Assembly: GCA_029936965.1 (NCBI GenBank)
Contig: JAPYRG010000015.1
Coordinates: forward strand, 1-56,705
DNA length: 56,705 bases
Source: Fidelibacterota bacterium
GTDB lineage: Bacteria; Fidelibacterota; Marinisomatia; Marinisomatales; TCS55
Reading direction: 5' to 3'
The position numbers and the translations under genes were made by a program. Below, in pieces: positions 1 to 56,705 of this stretch. Under the pieces are notes generated by a model. The model made no database searches, was not told the origin of the DNA, and saw only the letters and a list, made by a program, of their open reading frames with translations. The first letter of the stretch is position 1. Each line of letters begins with the position of its first letter.

Positions 1-3000
1 GGTAATCCATTGGAGTTTGGACCCCACCATCCATTATCTTTATCTGCAGTAATTTCATCCACAGTTGGACGCTGAGTATTTAATGTTCCATCAATCAATA
101 TTGTTGAATTACTTGTAGTAGCAAATTCATTTGTATGTAAATATTCTGAAGAATTTCCTGCAGCATCGGTTACCAAGGCTTTAATATCTATATCATTACC
201 ATCCATATCGTCCCATACATTCCCTAATTCTTTTACACCAAAAGGTTCGCCTGTTAATTGATCGCCTCCCCACTCTCCATATGCACCTACTTCAATAAAA
301 AAATCAGATTGATTTCCAGTGCTAATAACTTTTGATATCCCAAGAGTTTTCCAGCCTATGCCACTAATATTACCATAAAGCAGTACGTTTCCATTGACTA
401 TATTGTCATCTTTATTGCTTATATCTCCTAAAGAAACTTTTAAATAATCCGTATCAATATTCCAATATCCTGGAACTGCAATACTATTAACTACAACACT
501 AACATCGGTAATTAAATCAGAAATTGTATGGGGTGAAGGAGCTGTTTGATCAATAAGCAACGTTGTACTGCTTGTTGTTCCCGTTGTAGCATTTCCAAAA
601 TTATCAGTGATTGTAGCAGAAATACTTATAGTTTCTCCTTCAGCAAACCCATTTATTTCTTCCACATCCGTATCCAACGTTCCGGAAGCCTCAATCGTAA
701 TCGTTACTGTCGAGTTTAAATCAGAGTTTGTAATGGTATGTGCTTCACCAAGACTAGCAAAGTTTGTAGAGGAAGTTTTACCTAATATCTGAATAGTGCC
801 ATCCTCTAACGATACATCGTTATCTAAGAGTACTTCAACCTGTATCTGTGTATTGGATGAATTCCAATATCCAGATACGACATTTTCTGTTACCGTCGTA
901 ACGGAACCAACCGTAAAATCTGTTGGCACGATACCATCAACAGCAATTGCTGCTCGTGAATTAACTAAATTCTGATCTGCTGGAATGGTAAAATCAGTTA
1001 TGGGGTTTCCACTCACATCAAGTATAGTTGCTCCATCAGCCAATAATAACGTAAGAACATCCAATTGAGCAGATTCATCGCCAGCCTGAACAGAGTAATC
1101 TCCTTGCGCAAAAGAAGCTGCGCTCATTGTTGTGAGTTCAAAATTTGTTGCGGATGCATTGTGGTTTACTTCTAGATTTCCACCACTTAATGTTCCAGCA
1201 CCATCAAATGTCACTCGAATATTTATATCATCTTGCAGCTTATAATTTCCATTATTTTCTGATGATGAGACATGTAAAACCTGCAGTGGAGTTTCATCAA
1301 TCACCAATCCTTCGTTACTATCTGCACTTCCCGTTGTAGAATTATTTCCACCATCAGTAATAATCGCTGTAAATACTATAGATTGTCCTTCAGCAAAGCC
1401 ATCTAACGCTTCAATTACCGCAGCAGTTATTGTGATATCCGCATATCCATCATCGGCATTTGAGCTTGTGATTGTATGTGTATCTCCATCTCCCACGGTA
1501 TTATCTGCAACATTAACAAAGTCACCGGTAATTTTCCCTTGCACCTGAATCGTGCCATTTACTAAAGTAGCATCTTCTACGGGTACTCGTACAATTGCTC
1601 CAGTATTCGTACTATTCCAAATATCGTCATAACTAACATCTCCAGATTCTGCATTTCCTCCATCAGATGATACACTTGTGATTGAAAAAGCCGATGGTGC
1701 AACACCATCAATAATGATAGTTTTTGTTGCAGATATATTATTCCCTGAAATACTATAGCTTCCTCCAAAATCGTTATCAATCGCATCAAGCAACGTACCA
1801 GCAGAAAGAGTAATTGTGCTAACATCCAATGCAGCAGTCGTATGTCCTGCGGCAACTGTATACGTACCTGCTACTGTCAGTGGGTTATCATCAGGATCTG
1901 GGGATTCTGGTATTCTTGATATTGTAATTTGTCCATCAACATCCCCTGTTTCTACATTAACTAATAGATTCCCACCAGCAAGAGTTACAGCTTCACTAAA
2001 GGTAACCAATATATCAACAGCTTGACCAATACCATATGTATCCTCATCAGAAGTAGCAGCGATCGATGAAATAAAAGGTCGTATCCCATCAATTATATAA
2101 GTACGAAAATCATTAATATTTTCGCCATCCGGTATTGTAAAATCTGTCATATCATTTGAGTTATTATCTAATACATCTTTTAATGTACCTCCTCCACCTA
2201 TTGCCGGATCAGAACTAACCGAAAGCAACGCAGTCTCATCATCCGGGTTAACAGTATACGTTGCTATACCCGTAAGACTATTTGTAAAGGCAGTTACTTT
2301 CACTGTTGTATCTGTTGTACCTACCTCCAATACCAAGTCAAGTGTTCCATTTGCAAGCGTAACCGCTTCAGAAAAAGTAATGGTGAGGTTAATATTATCT
2401 CCAATACCGTAGGTATCAGCATCTGTGGTTGACTCAATTTTTACTATTGTTGGACGAATTCCATCTATTTGAATATTTTCAGAATTATGTAAATTTGCAC
2501 CATCTGGTATAGATAGTGCAGCTGCAATATTTCCATAACGATCGGTAATGGTAGCACCAGCTCCATTCACTGCCAATGCTGTAGCAGATAAACGACTACT
2601 AACATGATCTTCAGCAACAGTATAGTTACCAGTTGCAGTTGAACTATTATCAGCAATCGAAGAAATACTCACTAATCCATCATTATCACCGGTCTCCAAG
2701 GTAATATCTATTGCACCGCTAGATAATTCGACATTTTCTGCGCCCCCACCTACTCCATTAATAAATGAAACGACCACAGGAATTTCAGCTCCAATACCAT
2801 ATGATCCATCATCTTCAGTTGATGTTAGCGTATTAACTATTGGAGAAGTTGTTTCAACGTATAAATCAAATCCTCCTTCTGCAAGTGTGGTACCTATGGC
2901 AAGATTTGATGTAGGATTTCCAGTAAAATCAGAGGTACCATCATGCAGCACTCCTCCACCTGTAATACTCAACGTTGCTGAAAGGCCTGCTGTATTCAAA

Positions 3001-4505
3001 TCTCCACTTTGAACCGTATACGTACCAGACGCTGCTAGTGTATTTGAAATATCGGAAAAACCAATTTCAACCGTTTGGTCGGGTGATCCTGTTTCTAACG
3101 TTGCTACAAGGTTTCCTTGCGTTAATGTCATTTCCTCTGAAAAGTTTATTGTAATGTTTACTTCTTCATCCGTAGAATAATATCCCGGACTTTGAGAACT
3201 TGTAGTAACAGAAGAAACCGTTGGTATGACACCATCAACGGTTATATTTGCTATATCGCTCAGGTTTCCACCACCATCAATATTAAATCCGTCTCCACTC
3301 ATAACATTCCCCGCTTGATCCGTAATGCTTCCACCTGTTGAAATAGAAGAAATAGTAAGCAGGTTAGACGCATGACCTGTTCCCACGGTATATCTTGCAT
3401 CAACTTCATCTTCACAACAGTTCCAAGTACTGATTGTTGCAGTGCCATCCGTATCACCAGTCTCCAATGTTACTGTAACACTGTTATCCGCTGCAACCGG
3501 TTCATCAAATTTTACTGTGAAGTCAATTGTATTGTCTTTTATTTTTGTTACTGTTGTGGGATCTTCTGATGTCTCAATAACTGTTACTGTGGGTGCAGTA
3601 ATATCATATGTTGCATTATGTTCTTCAGTAGCCCAGTTACCACTATTACTGACATTACCTGCTACATCATATAACTTATATTGAATATCATATCTACTTC
3701 CATCAACCAGAGTAACATCATCGCTCACATCTACAGTTTGTTCGTTAGGGCTTTTTTGTGTTATACCATCTAAAGAATAGGCATGATCGTTTCCATTATC
3801 AGTTCCATTGCCTCCTGAATCACCCAAAAATCTTATTTGAGATGTTTGGGTGTCACTTAATCTTTCCGCTAAGTTATATGTAAACTTTTCATCTTTAAAG
3901 TCTTGACTTTGAACTGGATAAGTAAAAGAGGTAAAGGTGGGTGCAGCAACATCAATGCTCAAAGATGTTTTATTTACACCATCTACTTCCCAATCAACAG
4001 CAGTATATGTGCTGGAAGTAGAATTAGAATAGGTAACATCAGCATCATCATCATCTTTAGCATAAAAAACTCGAAGATCAACATAATCATCACAGGCATT
4101 GTTACATGATCCACCAATTAATGTTGCGAGAGGAATTGTAAAGGTACCTGTATTATCTCCATCGCCACCACCTTGAGTACGAAATGGACCAACAGAAATA
4201 CCATTGTTTGTATAAGCTGCATCACTTGTAGCATTATGTACCATTGCGCCGTCTTCAACCGTATAGTTTTCGCTATGTCCGATATAAATCTCAAAATAAT
4301 TATCAGCCAGGTCAGTCCATCCTGCTCCAGATAATGTAACGGTAATCGTAACGGACGTGGTTGTATTTACATATGCATGAACCTGATTCAATGTTTCAAA
4401 CGGTGCGCTAGTATACGCACCCGTTGCAGCAACACCTGCACGCAATTCAACGACAAATAAAAGCAATAAAAAACTACAGGTTATTACTCTGTGTGTGAAT
4501 TTCAT
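1..4505 (-). CDS. Giant secreted Ig-like repeat protein (partial, 3' end beyond window)
   Basis: The frame is open from an ATG at 4505 to the left edge, about 1500 codons, with no stop. It begins with a basic, hydrophobic signal peptide (MKFTHRVITC, then a Leu-rich stretch). An N-terminal domain of about 180 residues carries two closely spaced Cys in GGSCNNACDD. About ten modules of roughly 125-135 residues follow. Each begins with an IDG(I/V)xPT-like linker and many continue with TYGIGDxI, FSEAVTLxxG and LETGDxDG motifs, as in bacterial Ig-like or cadherin-like adhesion domains. Modules near 1705-1290 and 930-540 are a second type, with WNSTNT, GTIQVQGK and GFAEGxxI motifs. This indicates a long extracellular stalk or adhesin. 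The gene starts 26 bases after the acidic outer-membrane protein gene, so the two are probably cotranscribed. The C-terminus and any sorting domain are not visible. Confidence 0.85.
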   Translation of the reverse strand, partial: MKFTHRVITCSFLLLLFVVELRAGVAATGAYTSAPFETLNQVHAYVNTTTSVTITVTLSGAGWTDLADNYFEIYIGHSENYTVEDGAMVHNATSDAAYTNNGISVGPFRTQGGGDGDNTGTFTIPLATLIGGSCNNACDDYVDLRVFYAKDDDDADVTYSNSTSSTYTAVDWEVDGVNKTSLSIDVAAPTFTSFTYPVQSQDFKDEKFTYNLAERLSDTQTSQIRFLGDSGGNGTDNGNDHAYSLDGITQKSPNEQTVDVSDDVTLVDGSRYDIQYKLYDVAGNVSNSGNWATEEHNATYDITAPTVTVIETSEDPTTVTKIKDNTIDFTVKFDEPVAADNSVTVTLETGDTDGTATISTWNCCEDEVDARYTVGTGHASNLLTISSISTGGSITDQAGNVMSGDGFNIDGGGNLSDIANITVDGVIPTVSSVTTSSQSPGYYSTDEEVNITINFSEEMTLTQGNLVATLETGSPDQTVEIGFSDISNTLAASGTYTVQSGDLNTAGLSATLSITGGGVLHDGTSDFTGNPTSNLAIGTTLAEGGFDLYVETTSPIVNTLTSTEDDGSYGIGAEIPVVVSFINGVGGGAENVELSSGAIDITLETGDNDGLVSISSIADNSSTATGNYTVAEDHVSSRLSATALAVNGAGATITDRYGNIAAALSIPDGANLHNSENIQIDGIRPTIVKIESTTDADTYGIGDNINLTITFSEAVTLANGTLDLVLEVGTTDTTVKVTAFTNSLTGIATYTVNPDDETALLSVSSDPAIGGGGTLKDVLDNNSNDMTDFTIPDGENINDFRTYIIDGIRPFISSIAATSDEDTYGIGQAVDILVTFSEAVTLAGGNLLVNVETGDVDGQITISRIPESPDPDDNPLTVAGTYTVAAGHTTAALDVSTITLSAGTLLDAIDNDFGGSYSISGNNISATKTIIIDGVAPSAFSITSVSSDGGNAESGDVSYDDIWNSTNTGAIVRVPVEDATLVNGTIQVQGKITGDFVNVADNTVGDGDTHTITSSNADDGYADITITAAVIEALDGFAEGQSIVFTAIITDGGNNSTTGSADSNEGLVIDETPLQVLHVSSSENNGNYKLQDDINIRVTFDGAGTLSGGNLEVNHNASATNFELTTMSAASFAQGDYSVQAGDESAQLDVLTLLLADGATILDVSGNPITDFTIPADQNLVNSRAAIAVDGIVPTDFTVGSVTTVTENVVSGYWNSSNTQIQVEVLLDNDVSLEDGTIQILGKTSSTNFASLGEAHTITNSDLNSTVTITIEASGTLDTDVEEINGFAEGETISISATITDNFGNATTGTTSSTTLLIDQTAPSPHTISDLITDVSVVVNSIAVPGYWNIDTDYLKVSLGDISNKDDNIVNGNVLLYGNISGIGWKTLGISKVISTGNQSDFFIEVGAYGEWGGDQLTGEPFGVKELGNVWDDMDGNDIDIKALVTDAAGNSSEYLHTNEFATTSNSTILIDGTLNTQRPTVDEITADKDNGWWGPNSNGL

Positions 4506-4531
4506 TTATTTAACCAATAAATCAGTTTTTG

Positions 4532-5335
4532 TTATAGAGTAATCGCCAAAACTAAAACACCCTCTAGCCAACTGGCTGGACCTTCAAACGCTACCTGTTC
4601 AGAATTTTTAGCACCCGGACTACCCGTATAACGCATTCCTAAACGAAGGCCTAACGTATTCCCAATGGTGAAACCATAGGTACTTTCCACAATCACACCA
4701 ACGCCTCCACTCACAAGTCCTCCTCCTACTTTCACTTGGCTAGCTCCAGCAGGCACAGAAACAAGTCCTATTAACGTCATACCAGAATAGGCAGCCTTTG
4801 CAGGTGGATAGTAGTCTTCAAACTTTACCGTTCCTAGTTCTGCACCAAGACGAAACCGTAATGGTCCAACTTGCATTAGAATGGGCATTTCTATCCCTAA
4901 ACGAAAATTTACAAAGGAATTATAAGTATAAAGAGAATGACTGACTAACCCTGGGGATGCACCATGCAAAGTGAGAGTGTAGCCCATTTTAAGTGCAGTG
5001 TCTGATAAATCCGTACTGGACATTTCTTCATCAAATTCCTCTTCCTCGAACTCTCCCTCATCCTCATAAAATTCATCTTCTTCTTCTTCTTCATCAAAGA
5101 AAGAATCCGGGTCTTCATCAAACTCCTCATCGTCTTCGAGAAATTCTTCATCTTCGTCTTCAAATATCTCCTGTTCTTCGTCCTCTTCACCCCAAAATAT
5201 TTCACCTTCATCATCATCTTGAGCGTATACAATCTCTTGCGGAACAAAAAAGAAAACTAAGAACAGACAGAATGTCCATCGTATTAAAAATACCGGGGCA
5301 ATTCCTGCCGCTCGGACACGTTTAAGTAACTCCAT
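4532..5335 (-). CDS. Outer-membrane barrel-like protein with hyperacidic N-terminal linker
   Basis: A 267-residue protein. A signal peptide (residues 1-39, ending VYAQ) is followed by about 65 residues that are almost entirely Glu and Asp with scattered Phe. The rest, about 160 residues, is Gly-rich with alternating hydrophobic strands (RFRLGAELG, LGLRLGMRY) and ends in LVLAITL, consistent with an outer-membrane beta-barrel or periplasmic beta-domain. The start is supported by GAGGT nine bases upstream of the ATG. The giant repeat protein gene lies immediately downstream, so this protein may anchor, bind or help export it; that is inference. The acidic segment could bind Ca2+ or other cations. 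No specific family was recognised. Confidence 0.75.
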   Translation of the reverse strand: MELLKRVRAAGIAPVFLIRWTFCLFLVFFFVPQEIVYAQDDDEGEIFWGEEDEEQEIFEDEDEEFLEDDEEFDEDPDSFFDEEEEEDEFYEDEGEFEEEEFDEEMSSTDLSDTALKMGYTLTLHGASPGLVSHSLYTYNSFVNFRLGIEMPILMQVGPLRFRLGAELGTVKFEDYYPPAKAAYSGMTLIGLVSVPAGASQVKVGGGLVSGGVGVIVESTYGFTIGNTLGLRLGMRYTGSPGAKNSEQVAFEGPASWLEGVLVLAITL

Positions 5336-5401
5336 AATACCTCTTTCGGTTATACTACTTTACTATAACTATGCCGCAGGACAAACTAACCCCTTACCTT
5401 A

Positions 5402-5416
5402 TCGGCAACTTGCCGA
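5402..5416. other. Short perfect dyad
   Basis: TCGGCAA-C-TTGCCGA is a perfect 15-base palindrome, 67 bases upstream of the acidic outer-membrane protein gene. Its one-base centre makes an RNA hairpin poor, so a protein-binding site is more plausible. Nothing else supports a function. Confidence 0.3.
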
Positions 5417-5441
5417 CCATCTAATATATATTAACTAAAGG

Positions 5442-5467
5442 ATGTGATTCAATGATTTAAATCACAT
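5442..5467. promoter_or_regulatory. 26-base inverted repeat, candidate operator
   Basis: ATGTGATT-N10-AATCACAT has 8-base perfect arms. It lies between the end of the 62-residue unknown gene and the acidic outer-membrane protein gene, about 105 bases upstream of the latter's start. The half-sites resemble those of the Crp/Fnr family, but the spacing between TGTGA and TCACA is 14 bases rather than 6. No T-run follows on the minus strand, so it is not a canonical terminator. A run of alternating GC lies beside it at 5480-5489. Confidence 0.4.
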
Positions 5468-5524
5468 TTACAGTTAAATGGCGCGCGCGTTCGGTAAGTG
5501 CGTTAATTGAATAAAATATAGATA

Positions 5525-5713
5525 TTACGAATTGTCCAAATGTTCATAATTAGGAGAATGTATTTCAGCCAAACGTTTTCCATCTTTCGTAATTCGGTAA
5601 TCCCAGATAAAATCTGGATGATATTCTGTTATGTATTTTGATCCATCATCATAAAAGCGTTCGACAAAACGAACTCCTTTTTCATCTTTCCAACGCCAAG
5701 TCCAAACAATCAC
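5525..5713 (-). CDS. Small hypothetical protein (62 aa)
   Basis: An aromatic- and Asp-rich 62-residue protein without a signal peptide or membrane segment. It opens VWTWRWKDEKG and ends NYEHLDNS. The start is a GTG that overlaps the TGA of the upstream gene in a GTGA arrangement, which argues for translational coupling and for a real gene despite its size. No family was recognised. Alternating polar and aromatic residues suggest a small beta-rich domain. It probably acts with the 194-residue product of its upstream neighbour. Confidence 0.55.
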   Translation of the reverse strand: MIVWTWRWKDEKGVRFVERFYDDGSKYITEYHPDFIWDYRITKDGKRLAEIHSPNYEHLDNS

Positions 5714-6294
5714 AATAGATCCATTGATGATACATTACTATTATTCCATTCAAAACGATTCCACAGATCATTAGAAGATAATGGACTTGTATATTCATCA
5801 AAAGATATATCAACATTTTGAATTACAAAATACTGTAACAGTTTGCGAAATAATTTATGTTCATGCTTTAAATATCGAACAGGTACTAAAAAGCACTCCA
5901 GCGGCTTACCAGAAATGCGATCACCACCTACAGTAATGGCGATAAATAATCGTCTAATAGAATCATATTTCTGATACAATAATAATTTTTCCTTTATAAT
6001 AGGATTGATATATTGATGCGGATAGCTTCCTAACCATATTGGATTGTGATTGGCGTCTACAAAAAATTTCTGATCATTTGTCAAATCAATAAAACAGTAT
6101 TCAGGCATGGTATCATTATGAACATATTCATCTATTGAAGATGATTGATCATGCTTCATTGTTAATAGTTTATAGGGATGCTTCTTGAGAATGGCATCCA
6201 AGAAATACTCTTTAAAGTATTGATCTCTTACTTTTGTATCTGATTTAAATAAATTTTTACAAATTATTTCATAGGCGGATATCAGTGAATTCAT
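5710..6294 (-). CDS. Hypothetical protein (194 aa)
   Basis: A soluble-looking protein with no signal peptide and no membrane segment. It has a charged N-terminal half and a conserved-looking core (FIDLTNDQKFFVDANHNPIW, then RRLFIAITVGGDRISGKPLECFLVPVRYL). The scattered Asp, Glu and Lys around the core strands are faintly nuclease-like, but no PD-(D/E)xK signature can be traced. The gene overlaps the downstream 62-residue gene by four bases, so the pair forms one translational unit. Function unknown. Confidence 0.6.
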   Translation of the reverse strand: MNSLISAYEIICKNLFKSDTKVRDQYFKEYFLDAILKKHPYKLLTMKHDQSSSIDEYVHNDTMPEYCFIDLTNDQKFFVDANHNPIWLGSYPHQYINPIIKEKLLLYQKYDSIRRLFIAITVGGDRISGKPLECFLVPVRYLKHEHKLFRKLLQYFVIQNVDISFDEYTSPLSSNDLWNRFEWNNSNVSSMDLL

Positions 6295-6347
6295 AATTAT
6301 TCTTCCCTACAAAAACAATCTATAATTTGGAATTATAGCTTATTAAT

Positions 6348-6374
6348 AAAAAACCCCGCAAAAGCGGGGTTTTT
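6348..6374 (-). terminator. Rho-independent terminator of the cold-shock gene
   Basis: A stem CCCCGC/GCGGGG with an AAAA loop on the plus strand is flanked by A6 on the left and T5 on the right. Read on the minus strand, the GC stem is followed by TTTTTT ten bases beyond the csp stop codon. The flanking A and T runs make it nearly symmetrical, but no plus-strand gene ends here. Confidence 0.9.
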
Positions 6375-6384
6375 ATTAATGTGG

Positions 6385-6585
6385 TTAATCTACAAGCGAT
6401 ATATTTACGGCTTTTTGCCCTCTATCTCCGTCAGTAACCTCAAATTCTACACCATCATTATCTTTGACATAAATATCATCAGAAGATAATCCTGATTGGT
6501 GGAAAAAATAGTCTGTTCCATCATCACCTGTGATGAAGCCATATCTTTTCGCTGAGTTGTAGAATTTTACTTTTCCTTTTTGCAT
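6385..6585 (-). CDS. csp: Cold-shock protein (CspA family)
   Basis: A 66-residue single cold-shock domain, full length for the family. RNP1 appears as YGFITGDDG (residues 15-23) and RNP2 as DYFFHQS; the usual Phe of KGFGFI is replaced in AKRYGFI. The protein binds single-stranded nucleic acid and acts as an RNA chaperone in the cytoplasm. GAGGAAATA precedes the ATG as a ribosome-binding site. About 150 non-coding bases lie upstream, which leaves room for the long structured leader common in csp genes. A strong terminator sits ten bases after the stop, so it is probably transcribed alone. Confidence 0.95.
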   Translation of the reverse strand: MQKGKVKFYNSAKRYGFITGDDGTDYFFHQSGLSSDDIYVKDNDGVEFEVTDGDRGQKAVNISLVD

Positions 6586-6734
6586 TATTTCCTCACTGTT
6601 AATTGAACTGATTTATATTATAATAATGGGCAATACACCGATTACATAATTGTGAATATAATCTTATCATTGAATGAAAAACAATTTATTATTCAAATTC
6701 ATATAAAAATAGAATTTAGACAAAAATAAGAGAT

Positions 6735-7433
6735 CTATTTGATGTTAGCCTTGCTTAATGTTTCTTTTATCGCTTTTTCCGCTAAAATCGACATGAGTTT
6801 ATAACCATCCTTATTTGCATGAACACCATCCGCTGTGTATTGTTCCATTAACCCCATTCTATCATCAACCATTTCTGAATAATAATCAAGATATGTGTGA
6901 CCATTTTTTAAGGCATAATTTTTAATGATAGCATTTAAACGACTTATGATTGGCACGGGGTCTAATGGTCTTTCTATCCACGAATATTCGTACACAGGTA
7001 ATACGGATGATATAATTACTAAAATATTATGTTCCTTTGCAAGCTCTGCCATTGAAAAGATGTTATCAGCAATCATTTTTACCGTTGATGGTCCGGTGTT
7101 GCCTGCGATATCATTAGTACCAGCTAATATAACTACTGCTTTTGGTTTTAAATCAATTACATCCGCACGAAATCTCACCAGCATTTGAGGCGTTGTTTGA
7201 CCGCTTATACCGCGATTAATATATGGTTTTCCATCAAAAAATTCGGGATATATAACTGACCATCCCTCCGTAATGGAGTTACCCATAAATACAATCCTAT
7301 TTTCATCTTCTGAAGGCATACCTACTTGATAATTATTTTGTCGATAACGATTAAAATCTGGCCAATCTTGTGCATAAAGGCTAAATGATATAGACAAACA
7401 AAAGATATAGAAAAAACTATTTGAGATTTTCAT
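6735..7433 (-). CDS. Secreted SGNH/GDSL hydrolase
   Basis: A 232-residue protein with a signal peptide (residues 1-22, ending LYAQ). All four SGNH blocks are visible: GNSITEGW with catalytic Ser53, Gly78 in GISGQT, GTND at 105-108, and DGVHANKDGY with catalytic Asp202 and His205. This is the layout of periplasmic or extracellular acetyl-esterases and lysophospholipase-like enzymes that remove ester groups from carbohydrates or lipids; the substrate cannot be read from the sequence. It starts 26 bases after the TPR gene upstream, suggesting one transcript. Confidence 0.9.
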   Translation of the reverse strand: MKISNSFFYIFCLSISFSLYAQDWPDFNRYRQNNYQVGMPSEDENRIVFMGNSITEGWSVIYPEFFDGKPYINRGISGQTTPQMLVRFRADVIDLKPKAVVILAGTNDIAGNTGPSTVKMIADNIFSMAELAKEHNILVIISSVLPVYEYSWIERPLDPVPIISRLNAIIKNYALKNGHTYLDYYSEMVDDRMGLMEQYTADGVHANKDGYKLMSILAEKAIKETLSKANIK

Positions 7434-7459
7434 AGTTGATTTAGTCTTTAAATTATCAA

Positions 7460-8803
7460 TTATTTGCTAAGTTTTCTAATGCGTCTTTTCGCTTTTTTCG
7501 CATCTCGTGAATCTGGAAAATCTGTTATTACCAAATTTAATACTTCAATTGCTTTATCTTTATCATCCATTTTCTTATCATAAATATCAGCACATTTCAT
7601 TAAACTTTTTAAAGACCCATCGGTCTTTTGGTATTTTGAATTTACTGTCATATACTGCTCAATAGCGTCTTCATATTGTTTAGATTTTTGATATAAACTT
7701 GCGGAGCGATGCAATGCTTCAATCGATTGTTCTGTGCTATCTGGATATGTTGAATACACTCTCTGGTATGTCTGAATTGCTTCCTTTCTTTCTTTCAACT
7801 TTGTTTCTTGTATTGCACCCATACGCAATAAACTTGTAATTGTATATTTGAAATGAGGATATTTTTTCGCTAGAACATCATATTCCTTAACAGCAGTTGA
7901 CCAATCATCAAAATCCTTATCCGCCATCGTTGCAATTCGATATTGGGCATAAGCAACATATTTATGCTCTGGGAACCTCTTGAGAAACTTTCGAAAACTT
8001 ACAGTAGCCTCATTGTATTCATTAAACTCTTCTTGTTGTAGCCTCGCAACTTGATACAATGCGTCAGAATAATCTTTACTAGCAGGATATAGATTCATCA
8101 ACTTTTCATATACCATTACCGCTGGATGAAAATCGCTCTTTTCCTGCTCTAACTTTGCTAACCACATCATTACTATACTGCATTGTGAACGATTCGGATA
8201 TAGCTGAAGAAAATTCCAAGATTCTAGTTCAAACAGATCTGTTAGTTTTTTATCCTTCAATCCATGAACATCCAATAATAATTGATGGTATCGTTTATAT
8301 ATTTTTCCAGATTTTGGCGCCTCACTTAATAACTTGATTAATTTATCTCTGCTAGAACTATAATACTTTTCCTCTTGTAACAACGTATATCCACGATCAA
8401 TCACTTTTTTATACACAGGTGATTGAGGAAACAAATATACAAACTTTAACAAATTCATTTCAGCCTCGGCCCATTTTTCCTCCTTAATATTCAATTCAAA
8501 TACAAACATCTGCACACGATCAGAAGAAGCATCTGGAAAATATGTATCCAGGTACAGATTGTATTCTTTCCTTTGGTATTCAGAAAGACCTTTGGAGGTT
8601 AATCCTAAACGGCCTAAAATTTTTCCAGAATTTTTTGATTCCTCACCATGAAGTTCTTTTAAAAAATCATAATGAGCATCTTCAACTGTTTTGGAACTAA
8701 TAACTGTTTGTTTATTTTGCTGGGCTAAAGTATAGCTATAAGAGAATACTGTAATATACAATATGATAGATACATATTTAGCAATAATAGTCATGTTCCT
8801 CAT
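7460..8803 (-). CDS. Exported tetratricopeptide-repeat protein
   Basis: A 447-residue protein with a signal peptide ending TLAQ (about residues 1-28) and helical TPR-type repeats through most of its length. Examples are YPASKDYSDALYQVARLQQE, FPEHKYVAYAQYRIATMADK and YPDSTEQSIEALHRSASLYQ. The spacing and the YP/FP turn residues are like those of BamD and YbgF/CpoB repeats, so a periplasmic scaffold role is likely. No lipobox Cys is present. GAGGT eight bases before the ATG at 8803 fixes the start over a second in-frame ATG three codons later. Confidence 0.85.
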   Translation of the reverse strand: MRNMTIIAKYVSIILYITVFSYSYTLAQQNKQTVISSKTVEDAHYDFLKELHGEESKNSGKILGRLGLTSKGLSEYQRKEYNLYLDTYFPDASSDRVQMFVFELNIKEEKWAEAEMNLLKFVYLFPQSPVYKKVIDRGYTLLQEEKYYSSSRDKLIKLLSEAPKSGKIYKRYHQLLLDVHGLKDKKLTDLFELESWNFLQLYPNRSQCSIVMMWLAKLEQEKSDFHPAVMVYEKLMNLYPASKDYSDALYQVARLQQEEFNEYNEATVSFRKFLKRFPEHKYVAYAQYRIATMADKDFDDWSTAVKEYDVLAKKYPHFKYTITSLLRMGAIQETKLKERKEAIQTYQRVYSTYPDSTEQSIEALHRSASLYQKSKQYEDAIEQYMTVNSKYQKTDGSLKSLMKCADIYDKKMDDKDKAIEVLNLVITDFPDSRDAKKAKRRIRKLSK

Positions 8804-8828
8804 TAAACTTACCTCAAAATTTATTAAT

Positions 8829-8851
8829 TATAAAATCTAGTGAATTTTATA
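8829..8851. promoter_or_regulatory. AT-rich inverted repeat upstream of the TPR gene
   Basis: TATAAAAT-N7-ATTTTATA has perfect 8-base arms, 26-48 bases upstream of the TPR start. It could be an operator overlapping the promoter. Because the sequence is so AT-rich, chance is also a fair explanation. Confidence 0.25.
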
Positions 8852-8919
8852 TTTTTAAATCAAAATTGTACATACGTCAAACAAAAATATGCTTAATAAA
8901 CAAATATATGCATAATTAG

Positions 8920-9108
8920 TTATTTAGAGTTAAATATATTAAAAATATGGTGAAGAATGAAAACAGTTAATATTGCGGAACCAGTTGTCGTTAATTCATC
9001 ATATGTTATACCATATATAAACGAGTCTATAAAAAGAAATAGAAATAACGTGCCAAATAATATGATAGCACTTTTAACATATTTATTATTTAACTGTTCT
9101 TCAAACAT
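8920..9108 (-). CDS. Small two-helix membrane protein (62 aa)
   Basis: The 62 residues contain two hydrophobic segments (about 12-31 and 40-57) joined by a short loop with TYDELTTTG. It has a charged N-terminus and a C-terminal SK. No family was recognised. It lies 14 bases downstream of the propeller lipoprotein gene on the same strand, so it probably shares that transcript. Confidence 0.55.
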   Translation of the reverse strand: MFEEQLNNKYVKSAIILFGTLFLFLFIDSFIYGITYDELTTTGSAILTVFILHHIFNIFNSK

Positions 9109-9122
9109 GAAATATCAAATAA

Positions 9123-10178
9123 TTATTCAATAAAAACGCCTTTTGCTTCACTAAAATATTCCCCTATTACATCCTCCAGGTAGTGAAGTTCGCCATTAAG
9201 CCAATAGCAGGCACTCTCACCAGTTGGCCCTCCGGTCGCTATTCCCACCACAACAACATTCCCATCAGCAACTCGAATATCATTCGCCTGACCTGTTCCA
9301 AATAAAGTATTGGGGCCTCCTTCAAGGTCATGAACAGTATTATTTTTCCAGTATCTAGGAAATGTACCCCCAGTATTATCATCATTGTAGTCTCCAATCC
9401 AATCCGTGTATCCAGCAACATAAATATCTTCTCCATCGATTGTAATACCATAAGAACCCGTTCCATAAAGACTTATGTCCGAAGTTCCGTCGGGTAAGTC
9501 TGTTCTAACTGTATGACGCCAACGAGCGGCCTTGGGTGCATACCCTGTAAGGTTATCCGGTTTCATTGTATATCCTGCATAATACCTCATATTGCCATCC
9601 TCACCAAAAGTAATATCATAAACTTCCCCATCTCCATGGTTGGGTATAGGAAGATTTGTTCGATTATTCCCATCTTTCCAAAAACACGGAATTACATAAT
9701 GATGATTATTTAAATAATATCCACCAATGTATACAGAACCATTACTACGAACACCTATTGCAAAAGCCTGAGATTCTCCATTCGTTGTTAAATTTATCTT
9801 CTGTCCATTTTTCCAGTAACAGGATCCATTGTCAAACCAGCCGGCAACATAAACATCATCACCATCCACAGCAATCGCTTCTCCTTCTCCCCACAACCCA
9901 GGTAATTCATATTGTTCTTGATTAATCCAATAACAGGCATATTCTCCACAGGTACCTGTGGTATACACATCTCCATCCACAACAACAATATCTGTAGCCC
10001 AATCACCCCCAGGGAGCTCTACCCGAGATCCATTTACCCAGTAGCAAGCACCATCGTCATCACTGCCTACAATATATACTTTACGTCCTGAAATCAGAGG
10101 ATTTGAATTGGCAGAATCACCATTATCATCGCATCCTATCCATAAGATTGCTAATAAAATAAATGAAATTTTCTTCAT
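9123..10178 (-). CDS. Lipoprotein with predicted seven-bladed propeller
   Basis: The ATG at 10178 is chosen over an upstream in-frame TTG because it gives a clean lipoprotein signal, MKKISFILLAILWIGC, with Cys as the lipidation site. The mature part holds seven copies of one motif: a xCYWxNG-like block (ACYWVNG, ACYWINQ, SCYWKNG, PCFWKDG, AARWRHT, PRYWKNN, ACYWLNG). Most are followed by a short strand and a GxDVYVAGxx-like strand about 45-50 residues apart. Seven regular blades of this kind suggest a beta-propeller displayed on the outer membrane or in the periplasm. Ligand and partner are unknown. Confidence 0.8.
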   Translation of the reverse strand: MKKISFILLAILWIGCDDNGDSANSNPLISGRKVYIVGSDDDGACYWVNGSRVELPGGDWATDIVVVDGDVYTTGTCGEYACYWINQEQYELPGLWGEGEAIAVDGDDVYVAGWFDNGSCYWKNGQKINLTTNGESQAFAIGVRSNGSVYIGGYYLNNHHYVIPCFWKDGNNRTNLPIPNHGDGEVYDITFGEDGNMRYYAGYTMKPDNLTGYAPKAARWRHTVRTDLPDGTSDISLYGTGSYGITIDGEDIYVAGYTDWIGDYNDDNTGGTFPRYWKNNTVHDLEGGPNTLFGTGQANDIRVADGNVVVVGIATGGPTGESACYWLNGELHYLEDVIGEYFSEAKGVFIE

Positions 10179-10240
10179 AAGAATTCTCAATATAATATCA
10201 AAATTATGACTAACAAATTATTAAAAGAATAAAGCAACGA

Positions 10241-10462
10241 TTACTCTTTATCATTATCACTTTTGATATAATTATATTTTTCCTGATTTTTTCTATGCTT
10301 TTTTGCATTAAATGCAATTTTACTTGCCATAGCTTTTGCAACGACATCATCCATTATTTCTTTATTCTGTATGCTTTTATTTCGATTCATCACCCATATC
10401 ATAAAATAATAGATAGCAACTAAACCAAGTATTATTAATGCTAACCATCCCATAATATTCAT
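10241..10462 (-). CDS. Small single-pass membrane protein (73 aa)
   Basis: One N-terminal membrane helix (about residues 4-24, WLALIILGLVAIYYFMIW) is followed by a Lys- and Asn-rich cytoplasmic tail (KHRKNQEKYNYIKSDNDKE). No known domain. It sits 18 bases downstream of the SRAP gene on the same strand. The amphipathic charged tail is typical of small accessory or assembly proteins, but no function can be assigned. Confidence 0.55.
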   Translation of the reverse strand: MNIMGWLALIILGLVAIYYFMIWVMNRNKSIQNKEIMDDVVAKAMASKIAFNAKKHRKNQEKYNYIKSDNDKE

Positions 10463-10480
10463 ATTTTTATACCCATCTTA

Positions 10481-11128
10481 TTAGTGGATTGGATTAATAC
10501 AGCTTGCATTATTATTTTTTGGTGAATTCACTAATCTTGATACTTGATGGTATTTCAATTTCATATCATCAAATATGATAAAATCATCAAACGCATTATT
10601 TTTGTCTAAATAGGAATCGATCTTTTCTTTCGGAAGCATTAGAGGCATTCGATGGTGCAAATGACTAATGGACGTCTCACTTTGTTTTGTAATAATGGTA
10701 AAGGAAATCACATCCTTCCATTCAGTCCACAACCCAGCCATTGAAGTCATTGTATTTTCTCCGCTATAAATAAAATAAGGATGTTTCTTATTATTTATAT
10801 TTACCCATTCATAATAACCATTTGCGAGCACAACACATCTATTTGTTGTAATCAAATTTTTAAAACTTGGTTTATCAGCGATTGTCTCTGCACGTGCGTT
10901 AATTAGCTTACTTGCAAAACTGTTATCTTTTGCCCATGATGGAATCAACCCCCATCTCATATTTTTTAAGATTCTATTATTATTATCCTGAAAAACAACC
11001 GGTGCATTTTGAGTAGGAGAAATATTGTAACTAGCTTGATGATCAATAATATTTGAATCAATTACATCAATATTTAACGAATGTTGTAAAGAATCAATAT
11101 TGTTGAAAAAAGTATACCTACCACACAT
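10481..11128 (-). CDS. SRAP-domain protein (YedK/HMCES family)
   Basis: A 215-residue single-domain SRAP protein. The family catalytic set is present: Cys2 directly after the initiator Met (MCGRYTF), Asn77 in INARAET, Glu107 in NGYYEW and the His of HHRMP near residue 159. Family knowledge: Cys2 forms a thiazolidine cross-link with abasic sites in single-stranded DNA and so shields them during replication. The start is certain because Cys2 must be exposed by Met removal. The nearby MGMT/ATL-like gene, two genes upstream, suggests a small DNA-damage group. Confidence 0.95.
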   Translation of the reverse strand: MCGRYTFFNNIDSLQHSLNIDVIDSNIIDHQASYNISPTQNAPVVFQDNNNRILKNMRWGLIPSWAKDNSFASKLINARAETIADKPSFKNLITTNRCVVLANGYYEWVNINNKKHPYFIYSGENTMTSMAGLWTEWKDVISFTIITKQSETSISHLHHRMPLMLPKEKIDSYLDKNNAFDDFIIFDDMKLKYHQVSRLVNSPKNNNASCINPIH

Positions 11129-11149
11129 AAATAGATGCTATTTGGTTAA

Positions 11150-11623
11150 TTATAGGGTGTTCCATTCGGTTTCATCGGTCATTGATTTTTGATACTCCAT
11201 CATCATTATCCATTTATTGTTCTTTTTTACCCAAAGAGATTCAAAATGGATATAATTGTCATTTTGCTCTCCACCTTTATTAATTGTATAATAATGAAAA
11301 ATACCAGTTTCATGAGCAGTAAATTGATCATAAATCCTCTCAGAAAATTTTACATCTAAATTCGCAGTGATTTCTCCAGATTTAGCATCTATAAAACCTT
11401 GTTGCCATCCTTCAAATGCCTTTTTTATAGGATAGCTACTTTTTGATATTCCATTTACTAAAACCGCATCGCGATGATATACAGACTTAAACGTACGAAA
11501 ATCTCCATTTGAAACAGTCTGTTCTAGCTTATCCCAAGCAGCATTAAGTTCATTAATCGCACTATCTTCTGCATAAATAGACTGGATTAATAGAAAGACA
11601 ATTAAAATACATACTTGTTTCAT
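11150..11623 (-). CDS. Exported NTF2-like (DUF4440/SnoaL type) protein
   Basis: A 157-residue protein with a signal peptide ending SIYAE. It then has the cone-shaped NTF2-like pattern: an N-terminal helix (INELNAAWDKLEQTVSNGDF), DAVLVNG, a second helix, and C-terminal strands ending HFESLWVKKNNKWIMMMEYQKS. Such domains bind small ligands or act as simple enzymes, and secreted DUF4440 members are mostly uncharacterised. It is spaced about 20 bases from the genes on both sides, so it belongs to the same run as the SRAP and MGMT-like genes. Confidence 0.75.
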   Translation of the reverse strand: MKQVCILIVFLLIQSIYAEDSAINELNAAWDKLEQTVSNGDFRTFKSVYHRDAVLVNGISKSSYPIKKAFEGWQQGFIDAKSGEITANLDVKFSERIYDQFTAHETGIFHYYTINKGGEQNDNYIHFESLWVKKNNKWIMMMEYQKSMTDETEWNTL

Positions 11624-11642
11624 TTATACTCCTAGTTTCAAT

Positions 11643-12053
11643 TTACAGTTCAATTCCTTCTTGTATTTGGAGTTCAATTATGAAGTCAACACCGCAAGCT
11701 AACTTACCAGCTAGTTTTGAATCTGGATCCACAACTCTCCAAAAGGGAGTAATTATATCTAGAATCTGATCCGTTTGATACTCTTCAAATGCAGCTTCCG
11801 AAATAATCCTCAAAGAAATACCCGTTACTACTGGACAAGTCATTTCAGCATGGTAATGTCTAGCAAGTTCTTGTCGTATTTGTTTCATGTAGACAAATGA
11901 ACCTTGAGAAATATTTCTAACATACTCATCAACCATTTTCGGGGTTGGGACAAGCATTGTAGTTCCTGCAGGAATATCTGCAAACTTTTTTGGATTTATT
12001 TTTACTTGATATTCTTTATCAAGTTCTCGCTTTTCTACCCAAGTTTTACGCAT
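11643..12053 (-). CDS. MGMT/ATL-like DNA-binding protein
   Basis: A 136-residue protein when started at the ATG at 12053; an upstream TTG would add five poorly supported residues. The pattern GTTMLVPTPKMVDEYVRNI, MKQIRQELARHYHAEMTCPV, VTGIS and ITPFWRVVD matches a family of short proteins related to the DNA-binding domain of O6-alkylguanine methyltransferases. The equivalent of the PCHR active site reads TCPVVTG (Cys73), so a Cys is kept but the following His-Arg is lost. It may sense alkylated bases like ATL proteins rather than repair them. Family assignment rests on remembered homologues. Confidence 0.7.
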   Translation of the reverse strand: MRKTWVEKRELDKEYQVKINPKKFADIPAGTTMLVPTPKMVDEYVRNISQGSFVYMKQIRQELARHYHAEMTCPVVTGISLRIISEAAFEEYQTDQILDIITPFWRVVDPDSKLAGKLACGVDFIIELQIQEGIEL

Positions 12054-12117
12054 AAGTAAATATACCAATCATCAGACATATAAAAAAATGTAATGGATGG
12101 TTGCTATTTGATCTATT

Positions 12118-12146
12118 TTGAATCGCATAAAAGCAGCAGATATATC
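12118..12146 (+). promoter_or_regulatory. Candidate sigma-70-type promoter of tRNA-Leu
   Basis: TTGAAT (12118-12123) and TATATC (12141-12146) are separated by 17 bases and lie 32 bases upstream of tRNA-Leu(CAG). Each box matches the consensus at four of six positions. The spacing and location are right, but the region is AT-rich, so this is only plausible. Confidence 0.4.
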
Positions 12147-12178
12147 ATAATTAGTTTAAAATCATCCTACTTTTATGA

Positions 12179-12262
12179 GCCCGGGTGGCGGAATTGGTAG
12201 ACGCGCTAGATTCAGGGTCTAGTGTCCCTTGGGATGTGCTGGTTCGACTCCAGTCTCGGGCA
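12179..12262 (+). tRNA. tRNA-Leu (anticodon CAG)
   Basis: An 84-base cloverleaf with a long variable arm. The acceptor GCCCGGG pairs with CTCGGGC (one G-T), the D-arm contains AATTGGTAGAC, and the anticodon stem CTAGA/TCTAG encloses TTCAGGG, giving anticodon CAG. The T-arm contains GGTTCGACTCC. CCA is not encoded. A methyltransferase gene begins 24 bases downstream and may be read from the same promoter. Confidence 0.97.
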
Positions 12263-12285
12263 CACAATCGCTTTATAGCTTATCT

Positions 12286-12894
12286 ATGAAACCTTCTGCA
12301 AAAAAACATCATATACCTTCTAATCAAATAGTATGGACTGAGAAGAATGCATTGTGGTATGCTGAACAATTTGGGGATCATATTTCAAATGATCTAACTA
12401 TCAATAATATTGAGTTAAATCCCAACGATATTGTTATCGATATAGGATGTGGAATAGGTACTGCAGTAAAAATTGCTTCAATTATATGTAATAAAGGGAA
12501 GATATATGGAATTGACCCAATGGAAACTTTGATTAAGATAGCTAAAAAGAATATCGATCAACCTTCAAATATAGAGTTTATCATTGGCTCTGTCGAAAAT
12601 ATCCCATTTAAAGATAAATCAGCAACTAAAGTGATAGCCATTAACTCAATTCATCACTGGAATGATTATAATAAGGGGTTATTAGAAGTAAATAGAGTCT
12701 TGAAACCTGAAGGATCATTTTTTATTTCCAGTGATATAGTCAATAATAATGATTGTGGTCATGGTAACGGACCATTGCAGACTAATGAGGATATTTTGAG
12801 AGAATTAAAGAATGCAGGATTTATTGATATTACATTACAGGATTATACATTAGACGATGATGGGATTCATCTGATACAATGTAATAAAGTATAG
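12286..12894 (+). CDS. Class I SAM-dependent methyltransferase
   Basis: The start is the ATG at 12286, since any earlier start in this frame lies inside the tRNA. The 202-residue product has a class I Rossmann fold: motif I VIDIGCGIGTA, an acidic residue after strand 2 in IYGIDPME, SVENIPFKDKSATKVIAINSIHHW for motifs II and III, and VLKPEGSFFISSD. This is the Methyltransf_11 (UbiE-like) type. The substrate is unknown. It is convergent with the downstream TldE gene, with only 11 bases between the stops and no hairpin terminator. Confidence 0.85.
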   Translation: MKPSAKKHHIPSNQIVWTEKNALWYAEQFGDHISNDLTINNIELNPNDIVIDIGCGIGTAVKIASIICNKGKIYGIDPMETLIKIAKKNIDQPSNIEFIIGSVENIPFKDKSATKVIAINSIHHWNDYNKGLLEVNRVLKPEGSFFISSDIVNNNDCGHGNGPLQTNEDILRELKNAGFIDITLQDYTLDDDGIHLIQCNKV

Positions 12895-12905
12895 CAAATA
12901 TTAGC

Positions 12906-14192
12906 TTATGATACCGTAATTCCCTCAAATTGGATCCAGGGAAATATTTCATCACCAAAGTTTACCTCTTCCTTTGATACATGTTTCACTTTTTGAAACA
13001 TATCAACAATATTGCCTGAAACCATAGTTTCACTTATGGGGTATTGTACCTTACCATTCTCTATATAAAAACTATTCTTCGCAACACCTGAGAAGTCACC
13101 ATTGTCACTTGGACTTCCTCCAGAAAATCTACTTAGCAACACGCCTTTATTTACCGATTGAATCATATCTTCAAAAGCTGTTTCTCCAGAATCAATAATT
13201 AAAGATCCACCAGAATTAGACACCCTTTGCAAACCAGTTTTCTTTGATCCGTATAAGCTAAGTAAAAAAGTTTGTAAGATCCCATTTTCAATGATTGTTA
13301 AATCTTCCGCCTTGTATCCATCGGATGTAATGAAATATCCTCCTGACAAATTATCGGATAAAGGCTTTGAATGTATCGATAAAGATTCATGCACAATTTG
13401 CTTATTCATAAGCTCTCGAAATAACGATGTTCCCGCAATAAGCCTAAAATCAGATAGATTTCCTAGAATAAACCCCATAAAACTCATAATACAATCAGGG
13501 GTGACGATAATATCTCCGGTAAATTTATTTGGAACAGTTTTGGTTCGAACATGGGCAGCAGATTCTTTTAACAATCGATTAATTGATCCACCTTTATGAA
13601 GAGGTAAATCAATATCTAATGAAGAAAATCCTGCAGAATTAAATGAAGATATGTCTTTACCCTCTTTTGAAGTAAACATAACAGAAAAACTATACGAGCC
13701 TTCCGTTTCATCAAAAGATACACCATTGGAATTTCTAAAATAACTAGTACCAGCACTAAAATCTAGAATTGCTTGTTCGATAATTGTTGTTGGAAAAGTA
13801 TTGGAAGAATACTCCATAAACTCCTCCATACGATCATACATAATATTTAACGCTGGCTCCTTATCTCCTTTTGAAAAAGACTCCGCTTCTTGATATTCCG
13901 AAATATCATATGCATCATCTGGCATAGAAGATTCTGCCATATTTAAAACGGTTGATATGGCTTCATCAATATCATCTTTACCAATCTTATTTATACTTAA
14001 AGATCCCTTTTTTTGATCTTTAATTACCATAATGGAAATACCATGATTTGCATTGGTACGAAAAAGGGAAAACTCACCTACATCTACATTTAATTCTTTT
14101 TTCTCTCCTGAAGAATAAATGCACTGAGCCTTATCCGCTCCAGCTTTCATTAACTGTTCAATACAATAATCTGGAATATCTTGGTTTTGCAA
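12906..14192 (-). CDS. TldE/PmbA-family protein (second pair)
   Basis: A 428-residue member of the TldD/PmbA superfamily without HExxxH, as expected for the TldE subunit. Typical signatures include NGISIMVIKDQKKGS-like early strands, GDIIVTPDCIMSFMGFILG and FSGGSPSDNGDFSGVAKNSF near the C-terminus. In the known system TldE pairs with the zinc-bearing TldD to form a peptidase acting on unfolded or modified peptides. The furthest in-frame start is a TTG at 14192; the next ATG (14150) would remove the first helix, so the TTG is preferred. It lies nine bases after its partner TldD gene. Confidence 0.85.
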   Translation of the reverse strand: MQNQDIPDYCIEQLMKAGADKAQCIYSSGEKKELNVDVGEFSLFRTNANHGISIMVIKDQKKGSLSINKIGKDDIDEAISTVLNMAESSMPDDAYDISEYQEAESFSKGDKEPALNIMYDRMEEFMEYSSNTFPTTIIEQAILDFSAGTSYFRNSNGVSFDETEGSYSFSVMFTSKEGKDISSFNSAGFSSLDIDLPLHKGGSINRLLKESAAHVRTKTVPNKFTGDIIVTPDCIMSFMGFILGNLSDFRLIAGTSLFRELMNKQIVHESLSIHSKPLSDNLSGGYFITSDGYKAEDLTIIENGILQTFLLSLYGSKKTGLQRVSNSGGSLIIDSGETAFEDMIQSVNKGVLLSRFSGGSPSDNGDFSGVAKNSFYIENGKVQYPISETMVSGNIVDMFQKVKHVSKEEVNFGDEIFPWIQFEGITVS

Positions 14193-14201
14193 GTGAACTA
14201 G

Positions 14202-15584
14202 CTACCGTCCACCAATATTGACTTTGCATTTGATTGCTGGACCACCCATACCAACAGGTATCCACTGTTTTTTCCCACACATACCTCCTGCGCTCCAAGT
14301 CATATCGGAAGAAATCATATCAATTGTTTTTAATACATCAAACGCAACACCAGATATGGTTGTGTCTTTGATGGCATTTCCAAGCTTGCCACCTTTAATT
14401 TCATATCCAAGAGGAACCCCAAACATAAATTCACTGGTAGAATCTGCCTGTCCATTACTTGATTTCATAAGATAATAACCATTATCAATAGATGATATCA
14501 TTTCCTCAAGAGTGCTTGTTCCAGGATGGATAGCAGTATTTCTCATTCGAATTAACGGTTCATCTGAAAAAGCATAAGCTCTAGCATTTCCTGTAGGTTT
14601 TGTGTTAAAGTGGCGGGCACTATCCTTATTATGCATAAAACTTTTTAATGAACCATCTTCTATAATAACCGTATCTTCCGATGGCGTTCCCTCATCATCA
14701 ATATACACTGGAACCGGACAAGCTTGTTTATTCATCGTATTTGCATAATCCACTAGAGTAACCAATTCGCTAGCTACCTTTTCTCCCATAAATTCACCCG
14801 CTACAGATCCACCTAATACAAGATCAGCCTCCGTTGTATGCCCAATGGCTTCATGAGCAAGTATTCCTGCTAAATCCGCATCTAATATGACGTCTTTCAA
14901 ACCAGCATCAGCATAAATACCATTTGATTTCTTTTGTAAATGCTCTACAAGGATATCAATATCACTATAAAAATGAGAAGGATCTAAAAAATGATCCTCT
15001 AATTGTCCTAACCCTCCAAAAACATCCATTAAATCAACAGGTTCACCATTATTATTCATTGTCAAAGATATATACATAATTCCACGTGGGGTCATCGAAT
15101 AAGACGTAGATCCTGCCGAGGTTAATAATGATTTTTCCATATCTAATCCAGATAGAACTACTGTACGAGAACTAAGAAAGGAATATTTACTGGCAATATA
15201 GTCATCTATATTTCTTAAAAAGTCTATCCATTGTTTTTGATCGTTTCGCACACGTTGAGTGGATAAATCTATCTCGTGATGACCGCTAATATCTGGTAAA
15301 ATAAATCCACATTGCTTTTTTTTACGTTTATTCATAAATAAAACATTATCACTTGCATTTTTTACCACATATTCTACTGCGGAATCGGAGAAATCTGGAC
15401 TGGAAGAAAAACCCCAGTTTCCATCATTATAAACCCGAGATGATACACCGCTTGATGAAGAAACTGAATTACCCATTACATCCCCATTTACCATGGAAAT
15501 ATGATTATTTCTATTTTCTTGCATACGCAACTCTGTATATATGGAAAAATGACTAGAATATTTATTCAAATCTTTATTTATCAT
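14202..15584 (-). CDS. tldD: TldD-family metallopeptidase (second pair)
   Basis: A 460-residue TldD-type protein. The zinc motif HEAIGH is at residues 244-249, followed by TTEADLVLGGS, as in active TldD proteins. Further family signatures are PVYIDDEGTPSEDTVIIEDG and SWSAGGMCGKKQWIPVGMGGP-like C-terminal segments. The TldE gene for the same pair follows after nine bases. This TldD is distinct in sequence from the one at 16926-18365, where the motif is HESVGH, so the pairs are diverged paralogues and not a recent duplication. Confidence 0.9.
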   Translation of the reverse strand: MINKDLNKYSSHFSIYTELRMQENRNNHISMVNGDVMGNSVSSSSGVSSRVYNDGNWGFSSSPDFSDSAVEYVVKNASDNVLFMNKRKKKQCGFILPDISGHHEIDLSTQRVRNDQKQWIDFLRNIDDYIASKYSFLSSRTVVLSGLDMEKSLLTSAGSTSYSMTPRGIMYISLTMNNNGEPVDLMDVFGGLGQLEDHFLDPSHFYSDIDILVEHLQKKSNGIYADAGLKDVILDADLAGILAHEAIGHTTEADLVLGGSVAGEFMGEKVASELVTLVDYANTMNKQACPVPVYIDDEGTPSEDTVIIEDGSLKSFMHNKDSARHFNTKPTGNARAYAFSDEPLIRMRNTAIHPGTSTLEEMISSIDNGYYLMKSSNGQADSTSEFMFGVPLGYEIKGGKLGNAIKDTTISGVAFDVLKTIDMISSDMTWSAGGMCGKKQWIPVGMGGPAIKCKVNIGGR

Positions 15585-15600
15585 AATATATAGTTATTTG

Positions 15601-16923
15601 TTAAAGTGTTAATTGAAACTCATTTGTTAAAATACCTGGACAAGTTACAATACCCAGGTTGCGTTGCCCATATGTAAGAACATCTGGTATTACATCTACC
15701 TTTGATCCCACTGATTCTAATTCAGATCCAAAGAATCGATAAAAAGTATCATCAAATCGCATGGTTTCAATAGGAGCAACAATTTCACCGCCTTCTACCC
15801 AAAAACAGGCATAACGTGTTAACCCTGTAATTCGTCCACCGGGATTATCGCTCCAGTTTAGATAGTGTACATTGGATAAAAATAAACCTTTATCTAGTCG
15901 ACTTAATACGTCTTCTTGACTTAAATCTCCTTCAGCCATATACGGGGATCGTAATTCTTCTGTATCTTCTGCATAGTTTGTGGATACACCATATTCTGCA
16001 GATGTTCTAGAACTAACTAACGTATTTTGTAAAACACCATTTGAAATTATAGGTAACGATTCAGGCCCTGTTTCTCCATTAGAATTAAACTTTGGTACTA
16101 AACCCGATGAAAAGTCTTCAGAAATAGAAAATTTTGGAGATAGCCGTATATCGTTATGCCTCATTTTACCAAAGCCACTACATCCTTGCTGTAAACTTGC
16201 CTCACTAATTCCATTCCAAGAGAACATATCAATAAAATCAGCAACTGCTTTAGCTTCAAACCATGTTCGATACACACCTGTTTCCACACGTACTGGCTTC
16301 CGTTTCATTAATTTCAATTTTTTAATTGAACGATTGATATAAGACTCATACGATTGTTGATCCCAATCCGTTCCAGCATATGTGCCCTTTACCATTTGAC
16401 GTTCTGGTGTAACAAGAGAATAATCCAAACAATGCGATTCTGTTTCAAACCAGTGCTTTTGGCCAACAGAGTTCGCATTCCCTCTAAACATTTTCCCATT
16501 AGCAAATATCCCAACCAAATCAACTCCCTGCATTGGTGGAATCAATACCTGAACAGCATTATCAAATTCAAGTCCATTAGCATTGATAATTTCACGAGAT
16601 GAACCAGAGTTTGTTGGCATAACTAAAAATGGATCTTCTAAAATCTCTTTTGACTCAAAGCGCATACGCTCTATTTTTTTCTTTCCACGTGATAAATCTA
16701 TATCATAATCACCTGAAACAGTCATACTGGCTTCACATGTACGATTATTGGAAATAAATTTTAATCCTAGATTCGCATCATCCACTAATCCTGTTTGTCG
16801 AATAGAAGCATTATTAATTCGAATAAACTGACTATTCTCACCCGAAAAAGATAAAGTTAACGCTTCATTACTTTTTAATTCTGAGAATAAACCTTCACAA
16901 AGTTGGTTAAATATTTTTTCCAT
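15601..16923 (-). CDS. TldE/PmbA-family protein (first pair)
   Basis: A 440-residue TldD/PmbA superfamily protein lacking HExxxH, hence the TldE-like partner. Recognisable segments are GLKFISNNRTCEASMTVSGD near the N-terminus, WNGISEASLQQGCSGFG where TldD has its zinc site, and NWSDNPGGRITGLTRYACFWVEGG near the C-terminus. It begins two bases after the stop of the TldD gene at 16926, implying coupled translation and a heterodimer with that protein. It clearly differs from the other TldE in this window. Confidence 0.85.
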   Translation of the reverse strand: MEKIFNQLCEGLFSELKSNEALTLSFSGENSQFIRINNASIRQTGLVDDANLGLKFISNNRTCEASMTVSGDYDIDLSRGKKKIERMRFESKEILEDPFLVMPTNSGSSREIINANGLEFDNAVQVLIPPMQGVDLVGIFANGKMFRGNANSVGQKHWFETESHCLDYSLVTPERQMVKGTYAGTDWDQQSYESYINRSIKKLKLMKRKPVRVETGVYRTWFEAKAVADFIDMFSWNGISEASLQQGCSGFGKMRHNDIRLSPKFSISEDFSSGLVPKFNSNGETGPESLPIISNGVLQNTLVSSRTSAEYGVSTNYAEDTEELRSPYMAEGDLSQEDVLSRLDKGLFLSNVHYLNWSDNPGGRITGLTRYACFWVEGGEIVAPIETMRFDDTFYRFFGSELESVGSKVDVIPDVLTYGQRNLGIVTCPGILTNEFQLTL

Positions 16924-16925
16924 TT

Positions 16926-18365
16926 CTAGGCGCCTCCAAATACTTGAATATTTTCAAACAAACAAACAGGAGAAGCATGACCAACTCGAATAACCTGATT
17001 GGGCTCTCCTTTTCCGCAATTTGGCGTTCCGTATATTCTAAAAGTGTCATTATTGCCTATCATTTTTAATCTATTCCAAAAGGGGTTGCTTATTCCTCTA
17101 TAATTTGGGTTTTTTAGAGTTTTCGTTAATTTACCATTTTCAATTAATTTTGCGTATTCACAGCCGAATTGAAATTTGTTTCGATAATCATCAATGGACC
17201 ATGAACGATTGCTCTCCATATATACACCATTTTCAACTGAACCAATTATATCATCAAAAGAAGATTCTCCTGATTCCAAATTAATGTTCGCCATGCGATC
17301 AATCGGAGCTCTATTCCATGAGCTTGCACGAAAGTTTGCAACTCCTGATACACCAGAACGAATCTGACTCTCCATTCCACCAAGACCTCTCTTTAAAACA
17401 CCGTCTTTAATTAAATATTCTTTTTTTGCTTCCAAACCACCATCATCATATGCATAGGAAGCAAACTCGGATGACAATGTGGGATCAAACGTAATATTCA
17501 TTAATTCGGATCCATATTGAAGTTTTCCAAAATCATCTAAGTTCACAAAACTCCACCCTGCATAATTTCTTTCATCCCCAAGAATCCTATCAACTTCTAA
17601 TGCATGCCCTACACTTTCATGGATTTGAAGCATCATTTGATCTGAAGCAATCACCAAATCCATTTCACCAGTTGGGCATTCTTCCGCATCTAACAGTTCG
17701 ATTGCTTGTTCGCCTATTTTTTGTGATTGAGCAAGTAGTTCTAGCTTATCAAAATATTCCATACCCATTTGAAGACAATTGCCACGCATACCTCCAAAAG
17801 TACGTGTCTGCTGATTAGCTCCATCTGCAGCAGTAGCGGATAAATCAAATTCTAACATAAGAAAATCCTGCGAAATATTACTGCCATTAGAACTCACAAA
17901 ACGAAACATAGTCTGAATCGTTTGCAATAAAGCACGAGCACTAACAATTTTATCGCTTACTTTTAGTTGATTATACGCATCAAGAAGTAGTTTATTAAGT
18001 TCACCTGGAGACAAAGAGTCTTTTTTCTTCACAAACGGAGATTGATAAGATCCAATATTAGCTGGACGAGCATTTTGAGTAAATTGAAATGTTGCATATT
18101 TGGACGCAAGCTGTGCTTGTGCAAAAGCTTTCTGGGCGGCCCTAGCAACACCTTCGTTTGTCATGTTTGGTGTACCGTAATAGCCAAATTGACCATTGGC
18201 AAGCACTTCGACCATTAATCCCTGAGTAGTATGACTAGCGTTCATCTGGGGAATACCATCTCGAACAATACGTGGTGTATGAGTTTCACTCACTTCTCTA
18301 ATTCCAACCCAATCGGCTGGAACATCAATTGCTGATAATAAATTCTTTAAATCAATTTGTTCCAT
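16926..18365 (-). CDS. tldD: TldD-family metallopeptidase (first pair)
   Basis: A 479-residue TldD protein with HESVGH at residues 249-254 followed by ALEVDRILGDE, the canonical zinc-site context. The C-terminus carries RFRAS-like, NRSWSIDDYRNKFQFGCEYAKLIENGKL and FRIYGTPNCGKGEPNQ segments. In characterised systems the TldD/TldE heterodimer degrades or trims peptides, including ribosomally made natural products such as microcin B17. The gene follows the DegT-type aminotransferase after 14 bases and precedes its TldE partner by two. Confidence 0.92.
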   Translation of the reverse strand: MEQIDLKNLLSAIDVPADWVGIREVSETHTPRIVRDGIPQMNASHTTQGLMVEVLANGQFGYYGTPNMTNEGVARAAQKAFAQAQLASKYATFQFTQNARPANIGSYQSPFVKKKDSLSPGELNKLLLDAYNQLKVSDKIVSARALLQTIQTMFRFVSSNGSNISQDFLMLEFDLSATAADGANQQTRTFGGMRGNCLQMGMEYFDKLELLAQSQKIGEQAIELLDAEECPTGEMDLVIASDQMMLQIHESVGHALEVDRILGDERNYAGWSFVNLDDFGKLQYGSELMNITFDPTLSSEFASYAYDDGGLEAKKEYLIKDGVLKRGLGGMESQIRSGVSGVANFRASSWNRAPIDRMANINLESGESSFDDIIGSVENGVYMESNRSWSIDDYRNKFQFGCEYAKLIENGKLTKTLKNPNYRGISNPFWNRLKMIGNNDTFRIYGTPNCGKGEPNQVIRVGHASPVCLFENIQVFGGA

Positions 18366-18379
18366 AATTATTCCTTTAA

Positions 18380-19609
18380 CTAAATATCAAATTTCTCTGG
18401 ATTTTTGTTTAATGCTATTGTTACTTTTTCAAATGTGTTAATAATATCCTGTATATCACTATCATCACCCAGTATATGATTTTGTGTAAGCCATACAGAT
18501 TGATAATCCGAAATTTGCTCAGTTACCGGACATGAAATATTACTATAATTTAAATTTTTTAACCATGGAAAATCATCCCCTTTACCTTGGAACACCTCTT
18601 CTCTATATAATGGATTATAACCAGCATAAGTATACACACCTTCTGCTCTCATTGCATCAAAGAACTTTTCTCTTGATATATCATTAAACTTCTCTTCTTT
18701 ATATCGTAACAAATATAGATGGTTTGCTTCTCTTGTAACTTGTTTATATCTATGCGTTATTTCTAATCCCATATCTGATAATGATTTATCCAATTTTTCT
18801 CTATTTTTATCACGAATACGCATGTCATGTTCAATGGTTTGAAATTGAGGTATAAGTAAGCTCGCAGCCATTGAACTCATGCGATGATTTCCTCCAACAA
18901 TATGATGCTCATACCAATCCCCATCGCGATTCCTTCCGCAATTATAATATGCAAAACATGCATCCATAAAGTCTTCATCATTAGATACGACCGCACCTCC
19001 CTCTCCTGCACTCATATTTTTGGATGATTGAAAGCTAAATATTCCCCCTTTGTGTAAAGCGCCAACTTTCTTACCATCCCACTCCGCGCCATGTGCCTGA
19101 GCAGCATCTTCAATAATTATTAAATTATACTTATTTGCTATACCTATTATTCTCTCCATATCTGCAGGGTTACCCCCGACATGGACAGGAATAATAGCTT
19201 TGGTTCGATCTGTGATCGCAGATTCTATTAGATTTGAATCAATATTAAATGTATCCGGATCAATATCAACAAAAACTGGCGTTGCATTAGCCGTCAGCAC
19301 AGCAGTTGCTGTTGCTATAAATGTATATGGTGGAAGAATAACCTCATCTCCTGAAGTAACTCCAGCTGCTTTCAATGCAACCCATAATGCATTGGTTCCA
19401 GTATTAATAGCGATACAATTTTTTGCATCTTGGAATATTGCAAATTTATCTTCGAGTTCCTTAATAGTCTCACTACCAATACCCCAAGAATCATTAATTA
19501 ACGTATTAACTAACTTCTCTTTTTGACCACTTACTACTCTTGGCCATGAAGAAAAAGGCGTTTTTCTAACTGGGTCTCCACCAAATAATGCTAAATCACT
19601 CATTTTCAT
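18380..19609 (-). CDS. DegT/DnrJ/EryC1/StrS-family aminotransferase
   Basis: A fold-type-I PLP enzyme of about 409 residues. The PLP lysine lies in SFQSSKNMSAGEGGAVV (about residue 197), with TGTNALWVALKAAG, VDIDPDTFNID and EDAAQAHGAEWDGKKVG upstream. Family members transaminate keto-sugars, or act in AHBA and aminocyclitol synthesis. A run of sugar-nucleotide genes is absent here, so a cell-surface sugar role is not obvious. The ATG at 19609 has AGGA seven bases upstream and is preferred over an upstream TTG. It is the first gene of the run containing the two TldD/TldE pairs. Confidence 0.9.
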   Translation of the reverse strand: MKMSDLALFGGDPVRKTPFSSWPRVVSGQKEKLVNTLINDSWGIGSETIKELEDKFAIFQDAKNCIAINTGTNALWVALKAAGVTSGDEVILPPYTFIATATAVLTANATPVFVDIDPDTFNIDSNLIESAITDRTKAIIPVHVGGNPADMERIIGIANKYNLIIIEDAAQAHGAEWDGKKVGALHKGGIFSFQSSKNMSAGEGGAVVSNDEDFMDACFAYYNCGRNRDGDWYEHHIVGGNHRMSSMAASLLIPQFQTIEHDMRIRDKNREKLDKSLSDMGLEITHRYKQVTREANHLYLLRYKEEKFNDISREKFFDAMRAEGVYTYAGYNPLYREEVFQGKGDDFPWLKNLNYSNISCPVTEQISDYQSVWLTQNHILGDDSDIQDIINTFEKVTIALNKNPEKFDI

Positions 19610-19727
19610 CAAATCCTAGGGATTAAATATTACACATTTTTTATTCTAATTTGAACATACATAAATAATTATCTGCAATATTTACATACTCTATTGACAA
19701 AACATCGCTAATCTATGTCATTATTGC

Positions 19728-19749
19728 AGTATTATAAATAAATAATACT
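19728..19749. promoter_or_regulatory. Inverted repeat beside the hsp20 promoter
   Basis: AGTATTAT-N6-ATAATACT has perfect 8-base arms and is centred about 49 bases before the predicted start site of hsp20. It ends 12 bases before the -24 element. Its position suits an activator or repressor site; the AT-rich context leaves some chance explanation. Confidence 0.4.
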
Positions 19750-19761
19750 TAGAAATATACT

Positions 19762-19777
19762 TGGCACAAAAGTTGCG
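19762..19777 (+). promoter_or_regulatory. Sigma-54-type (-24/-12) promoter of hsp20
   Basis: TGGCACAAAAGTTGCG matches TGGCACG-N4-TTGCW except at the seventh and last positions, with invariant GG and GC at exact spacing. The predicted transcript would start near 19788, leaving a leader of about 30 bases with AAGGAG before the ATG. A TATAAT at 19778-19783 overlaps the end of the site, but no -35 box sits at a usable distance. No rpoN gene is visible in the window. Confidence 0.6.
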
Positions 19778-19817
19778 TATAATAAAGTGAAACTAATTAA
19801 AGAATAAGGAGTGATAT

Positions 19818-20252
19818 ATGACACTAGTAAAATGGAATCCAAAAAGAAGTTTAATATCAGATTATGATAGAATTATTGATAATATGTTCAATATAGATTT
19901 TCCAATATATTCAACGGGGAATTCATATTGTCCTGCAGTAGATATACATGAAACGGAAAAAGAATTTATTCTATGGGCTGATATGCCAGGATTAAATAAA
20001 AAAGATGTATCATTAGATATTCATGATGGAGTAATAACTATCAAAGGTGAACGCATAAAAGGAGATGATAAATCTTACGATAGTTACAAAATTCATGAAC
20101 GTCAATTTGGTTCATTTAACCGAAGTTTTCGTCTTCCTGATAATGTGAATGAGGATAAAATAGCTGCAAAGTTTAATAATGGAGAGCTATTGATAACCTT
20201 GCCGAAAACAAAGGAAATCAAAACAGAAGGAAGAAAAATTAAGATTGGCTAA
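19818..20252 (+). CDS. hsp20: Small heat-shock protein, Hsp20/alpha-crystallin
   Basis: A 144-residue protein with the alpha-crystallin domain (about residues 37-130): ADMPGLNKKDVSLDIHDG, VITIKGER, FGSFNRSFRLPDNV and AKFNNGELLITLPK, followed by a C-terminal I-K-I anchoring motif. It is an ATP-independent holdase for unfolding proteins in the cytoplasm. The start is fixed by AAGGAG seven bases upstream. It is a single-gene unit between a sigma-54-type promoter and a strong terminator, flanked by genes on the opposite strand. Confidence 0.96.
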   Translation: MTLVKWNPKRSLISDYDRIIDNMFNIDFPIYSTGNSYCPAVDIHETEKEFILWADMPGLNKKDVSLDIHDGVITIKGERIKGDDKSYDSYKIHERQFGSFNRSFRLPDNVNEDKIAAKFNNGELLITLPKTKEIKTEGRKIKIG

Positions 20253-20275
20253 TTCTGTTTAATTAATTATTTAAT

Positions 20276-20302
20276 AAAAAAGGGGCTCTTAGCCCTTTTT
20301 TT
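20276..20302. terminator. Terminator between hsp20 and the flavin reductase gene
   Basis: An A-run, GGGGCT, CTT loop, AGCCC and then T7 form a short GC hairpin with T-runs on both strands. It lies 24 bases after the hsp20 stop and 20 bases after the stop of the minus-strand flavin reductase gene, so it can serve both directions. Confidence 0.85.
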
Positions 20303-20321
20303 ATTTGTTACTAAATATAGA

Positions 20322-20828
20322 TTACAATAAATCAATTAGACTCTGAAGAGTCCGCTCAGCAGAATCTATATTGAATTCTATTTTTTTATTAACTGATATT
20401 GTTTTTGGAAATACTATCGTTCCCATATATTCTAATTGAGACCGAAATGAGCTTAAAAATCTAAGCCCATCACCACCACTATTTGTACCGATCAAAGCTA
20501 ATTTTCCATTGAAACCATCTCGCCAATTATCGGTTGAAAGTGATATCCATGTAATTGCGTTTGTTAATATAGGAGGAGAGCCGCCATTATACTCAGGAGC
20601 ACAAAAAATAAAAGCATCAGCATTTTCGAATTCACAACTTAATTCTTTTGCAACTTTATTATCCGAATCTATTCCTGGCATATAAAGAGGAAGTTCATAG
20701 AGTTCAAGATTAATTAATTTAGTCGTTAAATGATATTTAGAATCGACTATATCTTTTAAATTGGATGCTAAATTAAAGTTTTTACCGCCGCTAGAGGAAA
20801 CCAATAAAAGGTTCTTACTTGTAGACAT
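20322..20828 (-). CDS. NAD(P)H-dependent FMN reductase
   Basis: A 168-residue flavodoxin-like protein. The family signature APEYNGGSPPILTNAITWIS (residues about 77-96) binds the FMN isoalloxazine, and LLLVSSSGGKNFNLASNL forms the phosphate loop. It reduces FMN or quinones using NAD(P)H in the cytoplasm and may deal with oxidative stress. It starts five bases after the stop of the PorV-like gene on the same strand, so it is probably on that transcript although its function looks unrelated. Confidence 0.9.
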   Translation of the reverse strand: MSTSKNLLLVSSSGGKNFNLASNLKDIVDSKYHLTTKLINLELYELPLYMPGIDSDNKVAKELSCEFENADAFIFCAPEYNGGSPPILTNAITWISLSTDNWRDGFNGKLALIGTNSGGDGLRFLSSFRSQLEYMGTIVFPKTISVNKKIEFNIDSAERTLQSLIDLL

Positions 20829-20833
20829 AATTA

Positions 20834-21856
20834 TTAGAAAATTATATTTAGTGAATACCCTGGGATATTGTCAAAAACCCCAATATCGCGATATACATAA
20901 TCAAAAGAAACTTTTGGACCCCTTGGTATTTGGTAATTTAAACCAATGCCAAACGTGAGGCCTTCTTTAGATTGATCCATCCCATAAAAGGACTGCCCTC
21001 CTCGAATAGAAATCATATTTTGAAATACATATTCTAAACCTAGGTTTAGATATTCAACATTATTATTTGGATGAATTGCATCAGCTGCAACCGTTAATTT
21101 GATCTTATCTGATTGAATAATGTCTTTACTTACACCTGCACGAAAAACTAACGGTAGTGGCCAATCCATCGAGTTTAGACTTGCGTCAATCTTATCATTA
21201 TTCCCATACATCGTTTCATCAACATCATAATCTACTTCCGTATCATAACCATCCATGGAAATTTTTCCACCAAAATTTGAAACAGACATGCCAATTCGCA
21301 AACCACTGTTTTTTGTGATAAAAAGACTTCCTAAATCCACTGCCAAACCACCTGCATTCATATGCCAAATTTTTTCTTGAATAAATTTCATGTTAACTCC
21401 AAAAGAAAAACGATCCGTTAATCTTCTTGCATATGATCCAGCCAAAGCAACATTACTAACTGAAAAATACTCTCCAGTACCTTGTGGTGACTTTACAGTA
21501 CGTACCTGCATTTCATCCATAGTAACAGAAGTAATAAAAAAACCAAACGTACTTGAACGATCTAAGGGTACTACTACTGCACTATGATTAAATTTTACAT
21601 CTGCAATCCATGGCGAATGATAAAAGTGCGCCATAGGACTTTCAATACTAACAATACCTGCAGGGTTCCAGTATAAAGCTGTAGGATCGTCAGCAATCGC
21701 TACGAATGCGCCACCCATAGATAAAGACCTTGCTCCAATACCAATATCTAAAAAAGAAGCAGCTGTAGTGGCAACATTACTTACACTTCCAGTTATCTGC
21801 CCATAAGATAAAGAAAGAGAAAATAAAACTATCGCTATCTTTGTATAACGAATCAT
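20834..21856 (-). CDS. PorV/PorQ-family outer-membrane barrel
   Basis: A 340-residue protein with a signal peptide (LSLSYGQ) followed by the PorV/PorQ family start, FLDIGIGARSLSMGGAFVAIADDPTALYWNPAGI, a FadL-like hatch. Repeated amphipathic strands run to the C-terminal IGVFDNIPGYSLNIIF, ending in an aromatic as outer-membrane barrels do. In type IX secretion PorV carries substrates with a C-terminal sorting domain to the surface. The start overlaps the stop of the upstream secreted-protein gene in ATGA, which couples the two. Confidence 0.9.
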   Translation of the reverse strand: MIRYTKIAIVLFSLSLSYGQITGSVSNVATTAASFLDIGIGARSLSMGGAFVAIADDPTALYWNPAGIVSIESPMAHFYHSPWIADVKFNHSAVVVPLDRSSTFGFFITSVTMDEMQVRTVKSPQGTGEYFSVSNVALAGSYARRLTDRFSFGVNMKFIQEKIWHMNAGGLAVDLGSLFITKNSGLRIGMSVSNFGGKISMDGYDTEVDYDVDETMYGNNDKIDASLNSMDWPLPLVFRAGVSKDIIQSDKIKLTVAADAIHPNNNVEYLNLGLEYVFQNMISIRGGQSFYGMDQSKEGLTFGIGLNYQIPRGPKVSFDYVYRDIGVFDNIPGYSLNIIF

Positions 21857-24800
21857 TTAATAACTGCAAATTTTCCTGTTTTTTCTCCAATGCTAGGAGC
21901 ATCGATATGATAAATATATAGACCATATGCTATTTCCAGACCATCTTTAGATAACATATCCCATGAATATGTCCCGTATTCATATTGACTAGTGTGCTTA
22001 ATTTCATCTACCAAATATCCAGATAAAGTAAAAATCTTAATAGTGCACTCTTGAGGTAAATTAATAAAATCAAGCTTACGTGGACCACGCCCTGAAACAT
22101 AAATATGTTTTGGCTCCCAACGGGCTGTCACTACATAGGGATTTGGTACAACCGCAATATCATCCATTTCTTGTTTAGCCAATTCATTATCTACCCATGA
22201 TTTTTTTGTTGTAAAATGAAATTTATCTTGATTGGTAAATGGGCGCTTGGTTGATATTCGAAAACGATCTCCTTTTACTATTGTAGTTGTAGTATCATAC
22301 AAATACTCATCATCATTATACGGACATATGATAGAATCAGGGAAAAATTGAACAAACATATAAGGAGTTACTATGCCAGTGTATGGCAATAATAAAATAG
22401 GTTCTGATGGATCCCATCTCCCATTATTGCTCGTATCATAAATACGGAATTTCACATCATTATTTTCAGTAATATTTCTTATCCTAAATGGCGAAGGAAG
22501 ATTTGAATAATCCGAAGTAATAGAATCACCTAGATTACCTTCCCAAATAATTTCAAAATCAGCTGGGTGAATTCTTTGATCATAGATTCTATAGCAATAA
22601 GGTGAGTTAGAACCAAGCCAGCCAGAAGAATCAAAATCAACAGCAATAGGATAATTATATATAAATACTTTCATTCCATCAAAGATTGGATTGGTTGTCT
22701 CACCTGCCATTGAACTACTATTAAATATTGGATAGTATTTAAAACTAACAACATATGTGCCCATTTCTTCTAAATAGCCATTTTCTAATGCAATGATCAT
22801 TCCATTCGCATAATCCATGGAATAATCACGGCCTAAGACATAAGCCATGTCACCAGTTTCATCTGTAACAAAAACAGAAGAGGAATCTATATTTTTATGT
22901 TCTAAAGCCCCATATCCACCAGCTATAACAAATGACTCCATTTTTATCTGTTCATCAAGAACAGAATAAAAAACGTACGGGCTGCCTAGATTTTGATTAA
23001 AAGTTAGTGAATATGTTGCATCTTCAGGTACCGCGCTAGGATCTATAGTAAGGACTTCAATTCTTCCAGTAGCATATCCTGAATCATGCACAACAAACTC
23101 TTGTCCAAGTGATGCGGTGTTTGGCCCCATATATCCTGCAACAGTCGAATTTGGAACAGCCATTCCTGCATTTTCACTCATATTGATTACATTGCCTTTA
23201 CGATCAAGATCTACAATAATTGAACATTCCGATGGCGCAATAGGCAAGAGATTATCTTGCTCGCTAAAACCTAATTCATAGAAATCCAGATCGTATCCTT
23301 TATCATATCCAACAACTGCATAATAATACGTCATTCCATTATATACATTATTGCTATCAACAAACATATGTTCTAAACCAGAATCTGTTCCCATATCATA
23401 TTGTATTCCATTAAATGCAACAGGATGAGGTCCTTTTAAACTATCGATCAAATCATACTGTGCAATCGGTTTATTAAATGTATTATTTCCATATGCATCA
23501 GTAATTACATAAGGGTCTATAAAACCCGGGTCTGTACTTCGATAAATTCTATATCCTTCAAAATCAGATCCATATATAGCATCTAAAGAATTTTCTGAAA
23601 TTTTATCCCAAAATAAGGTAACCTTTTTGTCTCCAGGAACTACAGTTAAGTTTGGTTTTAAAGGTGGCTTAGCAAAATTATAATCATTATCATAAATATT
23701 TTGCATGGTTACTGTATTCCTTAATATATCATCCATATCATTACCAAACACCATTGCTACAGCAAACTTCTTTTTCTCTCCTGGATCTAAACCAATAAAT
23801 CCAGAACCATACAAAAATGTTTGATCAATATTTTGCGTTGTCACATCAAAATATCCAGGTTGCAGCTGACTCCACATGATTTCATCATTTGATGGATATA
23901 TACTTGGATAAGGCGATGAGTAAAAACTAGTTAGCCCTATCTGATCAGATTCGTCATTATCGGTTATTTCAAAATTTGGTTCCCCAAGATCAGGGATTCC
24001 GTTTCCTTCTGTTCCATCAGCATCAGGACCATTATAACCATAATGATAAGCACCAAGTCCATCAGATCCTACATCATCCCTTTCAGCTAACCAATCTTCA
24101 TCATTATCAATACCATCAAATTGGCTTTCATCAATCATCCCATCTTCATCATTGTCAATGCCGTCATGGGGATTACCTGGTGATTCCAAGAAGCTCCACC
24201 CAAAGTACACTGGCTTAAAACCACCATCGGCATTGCTCCAACCATCATGATCCCATTGATACACAATATCATTTCCTACGTCAAACCAAGCATCGTCATC
24301 AGTATAATCACCATTTGTACTTCCAATATCTGCATCGCCATACATTCCAAATATCACACTATCAAGACGAGATGTGCCCACATTTGTTATCCAATAAGTA
24401 ACAATAATTATATCTTCTGCTGCAGGATGATTCCATTGGTAAATACGCACCTCAAGTTCTACTCCAAGACCAGATCTACGTTTAGGAAAAGAACTAATAT
24501 CAGTTGAATCAGGAAAATGGGAAAATTCATCATTATAATAATCATCCATCACAAAATAGGACTCCTGATCTGCTCGAACATACTTTCCGTATTGTCCATT
24601 CCAAAATCCATCCCAATCGATATCACGATTTGGCCATGTTTCAGGCCAAGTAAAGGACTTATCACTCATGGCCATAATTTCTTGATTCGGATTCGCATAA
24701 CCAGTTAGCGGCTCAAAACCCCATTGATATCCCTGGGGAGAATTATCTTTTAAACCAACAGCACCATCAGATACTATATGAACACGATTGCCATTAGTAT

Positions 24801-25074
24801 CAATAACGCTTGCAGCAACTACCGGCGTAAATTCATAAAAGTAGGAATGTCCAGATCCATAAGGATATATGCCAGATAAACTACCGCCAGCATCTCCAAT
24901 GCCACCAAAATTATAGAATCTATTAAAAATACGGTTTCCATTATGATCTCCATATTTACGATCAGTGACATCTAGACTTTTCGCACGATTTTCTACCCCT
25001 TGCAAATACTTATCTGGACTTTGACCAAATAAAAATATAAATGAAAATAAATGGATGATTAATAATATTCGCAT
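21853..25074 (-). CDS. Large secreted protein with FlgD-like C-terminal domain
   Basis: A 1073-residue protein with a signal peptide (MRILLIIHLFSFIFLFGQ). A stretch near residues 290-375 is rich in Asp and Asn with DGIDNDEDG repeats, typical of calcium-binding loops. A fibronectin-III-like region follows (KPNLTVVPGDKKVTLFWDK). The C-terminal 80 residues (VVPNPYVV, RKLDFINLPQECTIKIFTLSG, YSWDMLSKDGLEIAYGLYIY) are a FlgD-like or type-IX-like sorting domain. The gene starts inside the stop of the TonB receptor gene (TAATG) and overlaps the PorV-like gene by four bases. It is probably a surface protein partnered with that receptor. Confidence 0.85.
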   Translation of the reverse strand: MRILLIIHLFSFIFLFGQSPDKYLQGVENRAKSLDVTDRKYGDHNGNRIFNRFYNFGGIGDAGGSLSGIYPYGSGHSYFYEFTPVVAASVIDTNGNRVHIVSDGAVGLKDNSPQGYQWGFEPLTGYANPNQEIMAMSDKSFTWPETWPNRDIDWDGFWNGQYGKYVRADQESYFVMDDYYNDEFSHFPDSTDISSFPKRRSGLGVELEVRIYQWNHPAAEDIIIVTYWITNVGTSRLDSVIFGMYGDADIGSTNGDYTDDDAWFDVGNDIVYQWDHDGWSNADGGFKPVYFGWSFLESPGNPHDGIDNDEDGMIDESQFDGIDNDEDWLAERDDVGSDGLGAYHYGYNGPDADGTEGNGIPDLGEPNFEITDNDESDQIGLTSFYSSPYPSIYPSNDEIMWSQLQPGYFDVTTQNIDQTFLYGSGFIGLDPGEKKKFAVAMVFGNDMDDILRNTVTMQNIYDNDYNFAKPPLKPNLTVVPGDKKVTLFWDKISENSLDAIYGSDFEGYRIYRSTDPGFIDPYVITDAYGNNTFNKPIAQYDLIDSLKGPHPVAFNGIQYDMGTDSGLEHMFVDSNNVYNGMTYYYAVVGYDKGYDLDFYELGFSEQDNLLPIAPSECSIIVDLDRKGNVINMSENAGMAVPNSTVAGYMGPNTASLGQEFVVHDSGYATGRIEVLTIDPSAVPEDATYSLTFNQNLGSPYVFYSVLDEQIKMESFVIAGGYGALEHKNIDSSSVFVTDETGDMAYVLGRDYSMDYANGMIIALENGYLEEMGTYVVSFKYYPIFNSSSMAGETTNPIFDGMKVFIYNYPIAVDFDSSGWLGSNSPYCYRIYDQRIHPADFEIIWEGNLGDSITSDYSNLPSPFRIRNITENNDVKFRIYDTSNNGRWDPSEPILLLPYTGIVTPYMFVQFFPDSIICPYNDDEYLYDTTTTIVKGDRFRISTKRPFTNQDKFHFTTKKSWVDNELAKQEMDDIAVVPNPYVVTARWEPKHIYVSGRGPRKLDFINLPQECTIKIFTLSGYLVDEIKHTSQYEYGTYSWDMLSKDGLEIAYGLYIYHIDAPSIGEKTGKFAVIK

Positions 25075-27968
25075 TAAAAATTTACACTCAATCCAATTTT
25101 TATTTGTCTTGGACTGGAATAATAATCTGGTCGGATAAGATACTCATCCAAACTATTATATCCTGGGCCACTATATTGAGGTGTATATGTTGGCACCAGA
25201 GTATATGTTGATCTTCCAGTATCAGAAAAAACAGTTAATTCATTTCTAATATCAAACAAATTATAAATGTTCATACTTAGCGATATCTTTAAACCTGAAA
25301 ATTGAAAATGGTAATAACTACGTAAATCAATATTATATGTACTTGGTTTCCTTGCATTATTCTCAAAAGATGTTCGAACCCCAAGATATTGAGTAGTATA
25401 TGGAAGCCCACTGCCATAACTAAATATTATTCCTACACCTGAATTCTTTAAAGGATGATATGATAATGTTGTATGAAAGGTATGTCGTTGATCCCAATCA
25501 AGTGGTACAAGCATTTTTTCAGGTTCGATATTAGACGCTTCATCATTAAATGCCGCTGCAGGATCAGAAGCATTTCCTTCAGAAATGGAGTATGTATAGT
25601 CAACATTTCCAGAAATTTTTGCGGAAGCTCTCTTTGAAAGAGCAACAGTAACCCCTCTTGAATTAGCATAATCCTGATTGATATATAATCCATATTTATC
25701 ACCTGCAACAAATGATTGGATAATTTTTGTTGCGTTCAAATTTCTAATATCTTTATAAAAGCCCGTTAATTCTATTCCAATATCCATACCAACTTGTTGA
25801 GAAAAACCAACTTCATATTGTGTTGTACGTTGAGGTTCTAAATCTCCATTACCCATTGTATAACCAGTTCCACTACCAGCAGGGATCTCAAATTCAGGAT
25901 TTGTATACAAATAACTATACTGTGGAATTGCAAAAAAGTGCCCGTATGAAAAATGCATATGACCTTTATCAGTTATAGGAAATGCCAAAGCGAACCTAGG
26001 GCTTAATTGCGATTTTGCTTTAGCACTTTTGTACCATGATTCGCCAAACGCATTACTATCCATACGATCTTCATCATTCTTTTGATTTTGAGGATACATT
26101 TCTATCTCCGATATCTGTCCATCACCATCTAAATCAAAAAAACGGTTAATTGGTTTTACCGGACTATCAATATTCGGATCACTTGGGTCATTTAATGTCT
26201 TCCATTTTGGGTCAAAGTAATCCCAACGTAATCCAACATTAACCACTAAATCTTCAAATTCAATTTTATCCTGCAAATAAAAAGCATATTCAAAGGGGTT
26301 TCTCCCTTTTTTTCCATAGGTGTTATGACTTGGAGATTCCATAGCATTTGGGACTCTCGGGGTATACCCGGTATACTCAGCCAGCTGAACAGTATAGCTG
26401 TTTAACATCATATTCGTTTTCCGATATTCAAAACCACCTTTTAAATAATGAAATCGGTTAATCTGACTAGTTCCATCAATTTTAAAAGTATTGATTGCTG
26501 ATTGTTGCTCAAAATACCCCATACTGTGCCCTCCAACTTCAAAGTTATTACCAGGGGTATAATCATCAACAGTTGGTGAAACATAAAACAAATTTGGATC
26601 AGCTGATATCGTCGTATCAATAAAGGAAAATCCAAAAAAGTTTACACTATCAATTGAAATATCAGAATGATTCTGATAATAATTTTTTTTATCGCTCCTT
26701 TGAGTTCTATAATGATTTACAGATCTTGATAGTGAGAGAGTAAAAAATGTGGATGGATTTACACTATAATCCATAATAAACATATTACTCAGTTTAGTGG
26801 TAAACTGATGAGATCTACCATATGGATTCCATTTGTAAGCATGAGAATAACCTTGAGAAGCTGTCTCACTTCCACTAAGACTATATGCAATTCTCAAAGT
26901 GGGACTAACAATCCAGGAAACTTTTCCTAAACCAGTATATTGTTCAGACCAGTTCATAGCTACCCAAGAAGAGTCATTCATTCCATAAGGATGATACAGA
27001 GAATCCCAAAGTGCATGTGAAGGACTAATATACTCAAAATTATTTGTCTGGGAATTCCACTGATGAGATTCTGGAACAAAAACCTTCTGTCCATATAAAT
27101 ATCCGCCATTACGTTTATATCTACCAGAGGTAAATATAGATAATTTATCTTTTATAATAGGGCCATTAAAAGATCCTTGAACGTCTTGTATCGTATTTGG
27201 ACGAAACACATCTAACTGAGGGAATAATTGATCATTTGCATAATAACTTCCTTGCATAGATGACATATTTCCAGAGTATTTTCTGAAGTCACCACTTTTA
27301 GTAATAATATTAATTATTCCAGACATTGCTTTTCCATATTCTGCATTAAAGGTGCCACTGATAAACTGCAATTCTTGTATGGCATTATTTTCAATTTCAA
27401 CTGCCATACCAGCATCATAGGGATCAGTAACTGCTACACCATCAATCATATAAGCTATTTCCCCACTTCTTCCTCCACGAACATGTAACCCGCCTGAGTT
27501 TACCACACCTGCTTGCAATGCAACTACATCTTCCAATTCCTCTACTGGAAGCATTTCAATCTCTTCACTTGTAATATTTGCTTGGGAATAAGTTACATCT
27601 GCTTGCACCATTGGTCTTAGAGCAGTAACCTCTACTGCATCCATACCAATCACACCTTCTTCTAGTTCGGCATTTAATGTGGTGGTTAAATCAACATGAA
27701 TTATTACACCTTTAACAAGAACATCCTTATATCCAATCATAGAAAATGTTACAGAATACGTTTGTGGAGGTATTTGTAAAATAAAATATCTGCCTTCTAA
27801 ATCAGTTGCTGTACCATAGTTCGTTCCATTCACAAGAATATTTGCGCCTACAAGAGGTTCTCTTGATATCTTATCAATTACCACTCCAACTAGTTTACCT
27901 GTAGTGCCAGCATGTAAGACATGAAAGACTACAAGTAATGCTACAAGGTATTTATTGTCATATTTCAT
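25074..27968 (-). CDS. TonB-dependent receptor with carboxypeptidase-regulatory-like domain
   Basis: A 964-residue outer-membrane receptor. After a signal peptide it has a carboxypeptidase-D regulatory-like beta-sandwich (TGKLVGVVIDKISREPLVGANILVNGT, residues about 23-105). Next is the plug domain (VVALQAGVVNSGGLHVRGGRSGEIAYMIDGV, FNAEYGKAMSGIINIITKSG) and a 22-strand-type barrel ending QIKIGLSVNF. It is first in a unit with the secreted 1073-residue protein and the PorV-like barrel, which suggests a dedicated uptake or export complex. The substrate is unknown. Only 68 bases separate it from the divergent dehydratase gene, so their promoters must overlap or abut. Confidence 0.93.
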   Translation of the reverse strand: MKYDNKYLVALLVVFHVLHAGTTGKLVGVVIDKISREPLVGANILVNGTNYGTATDLEGRYFILQIPPQTYSVTFSMIGYKDVLVKGVIIHVDLTTTLNAELEEGVIGMDAVEVTALRPMVQADVTYSQANITSEEIEMLPVEELEDVVALQAGVVNSGGLHVRGGRSGEIAYMIDGVAVTDPYDAGMAVEIENNAIQELQFISGTFNAEYGKAMSGIINIITKSGDFRKYSGNMSSMQGSYYANDQLFPQLDVFRPNTIQDVQGSFNGPIIKDKLSIFTSGRYKRNGGYLYGQKVFVPESHQWNSQTNNFEYISPSHALWDSLYHPYGMNDSSWVAMNWSEQYTGLGKVSWIVSPTLRIAYSLSGSETASQGYSHAYKWNPYGRSHQFTTKLSNMFIMDYSVNPSTFFTLSLSRSVNHYRTQRSDKKNYYQNHSDISIDSVNFFGFSFIDTTISADPNLFYVSPTVDDYTPGNNFEVGGHSMGYFEQQSAINTFKIDGTSQINRFHYLKGGFEYRKTNMMLNSYTVQLAEYTGYTPRVPNAMESPSHNTYGKKGRNPFEYAFYLQDKIEFEDLVVNVGLRWDYFDPKWKTLNDPSDPNIDSPVKPINRFFDLDGDGQISEIEMYPQNQKNDEDRMDSNAFGESWYKSAKAKSQLSPRFALAFPITDKGHMHFSYGHFFAIPQYSYLYTNPEFEIPAGSGTGYTMGNGDLEPQRTTQYEVGFSQQVGMDIGIELTGFYKDIRNLNATKIIQSFVAGDKYGLYINQDYANSRGVTVALSKRASAKISGNVDYTYSISEGNASDPAAAFNDEASNIEPEKMLVPLDWDQRHTFHTTLSYHPLKNSGVGIIFSYGSGLPYTTQYLGVRTSFENNARKPSTYNIDLRSYYHFQFSGLKISLSMNIYNLFDIRNELTVFSDTGRSTYTLVPTYTPQYSGPGYNSLDEYLIRPDYYSSPRQIKIGLSVNF

Positions 27969-28036
27969 TTGATTAAATAATGCTAAATTGCGAGGGGAAT
28001 ATAATATATAAAGATTAATATTATTTTTACTTATTT

Positions 28037-28966
28037 ATGCAGCTTTCATTGCAAACTATCGAATTAGCCCATAATAGGATAAAACCTTATATTATTAATA
28101 CACCTATTAAATCAAATGAAGAAATCAATCATTCAGTAGGCTCGGACATATATTTCAAGTGTGAAAACTTGCAAAATTCTGGTTCTTTTAAATTCCGTGG
28201 TGCATCAAATGCGGTTTTTTCTTTAAATGATGAAGAGGCTCATCGTGGCGTTATCACTGTTTCTTCTGGAAATCATGGAACCGCATTGAGCTTAGCAGCA
28301 AAAAATAGAGGTATCAAGGCTACCGTAATTCTTCCTTCCAATGCAACACAACATAAACGAAATTTAATAGAAGAATTAGGTGCGAATATTATTGAATGCA
28401 AACCTACTGTTGAGAGTAGAGAAAAAACTTTATTGTATCATCAGAAAAGAACTGGAGCTACTCTTATTCACCCATATAATGACTATCGTATAATGTCTGG
28501 CCAAGGTACTATTGCATTAGAAATAATTGAAGAAATTCCTGATTTAGATATAATTATGTTTCCCATTGGTGGGGGAGGATTAATAAGCGGAAATGCCTTA
28601 GCAATTAATTCAATTTCTCCAAAAATAGATATAATTGGAGCGGAGCCAGAACTTGCAAACGATGCTCAACAATCATTAAGAAAAAAAGAACTTATCCCAT
28701 CTAAATATCCTGAAACTATCGCGGATGGCTTAAGAACATCTCTAGGTTCAAAAACATTTCCAATAATATTAAAATATATTAAAGACATTATAACTGCCCC
28801 AGAAGAAAAAATTGTCCCAACAATGAAATGGATGACAGAAAAATTAAATGATAAGATAGAGCCTTCTTGCGCAGTACCTTTAGCTGCGTTATTGGAAAGT
28901 AAATCTTTTTTCAAAGGAAAAAGAATCGCAATCATCATAAGTGGTGGTAATATTTCTAAAATATAA
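28037..28966 (+). CDS. PLP-dependent threonine/serine dehydratase or serine racemase
   Basis: A 309-residue fold-type-II PLP enzyme with the PLP lysine at Lys52 in SGSFKFRGASN, a substrate loop SSGNHGTA and the glycine-rich phosphate site PIGGGGLISG. It has no C-terminal ACT domain, so it is the short catabolic or racemase type rather than biosynthetic IlvA. It could deaminate threonine or serine, or interconvert serine enantiomers; sequence alone does not decide. The ATG has no Shine-Dalgarno sequence and begins 68 bases from the divergent receptor gene. The cystathionine synthase-like gene follows after 49 bases. Confidence 0.88.
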   Translation: MQLSLQTIELAHNRIKPYIINTPIKSNEEINHSVGSDIYFKCENLQNSGSFKFRGASNAVFSLNDEEAHRGVITVSSGNHGTALSLAAKNRGIKATVILPSNATQHKRNLIEELGANIIECKPTVESREKTLLYHQKRTGATLIHPYNDYRIMSGQGTIALEIIEEIPDLDIIMFPIGGGGLISGNALAINSISPKIDIIGAEPELANDAQQSLRKKELIPSKYPETIADGLRTSLGSKTFPIILKYIKDIITAPEEKIVPTMKWMTEKLNDKIEPSCAVPLAALLESKSFFKGKRIAIIISGGNISKI

Positions 28967-29015
28967 AACTAGTATAACTAATAATTATTAAACTAATATA
29001 TAGAATAAACTTGAT

Positions 29016-29969
29016 ATGATATTAAATAATATATTAGAAGCTATTGGTAATACCCCAATAGTAAGACTTGATAAAGTTGGCTCTGAACTTAGATGTAATT
29101 TATTTGCAAAATGTGAATATATTAACCCTGGGGGTTCCGTAAAAGATCGCATAGGTTTTCGCATGATTGATGAAGAAGAAAAATCAGGCAGAATAAAACC
29201 GGGGGATACACTAATTGAACCAAGTTCTGGTAACACTGGAATTGGTCTAGCACTAGCTGCTGCAGTAAAAGGATACAAACTTATTATTACTATGCCTGAA
29301 AAAATGAGCATGGAAAAAGAAGTTGTATTAAAAGCTTTAGGTGCAAAAATAATTCGAACTCCAACTGACGTTGCGCATGATGATCTAAAAAGCCTTTTTG
29401 GTGTTGCGAAACAGCTTCATAAAGAAATACCAAACTCTCATATTCTTGATCAATATAGTAATAATAATAATCCAGATGCTCATTATAACGGAACAGCACA
29501 GGAAATACTAAATGAGTTTGGTGAAGATCTTGATATGGTTGTTATTTCAACTGGAACAGGTGGAACAATTACTGGTATTGCAAAAAAACTAAAAGAATCT
29601 ATTTCAAATATAGAAATAGTTGGAGTTGATCCAATTGGATCAATACTTGGAGGCGGTTCAGATGTTACTCCTTATCATGTTGAAGGAATTGGATATGATT
29701 TCTTCCCAGATGTTTTAGATAATTCATTAGTTGATCGATATATTAAAACAAGCGATGAAGACTCATTTGCAATGGCTAGGAAGCTTATTCAGGAAGAAGG
29801 ATTATTAATTGGTGGCTCATCTGGGGCTGCGGTTTGGGGAGCAATTGAAGCAGCAAAAAATCTCGATTCAAATAAAAATGTACTAGTTATACTTCCAGAT
29901 AGCATTAGAAACTACCTAAGTAAATTTGTAAATAATAAATGGATGACAAATAATGGTTTTAAAATATGA
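29016..29969 (+). CDS. Cystathionine beta-synthase / cysteine synthase-like enzyme
   Basis: A 317-residue fold-type-II PLP enzyme. Lys43 in NPGGSVKDRIG binds PLP, with EPSSGNTGIGLALAA as the substrate loop and STGTGGTITGIAKKLK as the phosphate site. The EKSGRIKPGDTLIEP segment and the C-terminal VILPDSIRNYLSKF are characteristic of cystathionine beta-synthase cores. No regulatory CBS domains are attached. It likely condenses serine or O-acetylserine with homocysteine or sulfide. The next gene overlaps by four bases. Confidence 0.88.
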   Translation: MILNNILEAIGNTPIVRLDKVGSELRCNLFAKCEYINPGGSVKDRIGFRMIDEEEKSGRIKPGDTLIEPSSGNTGIGLALAAAVKGYKLIITMPEKMSMEKEVVLKALGAKIIRTPTDVAHDDLKSLFGVAKQLHKEIPNSHILDQYSNNNNPDAHYNGTAQEILNEFGEDLDMVVISTGTGGTITGIAKKLKESISNIEIVGVDPIGSILGGGSDVTPYHVEGIGYDFFPDVLDNSLVDRYIKTSDEDSFAMARKLIQEEGLLIGGSSGAAVWGAIEAAKNLDSNKNVLVILPDSIRNYLSKFVNNKWMTNNGFKI

Positions 29970-30655
29970 TTAAAATTGTTCTATTTCTCACAAGTCTTTC
30001 AACTCTATTTGCTCAAATACCTGATGAACGTGGATACATAGTAAAGGTTGGAGATAAATTGCCGGAATTCATCATGGATTTTCCTGAGGGTTATCAAATA
30101 AATAGTAAAGATTTAAAAGGCAATGTTACTATGCTGCAGTTTACAGCAAGCTGGTGTCATGTATGTCGAGAGGAAATGCCTCATATTGAAAAAGAAATTT
30201 GGAAGGTATACAAAAAAGTTGATCTAAATATTATTGGTATTGATCGAGATGAATCTGCAGAGGTTATAAATAAATTTGCTAAAATAGTAAAAGTAACCTA
30301 CCCAATTGCACTGGATCTTGGAGCCGATATTTTTGCATTGTTCGCTGATCGCAATAGTGGTATAACTAGAAATATAATTATTGATCCAAATGGAAAAATA
30401 GTATTTCTCACTCGATTATTTGATCCTGAAGAATTTAATGAAATGAAAAATGTTATACATAGTTTACTTTTAAATCAATTTCTCGAAGAAAAGCAAACAC
30501 TTGCTGCGCAAAAACAAATATTAAAAGAACTAAAGAATAAGAGTGCAAAAGATAAACAATCTTCTATAAATGATATTGAAAAAAAATTATTATTATTAGA
30601 AAGTAAATTAAATCTAAAAGAAAGAAGGCTTTCCTTTGCTCAAAAACTTTTATAA
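29966..30655 (+). CDS. Exported TlpA-like thioredoxin-fold protein
   Basis: A 229-residue protein with a signal peptide (STLFAQ) and a TlpA/ResA-type thioredoxin fold. The active site is CHVC (Cys64 and Cys67) in TASWCHVCREEMP. The cis-Pro region is in KVTYPIALDLG, followed by NIIIDPNGKIVFLTRLF. The last 70 residues are a Lys- and Leu-rich coiled coil. It probably reduces periplasmic disulfides. The start ATG overlaps the cystathionine synthase stop in ATGA, so translation is coupled to sulfur amino acid metabolism. It converges on the DUF998-like gene with 14 bases between. Confidence 0.88.
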   Translation: MIKIVLFLTSLSTLFAQIPDERGYIVKVGDKLPEFIMDFPEGYQINSKDLKGNVTMLQFTASWCHVCREEMPHIEKEIWKVYKKVDLNIIGIDRDESAEVINKFAKIVKVTYPIALDLGADIFALFADRNSGITRNIIIDPNGKIVFLTRLFDPEEFNEMKNVIHSLLLNQFLEEKQTLAAQKQILKELKNKSAKDKQSSINDIEKKLLLLESKLNLKERRLSFAQKLL

Positions 30656-30669
30656 AAATTAATTTATTA

Positions 30670-31377
30670 TTACCCAAATACCCTTAAAGAAATTTTCTTA
30701 TTATTTAATTGTCTTAAGTTAATTATTGCCATTAAAGGCACCATAAATATCATTGCTATAACAGCTGCTTTTTGTGATAGAACTTTCGCGTTGTGAGGAT
30801 TGGACATATATAAGGCAAAATCAAAATCTGCTATTACTATATGAGATAAAACAATGAGTCCACTAGAAAAGAATATTAATGATAAATAAAAGTTATCCTT
30901 GTTAATAAAAAGGAAAGTCAAAGAATAAAAAAAGACAGCTAAACTCATAGAACGAAACACCCAGTTTGCAAAGAAGACATGCAGGTCAAAATATATATCT
31001 GATGGAGTAAATCCTACACCTGCGAAGCAAATACTTGCAAAACATCCAAATATCCCGCCCACCCTCGATAATAGTAATGATACAGGGCTTGTATTATGTA
31101 AGGATGGTAAAAATAAGAAATATATTAAAAATGAGATGCCTATTATGATTAATGATAAATTAAAACTATAAAACGATACTTGATTATTATTTCCGGAATA
31201 TCCTATATCCCTTCCTAAATCACTTAAATAGTTTGTTGCAAAAGAATATCCTTGACTATCATGATCGATAGCATTCCCCCCATTGTATGTTAGCATAGCG
31301 ATTGAAACAAGTGAAATGAATACAAGAATTGAAAGGATAGGTAAAATAATAAAAAGATTATATTCTAGATTTTTCAT
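30670..31377 (-). CDS. DUF998-like multi-pass membrane protein
   Basis: A 235-residue protein with about six membrane helices. The extracytoplasmic segment YSFATNYLSDLGRDIGYSGNN after the first helix resembles the NYLSDLG signature of DUF998-type proteins, and the IVIADFDFALY segment precedes the last helices. Function in the family is unknown. It starts within the stop of the Rieske gene (TAATG), strongly suggesting coupled synthesis and perhaps a complex at the membrane. The family call is made from the short signature and the topology only. Confidence 0.65.
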   Translation of the reverse strand: MKNLEYNLFIILPILSILVFISLVSIAMLTYNGGNAIDHDSQGYSFATNYLSDLGRDIGYSGNNNQVSFYSFNLSLIIIGISFLIYFLFLPSLHNTSPVSLLLSRVGGIFGCFASICFAGVGFTPSDIYFDLHVFFANWVFRSMSLAVFFYSLTFLFINKDNFYLSLIFFSSGLIVLSHIVIADFDFALYMSNPHNAKVLSQKAAVIAMIFMVPLMAIINLRQLNNKKISLRVFG

Positions 31378-31868
31378 TATGTAGTGATAGTAATCATATC
31401 TACAGATATAGTAGCATTATATTGTTTTAATGGATTTTCTGCAGGTCCATTAAGAACATTTCCATTCAAATCAAATGCACTCCCATGGCAAGAACATGTT
31501 GAAACACCCGAAAAAGAATATGCATCAATTATGCAATTAGCATGAGTACAATTTCTACTATACACTTTAATAACATTTTCGTTTTCTCTATAAAGAAGCA
31601 TCCCATGACTATCAATAGCATTGGAAGGCAAAGCTAATGTCCCTCCTACTACTTGTAATGCGCTATTCTCTGATAAAGAAACATCAACCAAAAAAAATAT
31701 ATCTTGTCCATTTGGAGTTACAGGATTTGCATCATTACTACAAGCAACTTGATTAATAATAATAAAACTACCGATTGTAATGGACCCTATACCAGCTAAG
31801 GTATCTATTACAAACTTTCTTCTACTACACGGGAGGTCAAGTTTTGTTTCAACAGAAATATCTTTCAT
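31377..31868 (-). CDS. Tat-exported Rieske [2Fe-2S] protein
   Basis: A 163-residue protein. A twin-arginine signal (SRRKF at residues 15-19) precedes a hydrophobic segment ending with Cys43, a possible lipidation site. The Rieske cluster ligands are Cys107 and His109 in CTH, and Cys125 and His128 in CSCH; Cys112 and Cys127 can form the usual disulfide. It would carry a single electron at high potential in the periplasm. No bc1 cytochrome b gene lies nearby, so it is not part of an obvious bc complex. It is coupled to the DUF998-like gene by a one-base overlap. Confidence 0.92.
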   Translation of the reverse strand: MKDISVETKLDLPCSRRKFVIDTLAGIGSITIGSFIIINQVACSNDANPVTPNGQDIFFLVDVSLSENSALQVVGGTLALPSNAIDSHGMLLYRENENVIKVYSRNCTHANCIIDAYSFSGVSTCSCHGSAFDLNGNVLNGPAENPLKQYNATISVDMITITT

Positions 31869-31883
31869 TTATTTTCCAATTTA

Positions 31884-33737
31884 TTATACCCCTAGAATTA
31901 TATCCATAAGCATAAGAACATCTATTATATCAAGAATATTATCATAATTTAAATCTGCCTTACAATAGTCTAAATCGGTTGGCTCATAATAACCTAAGCT
32001 AAATCGTAATAATTCTATTACATCCAAAATATTTACTATATTATCTTCTGTAACATCGCCAGGCTGACAATTTCCTCCAATCGGAATAACTGGAATAGAG
32101 ACACTTATACTTGTTGAATCATTATCAATAATCCGAGTTATAAGTGAATAATTGTATTCTATGTTAGCTGATAATCCAACATTCGTATAGATCTCTACAC
32201 CAGACCAAATAGATGTTTCAAATTCTTCATCTTTAAATATATCAATCATAAAATTTGGGATAGGATCACCGCCAAATAATTCTGTAGGATCATCCCATTC
32301 TAGAGTAATACGATACCATTCAGATGTATTTGCTGTAAGGTTTGTGACAGGATTTGGATCTAAAGAATCTGCAGCTAAGTATTCCATACTCATTAAGGCA
32401 GAATTATATAAATTAAGCCTACCACCACTTACTGTGATTCCATTAAGCGAAGATAATGGATCAGTTCCATCTAAGATTATTTGTTTAATAATAATTGCTC
32501 CTTGATCAGGTGCTGTGCGAAATAGAGATGCTAGTCCCGCTGACATGGAAGCATGCATAAAGCCTACTGCACCAGCAACATGTGGAGAAGCCATTGAAGT
32601 CCCTGATAGCAATGAAGTTCCTCCACCAGTATATGTTGATAATATTTGTGTACCTGGAGCTCCAAGATCTATCGTAGTTGCCCCATAAGCTGCACCACTA
32701 TTTTTAGAATCATTTCTAGTAGTATTTGTTACAGAAATCATATAGTCACTATCACAACCTGTAGGCACATCGCCTGTTACATCCACATTGGAATTATTAT
32801 TCATTGTTGCACCACAACTAAGAATTCCATATTGGCCCATAGCATTATACATATCATTCCATAGAGAATAAGTAGCACTATTACAATCAGCATTATTTAC
32901 CCCAAAACTACTATTTGTAGCTACAACAAACGCACCAGATGTACCTCCTGTAGAATCATATATTGCACGCTGATCTAATACATATCCATAAGCTTCTAAC
33001 ACTATTGATGTAGTACCAGATGAACCTCCTATAGCCATTAATTTAACATCCCAGTTCACACCGGAAACATTAGTACCATTATTTCCTTTTGCTCCAACAA
33101 TTCCAGCGACATGAGTTCCATGACCATCGCTTGGAATCGAACCATTCGATGAATATGCATTCCATCCATGGATATCATCGATATATCCATTATTATCATC
33201 ATCAATCCCATTGCCTGCTATTTCTCCCAAATTTGTCCATAGATTTGGGATTAAATCAGCATGTGTTAATAACATCCCTCCATCAACTATAGCAACAACA
33301 ATTGTATCACCGAGGGGCGTAACTCCACCTGTGGATATATCCCACGCTTCAATTGCATCAATATCTGCATCAATAGTACCACCACTTTGTCCCGTATTAT
33401 TTAGAGACCATTGTTGATCAAACTGAGTATCATCTGGAATATTTCGTCTTGTTACTTTCGTATCAGGAATTACTTTATCTATGAAGGGACTACTACGAAA
33501 TTCTTTTATAGCATTTAAAGGTTCTAACATATCATTTTTTAATTTTATACTAACAATATTTAACCTTCTCACTAATACTTTCTCAATGATATATTTACTT
33601 GTATCTAAAGAAGCACTAAAATCAGCTCGTGAAATATCAGGGGCAATTTTAACAATTATTCTATCTTGGACAATTTCTTGCCCAAATAAAAGATTAATCA
33701 TTATTAAAACATAAAATTGATATCGGAAGCGGTACAT
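31884..33737 (-). CDS. Secreted subtilisin-like serine protease with dockerin-like tail
   Basis: A 617-residue S8 protease started at the ATG at 33737 (an in-frame TTG precedes it). Order: signal peptide (NLLFGQ), propeptide of about 90 residues, then the catalytic domain. Asp is in VAIVDGG (about residue 150), His in DGHGTHVAGIVG (about 208), an oxyanion Asn in NSSFG, and Ser in SGTSMASPHVAGA (about 379). Then come an FN3-like region and a C-terminal pair of EF-hand-like repeats (GDVTEDNIVNILDVIELLRF, ADLNYDNILDIIDVLMLM), which are dockerin type I features. The gene is 15 bases upstream of the Rieske gene. Confidence 0.93.
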   Translation of the reverse strand: MYRFRYQFYVLIMINLLFGQEIVQDRIIVKIAPDISRADFSASLDTSKYIIEKVLVRRLNIVSIKLKNDMLEPLNAIKEFRSSPFIDKVIPDTKVTRRNIPDDTQFDQQWSLNNTGQSGGTIDADIDAIEAWDISTGGVTPLGDTIVVAIVDGGMLLTHADLIPNLWTNLGEIAGNGIDDDNNGYIDDIHGWNAYSSNGSIPSDGHGTHVAGIVGAKGNNGTNVSGVNWDVKLMAIGGSSGTTSIVLEAYGYVLDQRAIYDSTGGTSGAFVVATNSSFGVNNADCNSATYSLWNDMYNAMGQYGILSCGATMNNNSNVDVTGDVPTGCDSDYMISVTNTTRNDSKNSGAAYGATTIDLGAPGTQILSTYTGGGTSLLSGTSMASPHVAGAVGFMHASMSAGLASLFRTAPDQGAIIIKQIILDGTDPLSSLNGITVSGGRLNLYNSALMSMEYLAADSLDPNPVTNLTANTSEWYRITLEWDDPTELFGGDPIPNFMIDIFKDEEFETSIWSGVEIYTNVGLSANIEYNYSLITRIIDNDSTSISVSIPVIPIGGNCQPGDVTEDNIVNILDVIELLRFSLGYYEPTDLDYCKADLNYDNILDIIDVLMLMDIILGV

Positions 33738-33832
33738 CAAGGCAATCTACTAGTTTTTTTTCAACATAAAGTTGATATTTATCACACAAAATACAATACT
33801 ATATACTATATAATACGATTATAAAAGATGGC

Positions 33833-35677
33833 TTACTTAGATTTTTGTTCCATCTGAAATTGTTTTGCTACTAAAAAAATATCTTCAGCAATCTTTAACG
33901 GTATATTTGCTTTATCTGCAATAATATTTGAATCTGCATTTGCTATATTCTCAATTCCTTCAAATGATCTTAATAAAGACTGTATTCTTTTTGGGCCCAT
34001 TCCGTTCACTGAATCAAAAATTGATTCACGTACTTTCTTATTCCTTTTCTGTTTTTGATACGTTAATGCAAAACGATGAGCCTCATCTCTAATTTTTCTC
34101 AATAATATCAAACCAGGAGAATTTTTTGGTATTGATTGAGGGTCAGAATTCCCAGGCACGAAAACTTCTTCTAATCGTTTAGCCAAACCAATAACTAACA
34201 GATAGTCTAGACCAAGATCGCGCAGCGCAGATATAGCCATATTCAACTGACCTTTACCTCCATCAATTAGAATAAGATCTGGATATGATGATTTTTCATC
34301 TTTTAATTTCCGATATCTCCTTACAACTACTTCTCTAATTGAAGCAAAGTCATCAATACCATTGACTCCTTTAATTTTATATTTCCTGTATTCAGACTTT
34401 TTTGCTTTACCATCCATAAAACTTACCATTGAAGCAACTGTATCTTCTCCACTCAAATGTGATATATCAAAGGCTTCAATTCGACGAGGGGGAATATTAA
34501 GTTGTAGATCTTCTTGTAATTGTTGGATCATCTTTGGGATTAATTCCCGACGTTTTGTACGATTAATTATCCACTCTCCTAGTAATAACTTTGCATTTTG
34601 CTCTGCTAACCTAATCTCTCTTGCTTTATCACCTTTAATAGGTAATTTTATTTCTATATTACCATTACGTTTTTCTTTTAACCAATGAATCAATTGTGTT
34701 TTATTAGTTGGTATATCTGATACATTAAGAACTTTAGGTATAAAATCTGAATTCAGATAAAATTGAGTAATAACTAATTCGATTATATCTGAATCAGTCT
34801 CATCAGAAATATTCATAGATATCTTTTCACGGCTGTGAATCCTTCCATTGCGTATCCTTACAATTACACTTATACACATATTATTTTTTCTGGATAAAGC
34901 AATAACATCACGATCATCAAAATCTGCAGCAACTTTACGTTGTCTATCCTTAAAGTTTTTTATTGCATTAAGTTGATCTCTATACATTCCAGCGTCTTCA
35001 TATCTAGTATCATTAGCTGCTTGCAACATTTGATCATTAATATACACCTCAGTCTCCGTAGTCCTTCCTTGTAAAAAAGAAATAACTCGTTTGATCATTT
35101 TATCATACTCATCTTCAGAAATTAAATTCCGGCAAGGACCATCACATTTTTTTATATGATAATCAAGGCATAAATCTACTTTTAAAGATTGAATCGTTTT
35201 TTTATCTAGTAGAAAATCACAACTACGAATCGGAAAAATTTTATGAACTGCTTTAAGAGATCTACGTAATACATAAACATCCGTATAAGGACCAAAGTAT
35301 CGAGAACCATCTTTAACGATCTGCCTAGTGATAAAAATTCTTGGATAAGCCTCTTTCGTAATTCTGATATAAGGAAATGATTTGTCATCTTTAAGATTAA
35401 TATTATAATGAGGTTTAATTTCTTTTATCAAATTTGCTTCTGTTAATAAAGCTTCTACTTCAGATGAAACAACTATCCATTCCAGATCTAGAATTCTTTT
35501 TATCATTGATTGATTTTTAGGAGTCTGATATTTATTCTTTTGGAAATATGAACGGACTCTTGTGCGTAAATTTTTTGCTTTTCCAATATAAATAATTTCA
35601 CCTTTATCATTAATAAATTGATATACACCTGGCTTTTGCGGGATATTGGTGATTTTATTATTTAATAAATCATTCAT
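33833..35677 (-). CDS. uvrC: UvrABC excinuclease subunit C
   Basis: A 614-residue UvrC, normal length. The N-terminal GIY-YIG nuclease is seen in GVYQFINDKGEIIYIGKAKN. A four-Cys cluster (CDF, LCLDYHIKKCDGPC) matches the known Fe-S site. A UVR motif, the RNase H-like nuclease (FDISHLSGEDTVASMVSF, LILIDGGKGQL) and a C-terminal helix-hairpin-helix (FDSVNGMGPKRIQSLLRSF) follow. It makes both incisions in nucleotide excision repair. It is transcribed divergently from the decarboxylase gene. Confidence 0.97.
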   Translation of the reverse strand: MNDLLNNKITNIPQKPGVYQFINDKGEIIYIGKAKNLRTRVRSYFQKNKYQTPKNQSMIKRILDLEWIVVSSEVEALLTEANLIKEIKPHYNINLKDDKSFPYIRITKEAYPRIFITRQIVKDGSRYFGPYTDVYVLRRSLKAVHKIFPIRSCDFLLDKKTIQSLKVDLCLDYHIKKCDGPCRNLISEDEYDKMIKRVISFLQGRTTETEVYINDQMLQAANDTRYEDAGMYRDQLNAIKNFKDRQRKVAADFDDRDVIALSRKNNMCISVIVRIRNGRIHSREKISMNISDETDSDIIELVITQFYLNSDFIPKVLNVSDIPTNKTQLIHWLKEKRNGNIEIKLPIKGDKAREIRLAEQNAKLLLGEWIINRTKRRELIPKMIQQLQEDLQLNIPPRRIEAFDISHLSGEDTVASMVSFMDGKAKKSEYRKYKIKGVNGIDDFASIREVVVRRYRKLKDEKSSYPDLILIDGGKGQLNMAISALRDLGLDYLLVIGLAKRLEEVFVPGNSDPQSIPKNSPGLILLRKIRDEAHRFALTYQKQKRNKKVRESIFDSVNGMGPKRIQSLLRSFEGIENIANADSNIIADKANIPLKIAEDIFLVAKQFQMEQKSK

Positions 35678-35799
35678 TAAAGAAATTTACTTTTTTTAGA
35701 TATTTAAAATGAACTCTTTTTCTATACAATTGTTCGATATAATCATTTAAAATATTCTATTATAAATTCAATAATCATAAATAATATGGGGAAAAAATT

Positions 35800-37251
35800 A
35801 TGAATAATAAAGATACAATTCATATGTCAATTAATGAATTCAAAGAAAATGGATATAAAGTAATTGACTGGATAGCAGATTATTACGAAAATATTGAATC
35901 TTATCCTGTTCTATCAACGATAAAGCCTGGAGAATTGCGTAAAAGTCTTCCTAAAAACCCACCAAAAGATGGTGAAAATTTTAATAATATTTTAACTGAT
36001 ATGGATGATAAGATTATTCCAGGAGTAACGCACTGGCAATCACCTAATTTCTTTGCGTATTTTCCCTGCAATGCTACTGGACCAGCAATCTTAGGTGATC
36101 TTTTATCTAGTGGATTAGGTATTCAAGGAATGTTATGGGCTTCGAGTCCAGCTTGTACTGAACTGGAGAGCCATGTATTGGATTGGCTTGTAGATATGCT
36201 CCATCTTCCAGAAAAGTTTAAATCTGACAGTTTTGGAGGAGGTGTAATCCAGGATACTGCCTCTAGTGCAACTCTTTGTGCTTTAATAGCTGCTAGAGAA
36301 AAAATATCTAATGGAAAAATAAACGAAAGCGGATTTGATAATTCTATCAGGGTGTATACTTCCATGGAAGCACATTCTTCAATAGAGAAAGCAGTAAAAA
36401 TAGCTGGGATTGGAAGTAAAAATATTAGACTAATTGAAGTGGATCAAGATTTTGCTATGAATCCTATTAAATTACGCGAAGCAATAAATAAAGATATAAA
36501 AAATAGAAAAATCCCTGCTTTTGTTTGTGCTACTATTGGCACCACATCAAGCTCTGCAATTGATCCATTAAATGAAATTGGAGAAATATGTAATGAATTT
36601 GGTATATGGCTTCATGTTGATGCTGCTATGGCGGGATCTGCATCAATATGTCCTGAATATCGGTTTATTCATGATGGTATAGACTATGCAGATAGCTATT
36701 GTTTTAACCCACATAAGTTTTTACTAACAAATTTTGACTGTAGTTGTTTATACGTTTCTGATAGAGAAGCACTGATTAAGTCTCTTACAATTAATCCAGA
36801 ATATTTGAAGACGGAGGTAAGTCAGTCAGATGCGGTATTTGATTATAGAGATTGGCAAGTACCACTAGGAAGAAGATTTAGAGCTTTAAAACTATGGAGC
36901 GTTATTAGATATTATGGAATTAATGGAATACAGTCACATATTAGAGGACACATTAAATCAGCGAAGTTCTTATCGGATTTAATTACTGAAGATAACAGAT
37001 TTGAGGTAATGGCTCCAACAGTACTTAATTTAGTTTGTTTTAGATATAGAGAATCCAATCAATTTAACAAACTACTTTTAAACGAATTAAATAACAGTGG
37101 AGAATTGTATTTAGTACATACAAAATTAAATAATAAGTACACCATAAGATTTTCTATTGGACAAACAAATACGACTAAAGATCATGTATTAAATGCTTGG
37201 AAATTTATCTTGAAAAAAACTGAAGAATTGGAAAGAACTATGGTTAAGTAG
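35800..37251 (+). CDS. Aromatic-L-amino-acid decarboxylase family protein
   Basis: A 483-residue group II PLP decarboxylase. The PLP lysine is Lys306 in NPHKFLLTNFDC, with SSATLCALIAARE, HSSIEKAVKIAG and HVDAAMAGSASICPE as cofactor and substrate contacts. The N-terminal PGVTHWQSPNFFAYFPCNAT is typical of DOPA, tryptophan and tyrosine decarboxylases. It would make an aromatic amine. GGGGAAAAA upstream is a weak ribosome-binding site. Its last eight bases overlap the convergent epimerase gene. No amine transporter is adjacent. Confidence 0.9.
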   Translation: MNNKDTIHMSINEFKENGYKVIDWIADYYENIESYPVLSTIKPGELRKSLPKNPPKDGENFNNILTDMDDKIIPGVTHWQSPNFFAYFPCNATGPAILGDLLSSGLGIQGMLWASSPACTELESHVLDWLVDMLHLPEKFKSDSFGGGVIQDTASSATLCALIAAREKISNGKINESGFDNSIRVYTSMEAHSSIEKAVKIAGIGSKNIRLIEVDQDFAMNPIKLREAINKDIKNRKIPAFVCATIGTTSSSAIDPLNEIGEICNEFGIWLHVDAAMAGSASICPEYRFIHDGIDYADSYCFNPHKFLLTNFDCSCLYVSDREALIKSLTINPEYLKTEVSQSDAVFDYRDWQVPLGRRFRALKLWSVIRYYGINGIQSHIRGHIKSAKFLSDLITEDNRFEVMAPTVLNLVCFRYRESNQFNKLLLNELNNSGELYLVHTKLNNKYTIRFSIGQTNTTKDHVLNAWKFILKKTEELERTMVK

Positions 37252-37651
37252 CTTTTTCAGCTAATTCAACTAAGACACCGCCTGTACTTTTTGGATGAAT
37301 AAAAACTATTTTATAACCCTCAGCTCCAATTGATGGTTTTTCAGATATTATAGAAATATTATTTTCTTTAAGTTCAATTATTGCTTGCTCTACGTCATCT
37401 ACTTGTAAACATACATGATGTATTCCTTCGCCCTTTTTATTTAAAAATTTTTCTATTGTTGAATCATCTGATATTGACTTTAACAGTTCTACTTTTCCAC
37501 TGCCTGTGTCATAAATATCTGTTTTAACACCTTCATGCTTTACTATTTCAGTTGAGGCATGTTTTATTCCTAAAACATGCGCCCAAAAGGGTGAACGATT
37601 CTCGAGTCGTTCAACTGCTATTCCAATATGTTCAATCCTCAATATCTTCAT
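37244..37651 (-). CDS. mce: Methylmalonyl-CoA epimerase
   Basis: A 135-residue vicinal-oxygen-chelate protein. The metal ligands are visible as His in IEHIGIAV near the N-terminus, His in GIHHVCLQVDD, and Glu in VELAE at the C-terminus; HPKSTGGVLVEL is a family signature. It interconverts (R)- and (S)-methylmalonyl-CoA in the propionate pathway. The start overlaps the stop of the dipeptide epimerase by four bases. The mutase subunits are not in the window, but an enoyl-CoA hydratase is in the same run. Confidence 0.93.
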   Translation of the reverse strand: MKILRIEHIGIAVERLENRSPFWAHVLGIKHASTEIVKHEGVKTDIYDTGSGKVELLKSISDDSTIEKFLNKKGEGIHHVCLQVDDVEQAIIELKENNISIISEKPSIGAEGYKIVFIHPKSTGGVLVELAEKAT

Positions 37652-38685
37652 TTTAAATTATTAAAATCTTTTTTGTATTCAGGGTTTAATGTGAGGCCTA
37701 ATCCATTGCCAGAAGGTAGTTTCAATTTACCATCAATAATTTTAACTCCAATATAAGGATCATTATCAATTAAAAGATTGCCATCTAAATCTGCAAAATC
37801 TACTTGAGGTGATAGATTTGACATAGCTGTTATACCAATGGATGACTCTACCATACATCCTAACATAATTTTCATATCGTATTCATGCGCTAAGTCAATC
37901 ATCTTTTTAGCCTCAAATAGAGAACCACACTTCATCAATTTAATATTTATTCCATCGAATGCATGAGCAATATCAGGAATATTTGATGACTTAATGCTGT
38001 TTTCATCAGCAATTAAGGGTAATGGAGATAAATCTCTTAATTTAGCGGTATCTCTCAAGTTTTGAGCCTTAAACGGTTGTTCTACAAATTCAACGTTATG
38101 ATCTGCGAGCCATTTACACATTTTTTTCCCAGTATCTAGATCCCAACCTTCATTTGCATCTACTCTTATTAACTTATCTGTTTCATTTCGTATCAATTTA
38201 ATTATGTTTTTATCATGCTCTTCATTAACGCCTAATTTTATTTTTAAAATATTATAAGTTTTAGCCTCTTCTATTTTCTTTGGAATTAAATCCAAATCTC
38301 CTATTGATATAGTAAATGAAGTATATAACATATTGTTACCTGATTTAAAAAAGTCGGATATAGATCTTTGTTTCTTTAGGGACCATAAATCTAACCAGGC
38401 TGTACTTAACGATGCTTCTAAAGAGCTAATTCCATTTGCATTCTTTTTACACCATAATATTCCTTCGTCTAAAGTCATACTATTCAAACTATCTATAGAT
38501 TCTAATTGGCGTATTACTTTATCTGTTGATTCACCATATCTTAGAGAGGGAGCGGCTTCTCCTCTACCAACATATCCTCCATCGGATATATAGACGTACA
38601 CAATATCATAAAAATCATGTGTACTTCTTGAAATCCCAAATGGGTGAGAGCAAATTATTCGATATGTAGTATAATTTAAATTCAT
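37648..38685 (-). CDS. Dipeptide epimerase (enolase superfamily, L-Ala-D/L-Glu type)
   Basis: A 345-residue protein from the ATG at 38685 (an in-frame TTG lies just before). It has the muconate-lactonising subgroup arrangement: KIKLG with the catalytic KxK lysines, metal ligands in RVDANEGWD, FVEQPF and IADENS, and the second lysine in INIKLMKCGS. Family members epimerise L-Ala-D-Glu from peptidoglycan recycling, or other dipeptides; specificity is not certain here. It overlaps the methylmalonyl-CoA epimerase gene by four bases. Confidence 0.88.
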   Translation of the reverse strand: MNLNYTTYRIICSHPFGISRSTHDFYDIVYVYISDGGYVGRGEAAPSLRYGESTDKVIRQLESIDSLNSMTLDEGILWCKKNANGISSLEASLSTAWLDLWSLKKQRSISDFFKSGNNMLYTSFTISIGDLDLIPKKIEEAKTYNILKIKLGVNEEHDKNIIKLIRNETDKLIRVDANEGWDLDTGKKMCKWLADHNVEFVEQPFKAQNLRDTAKLRDLSPLPLIADENSIKSSNIPDIAHAFDGINIKLMKCGSLFEAKKMIDLAHEYDMKIMLGCMVESSIGITAMSNLSPQVDFADLDGNLLIDNDPYIGVKIIDGKLKLPSGNGLGLTLNPEYKKDFNNLK

Positions 38686-38712
38686 CAATAATGATAAATC
38701 ATTTATACAAAG

Positions 38713-39486
38713 TTATTGACGAAATTTTGGGTCTCTTTTTTCTATAAAGGCAGTTAATCCTTCCATACGTTCCTCATGGCGGAATAACTCGCTGAATTCT
38801 TCTACTTCAATCTCCATACCTTTTTCTATATCCATCATTAACCCAGCATTAATACATCGAAGAGAGGAACTAATTGCTTTAGGACCGTTTTTTAAGATTG
38901 TTGAAGCTAATTTTCTTGATTCAAACATTAGTTGATCTGAAGAACATATTTTATTTGCTAACCCAATTCTATAAGACTCTTCAGCATTAATTATTTTACC
39001 GGTAGTTATCAGTTCAATTGCATTTCCTACACCAACTATTTTGGGCAATCTCTGTGTTCCTCCCCAACCAGGAAGGAGGCCTAACTTAACTTCTGGTTGC
39101 CCAAAACTAGCATTTTCAGATACAATTCGCATATGACATGCCATAGCCAATTCACATCCACCACCCAAAGCAAAACCATTTACTGCAGCAATAACAGGCT
39201 TGGGTGATGATTCTATCATCACAGTTAATCTTTGACCAGCTCTTCCATAATTCAGAGCCTCATCAGAATTCATTTTTTGCATGGCTTTAATATCGGCTCC
39301 CGCAATAAATGCTTTATCTCCAGATCCAGTAATTATTATGGTACCAGTATTTGCATCAGAAATTACGTTTTCAATTACTTCTAAAAACTCAGCTATAACA
39401 TCAGGGTTCATAGCATTTAATGCCTGTGGACGATCTATTATAACTTCTGATATTAAATTATTATTATTTATCTTTAAATATGACAT
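38713..39486 (-). CDS. Enoyl-CoA hydratase/isomerase family protein
   Basis: A 257-residue crotonase-fold protein from the ATG at 39486. The oxyanion-hole loop is AFIAGADIKAM, and both catalytic glutamates are present, in GGGCELAMACHM and GQPEVKLGLLPGWGGTQRL. That indicates true hydratase activity on trans-2-enoyl-CoA rather than a divergent crotonase. It is placed between the TrkH gene and the dipeptide epimerase in one direction, with 28 bases or fewer between genes. Confidence 0.93.
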   Translation of the reverse strand: MSYLKINNNNLISEVIIDRPQALNAMNPDVIAEFLEVIENVISDANTGTIIITGSGDKAFIAGADIKAMQKMNSDEALNYGRAGQRLTVMIESSPKPVIAAVNGFALGGGCELAMACHMRIVSENASFGQPEVKLGLLPGWGGTQRLPKIVGVGNAIELITTGKIINAEESYRIGLANKICSSDQLMFESRKLASTILKNGPKAISSSLRCINAGLMMDIEKGMEIEVEEFSELFRHEERMEGLTAFIEKRDPKFRQ

Positions 39487-39498
39487 CAACAATTTCCA

Positions 39499-40965
39499 TT
39501 ATTTCCAAAATACATTACTAAAAATGACCATTATAGTAAAAATTTCTAATCTTCCTAATAACATACAAAAAGAAAGCAACCATTTTCCAAACGAAGGTAA
39601 TAATGCATAATTATCACTAGGTCCAAAATCTGCTAACCCAGGACCGATATTTCCAATTGCACTAGCTGCAGCACCAATAGCTGATTCAAGGTTTACATTC
39701 ATTAATGTCAGAGCAAGAGTAGTAAAAACAAAAATTGAAACATAAAATAAGAAAAAGCCAAGCGTATTTTTTATTACATCTTCCGAAATATATCGATCAC
39801 CTATACGTATTGGAATAATTGCTTTTGAGTGAAGCATACGTTGAGTTGAGTGCGCCATATATTTAAACAAAACATATATACGTATTATCTTCATTCCACC
39901 ACCTGTCGATCCGCCCATTCCACCGATAAACATTAAACATAATAGTAAAGACTGGACAAAATACGGCCACAATTCATAATCAGCGCTAGAAAACCCTGTA
40001 GTTGTAAGAATTGATACTGTTTGAAATAGAGAAGATCTAAAATTCTCTTCGTTCAAATCACCATTAATACCTATACAAAGGAAGATTATAATAGTTATAT
40101 AAAGAATGAAAAAAAAATATGCTTTGAACTCTTTATCAATTTTATAACTATTTAAATTTCCAGATATCGCTCTAAAGTGCAGTGAAAAGTTTGTTCCAGC
40201 AATAATCATAAATATTATAATAATATATTCAATTACTCCATTATTATATGCTTCTATACTTGCATTTCTAGTTGAGAAACCTCCAGTTGGCATTGTAGTA
40301 AATGAATGACATATAGCATCAAACCAACCCATGCCAGCTATACCTAATAAAATTGTTTCAACTACAGTAATACCTAAATAAACAATCCAAAGTAATTTTG
40401 CAGTTTCTCTTACTCTAGGTCTTATTTTATCAGTAACTGGTCCAGGAACTTCCGCTTTAAATAGCTGAACACCACCAACACCAAGTAATGGTAAAATTGC
40501 AATAGTAAATAAAATTATACCCATTCCTCCTACCCACTGTAAGAAAGATCTCCAAAATAGTATACCATGAGATAAACTCTCAATTCCATTTTCTAAATGA
40601 GGCATGGTTTGGATATTTCCAATAATTGAAGCCCCCGTTGTAGTAACTCCTGACATGGACTCAAAAAACGCATCTGTAAAAATGGGGATTGACCCAGAAT
40701 AATAAAAAGGTAAAGCGCCAGCAAAAGCTGTGATAATCCATGAAAAGGTTACAATAGTAAAACCATCTCTATTACGTAATTTTCTGTTTTTTCTTGTTAA
40801 GAACCATATTGGTAACCCAAAAAATATTGTTACGCTAGCAGAAAATAGGAAAGCTGAAACATCAGATTCATTATATAACCATGATACAAACGCAGGAAAC
40901 AGCATGGTTAAACCCATAATTGTTAATAAGGCGCTAAGAATATTTAAAATTGTTTTTACATTCAT
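39499..40965 (-). CDS. trkH: Potassium uptake protein TrkH
   Basis: A 488-residue membrane protein with the four pore loops of the Trk/Ktr/HKT family: GVTTTGASI, TTMPTGGFSTRN, TTTGFSSADY and the C-terminal IGNIGPGLADFG. GGMGGSTGGGMK is the cytoplasmic loop typical of TrkH. About ten hydrophobic helices surround them. It forms the ion channel part of a K+ uptake system and needs the NAD-binding TrkA. Its start overlaps the trkA stop by four bases, matching coupled expression of the two subunits. Confidence 0.96.
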   Translation of the reverse strand: MNVKTILNILSALLTIMGLTMLFPAFVSWLYNESDVSAFLFSASVTIFFGLPIWFLTRKNRKLRNRDGFTIVTFSWIITAFAGALPFYYSGSIPIFTDAFFESMSGVTTTGASIIGNIQTMPHLENGIESLSHGILFWRSFLQWVGGMGIILFTIAILPLLGVGGVQLFKAEVPGPVTDKIRPRVRETAKLLWIVYLGITVVETILLGIAGMGWFDAICHSFTTMPTGGFSTRNASIEAYNNGVIEYIIIIFMIIAGTNFSLHFRAISGNLNSYKIDKEFKAYFFFILYITIIIFLCIGINGDLNEENFRSSLFQTVSILTTTGFSSADYELWPYFVQSLLLCLMFIGGMGGSTGGGMKIIRIYVLFKYMAHSTQRMLHSKAIIPIRIGDRYISEDVIKNTLGFFLFYVSIFVFTTLALTLMNVNLESAIGAAASAIGNIGPGLADFGPSDNYALLPSFGKWLLSFCMLLGRLEIFTIMVIFSNVFWK

Positions 40966-42314
40966 TGGGCAATGAACAATTTCCGAACTTTATCTGTTAC
41001 GGAATTCTTTGAAAAAACAAGAGCAGTGTCTTCTTCTGTTAGTTGAGATGATCCTCTTGCAATTATCAAATGACCATGGTGGTTTATCGCGCCAACTATA
41101 CTTTCTTTTGGAAAAGAAACTTCTGATAACGGTTTAACGCATACTGCACTACCCTTATCTGGCTTAAGCTCTAATACATCAACATTTAATTCATCAAAAG
41201 TAACAATTTGAGTCTCAGAAAGATCACTTTTTATTTTACGTAATATAGAATTTACTGTTGACATATTCTTACTTATAACAGATCCAATACCTGTTTCTTG
41301 TATAATAGGTAAAAATTCTGTAGTGCCAATATGAATAATTGTCTGCTCAACACCAAAATGATGAGATAATAAACCAGACATAAGATTTGTTTGCTCATTT
41401 TCTGTAACAGCAATAAAACTATCAAGTGATTCAATGTTTTCGGATTTTAATAATTCAAGATCAGTTCCATCCCCTTCTATAACCATCGTATTTTCTAATT
41501 CATTTGCTATCCATTCACACTTATGTCTACTATAATCCAGCAAACGAACATTCATTCCATCTTGCAAACCCTCAGCAACAGAACGACCTATCTTACTGCC
41601 CCCCAAAATCATAACACGATCATTTCTATAAAAATCCTTTCCCAACATTTCCATAAGCTTACGAACATGTTCAGCTTGAAGGATAAAATATGGTGTATCA
41701 CCATTTTGAAATATAAAATCTGACCAAGGAACTACTGTTTTCCCTTCTCTCAAGACTGCAATTACACCAAATTTAAAATCAGGATTAGATTCGCAAATTT
41801 TACCTACACTTTTCCCTACTAAATCATCATTATCACCATTAATACGTATACCGATCATTTCTAATCTACCACCTTCGAAATCCATAACTTGAACAGCATA
41901 AGGATGCTTAACCAAACGAATAATTTCATCACATGCAGCCTTTTCAGGGTGAATCACTAAATCAACACCGAATTGTTCAGGCTTAATAATTGAATGACGA
42001 GTAGTGTATTGTTGATTTCTTAATCTTGCAATAATTTTTTTTGCACCCAGCTCATGAGCTTGCTGAGCAGCAATAAGGTTCACTTCATCAACCCTAGTAA
42101 GACATAAAACATAATCAGCATTTTCTACATTGGCTTGATGTAAGATTCTGGGACTAGCGCCATTCCCTTCAACAACGATTACATCAAGATTATCAGAAAG
42201 ACGGGTGCATTTCTCTGGCAATATATCAACTGCAGTAATATCATGATTGCCTTCACTTAACGCTTTTGCAGCGTGAAAGCCAACCTCACCAGCGCCAATT
42301 ATTACGATTTGCAT
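40962..42314 (-). CDS. trkA: Trk system potassium uptake protein TrkA
   Basis: A 450-residue peripheral protein with two tandem RCK units. Each has a Rossmann nucleotide site, VIIGAGEVGFHAAKALSEG (residue 3 on) and VMILGGSKIGRSVAEGL (about 230 on), followed by a TrkA-C domain. It gates TrkH according to NAD(H) or ATP. The leader carries a 13-base inverted repeat ending five bases before the ATG, with no Shine-Dalgarno sequence between, so ribosome access may be regulated. Confidence 0.96.
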   Translation of the reverse strand: MQIVIIGAGEVGFHAAKALSEGNHDITAVDILPEKCTRLSDNLDVIVVEGNGASPRILHQANVENADYVLCLTRVDEVNLIAAQQAHELGAKKIIARLRNQQYTTRHSIIKPEQFGVDLVIHPEKAACDEIIRLVKHPYAVQVMDFEGGRLEMIGIRINGDNDDLVGKSVGKICESNPDFKFGVIAVLREGKTVVPWSDFIFQNGDTPYFILQAEHVRKLMEMLGKDFYRNDRVMILGGSKIGRSVAEGLQDGMNVRLLDYSRHKCEWIANELENTMVIEGDGTDLELLKSENIESLDSFIAVTENEQTNLMSGLLSHHFGVEQTIIHIGTTEFLPIIQETGIGSVISKNMSTVNSILRKIKSDLSETQIVTFDELNVDVLELKPDKGSAVCVKPLSEVSFPKESIVGAINHHGHLIIARGSSQLTEEDTALVFSKNSVTDKVRKLFIAQ

Positions 42315-42319
42315 AATTA

Positions 42320-42373
42320 TCTATTTCACAAAGTGAAACGCAACTAACTTAGTAAATGTTTTTGTGAAATAGA
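42320..42373 (-). promoter_or_regulatory. Inverted repeat in the trkA leader
   Basis: TCTATTTCACAAA at 42320-42332 and TTTGTGAAATAGA at 42361-42373 are perfect 13-base complements around 28 bases. In the minus-strand RNA the downstream arm ends five bases before the trkA ATG. A competing short hairpin, TTTCAC-N3-GTGAAA, lies at 42324-42338 and uses the same downstream arm. There is no T-run, so it is not a terminator. It could be an operator, or an RNA switch hiding the start of trkA. Confidence 0.6.
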
Positions 42374-42383
42374 ACAAATTGCA

Positions 42384-43634
42384 TTATTCATTAATTCGCA
42401 CAATATCAACGCCTAAACTTTTAAATTTATTCTCTATAGAATCGTAACCACGATCTATATGATACACTCTGCTAATTTCTGTTTTACCTTGGGCAATTAT
42501 TGCTCCAAGTATTAGCGCTGCACTTGCACGAATATCTGTGGACATAACTTGAGCTCCTATTAACTTTTTTACACCATTAATTTCAGCTTTATTTTCATTC
42601 AATCGTATATCAGCACCCAATCTATTTAATTCAGGGATATGTGTAAATCTATCATGATAAACAGTGTCAATAACACTTGATCTTCCGTTTGCAACTGACA
42701 TAAAGACCATCCATTGAGCTTGTAAATCTGTTGGAAAACCTGGATAAACCTCTGTAGTAACATCAACAGGATTTATCGAATCAATTTTATTAATTGATAT
42801 AGAATTTTCGGTAGAGGAAATATTTGCACCTGCTAATTTTAATTTATCTATAAAATCTTCTAAATGTTTTGGATTGCAATTATTAAGAGTAATGTCGCCC
42901 ATTAATGCACCAGCAATCAAATATGTACCTGCTTCAATTCGATCAGGAATAACATCAATATCAATAGAGTCTAATTTATCTACGCCATTTATAATTAATT
43001 TATCGGTACCAATACCACTGATACTTGCACCCATATCATTTAAAACTTCACATAATTGTACAATTTCAGGTTCTTTGGCAGCATTTTCTATACAGGTCTC
43101 TCCTATCGCTAAGACACTCGCCATTAATATATTACCTGTAGCACCTACAGATGGAAAATCAAAACATATCCTATTCCCATATAGATGCTTTGCTTTTGCC
43201 AATATATATCCACTCTCAAGACTTATTTTTGCTCCAAGTTTTTCCAATCCTTTTAAATGAAAGTCAACAGGTCTTGGACCCCAAGAACATCCTCCAGGAA
43301 GAGACACTCTTACTTCACCAAATCTTGCAAGTAAAGGACCCAAAACATAAAATGATGCTCTCATAGTCTTTACAAGATCATACGGCGCCTCAAGATTGTT
43401 AATATTAGAGGCATTTACGGACATTGAATTAGCTTCAAATGATACTTCAGCTCCTATGATTTTTAATAATCGTATCATAGTTCTTGTATCTCTAAGATCA
43501 GGAACACTATTAATTGTAGTTTTTCCATCAACAAGTAAAGCTGCAGTCATTAATGGTAATACAGCATTTTTTGCACCACTAATATCTACTTTACCTGAAA
43601 TTTGATTACCACCATTAACAATAAATTTGTCCAT
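42384..43634 (-). CDS. murA: UDP-N-acetylglucosamine 1-carboxyvinyltransferase
   Basis: A 416-residue protein of the EPSP-synthase fold with the MurA signatures GGNQISGKVDISGAKNAVLPL at the N-terminus, MRASFYVLGPLLARFG, and the catalytic Cys116 in GGCSWGPRPVDFH. It adds enolpyruvate from PEP to UDP-GlcNAc, the first step of peptidoglycan synthesis. Cys at this position predicts fosfomycin sensitivity. The gene is upstream of trkA by 69 bases. A weak 7-base inverted repeat sits just before its ATG. Confidence 0.97.
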   Translation of the reverse strand: MDKFIVNGGNQISGKVDISGAKNAVLPLMTAALLVDGKTTINSVPDLRDTRTMIRLLKIIGAEVSFEANSMSVNASNINNLEAPYDLVKTMRASFYVLGPLLARFGEVRVSLPGGCSWGPRPVDFHLKGLEKLGAKISLESGYILAKAKHLYGNRICFDFPSVGATGNILMASVLAIGETCIENAAKEPEIVQLCEVLNDMGASISGIGTDKLIINGVDKLDSIDIDVIPDRIEAGTYLIAGALMGDITLNNCNPKHLEDFIDKLKLAGANISSTENSISINKIDSINPVDVTTEVYPGFPTDLQAQWMVFMSVANGRSSVIDTVYHDRFTHIPELNRLGADIRLNENKAEINGVKKLIGAQVMSTDIRASAALILGAIIAQGKTEISRVYHIDRGYDSIENKFKSLGVDIVRINE

Positions 43635-43636
43635 AC

Positions 43637-43678
43637 TCTATAATCCTATATAATTAGTAGCTGGAACTTTGTTATAGA
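43637..43678 (-). promoter_or_regulatory. Weak inverted repeat in the murA leader
   Basis: TCTATAA at 43637-43643 and TTATAGA at 43672-43678 are complementary around 28 bases. In the minus-strand RNA the downstream arm ends two bases before the murA ATG. The layout and loop length copy the trkA leader repeat, but the arms are short and AT-only in part, so chance is likely enough. Confidence 0.25.
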
Positions 43679-43689
43679 AAAATAATAAA

Positions 43690-44043
43690 TCACAGTTTAT
43701 TGGAATTATATCTTGAAGCAAATATACTTCCGATTATTATACCAATTCCATCAGCAATTACATCTAACCCACTTGAAAATCTACCAGGAATAAATGATTG
43801 CCATATTTCATCAAATATTGCAAAACATAAACAAACTATCGATATAATAATAATTTGATTCTTTGACTTATCATTAAAGCTACTAACACTTAAAAAACCT
43901 AAAAAAGAGTATTCAATTATATGTAATAACTTATCCCAAGAAAGCAAAACAAATCTAGGAATAGAGTGTCCTGGAATACTTGATACTGATAAAATTATTA
44001 TACCATAAATAATTAACAAATTTTGATAAGATTTAATTTTCAT
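43690..44043 (-). CDS. VanZ-like membrane protein
   Basis: A 117-residue protein from the ATG at 44043; a start at 44070 would add nine residues that lack the family's hydrophobic opening. It has four membrane segments and the VanZ-like signatures WDKLLHIIEYSFLGFL and FDEIWQSFIPGRFSSGLDVIADGIG. Function in most bacteria is unknown. Even the shorter version overlaps the end of the nnr gene by 11 bases. Confidence 0.85.
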   Translation of the reverse strand: MKIKSYQNLLIIYGIIILSVSSIPGHSIPRFVLLSWDKLLHIIEYSFLGFLSVSSFNDKSKNQIIIISIVCLCFAIFDEIWQSFIPGRFSSGLDVIADGIGIIIGSIFASRYNSNKL

Positions 44044-45565
44044 AATGTGAAAGCAGGGATGGTATTTCATTTAATATGTCAGAAGCTATCATTCCACGCA
44101 TTCCGTTATTATTAACATAATTATCTGCAGCTTTTCCATGAATATATACAGCTAATCTTGAGGCGTCTTCTATATTTAATCCTTGCGCAATAAACCCTCC
44201 AATCATCCCCGCAAGAATATCTCCAGTTCCGGCTGTAGATAGCCCAGGATTACCAGAAGAATTAATATGAACATTATTTCTAAAAAAAGTACAACTTGGG
44301 GCATTTTTTGCTACTAATACTCCTTTAAAAGAATCCATAAAATTATTAACAATACTAGGAAATTGATTTTTAATAAGCTGAGAGTCAATATCCAAAATAC
44401 TAGACATTTCGCCATAATGAGGTGTAATGACAAATGGAACTTTAATATTATCAAATAATTTTTTATTTCTAGCAAATACTCTTAATCCATCAGCATCAAT
44501 AACAATTGGCTTATTACAAGTTCTTATTATTTTTTCAGCAAAATGAATTGTTTGATTATCTAGACCTATTCCTGGACCAATAATTACAACATCAGCCCAA
44601 TCAATTTTTTTAGACACCTCTTCATAATTTTTTAATAAAAAACAACCTTTATCATCATCATCGCAAATCATTGTCATTGCCTCAGTCATTTTTTTCTCAT
44701 AAATATCGTTAATTGATCGAGGAGCTGCAGAAATAACTAATCCAGCTCCAACCCTAAAAGCTCCAAAAGAGCAAAGCGCTGCCGCTCCTGTCATTCCTTT
44801 TGAACCTGCAATAATAAATACTTTACCCTGTTTATATTTATTTGTATCAACATTTAACGGTTTAAGCAAATATGAAATATCTTTTTCTAATAAAAAATTC
44901 CATTTTAAACCATTTAAATAATTTAATGCTTCATCAGGAAAACCAATATCTGCAACATAAATCTTACCGGATAGTAAGGGGCCATCCCTCATCATTAATC
45001 CTACTTTTGGATATCCCATTGTTATTGTATAATCAGCACGCACACCTTCAGGTTCTGCAATACCAATATCTGCATGTAATCCTGATGGTATATCAATAGA
45101 TATAACTTTACCCTGAGATTTATTCATTTTAGTAACCCAAGGCCAAAGTATTTCTTTTACAGGTTGTGTGACACCAGTGCCTAATAATCCATCTATTATA
45201 TAATCATATTTCAAATCATCAATCAAATTGATACATGAAAATTGAATACTAATCCCCAAATCAATACATTGATCAGCAAAATATCGCGCTTCATGACTAA
45301 GCTTATCCAAGCTGTATATACAAAAAATTTGGGGGTTGTATTTATTTGAATGAAGAAATTTTGCCGCAGCAAATCCATCTCCACCATTATTCCCTTTTCC
45401 ACATACTATCGCAATAGTTGGATTATCTATATTTTGTACATGACCGATTAAGAATTTAGATATTTTTTTTCCAGCTGTTTCCATAAGCTGAGTACCTTTA
45501 ATCTTAAAGTTTTCTATAGATAATTTATCTAATTCTTTAGCTTGACTTTGTGTAAGTAATTTCAA
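44033..45565 (-). CDS. nnr: Bifunctional NAD(P)H-hydrate epimerase/dehydratase
   Basis: A 510-residue fusion of two repair enzymes. Residues 1-215 are the YjeF-N epimerase (VCGKGNNGGDGFAAAKFL). Residues about 225-505 are the ADP-dependent dehydratase (GSKGMTGAAALCSFGAFRVGAG, ITPHYGEMSSIL, STAGTGDILAGMIGGFIAQG). Together they restore hydrated NAD(P)H. The start is a TTG overlapping the acpS stop in TTGA; the N-terminal pattern KLLTQSQAKELD, usual for this family, supports it over later ATGs. Confidence 0.95.
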   Translation of the reverse strand: MKLLTQSQAKELDKLSIENFKIKGTQLMETAGKKISKFLIGHVQNIDNPTIAIVCGKGNNGGDGFAAAKFLHSNKYNPQIFCIYSLDKLSHEARYFADQCIDLGISIQFSCINLIDDLKYDYIIDGLLGTGVTQPVKEILWPWVTKMNKSQGKVISIDIPSGLHADIGIAEPEGVRADYTITMGYPKVGLMMRDGPLLSGKIYVADIGFPDEALNYLNGLKWNFLLEKDISYLLKPLNVDTNKYKQGKVFIIAGSKGMTGAAALCSFGAFRVGAGLVISAAPRSINDIYEKKMTEAMTMICDDDDKGCFLLKNYEEVSKKIDWADVVIIGPGIGLDNQTIHFAEKIIRTCNKPIVIDADGLRVFARNKKLFDNIKVPFVITPHYGEMSSILDIDSQLIKNQFPSIVNNFMDSFKGVLVAKNAPSCTFFRNNVHINSSGNPGLSTAGTGDILAGMIGGFIAQGLNIEDASRLAVYIHGKAADNYVNNNGMRGMIASDILNEIPSLLSHYEN

Positions 45566-45930
45566 GATAATGAAACTACGGCAAAGGCTATTGCATATTC
45601 CTCAATATGAGAAATGCTAACCTTAACTTGAGTATTATTTAAATTAGGGTAAGACAATTGAACTTCAGGTACGCCATAATCACTCGATACGATTTCAATA
45701 TCAATAAAATTAATTGAATTAATAATACCAGATGAGTACAATGCTTTCTTAATTGCCTCTTTTGCAGCAAATCTACCAGCGTAATGAATAGCTGGATTTG
45801 GTTTTAAATCGCAATAAGATTTTTCATTATCTGTAAAAGTATGTTTTTTAAATCTATCTGAATATTGTTGAATAATATTTTCAATACGTGAAACAGAAAC
45901 TATATCTGTTCCGATAAAATATTCAGGCAC
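45562..45930 (-). CDS. acpS: Holo-[acyl-carrier-protein] synthase
   Basis: A 122-residue phosphopantetheinyl transferase of the AcpS type. The magnesium Asp is in IGTDIVSVSRIENI, and Glu and Lys are in GRFAAKEAIKKAL, both conserved. It attaches phosphopantetheine from CoA to acyl carrier protein for fatty acid synthesis. The start is a GTG inside the end of the HAD phosphatase gene (8-base overlap), and the stop overlaps the nnr TTG start, so the three genes are translationally linked. Confidence 0.95.
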   Translation of the reverse strand: MPEYFIGTDIVSVSRIENIIQQYSDRFKKHTFTDNEKSYCDLKPNPAIHYAGRFAAKEAIKKALYSSGIINSINFIDIEIVSSDYGVPEVQLSYPNLNNTQVKVSISHIEEYAIAFAVVSLS

Positions 45931-46606
45931 TATTTAACTCGTTTACAATACCCACGATTTCATAAACATCATTTATATCCCAATCTGCTCCAGAATCGAC
46001 TGTACCAAATGAATCTCCATATCGAGCAAATATTGTTCTTATGCCAAGATTATTTGCCCCTGCCACATCTCTTTCAGGCCAATCACCAACCATTAATGTT
46101 TCACTTGGTTCAGTTTTTAATTCCTTTAAAGCCATCTGAAATGGTATTGGAGAAGGTTTTCTTGCATTAGTATCATCAAATGTTAACACAATATCAAAAT
46201 GATGATGAAGATTCAAATAGTAAATTCGCATCCATGCTTCTCTACTGGGAGCATCTGATACAACAGCAAGCTTAATTCCAATTTTCATTAATTCAACCAA
46301 AGTATGATTAACATTAGGATATAATAATAGATTAGCCTCACGAGCTCTTCTATAGGCAACTATTGCAGCTGCTAGGTATTTATTATTTACCTCACCTACA
46401 GTTCTTTCTAAAAAATAATTGAAAATCTGCTGATTTTCCCATCCTTCTTTTTCATAAATAGAAACTATAGTTTTATAGGATTCCTCATTATCAATAACTA
46501 AACCAGCTTCAATCATACCAGCAATAGCTGCTTTAACTGCATACTCTTTCATTTTCATGAAATCTAAAAGAGTATTGTCTAGGTCAAATATGACCGCCTT
46601 TATCAT
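45923..46606 (-). CDS. HAD-superfamily phosphatase
   Basis: A 227-residue HAD protein. Motif I is FDLDNTLLDF with the nucleophile and acid Asp residues, the C1 cap follows, motif II is VVSDAPS, motif III is the Lys in ARKPSP and motif IV is VGDWPERDVAGANNLG. It most resembles phosphoglycolate phosphatase-like and TIGR02253-type proteins; the natural substrate is not clear. It shares an operon with acpS and nnr. Confidence 0.9.
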   Translation of the reverse strand: MIKAVIFDLDNTLLDFMKMKEYAVKAAIAGMIEAGLVIDNEESYKTIVSIYEKEGWENQQIFNYFLERTVGEVNNKYLAAAIVAYRRAREANLLLYPNVNHTLVELMKIGIKLAVVSDAPSREAWMRIYYLNLHHHFDIVLTFDDTNARKPSPIPFQMALKELKTEPSETLMVGDWPERDVAGANNLGIRTIFARYGDSFGTVDSGADWDINDVYEIVGIVNELNSA

Positions 46607-46633
46607 TATATTATTCTTATAAAATTAATTTAT

Positions 46634-47950
46634 TTAATTCTGATATTTTTGTGGATTCATAATTTGGTCCATCTCATACTCTGCTATCTTTCTCCATGAT
46701 CTATCTTTTCGCGCTTTTTCTAATGCATTTACAGCAGCAATTTTATTCCCCTTTCCATTACACCAAGTAGAAACTCCAAGTTCTACCCAAGCTCCACCAA
46801 AATTTTTCTTATACTCTGTCGAATTTCTTGCAGCTTCCTGTGCGTTTACACATTCCCCAAGATTATTATAAGCTGAAGCAAGCCGATACCAAGACATTGC
46901 GTCTTTTTCATTATACGTAGTAGCAAGAACAAGATTATTTACAGCATTACCCCACTCTTCCATTTCAATATAAACAACCCCAAGAGTAGAGTATCCTTTA
47001 GAATAATTAGGATTTACTTGTACAGATGCACTAAGAACTTCAATAGCTTTTTCAAAGTTTTTCTCATTCAAATAAATTTCACCCATAGCGCCATAGGCTT
47101 TATCATATGCTGGATAAACATCAACAGCTGAGTTAAATGCTGATATAGCACCCAAATTATCACCATTGGACTTTCTAGAAAGCCCTAGCGCAAACCAACC
47201 TTTATAAAAATTAGGATTAATTACAAGAGAAGACTCATAATGATCAATTGCACGATCACGATTACCCATTTTTGCTTCAATTACACCAATTTGATAATGA
47301 GCTTGATAAAAATCTTCATCAAATTCTAATACTTTTCTATAAGAATCTAGTGCACCATCTAAATCACCACGTTTATAAGATCGATTCCCGTCATTAAAAG
47401 ATTTTTTAGTAACATTGTCTAATGCAGTTCTAGCCTTTTCATGATAAGGATTAATTTCTAACGCTTTTTTAAAATGTGCAACAGCTTCATCATGGTTTTT
47501 TTCGCGATACCTTACAAGGCCCTTACTAAAAGCTGCCTCAGAGAAAAAAGGGAACTTTTCCAAAACAATTCTATAACTTTCAAAAGCATTATCAAAATCA
47601 CTATCTCCCATATATCTAGATGCATCACTCATCAAGGTATTTATTTCATTTATACGATCAAATTCACCTCTATATTCTTTATTTTCAGGATCGATATCGA
47701 TAGCTTGACGTAAGAGCTCTTGCGTATCTTTCATTTTACCAAAACGAAGATTTATCCTTGCTAATTCAAGCAGTGCAGGGGAAAAAGTTGGGTCCATTTC
47801 AAGCGCTTTTTTGAATAAAATTTCAGCCTGTTCATAATCACCATTAGCCAATTGAGCTTTTCCATCATTTAAGACTTGATCAGGAGACTGACCAAAAAGC
47901 AATGAAACTAAAGAAAAGATATAAATATTTTTAATCAAATTATTAACCAT
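46634..47950 (-). CDS. Exported tetratricopeptide-repeat protein
   Basis: A 438-residue protein with a signal peptide (SLVSLLFGQS) and about ten TPR units. Examples are YEQAEILFKKALEMDPTFSPALLELARINL, NHDEAVAHFKKALEINPYHEKARTAL and RDRAIDHYESSLVINPNFYKGWFALG. The regular 34-residue repeat and NP turns are typical of protein-protein scaffolds in the periplasm or on the outer membrane inner face. It begins 16 bases after tRNA-Leu(GAG), so it probably relies on read-through from secG. Confidence 0.9.
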   Translation of the reverse strand: MVNNLIKNIYIFSLVSLLFGQSPDQVLNDGKAQLANGDYEQAEILFKKALEMDPTFSPALLELARINLRFGKMKDTQELLRQAIDIDPENKEYRGEFDRINEINTLMSDASRYMGDSDFDNAFESYRIVLEKFPFFSEAAFSKGLVRYREKNHDEAVAHFKKALEINPYHEKARTALDNVTKKSFNDGNRSYKRGDLDGALDSYRKVLEFDEDFYQAHYQIGVIEAKMGNRDRAIDHYESSLVINPNFYKGWFALGLSRKSNGDNLGAISAFNSAVDVYPAYDKAYGAMGEIYLNEKNFEKAIEVLSASVQVNPNYSKGYSTLGVVYIEMEEWGNAVNNLVLATTYNEKDAMSWYRLASAYNNLGECVNAQEAARNSTEYKKNFGGAWVELGVSTWCNGKGNKIAAVNALEKARKDRSWRKIAEYEMDQIMNPQKYQN

Positions 47951-47965
47951 TATTCACTCCATTTG

Positions 47966-48049
47966 TGCCGAAGGCGGGACTCGAACCCGCACAGGGTTTC
48001 CCCCACTGCCCCCTCAAGACAGCGTGTCTACCAGTTCCACCACTTCGGC
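47966..48049 (-). tRNA. tRNA-Leu (anticodon GAG)
   Basis: An 84-base cloverleaf on the minus strand. Acceptor GCCGAAG/CTTCGGC, D-arm AACTGGTAGACA, anticodon stem CTGTC/GGCAG enclosing TTGAGGG, giving anticodon GAG; long variable arm, then GGGTTCGAGTCCC. CCA is not encoded. It lies eight bases after the secG stop and 15 bases before the TPR gene start, within a run of same-strand genes, so it must be cut from a longer transcript. Confidence 0.96.
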
Positions 48050-48057
48050 TATCAGAA

Positions 48058-48384
48058 TTATTCAATTTCAAGATTCTGTTGTATATCGGGGGCTGATAGA
48101 TCTAATAACCTTTCATCTGCCTCACGTTTGAGAATAGATTCATTTTCTACTACATTAGGAGCACTTAATAAACTAATTAAAACTCCAAGCGCCATAAATG
48201 TAATTGCGAACCATGTTGTAATTCTACTTAATGCTGTTGCAGCTGCACGTCCTCCAAAAATAGAATTTCCCATTCCAGCACTTAAACCTCCAGCTAAGCC
48301 TCCACCTTGACCTGCTTGCATTAATATCACAGCAATTAATAGAACGCTAATTATTGTATGTATAACTATTAAAACACTTGTCAT
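48058..48384 (-). CDS. secG: Preprotein translocase subunit SecG
   Basis: A 108-residue protein with two membrane helices. A first helix (LIVIHTIISVLLIAVILMQ) is followed by the glycine-rich loop GQGGGLAGGLSAGMGNSIFGGRAA and the second helix. This is the SecG signature; it supports the SecYEG translocon. GAGGT precedes the ATG. Gene order tpiA-secG-tRNA-Leu is common in many bacteria. Confidence 0.96.
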   Translation of the reverse strand: MTSVLIVIHTIISVLLIAVILMQAGQGGGLAGGLSAGMGNSIFGGRAAATALSRITTWFAITFMALGVLISLLSAPNVVENESILKREADERLLDLSAPDIQQNLEIE

Positions 48385-48387
48385 TGC

Positions 48388-49161
48388 TTACCTCATAAAC
48401 TTATTATGAACAATTTCTATTATTTTGGAGAACATTTCTAAATTTAGACTTGCGCCTCCAATTAAAAATCCATCTACTCCTTTAGTGTTAATCAATTCTT
48501 CAGAATTATCAGGTTTTACAGAACCTCCATATAAGATCGGAATGTTATTTTTTAAATTATTATCATATAATTCTAGTAATATTTTCCGAATCATTGCATG
48601 CGATTCTTTAACTTGATCTGGTAGAGCATTCACTCCAGTTCCAATTGCCCAAACTGGTTCATAGGCTATAATTATTCTATCCATCATACCTTTATTTATA
48701 CCTGCTAAACCGTCTTTCAACTGCTCCATTAGAACTGCACGTGTATTATTTGATTCGCGATCTTCAAGCTTTTCTCCAATACAAAGTATTGGAATAATTT
48801 CATTTTCCAATACAGTGTGAATTTTCTTATTTGTATCTTTATTTGACTCATTAAAAATATGCCTACGCTCCGAGTGGCCAATAATAATATATTGAACACC
48901 GCAAGATTTAAGCATATTTATTGAAATCTCACCAGTAAAGGCACCTTCGTTTTCAAAATATACATTTTGAGCACCTAGACTAATATCCAAATCAGATATC
49001 ATTTCATTCATGTGAAAGAGCGATGTAAATGGCGGGCAGAATATAATTGATGGTTTCTCCTTATCCAAAAGCAAATTGTTTAATTCAGAAATGAAATGAA
49101 TACTTTCTTGGGGCGTCTTATACATCTTCCAATTAGCAGCAACAATAGGTTTTCTTATCAT
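48388..49161 (-). CDS. tpiA: Triosephosphate isomerase
   Basis: A 257-residue TIM barrel with all catalytic residues: Lys in AANWKMYK, His in IIGHSERRH and Glu in AYEPVWAIGTG; GGSVKPDNSEEL and GVDGFLIGGASL bind the phosphate. It interconverts DHAP and GAP. The start overlaps the pgk stop by four bases, and secG follows after three bases. Confidence 0.98.
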   Translation of the reverse strand: MIRKPIVAANWKMYKTPQESIHFISELNNLLLDKEKPSIIFCPPFTSLFHMNEMISDLDISLGAQNVYFENEGAFTGEISINMLKSCGVQYIIIGHSERRHIFNESNKDTNKKIHTVLENEIIPILCIGEKLEDRESNNTRAVLMEQLKDGLAGINKGMMDRIIIAYEPVWAIGTGVNALPDQVKESHAMIRKILLELYDNNLKNNIPILYGGSVKPDNSEELINTKGVDGFLIGGASLNLEMFSKIIEIVHNKFMR

Positions 49162-50348
49162 AATTTTCCCAACGCCTCTATGGCAGGAAGGTTCTTACCA
49201 CTTAATAATTCTAAAGAAGCTCCACCACCAGTAGAAACATGCGTAAAATTTTCAATGTTAGAAAATTTTCTTATTGCAGAGGCACTATCACCTCCACCAA
49301 CTATCGTTATAATATTTTCATCCTTTAATTCAGACAGCAGATTTGTTATCTCTTTTGTACCATTTTCAAAGTTCTTTTTTTCAAAAACTCCCATAGGACC
49401 ATTCCATAATATTGTCCCAGATTTTTGTAATATTTTAGAAAATAATTTAATAGTCTCAGGGCCAATATCTAGGCCCATCATATTGGTCGGAATTGAATCA
49501 AATGAGATTGTTTCAATTTTGGATGGTTTATCAATAGAATCTGCAGCAATAAAATCGATTGGAAATACTATTTTAACTCTATTTTGGCGAGCTTTCTTAA
49601 TAACTTTATTTGCAACCGAAATCATTTGTTCATCAATTATAGATTTCCCAACATCTAAACCCATTGCCTTTAAAAAAGTAAAGGTCATTCCACCTCCAAT
49701 TAGAATCGTTTTAGCATCAATAAGAAAATTTTCAATAAGATCTATTTTTCCAGATATCTTTGCACCTCCAAGTAATAGCACTAGAGGCTCTTTTGGATTC
49801 TTAAATTTATTCTGCAAATATTGGATTTCTTTCTTCATCAATAACCCCATACCTTTATGTGTAAAATTATCTGCCACACCAACATTTGATGCATGCGATC
49901 GATGAGAAGTGCCGAAAGCATCATTTATATATATTTGACCGTGCTTTGAAAGTAATCTTGAAAATTCAATATCATTTTCTTCTTCAGCATTGTGAAAACG
50001 TAGATTTTCTAATAAATGTACTTCTCCTGGGTGAAGACCAATAGTTACATTAATTGCGTCTTCGCTTATACAGTCATGAGAAAATTTTATAGGAATTTCT
50101 AAAAAGTCAGATAACACTTCACCAACAGAAATCAAGCTGTAATCTTCATTGAACTTTCCTTCTGGTCTTCCTAGATGAGACATCAGCACTACGGAAGCCC
50201 CTGATTCTAAACACTCTTTTATTGTTGGAATAGAGCACTGTATTCTATACGCATCCTTAACAACACCATCTTCAATAGGAACATTGTAGTCAACACGTAT
50301 TAATACACGTTTATCTTTTAAATCGAATGAATTTAATGATCTAATCAT
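49158..50348 (-). CDS. pgk: Phosphoglycerate kinase
   Basis: A 396-residue two-domain kinase. The substrate side is seen in RVDYNVPIEDG and SHLGRPEGKF, and the nucleotide side in LGGAKISGKIDLIENF, LWNGPMGVFE and TIVGGGDSASAI. It makes ATP from 1,3-bisphosphoglycerate. It is the first gene of the run to VanZ and is divergent from the PPDK-type fusion gene with 62 bases between. Confidence 0.98.
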   Translation of the reverse strand: MIRSLNSFDLKDKRVLIRVDYNVPIEDGVVKDAYRIQCSIPTIKECLESGASVVLMSHLGRPEGKFNEDYSLISVGEVLSDFLEIPIKFSHDCISEDAINVTIGLHPGEVHLLENLRFHNAEEENDIEFSRLLSKHGQIYINDAFGTSHRSHASNVGVADNFTHKGMGLLMKKEIQYLQNKFKNPKEPLVLLLGGAKISGKIDLIENFLIDAKTILIGGGMTFTFLKAMGLDVGKSIIDEQMISVANKVIKKARQNRVKIVFPIDFIAADSIDKPSKIETISFDSIPTNMMGLDIGPETIKLFSKILQKSGTILWNGPMGVFEKKNFENGTKEITNLLSELKDENIITIVGGGDSASAIRKFSNIENFTHVSTGGGASLELLSGKNLPAIEALGKL

Positions 50349-50410
50349 TTTAATTACTTAGTAAGTTTTTTCTTATCAGAATATATATTAGTAGTTAATA
50401 AGTTTTATTA

Positions 50411-53404
50411 ATGAAAACGGTACAATTTACACACGCAGACAAACTAACGTTACAGGATTTAATTTTTCATCGTATACATGAAATATTGCTTGTTGCAAGT
50501 CCATATGACTCATTTGTTCTAGAAGAAGATGGACGATTAACTGAACAAATATTACATGAATATATGGGTATGAATTTTAGTAATGCTCCTCGAGTCTGGC
50601 AAGCATCTACTGCCGCAGATGCTTTAACTATGCTTTCAAGGCAAGATTTTGACTTAATTGTTGTGATGATGAGAATTGCAGATATGGATCCCATACTTTT
50701 TTGTTCAAAGATAAAAGAATTGTATCCACAAAAACCTGTTATTCTACTAGCATTTGATGAATCAGAGATAAAACAATTGCCTGAAGAATTTCAAAAATCT
50801 TCTATTGATAACGTTTTTATTTGGTCTGGAAATGCAAATGTTTTACTGGCTATTGTAAAACTACTTGAAGATAAAATGAATATTAAAAGAGATATTAAAA
50901 AAGCTGATGTTCGATGTATAATTCTTATTGAGGATTCTCCTAGATATTATTCTCTTATTTTACCAATGATTTATAAAGAAATAAGTCATCAAGTCAAAGA
51001 AATGGTAGATAAAAGTGCTAGCGATCATGAAAGATTGTTATATATGCGGGGACGACCAAGAATTCTACTAGCAAGATCCTATGAAGAAGCAGAACGATAT
51101 TTTAAGCGCTTTCGAATGAGCACACTAGGTATCATTTCTGATATTAGTTTTCCAAAAAAGGACAAGCTTGATAAGAACGCAGGTGTAAAGTTTGCACGCT
51201 GGGCACGTTCAATTGATCCAAGCATACCAATTATGCTACAGTCAAAACATAATAAAAACGCTAATCTTGCCAAAGAAGTACAAGCTCATTTCTTATATAA
51301 AGATTCTCCAGCACTACTCAGAGAATTGAGAGATTTTGTCGTTAGCAACTTTGGATTTGGTGATTTGATTTTTCGAACACCAAAAGGTAAAGAAATAATT
51401 AGAGTTTCTGATTTAAACGAATTAGTTAATGCAATTAAAAGTGTCCCGGAGCAATCATTGCTTTATCATGCAAAAAGTAATCATTTTTCTAATTGGTTAG
51501 CTGCACATGGATATCTTGGTTTAGCATCAAAAGTGCGTCCTATAAATTATGCTGACTTTAAGGGTTCAGTTGAGCATCGAAATTACTTAATCGAGCTAAT
51601 TAATAATACAATTCAAAATCTCAAGGCTAGACAAGTAGTTGAAATGCAGCGTGGTAAATTTGATCATTCAAAACGATTTATACAAATATCTGGGGGGTCA
51701 TTAGGAGGTAAAGCAAGAGGATTAGCATTTGCTCAAAAAATGATTCGATCTTCAAATATAAGAAAAAGCTATCCAGATGTAATAATTAATATTCCACATG
51801 TTGCTGTTATTGGAACAGATTCTTTCGATGAGTTTATGAGAGATAATAATTTATGGAATGATGCATTATCTAATAAATCTAATAAGCAAATAAATAATAG
51901 ATTTATTAAATCAACTTTCACTAAGTCTTTAATAGAGTCACTTAAATTATTCATTAAATCAGTAAAGTATCCCTTGGCAGTACGGTCTTCAAGTCTGCTA
52001 GAAGATTCTCAATATCAACCTCTTTCAGGGATGTATGCTACGTATATGCTTCCAAACAATCAACCTAAGGCCAAACAAAGACTAGACGATTTAATTACTG
52101 CAATAAAACTTGTATATGCATCTACTTTTTATCAAGATCCTAAATCACTTATAAGCAGATCTGTACACAGGATTGAAGAAGAAAAAATGGCTGTTATATT
52201 AATGGAAATGGTTGGACAAAGTTATAATGATCGTTATTATCCTTCTTTTAGCGGAACTGCTCAAAGTTTTAACTTTTACCCTATATCATATATGAAAAGA
52301 AATGAAGGAGTAGCTCATTTAGCGCTTGGATTGGGACGTACAATTGCAAATGGCGAAAAATCACTGCGGTTTTCACCAAAATATCCAGGAATACTACCAC
52401 AATATTATTCTATTAAAGCAACTATTGATAGCTCTCAAAATTCTTTTTATGCAATGCGATTAAAAGGTAATAATTCTTCATCTTTAAAAAATGAAGATAA
52501 AAACTTATCTTCCTTTAACTTGAAAATAGCTGAAAAAGATGGATCATTAAAATGGTCTGGCAGCGTAGTCTCTAATGAAGATAATATTATTAGGGATACT
52601 TTATCTCAGAATGGAACTAGAGTAATTACTTTTACCCCCATATTGAAATGGTCGATGCTTCCCCTTGTTGATATATTGAATGATCTATTAGAAATGGGTA
52701 AAGATTCTCTTGGATGTGAAGTGGAAATAGAATTTGCTGTCAATATTTTTGAAGATCAAAATAAAAGTCCCGAATTTTCACTTCTACAGATTAAACCTAT
52801 GGTTATGGGTGGCTCGAGAGAATTAATTAATATGGATAATGAAACATCAAAATCAATATTATGTAATAGTAAAGTAACATTAGGCGATGGGTTTATTGAT
52901 AGCGTTCAACATATTGTTCTTGTTGATCCAAAAAGATTCAGATCTGCAAATACGAAAGCAATTGCTAAAGAAATTCATCAATTTAATAATATAATGGTAA
53001 ATAAATCCCCTTACATACTTGTAGGTCCAGGTCGATGGGGATCTGCTGATCCATGGTTAGGAATACCTGTAAGCTGGGAACAAATAAGTGGTGCAAGTGC
53101 AATTATTGAAATTGGAATTAAAGATTTTCCAGTTGACCCTTCCTTTGGAAGTCACTTTTTTCAAAATGTTACTAGTATGAGATTGGGATATTTTACTATA
53201 GATAATAACTCTAAAGATGAATCATTTGATTATAACTGGCTAAAGAAACAAAAGGTAGTTAAAAATAAAAAGTTTACTACCTGCTATAAATTAGAACGAC
53301 CTTTGCGAATTAAAATTGATGGTCAAACTGGCAATGGAATCATATTGAAACCTAAAACAATAGATATAGAACCGATGAATGAGCAAGAAGCCAGTGGAAT
53401 ATAA
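50411..53404 (+). CDS. PEP/pyruvate-binding ATP-grasp protein fused to two receiver domains
   Basis: A 997-residue cytoplasmic protein. Residues about 25-155 form a receiver-like domain where the phosphoacceptor site reads VVMMRIADMD, so the Asp is lost. Residues about 165-310 form a second one that keeps the acidic pair (LIEDSPRYY), a candidate phosphoacceptor Asp near 243 (GIISDISFPK) and the Lys (LYKD). From about 420 comes a PPDK-N ATP-grasp part: ISGGSLGGKARGLAFA and AVRSSSLLEDSQYQPLSGMYATY. GPGRWGSADPWLGIPVSW lies near 871. No phosphohistidine swivel domain or PEP-binding TIM barrel is seen, so it is not a complete PPDK or PEP synthase. Reaction unknown; regulation by phosphorylation is inference. 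Confidence 0.85.
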   Translation: MKTVQFTHADKLTLQDLIFHRIHEILLVASPYDSFVLEEDGRLTEQILHEYMGMNFSNAPRVWQASTAADALTMLSRQDFDLIVVMMRIADMDPILFCSKIKELYPQKPVILLAFDESEIKQLPEEFQKSSIDNVFIWSGNANVLLAIVKLLEDKMNIKRDIKKADVRCIILIEDSPRYYSLILPMIYKEISHQVKEMVDKSASDHERLLYMRGRPRILLARSYEEAERYFKRFRMSTLGIISDISFPKKDKLDKNAGVKFARWARSIDPSIPIMLQSKHNKNANLAKEVQAHFLYKDSPALLRELRDFVVSNFGFGDLIFRTPKGKEIIRVSDLNELVNAIKSVPEQSLLYHAKSNHFSNWLAAHGYLGLASKVRPINYADFKGSVEHRNYLIELINNTIQNLKARQVVEMQRGKFDHSKRFIQISGGSLGGKARGLAFAQKMIRSSNIRKSYPDVIINIPHVAVIGTDSFDEFMRDNNLWNDALSNKSNKQINNRFIKSTFTKSLIESLKLFIKSVKYPLAVRSSSLLEDSQYQPLSGMYATYMLPNNQPKAKQRLDDLITAIKLVYASTFYQDPKSLISRSVHRIEEEKMAVILMEMVGQSYNDRYYPSFSGTAQSFNFYPISYMKRNEGVAHLALGLGRTIANGEKSLRFSPKYPGILPQYYSIKATIDSSQNSFYAMRLKGNNSSSLKNEDKNLSSFNLKIAEKDGSLKWSGSVVSNEDNIIRDTLSQNGTRVITFTPILKWSMLPLVDILNDLLEMGKDSLGCEVEIEFAVNIFEDQNKSPEFSLLQIKPMVMGGSRELINMDNETSKSILCNSKVTLGDGFIDSVQHIVLVDPKRFRSANTKAIAKEIHQFNNIMVNKSPYILVGPGRWGSADPWLGIPVSWEQISGASAIIEIGIKDFPVDPSFGSHFFQNVTSMRLGYFTIDNNSKDESFDYNWLKKQKVVKNKKFTTCYKLERPLRIKIDGQTGNGIILKPKTIDIEPMNEQEASGI

Positions 53405-54748
<1,344 letters not shown>

Positions 54749-54771
54749 TTATACTCCTATTTAAATAATTA

Positions 54772-56166
54772 TCAAAAATCGATTAAGTTAGTTGTTCCTC
54801 TAATTATCATATCTTTCCATCGGTAGTTACGGAATTCATTTGGATGACTTGAATGAATTTGTTCAAACATTCCAGACCCGTCTTCTTTATTAATAAAAAT
54901 AAATACATATCCATTATCTGAATCATCATAATGCCAAATTTCATAGCTTAATCTTTCTTCATTTGCATTATATGATTCAATATCTTTTGGTCGGCCATAT
55001 AATATTAATACCCGACCTCTATCTGTATTTCTACCCAAAAAGCTTCTAGTTGAAAACTGTTGATCTGCAATTGCTAAATATTTATTTAATCGATTATAAA
55101 ATTCATTTTGAGATGTTTCTGAATCAAAATCACGTTGTTCAAAAAAATTAGCTATCTGCACAATTTGTTCAGTCCTATCAGATTTAATTAGAGTTTGAAG
55201 TTCTGATTCTGTCATGAAATATCCAACTATATCTAAAAAATTATTTAATTCATCATTCTCCATCGCATCTAGAATTATTATGATGTTACTTTTGAAATCG
55301 ACTGGTTGTTCTTTTACAACAAAAAATTCCTTATCGATAAAAGTATTCTTCTCAGTTTGATCATCTTGTATATCAAGTCTTAATCTATATCTACCGGCAA
55401 GCAGACCCATGATATTCATACCAAATGTCTCAACACTAGATTCGCCCGGTTTATTTTTTATGAAGGGACCTCTATGAATTAGTTCCTTACCTTGTTGATT
55501 ATAAATCTTATAGTTTAAAGTATATGTACCATTATCATTATTAAAACCATACAATTCGCCATATGTATACAACATTGGTCTTCCTAATCCAAATACACTA
55601 CTAGGGTTTGGAGTAATAGTAATTCCATTCCTATTTATACTTCCTTCATCAAATTCTTTTTCTCTTTTTAAAAAGGTGCATAATATCAAATCACTTGTTG
55701 ATAAATAACTATCATCAATCTTCCGAATAATTACATTTTTTGTTGAAACATACACTTGTTTTGATGATAAATCAGTAATTGTAGCTGTAAAAACAACACT
55801 ACCTCTAGTTAATAAAAATCTTGATTGTTGGACCATGCTTACAAGTCTCTCATTAAGTCCAGGTCTATCTACTGATTTTTCAAGTATCCGAAATGCATCT
55901 TGAGCAGCAGTTTCTCCATTAATAAATACACGAATATTAACCAAGCCCTCAAACTTATATTCATTACCATCATCAACCCACTGAAATAACTTTTTTGGAA
56001 TCATTAGATTTACGACAACTTCCGTTTTCATTTCATCACCACGGAATTGATCAATACTCATATCAAATGGTGTAGGTAATAAAGAAATTTGCTGACAGAA
56101 TAGGCAGTTTAGAAATGTGAAAAACAGTATGTAGAATTTATACATCGGACAAAGCCGCTTTATCAT
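54772..56166 (-). CDS. Exported GWxTD-domain protein
   Basis: A 464-residue protein with a signal peptide (FLNCLFCQQ); the start could be the ATG at 56166 or one seven codons later, and neither has a Shine-Dalgarno. The C-terminal 100 residues carry the GWxTD domain: NTDRGRVLILYGRPKDIESY, SYEIWHYDDSDNGYVFIFINKEDGSG, SSHPNEFRNYRWKD. The first Trp-position residue is altered (LGRNTDRGR). The middle is beta-rich with ITPNPSSVFGLGRPMLYTYGELYG. The domain is common in FCB-group genomes and has no known activity. It ends 26 bases before gdhA. Confidence 0.85.
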   Translation of the reverse strand: MIKRLCPMYKFYILFFTFLNCLFCQQISLLPTPFDMSIDQFRGDEMKTEVVVNLMIPKKLFQWVDDGNEYKFEGLVNIRVFINGETAAQDAFRILEKSVDRPGLNERLVSMVQQSRFLLTRGSVVFTATITDLSSKQVYVSTKNVIIRKIDDSYLSTSDLILCTFLKREKEFDEGSINRNGITITPNPSSVFGLGRPMLYTYGELYGFNNDNGTYTLNYKIYNQQGKELIHRGPFIKNKPGESSVETFGMNIMGLLAGRYRLRLDIQDDQTEKNTFIDKEFFVVKEQPVDFKSNIIIILDAMENDELNNFLDIVGYFMTESELQTLIKSDRTEQIVQIANFFEQRDFDSETSQNEFYNRLNKYLAIADQQFSTRSFLGRNTDRGRVLILYGRPKDIESYNANEERLSYEIWHYDDSDNGYVFIFINKEDGSGMFEQIHSSHPNEFRNYRWKDMIIRGTTNLIDF

Positions 56167-56289
56167 AAAGAAATTACCGTGAAAATGTTCTCTAAAACAA
56201 GTTTAGTGAAAGAATTAGTTATTTATTACTAGCTATCTAGAATCAAAAACCTCACGAATGTGGGCCTTGATGCTTATTAATTTAGTTTA

Positions 56290-56705
56290 TTAATTAAGAT
56301 GATCTACAAGTTCCCAAATCTCAGATCTAAGAAAATTTCTTGATTTTACTGTTGCTTCATTAACTTCGCTAAAATCAACATCTGGATGGGCTTTTTCTAC
56401 TGCTCTCGTAAAAGTGTTACTATTATATGAATCATCAATAGTAGAAAAAGTAGTATAATTCTCCCAAGTAACATAATCGTGATCTAATTGTGTTTGTCCA
56501 AATGCTACAAACCTTTTTGTTAAAACCTCCCATGAGTTGATAATTTTCCGTTTAATTCTTTCCTTGTGGATAGACTTCCACCATTTCGATTCAAGTCCAA
56601 CAGCATTCTGCCCTGCAAGAGTTTGCATGAAGGTAACAGTTATATCTTGGCCTATTTTACCAGAACTAAAAGCGGATAATTCTTTATTATTACCCTTTAG
56701 GGCTT
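56290..56705 (-). CDS. Hypothetical protein (partial, 5' end beyond window)
   Basis: The frame is open from the stop at 56290 through an internal ATG at 56628 to the right edge, at least 138 codons, so the gene probably starts beyond the window. The visible part is polar and charged with no membrane segment (GQDITVTFMQTLAGQNAVG, WWKSIHKERIKRKIINSWEVL, VDFSEVNEATVKSRNFLRSE). No family was recognised. About 120 non-coding bases separate it from the GWxTD gene. Confidence 0.55.
   Translation of the reverse strand, partial: ALKGNNKELSAFSSGKIGQDITVTFMQTLAGQNAVGLESKWWKSIHKERIKRKIINSWEVLTKRFVAFGQTQLDHDYVTWENYTTFSTIDDSYNSNTFTRAVEKAHPDVDFSEVNEATVKSRNFLRSEIWELVDHLN

Follow-up and report, generated by a model that had tools for sequence, protein, structure and literature searches.

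An open reading frame from a Fidelibacterota bacterium raises the question of what a PPDK-type ATP-grasp protein does when it carries two receivers in front of its ATP-binding part and ends before any PEP-binding part. The frame lies in the window, that is, the whole stretch of 56,705 nucleotides that was analysed, and its host genome is 2.14 Mb in size and 96.7% complete. The protein and its first four parts are laid out as follows.

50411..53404, plus strand: REC-REC-DUF5752-PPDK_N-GSHFF protein, an intact frame of 997 aa with an ATG start and without internal stop
50474..50881, plus strand: receiver 1, about residues 22-157, placed by Pfam Response_reg, residue counts in 47 relatives and the model
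50906..51352, plus strand: receiver 2, about residues 166-314, with an intact site and tandem-receiver Foldseek matches
51140..51142, plus strand: codon of D244, predicted phospho-acceptor of receiver 2, invariant in 47 relatives
51398..51652, plus strand: DUF5752 stretch, residues 330-414 (Pfam 24.1 bits, cut-off 23)
51698..52816, plus strand: PPDK_N ATP-grasp domain, residues 430-802 (Pfam E 5.3e-32, 111.8 bits, cut-off 27)

A sequence-only reading of the frame had described two receivers, one of them degenerate, followed by PPDK_N, and Pfam, the AlphaFold model (pLDDT 82 for the whole chain) and the residue counts in the 47 relatives all agree with it. That reading was right but incomplete, as it missed DUF5752, a C-terminal histidine domain (H915, 73 of 73 cores) and a recurrent glutamate dehydrogenase (GDH) neighbour. 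Of 54 loci detected in other genomes, from several phyla, 51 keep the layout over almost the whole chain, and it is therefore not a chance arrangement; near-identical relatives in L001 and L004, with 93-95% identity to the protein, place the window in Candidatus Neomarinimicrobiota. DUF5752, which separates the receivers from the ATP-grasp domain and may be a linker or sensor, is matched at E ≤ 0.01 by 35 of 50 members of the family. The family is a widespread but uncharacterised, putative signalling enzyme. A phosphoglycerate kinase gene, belonging to a minus-strand PGK-TIM run, is divergent from the 997-aa gene, with 62 bp (50349-50410) between the two.

The residues expected of a response regulator, namely an acidic pair, an Asp, a Ser/Thr and a Lys, are all present in receiver 2 and are not all present in receiver 1. 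E174, D175, D244, S278 and K297 of receiver 2 are kept in 47 of 47 relatives, which bears out the Asp/Lys set noted earlier. Receiver 1, to which Pfam assigns Response_reg at residues 42-117 (E 2.1e-8), has lost the acidic pair; its acceptor position, already read as lacking Asp, is M86 and mostly Met or Thr among the relatives, and an invariant Trp, W138, replaces the Lys. Since the same losses occur throughout the 47 relatives, the degeneracy is a trait of the whole family. In other proteins a dead receiver works as an adaptor, and receiver 1 is likened to such cases. The AlphaFold model supports tandem receivers, and its Foldseek matches include structures with two receivers in a row, PleD among them (E 8e-8 to 1e-5).

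The ATP-grasp site was compared in 73 cores covering four architectures (~1000 aa with receivers, ~585 aa as core alone, ~790 aa and ~1070 aa). GGK434, R525, E774 and Q793 occur without exception in the cores that extend over these sites, and position 795 is Arg or Lys. When rifampin phosphotransferase of Listeria is aligned by HMMER, R525 falls on its Arg117 and T544 on its Thr136, by position arithmetic on the 5fbs chain, and K434 belongs to the same GGK motif as Lys22 of that enzyme. Replacement of Lys22 abolishes the activity of rifampin phosphotransferase, and replacement of Arg117 or Thr136 abolishes both phosphotransfer to rifampin and resistance (PMC4844700). Because K434, R525 and T544 are kept, the ATP-grasp site looks competent as judged from its residues, and the alignment with rifampin phosphotransferase that had been proposed from the sequence gives retention of the ATP-binding residues. 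In profile searches this part comes closest to models of PEP synthase-like proteins, PigC/RedH and rifampin phosphotransferase. Its best structural match in Foldseek is HpeI (E 8e-10), and PPDK (1kbl) is matched with an E of 1.7e-7.

What follows the ATP-grasp domain has no match to any Pfam family (residues 800-997), and Pfam detects no PEP-binding TIM barrel in the protein, whose chain stops at residue 997. Conservation over the last ~180 residues is as high as in an active site.

52820..53362, plus strand: undescribed C-terminal domain GPGRWGS/GSHFF, residues 804-984, with no Pfam or PDB sequence match and a confident model
53024..53044, plus strand: GPGRWGS loop, residues 872-878, with G872, G874, R875, W876 and G877 conserved in 73 of 73 cores
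53153..53155, plus strand: codon of H915, proposed phosphohistidine and the sole His conserved in all 73 cores

The domain also carries an invariant Glu, E900. Modelled in isolation it reaches a pLDDT of 89 and a pTM of 0.88, with H915 at the N-terminus of a predicted helix.

Is this domain a cryptic swivel? The idea was suggested by the GSHFFQNITSLGI-to-TSHAAIVARELGI spacing and by the order of the secondary-structure elements, and was set aside when hhalign, Pfam, PDB profiles and Foldseek gave it no support. The predicted order, b-b-a-b-a-b-[His]a-b..b-b as read from the secondary-structure string, may resemble that of the swivel fold. Pfam found the PEP-utilizers (PF00391) swivel in none of 47 C-terminal domains, and the PEP-utilizers domain in no family member. 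The hhalign comparisons with PPDK swivels of the same phylum, and with a mixed set of 70 swivels from PPDK, PEP synthase-like proteins and enzyme I, were not significant (E 0.16-0.19 in either case). Foldseek with the isolated domain gave a best E of 0.03 and no swivel protein in the top 50, and neither the PDB sequence profiles nor a viral structure library yielded a match. The earlier statement that swivel His domain and PEP barrel are both missing agrees with Pfam, and a complete swivel, sought in the C-terminal 450 residues, was matched by neither Pfam, profile-profile comparison nor Foldseek. The domain can thus be described as a swivel analogue by position and, as far as sequence and model tests reach, as a putative new domain. 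H915 is the obvious candidate for a phosphohistidine on the strength of its conservation; since swivel homology of the domain is not detectable by profile or fold, it could serve another purpose.

The sequence-only reading had further suggested that the protein is the ATP-grasp half of a pair whose swivel domain is encoded elsewhere in the genome. HpeHI, with its ATP-grasp and swivel parts as separate proteins, shows that such a division exists (PMC12167813). However, the sole canonical swivel domain of this genome sits inside its intact 897-aa PPDK, and the 997-aa protein has a conserved His domain of its own. A separate partner protein was rejected on the first ground, and the pairing seems to us hardly credible. 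As the protein has a C-terminal domain of its own bearing the single invariant His, there is no need to postulate a swivel partner. The broader proposal, signal-dependent phosphorylation of an unknown partner, remains the most suitable type of explanation, given the intact receiver 2 and ATP-grasp residues.

The GDH gene next door is the strongest clue to function.

53405..54745, minus strand: glutamate dehydrogenase, convergent with the 997-aa gene with 0 bp between (Pfam ELFV_dehydrog E 3.3e-95)

It is the only ELFV_dehydrog_N gene found in the genome (a single PF02812 match). Clustering of the genes around 54 relatives identified GDH as a recurrent neighbour of the family, found in Desulfobacterota, Ignavibacteria, Phycisphaerae, Acidobacteriota, Caldiserica, Bacteroidota, Calditrichota, CSSED10-310 and Gemmatimonadota; eight of these neighbours were confirmed as GDH by Pfam.

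The linkage was tested in three independently sampled phyla, with genomes picked regardless of gene neighbourhood. The C-terminal domain is present in 98 of 120 Marinimicrobiota, 17 of 99 Bacteroidota and 18 of 99 Desulfobacterota genomes. In Marinimicrobiota, GDH lies within 10 kb of the family gene in 66 of the 89 genomes that have both genes among the matches listed, with a median gap of 1.3 kb. The corresponding counts for genomes carrying both are 16 of 17 in Bacteroidota and 13 of 18 in Desulfobacterota. As a control, genes of canonical swivel proteins (PPDK, enzyme I) come this close to any of the GDH matches listed in none of 27 Marinimicrobiota genomes, a set that leaves out G019, whose GDH position is not among the matches listed. 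Close linkage is absent in 23 of the 89 Marinimicrobiota and 5 of the 18 Desulfobacterota genomes, in some of them owing to contig ends, which hide some neighbours in these draft assemblies. Thus in at least three phyla the family gene usually adjoins a GDH gene.

The arrangement of the two genes is not uniform. In Marinimicrobiota 49 pairs are convergent, 15 co-directional and 2 divergent, all 16 pairs in Bacteroidota are co-directional, and GDH is upstream of the family gene in some loci and downstream in others. The variable orientation suggests that proximity was selected repeatedly and is not one frozen arrangement. Arrays occur too, in which a run holds two family genes together with two or three of GDH: with CT for the family gene bearing the C-terminal domain, the order is CT-GDH-CT-GDH in L199 and GDH-CT-GDH in L198 and L200. 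The receiver-less core of ~585 aa also adjoins GDH, and the association therefore belongs to the catalytic core. In one Desulfobacteraceae locus (L045 10330-13269) the family gene and GDH are directly followed by glnE, encoding GS adenylyltransferase. From the usual position of the gene next to GDH in at least three phyla, the family protein probably controls nitrogen assimilation. The linkage is a functional association and not proof that GDH is the substrate.

Several variants of the family and its surroundings were seen in other genomes. In L053 3199-8041, L119, L121, L123, L124 and L125 a two-gene unit consists of a 585-aa ATP-grasp/GSHFF core followed by a ~1070-aa paralogue, which begins with a sensor-like part, contains the same core and ends in a nucleotidyltransferase (Pol-beta/NTP_transf_2) domain; this unit adjoins a GDH of the 428-aa type. 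Next to the family member at L194 10920 (G259:C6, Desulfobacterota) is a GDH that, at ~602 aa, exceeds the usual length by about 150 aa. The Prolixibacteraceae (Bacteroidota) members L040 4696-9581, L041 and L042 are extended at the N-terminus by ~440 residues, which hold three sensor-like repeats that have no Pfam match, and a receiver-LuxR gene stands between family gene and GDH. One Marinimicrobiota family is represented in the sample by eight reduced genomes of 0.8-1.0 Mb (G006, G023, G032, G060, G083, G098, G102 and G115); all eight keep GDH but are without the C-terminal domain.

We favour, tentatively and at somewhat less than an even chance, a receiver-gated ATP-grasp phosphotransferase of the PPDK type that regulates GDH or GDH-dependent nitrogen assimilation. 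The reading draws on the ATP-grasp site, H915, the invariance of receiver 2, the GDH linkage and the precedent of VadK, which is compared below. An orphan histidine kinase would phosphorylate D244 of receiver 2, with receiver 1 and DUF5752 acting as structural relays, and this phosphorylation would gate the enzyme. The ATP-grasp domain would bind Mg-ATP at K434/R525/T544/E774/Q793, hydrolyse it in the dikinase manner (AMP + Pi) and pass the phosphoryl group to H915, the C-terminal domain standing in for the canonical swivel. The phosphohistidine would then modify or control GDH, which would be the acceptor rather than a co-regulated neighbour. A bolder version, in which the family is a new phylum-spanning class of ATP-grasp protein kinases, with GPGRWGS/GSHFF in place of the swivel, gating by receivers or sensors and covalent control of GDH, is doubtful.

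The same parts could instead make up a non-canonical two-component histidine kinase, in which phosphate would go from the ATP-grasp domain to H915 and on to the protein's own receiver 2 or to a separate regulator of GDH transcription. In favour of it, receiver 2 is invariantly intact, and in the Bacteroidota members the three sensor-like repeats are accompanied by a receiver-LuxR gene, which lies downstream and ahead of GDH. The contig of the 997-aa gene is also without a classical histidine kinase: as the sequence-only reading had it, none is adjacent, and in a HATPase_c search of the genome all matches fall on other contigs. Yet those HATPase_c proteins could serve the receiver, most loci have no adjacent regulator gene, and the 585-residue core adjoins GDH even though it has no receivers. 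With His-to-Asp transfer itself hypothetical here, we consider this alternative unlikely.

Another alternative, to our minds just as unlikely, is a small-molecule dikinase or ligase, comparable to rifampin phosphotransferase, HpeHI or PigC, whose substrate would be a metabolite linked to glutamate or 2-oxoglutarate; in this case the acceptor would be bound by the GPGRWGS/GSHFF domain, and the receivers would tune the flux. The profile relatives of the ATP-grasp part and its top structural match, HpeI, speak for it, the C-terminal domain is conserved as an active site would be, and biosynthetic genes (an aminotransferase and a 2-hydroxyacid dehydrogenase) follow in L037. But the recurrent neighbour is GDH and not a defined pathway, two receivers and the sensor-like variants suggest regulation, and an acceptor-binding domain of known type is not present. 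Finally, the protein might carry out no phosphotransfer at all and be a regulatory scaffold or ATP/ADP sensor that binds GDH according to receiver state. The degenerate receiver 1 and a tail without a recognisable enzyme fold are consistent with this; the invariance of the ATP-grasp residues and H915 across phyla and architectures would be unusual for a pseudo-enzyme, and we regard the scaffold as quite improbable.

GDH is one of the main points at which ammonium enters metabolism. If the receiver-gated phosphotransferase is the right reading, a receiver-controlled ATP-grasp enzyme would be a dedicated GDH regulator in Marinimicrobiota, Bacteroidota and Desulfobacterota, in which no dedicated GDH partner protein was found in the literature searched. 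It would constitute a nitrogen-assimilation switch with a role analogous to the control of glutamine synthetase by GlnE/GlnD, and the reason for the many uncharacterised PPDK_N proteins would become directly testable. No description of the C-terminal domain was found in Pfam, NCBIfam or the literature, and no report of the GDH link of the REC-PPDK family in the literature; the papers searched were chiefly freely accessible ones, and an earlier report is possible for either. The REC-PPDK fusion itself is already known, since Galperin et al. 2018 named Bacteroides-like REC-PPDK response regulators in passing (PMC5847659). These are probably the same family, and the part of that paper on REC-PPDK mentions neither the C-terminal domain nor a GDH link.

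The protein shares with PPDK and PEP synthase the PPDK_N domain with its ATP site and catalytic Lys, Arg, Glu and Gln, but has neither their PEP-utilizers swivel with the TSH/TCH histidine nor their PEP barrel. With rifampin phosphotransferase it shares the counterparts of Lys22, Arg117 and Thr136 (PMC4844700), whereas the rifampin-binding domain and the canonical swivel (His825 there) are missing and receivers are added. The NCBIfam model RIF_Ptrans_rph (NF041857) does not rank in the top 25 for the 997-aa protein, and in the distant paralogue of L053 it scores just 25 bits against a cut-off of 999 bits. As the defining parts are absent, the protein is not a PPDK, PEP synthase or RPH. HpeHI, a two-component aromatic dikinase whose HpeI gives the top structural hit for the ATP-grasp part, differs in carrying its swivel on a separate subunit, HpeH, and in using a small-molecule acceptor (PMC12167813).

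The closest tested precedent for the proposed mechanism is VadK (Rv1127c) of Mycobacterium tuberculosis, which combines an ATP-grasp part with a His domain, autophosphorylates its histidine and interacts with enzymes encoded beside its gene (PMC13400623). Like the 997-aa protein, VadK joins PPDK-type ATP binding to a histidine-bearing domain and has no pyruvate/PEP-binding domain (PMC13400623). VadK is a short protein of ~50 kDa with a PPDK-type kinase domain and a proven catalytic His422, and its linked enzymes are those of the methylcitrate cycle (PMC13400623). In contrast, the 997-aa protein has two receivers and DUF5752, its linked enzyme is GDH, and its C-terminal domain is unrelated by sequence or fold search; a VadK-type PPDK kinase (swivel) domain was not found in it by hhalign or Pfam. 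Over its second half it is, judged by sequence, not a VadK homologue. If the preferred reading holds, the family would join the PPDK phosphotransfer engine to a non-swivel histidine domain, in parallel to VadK.
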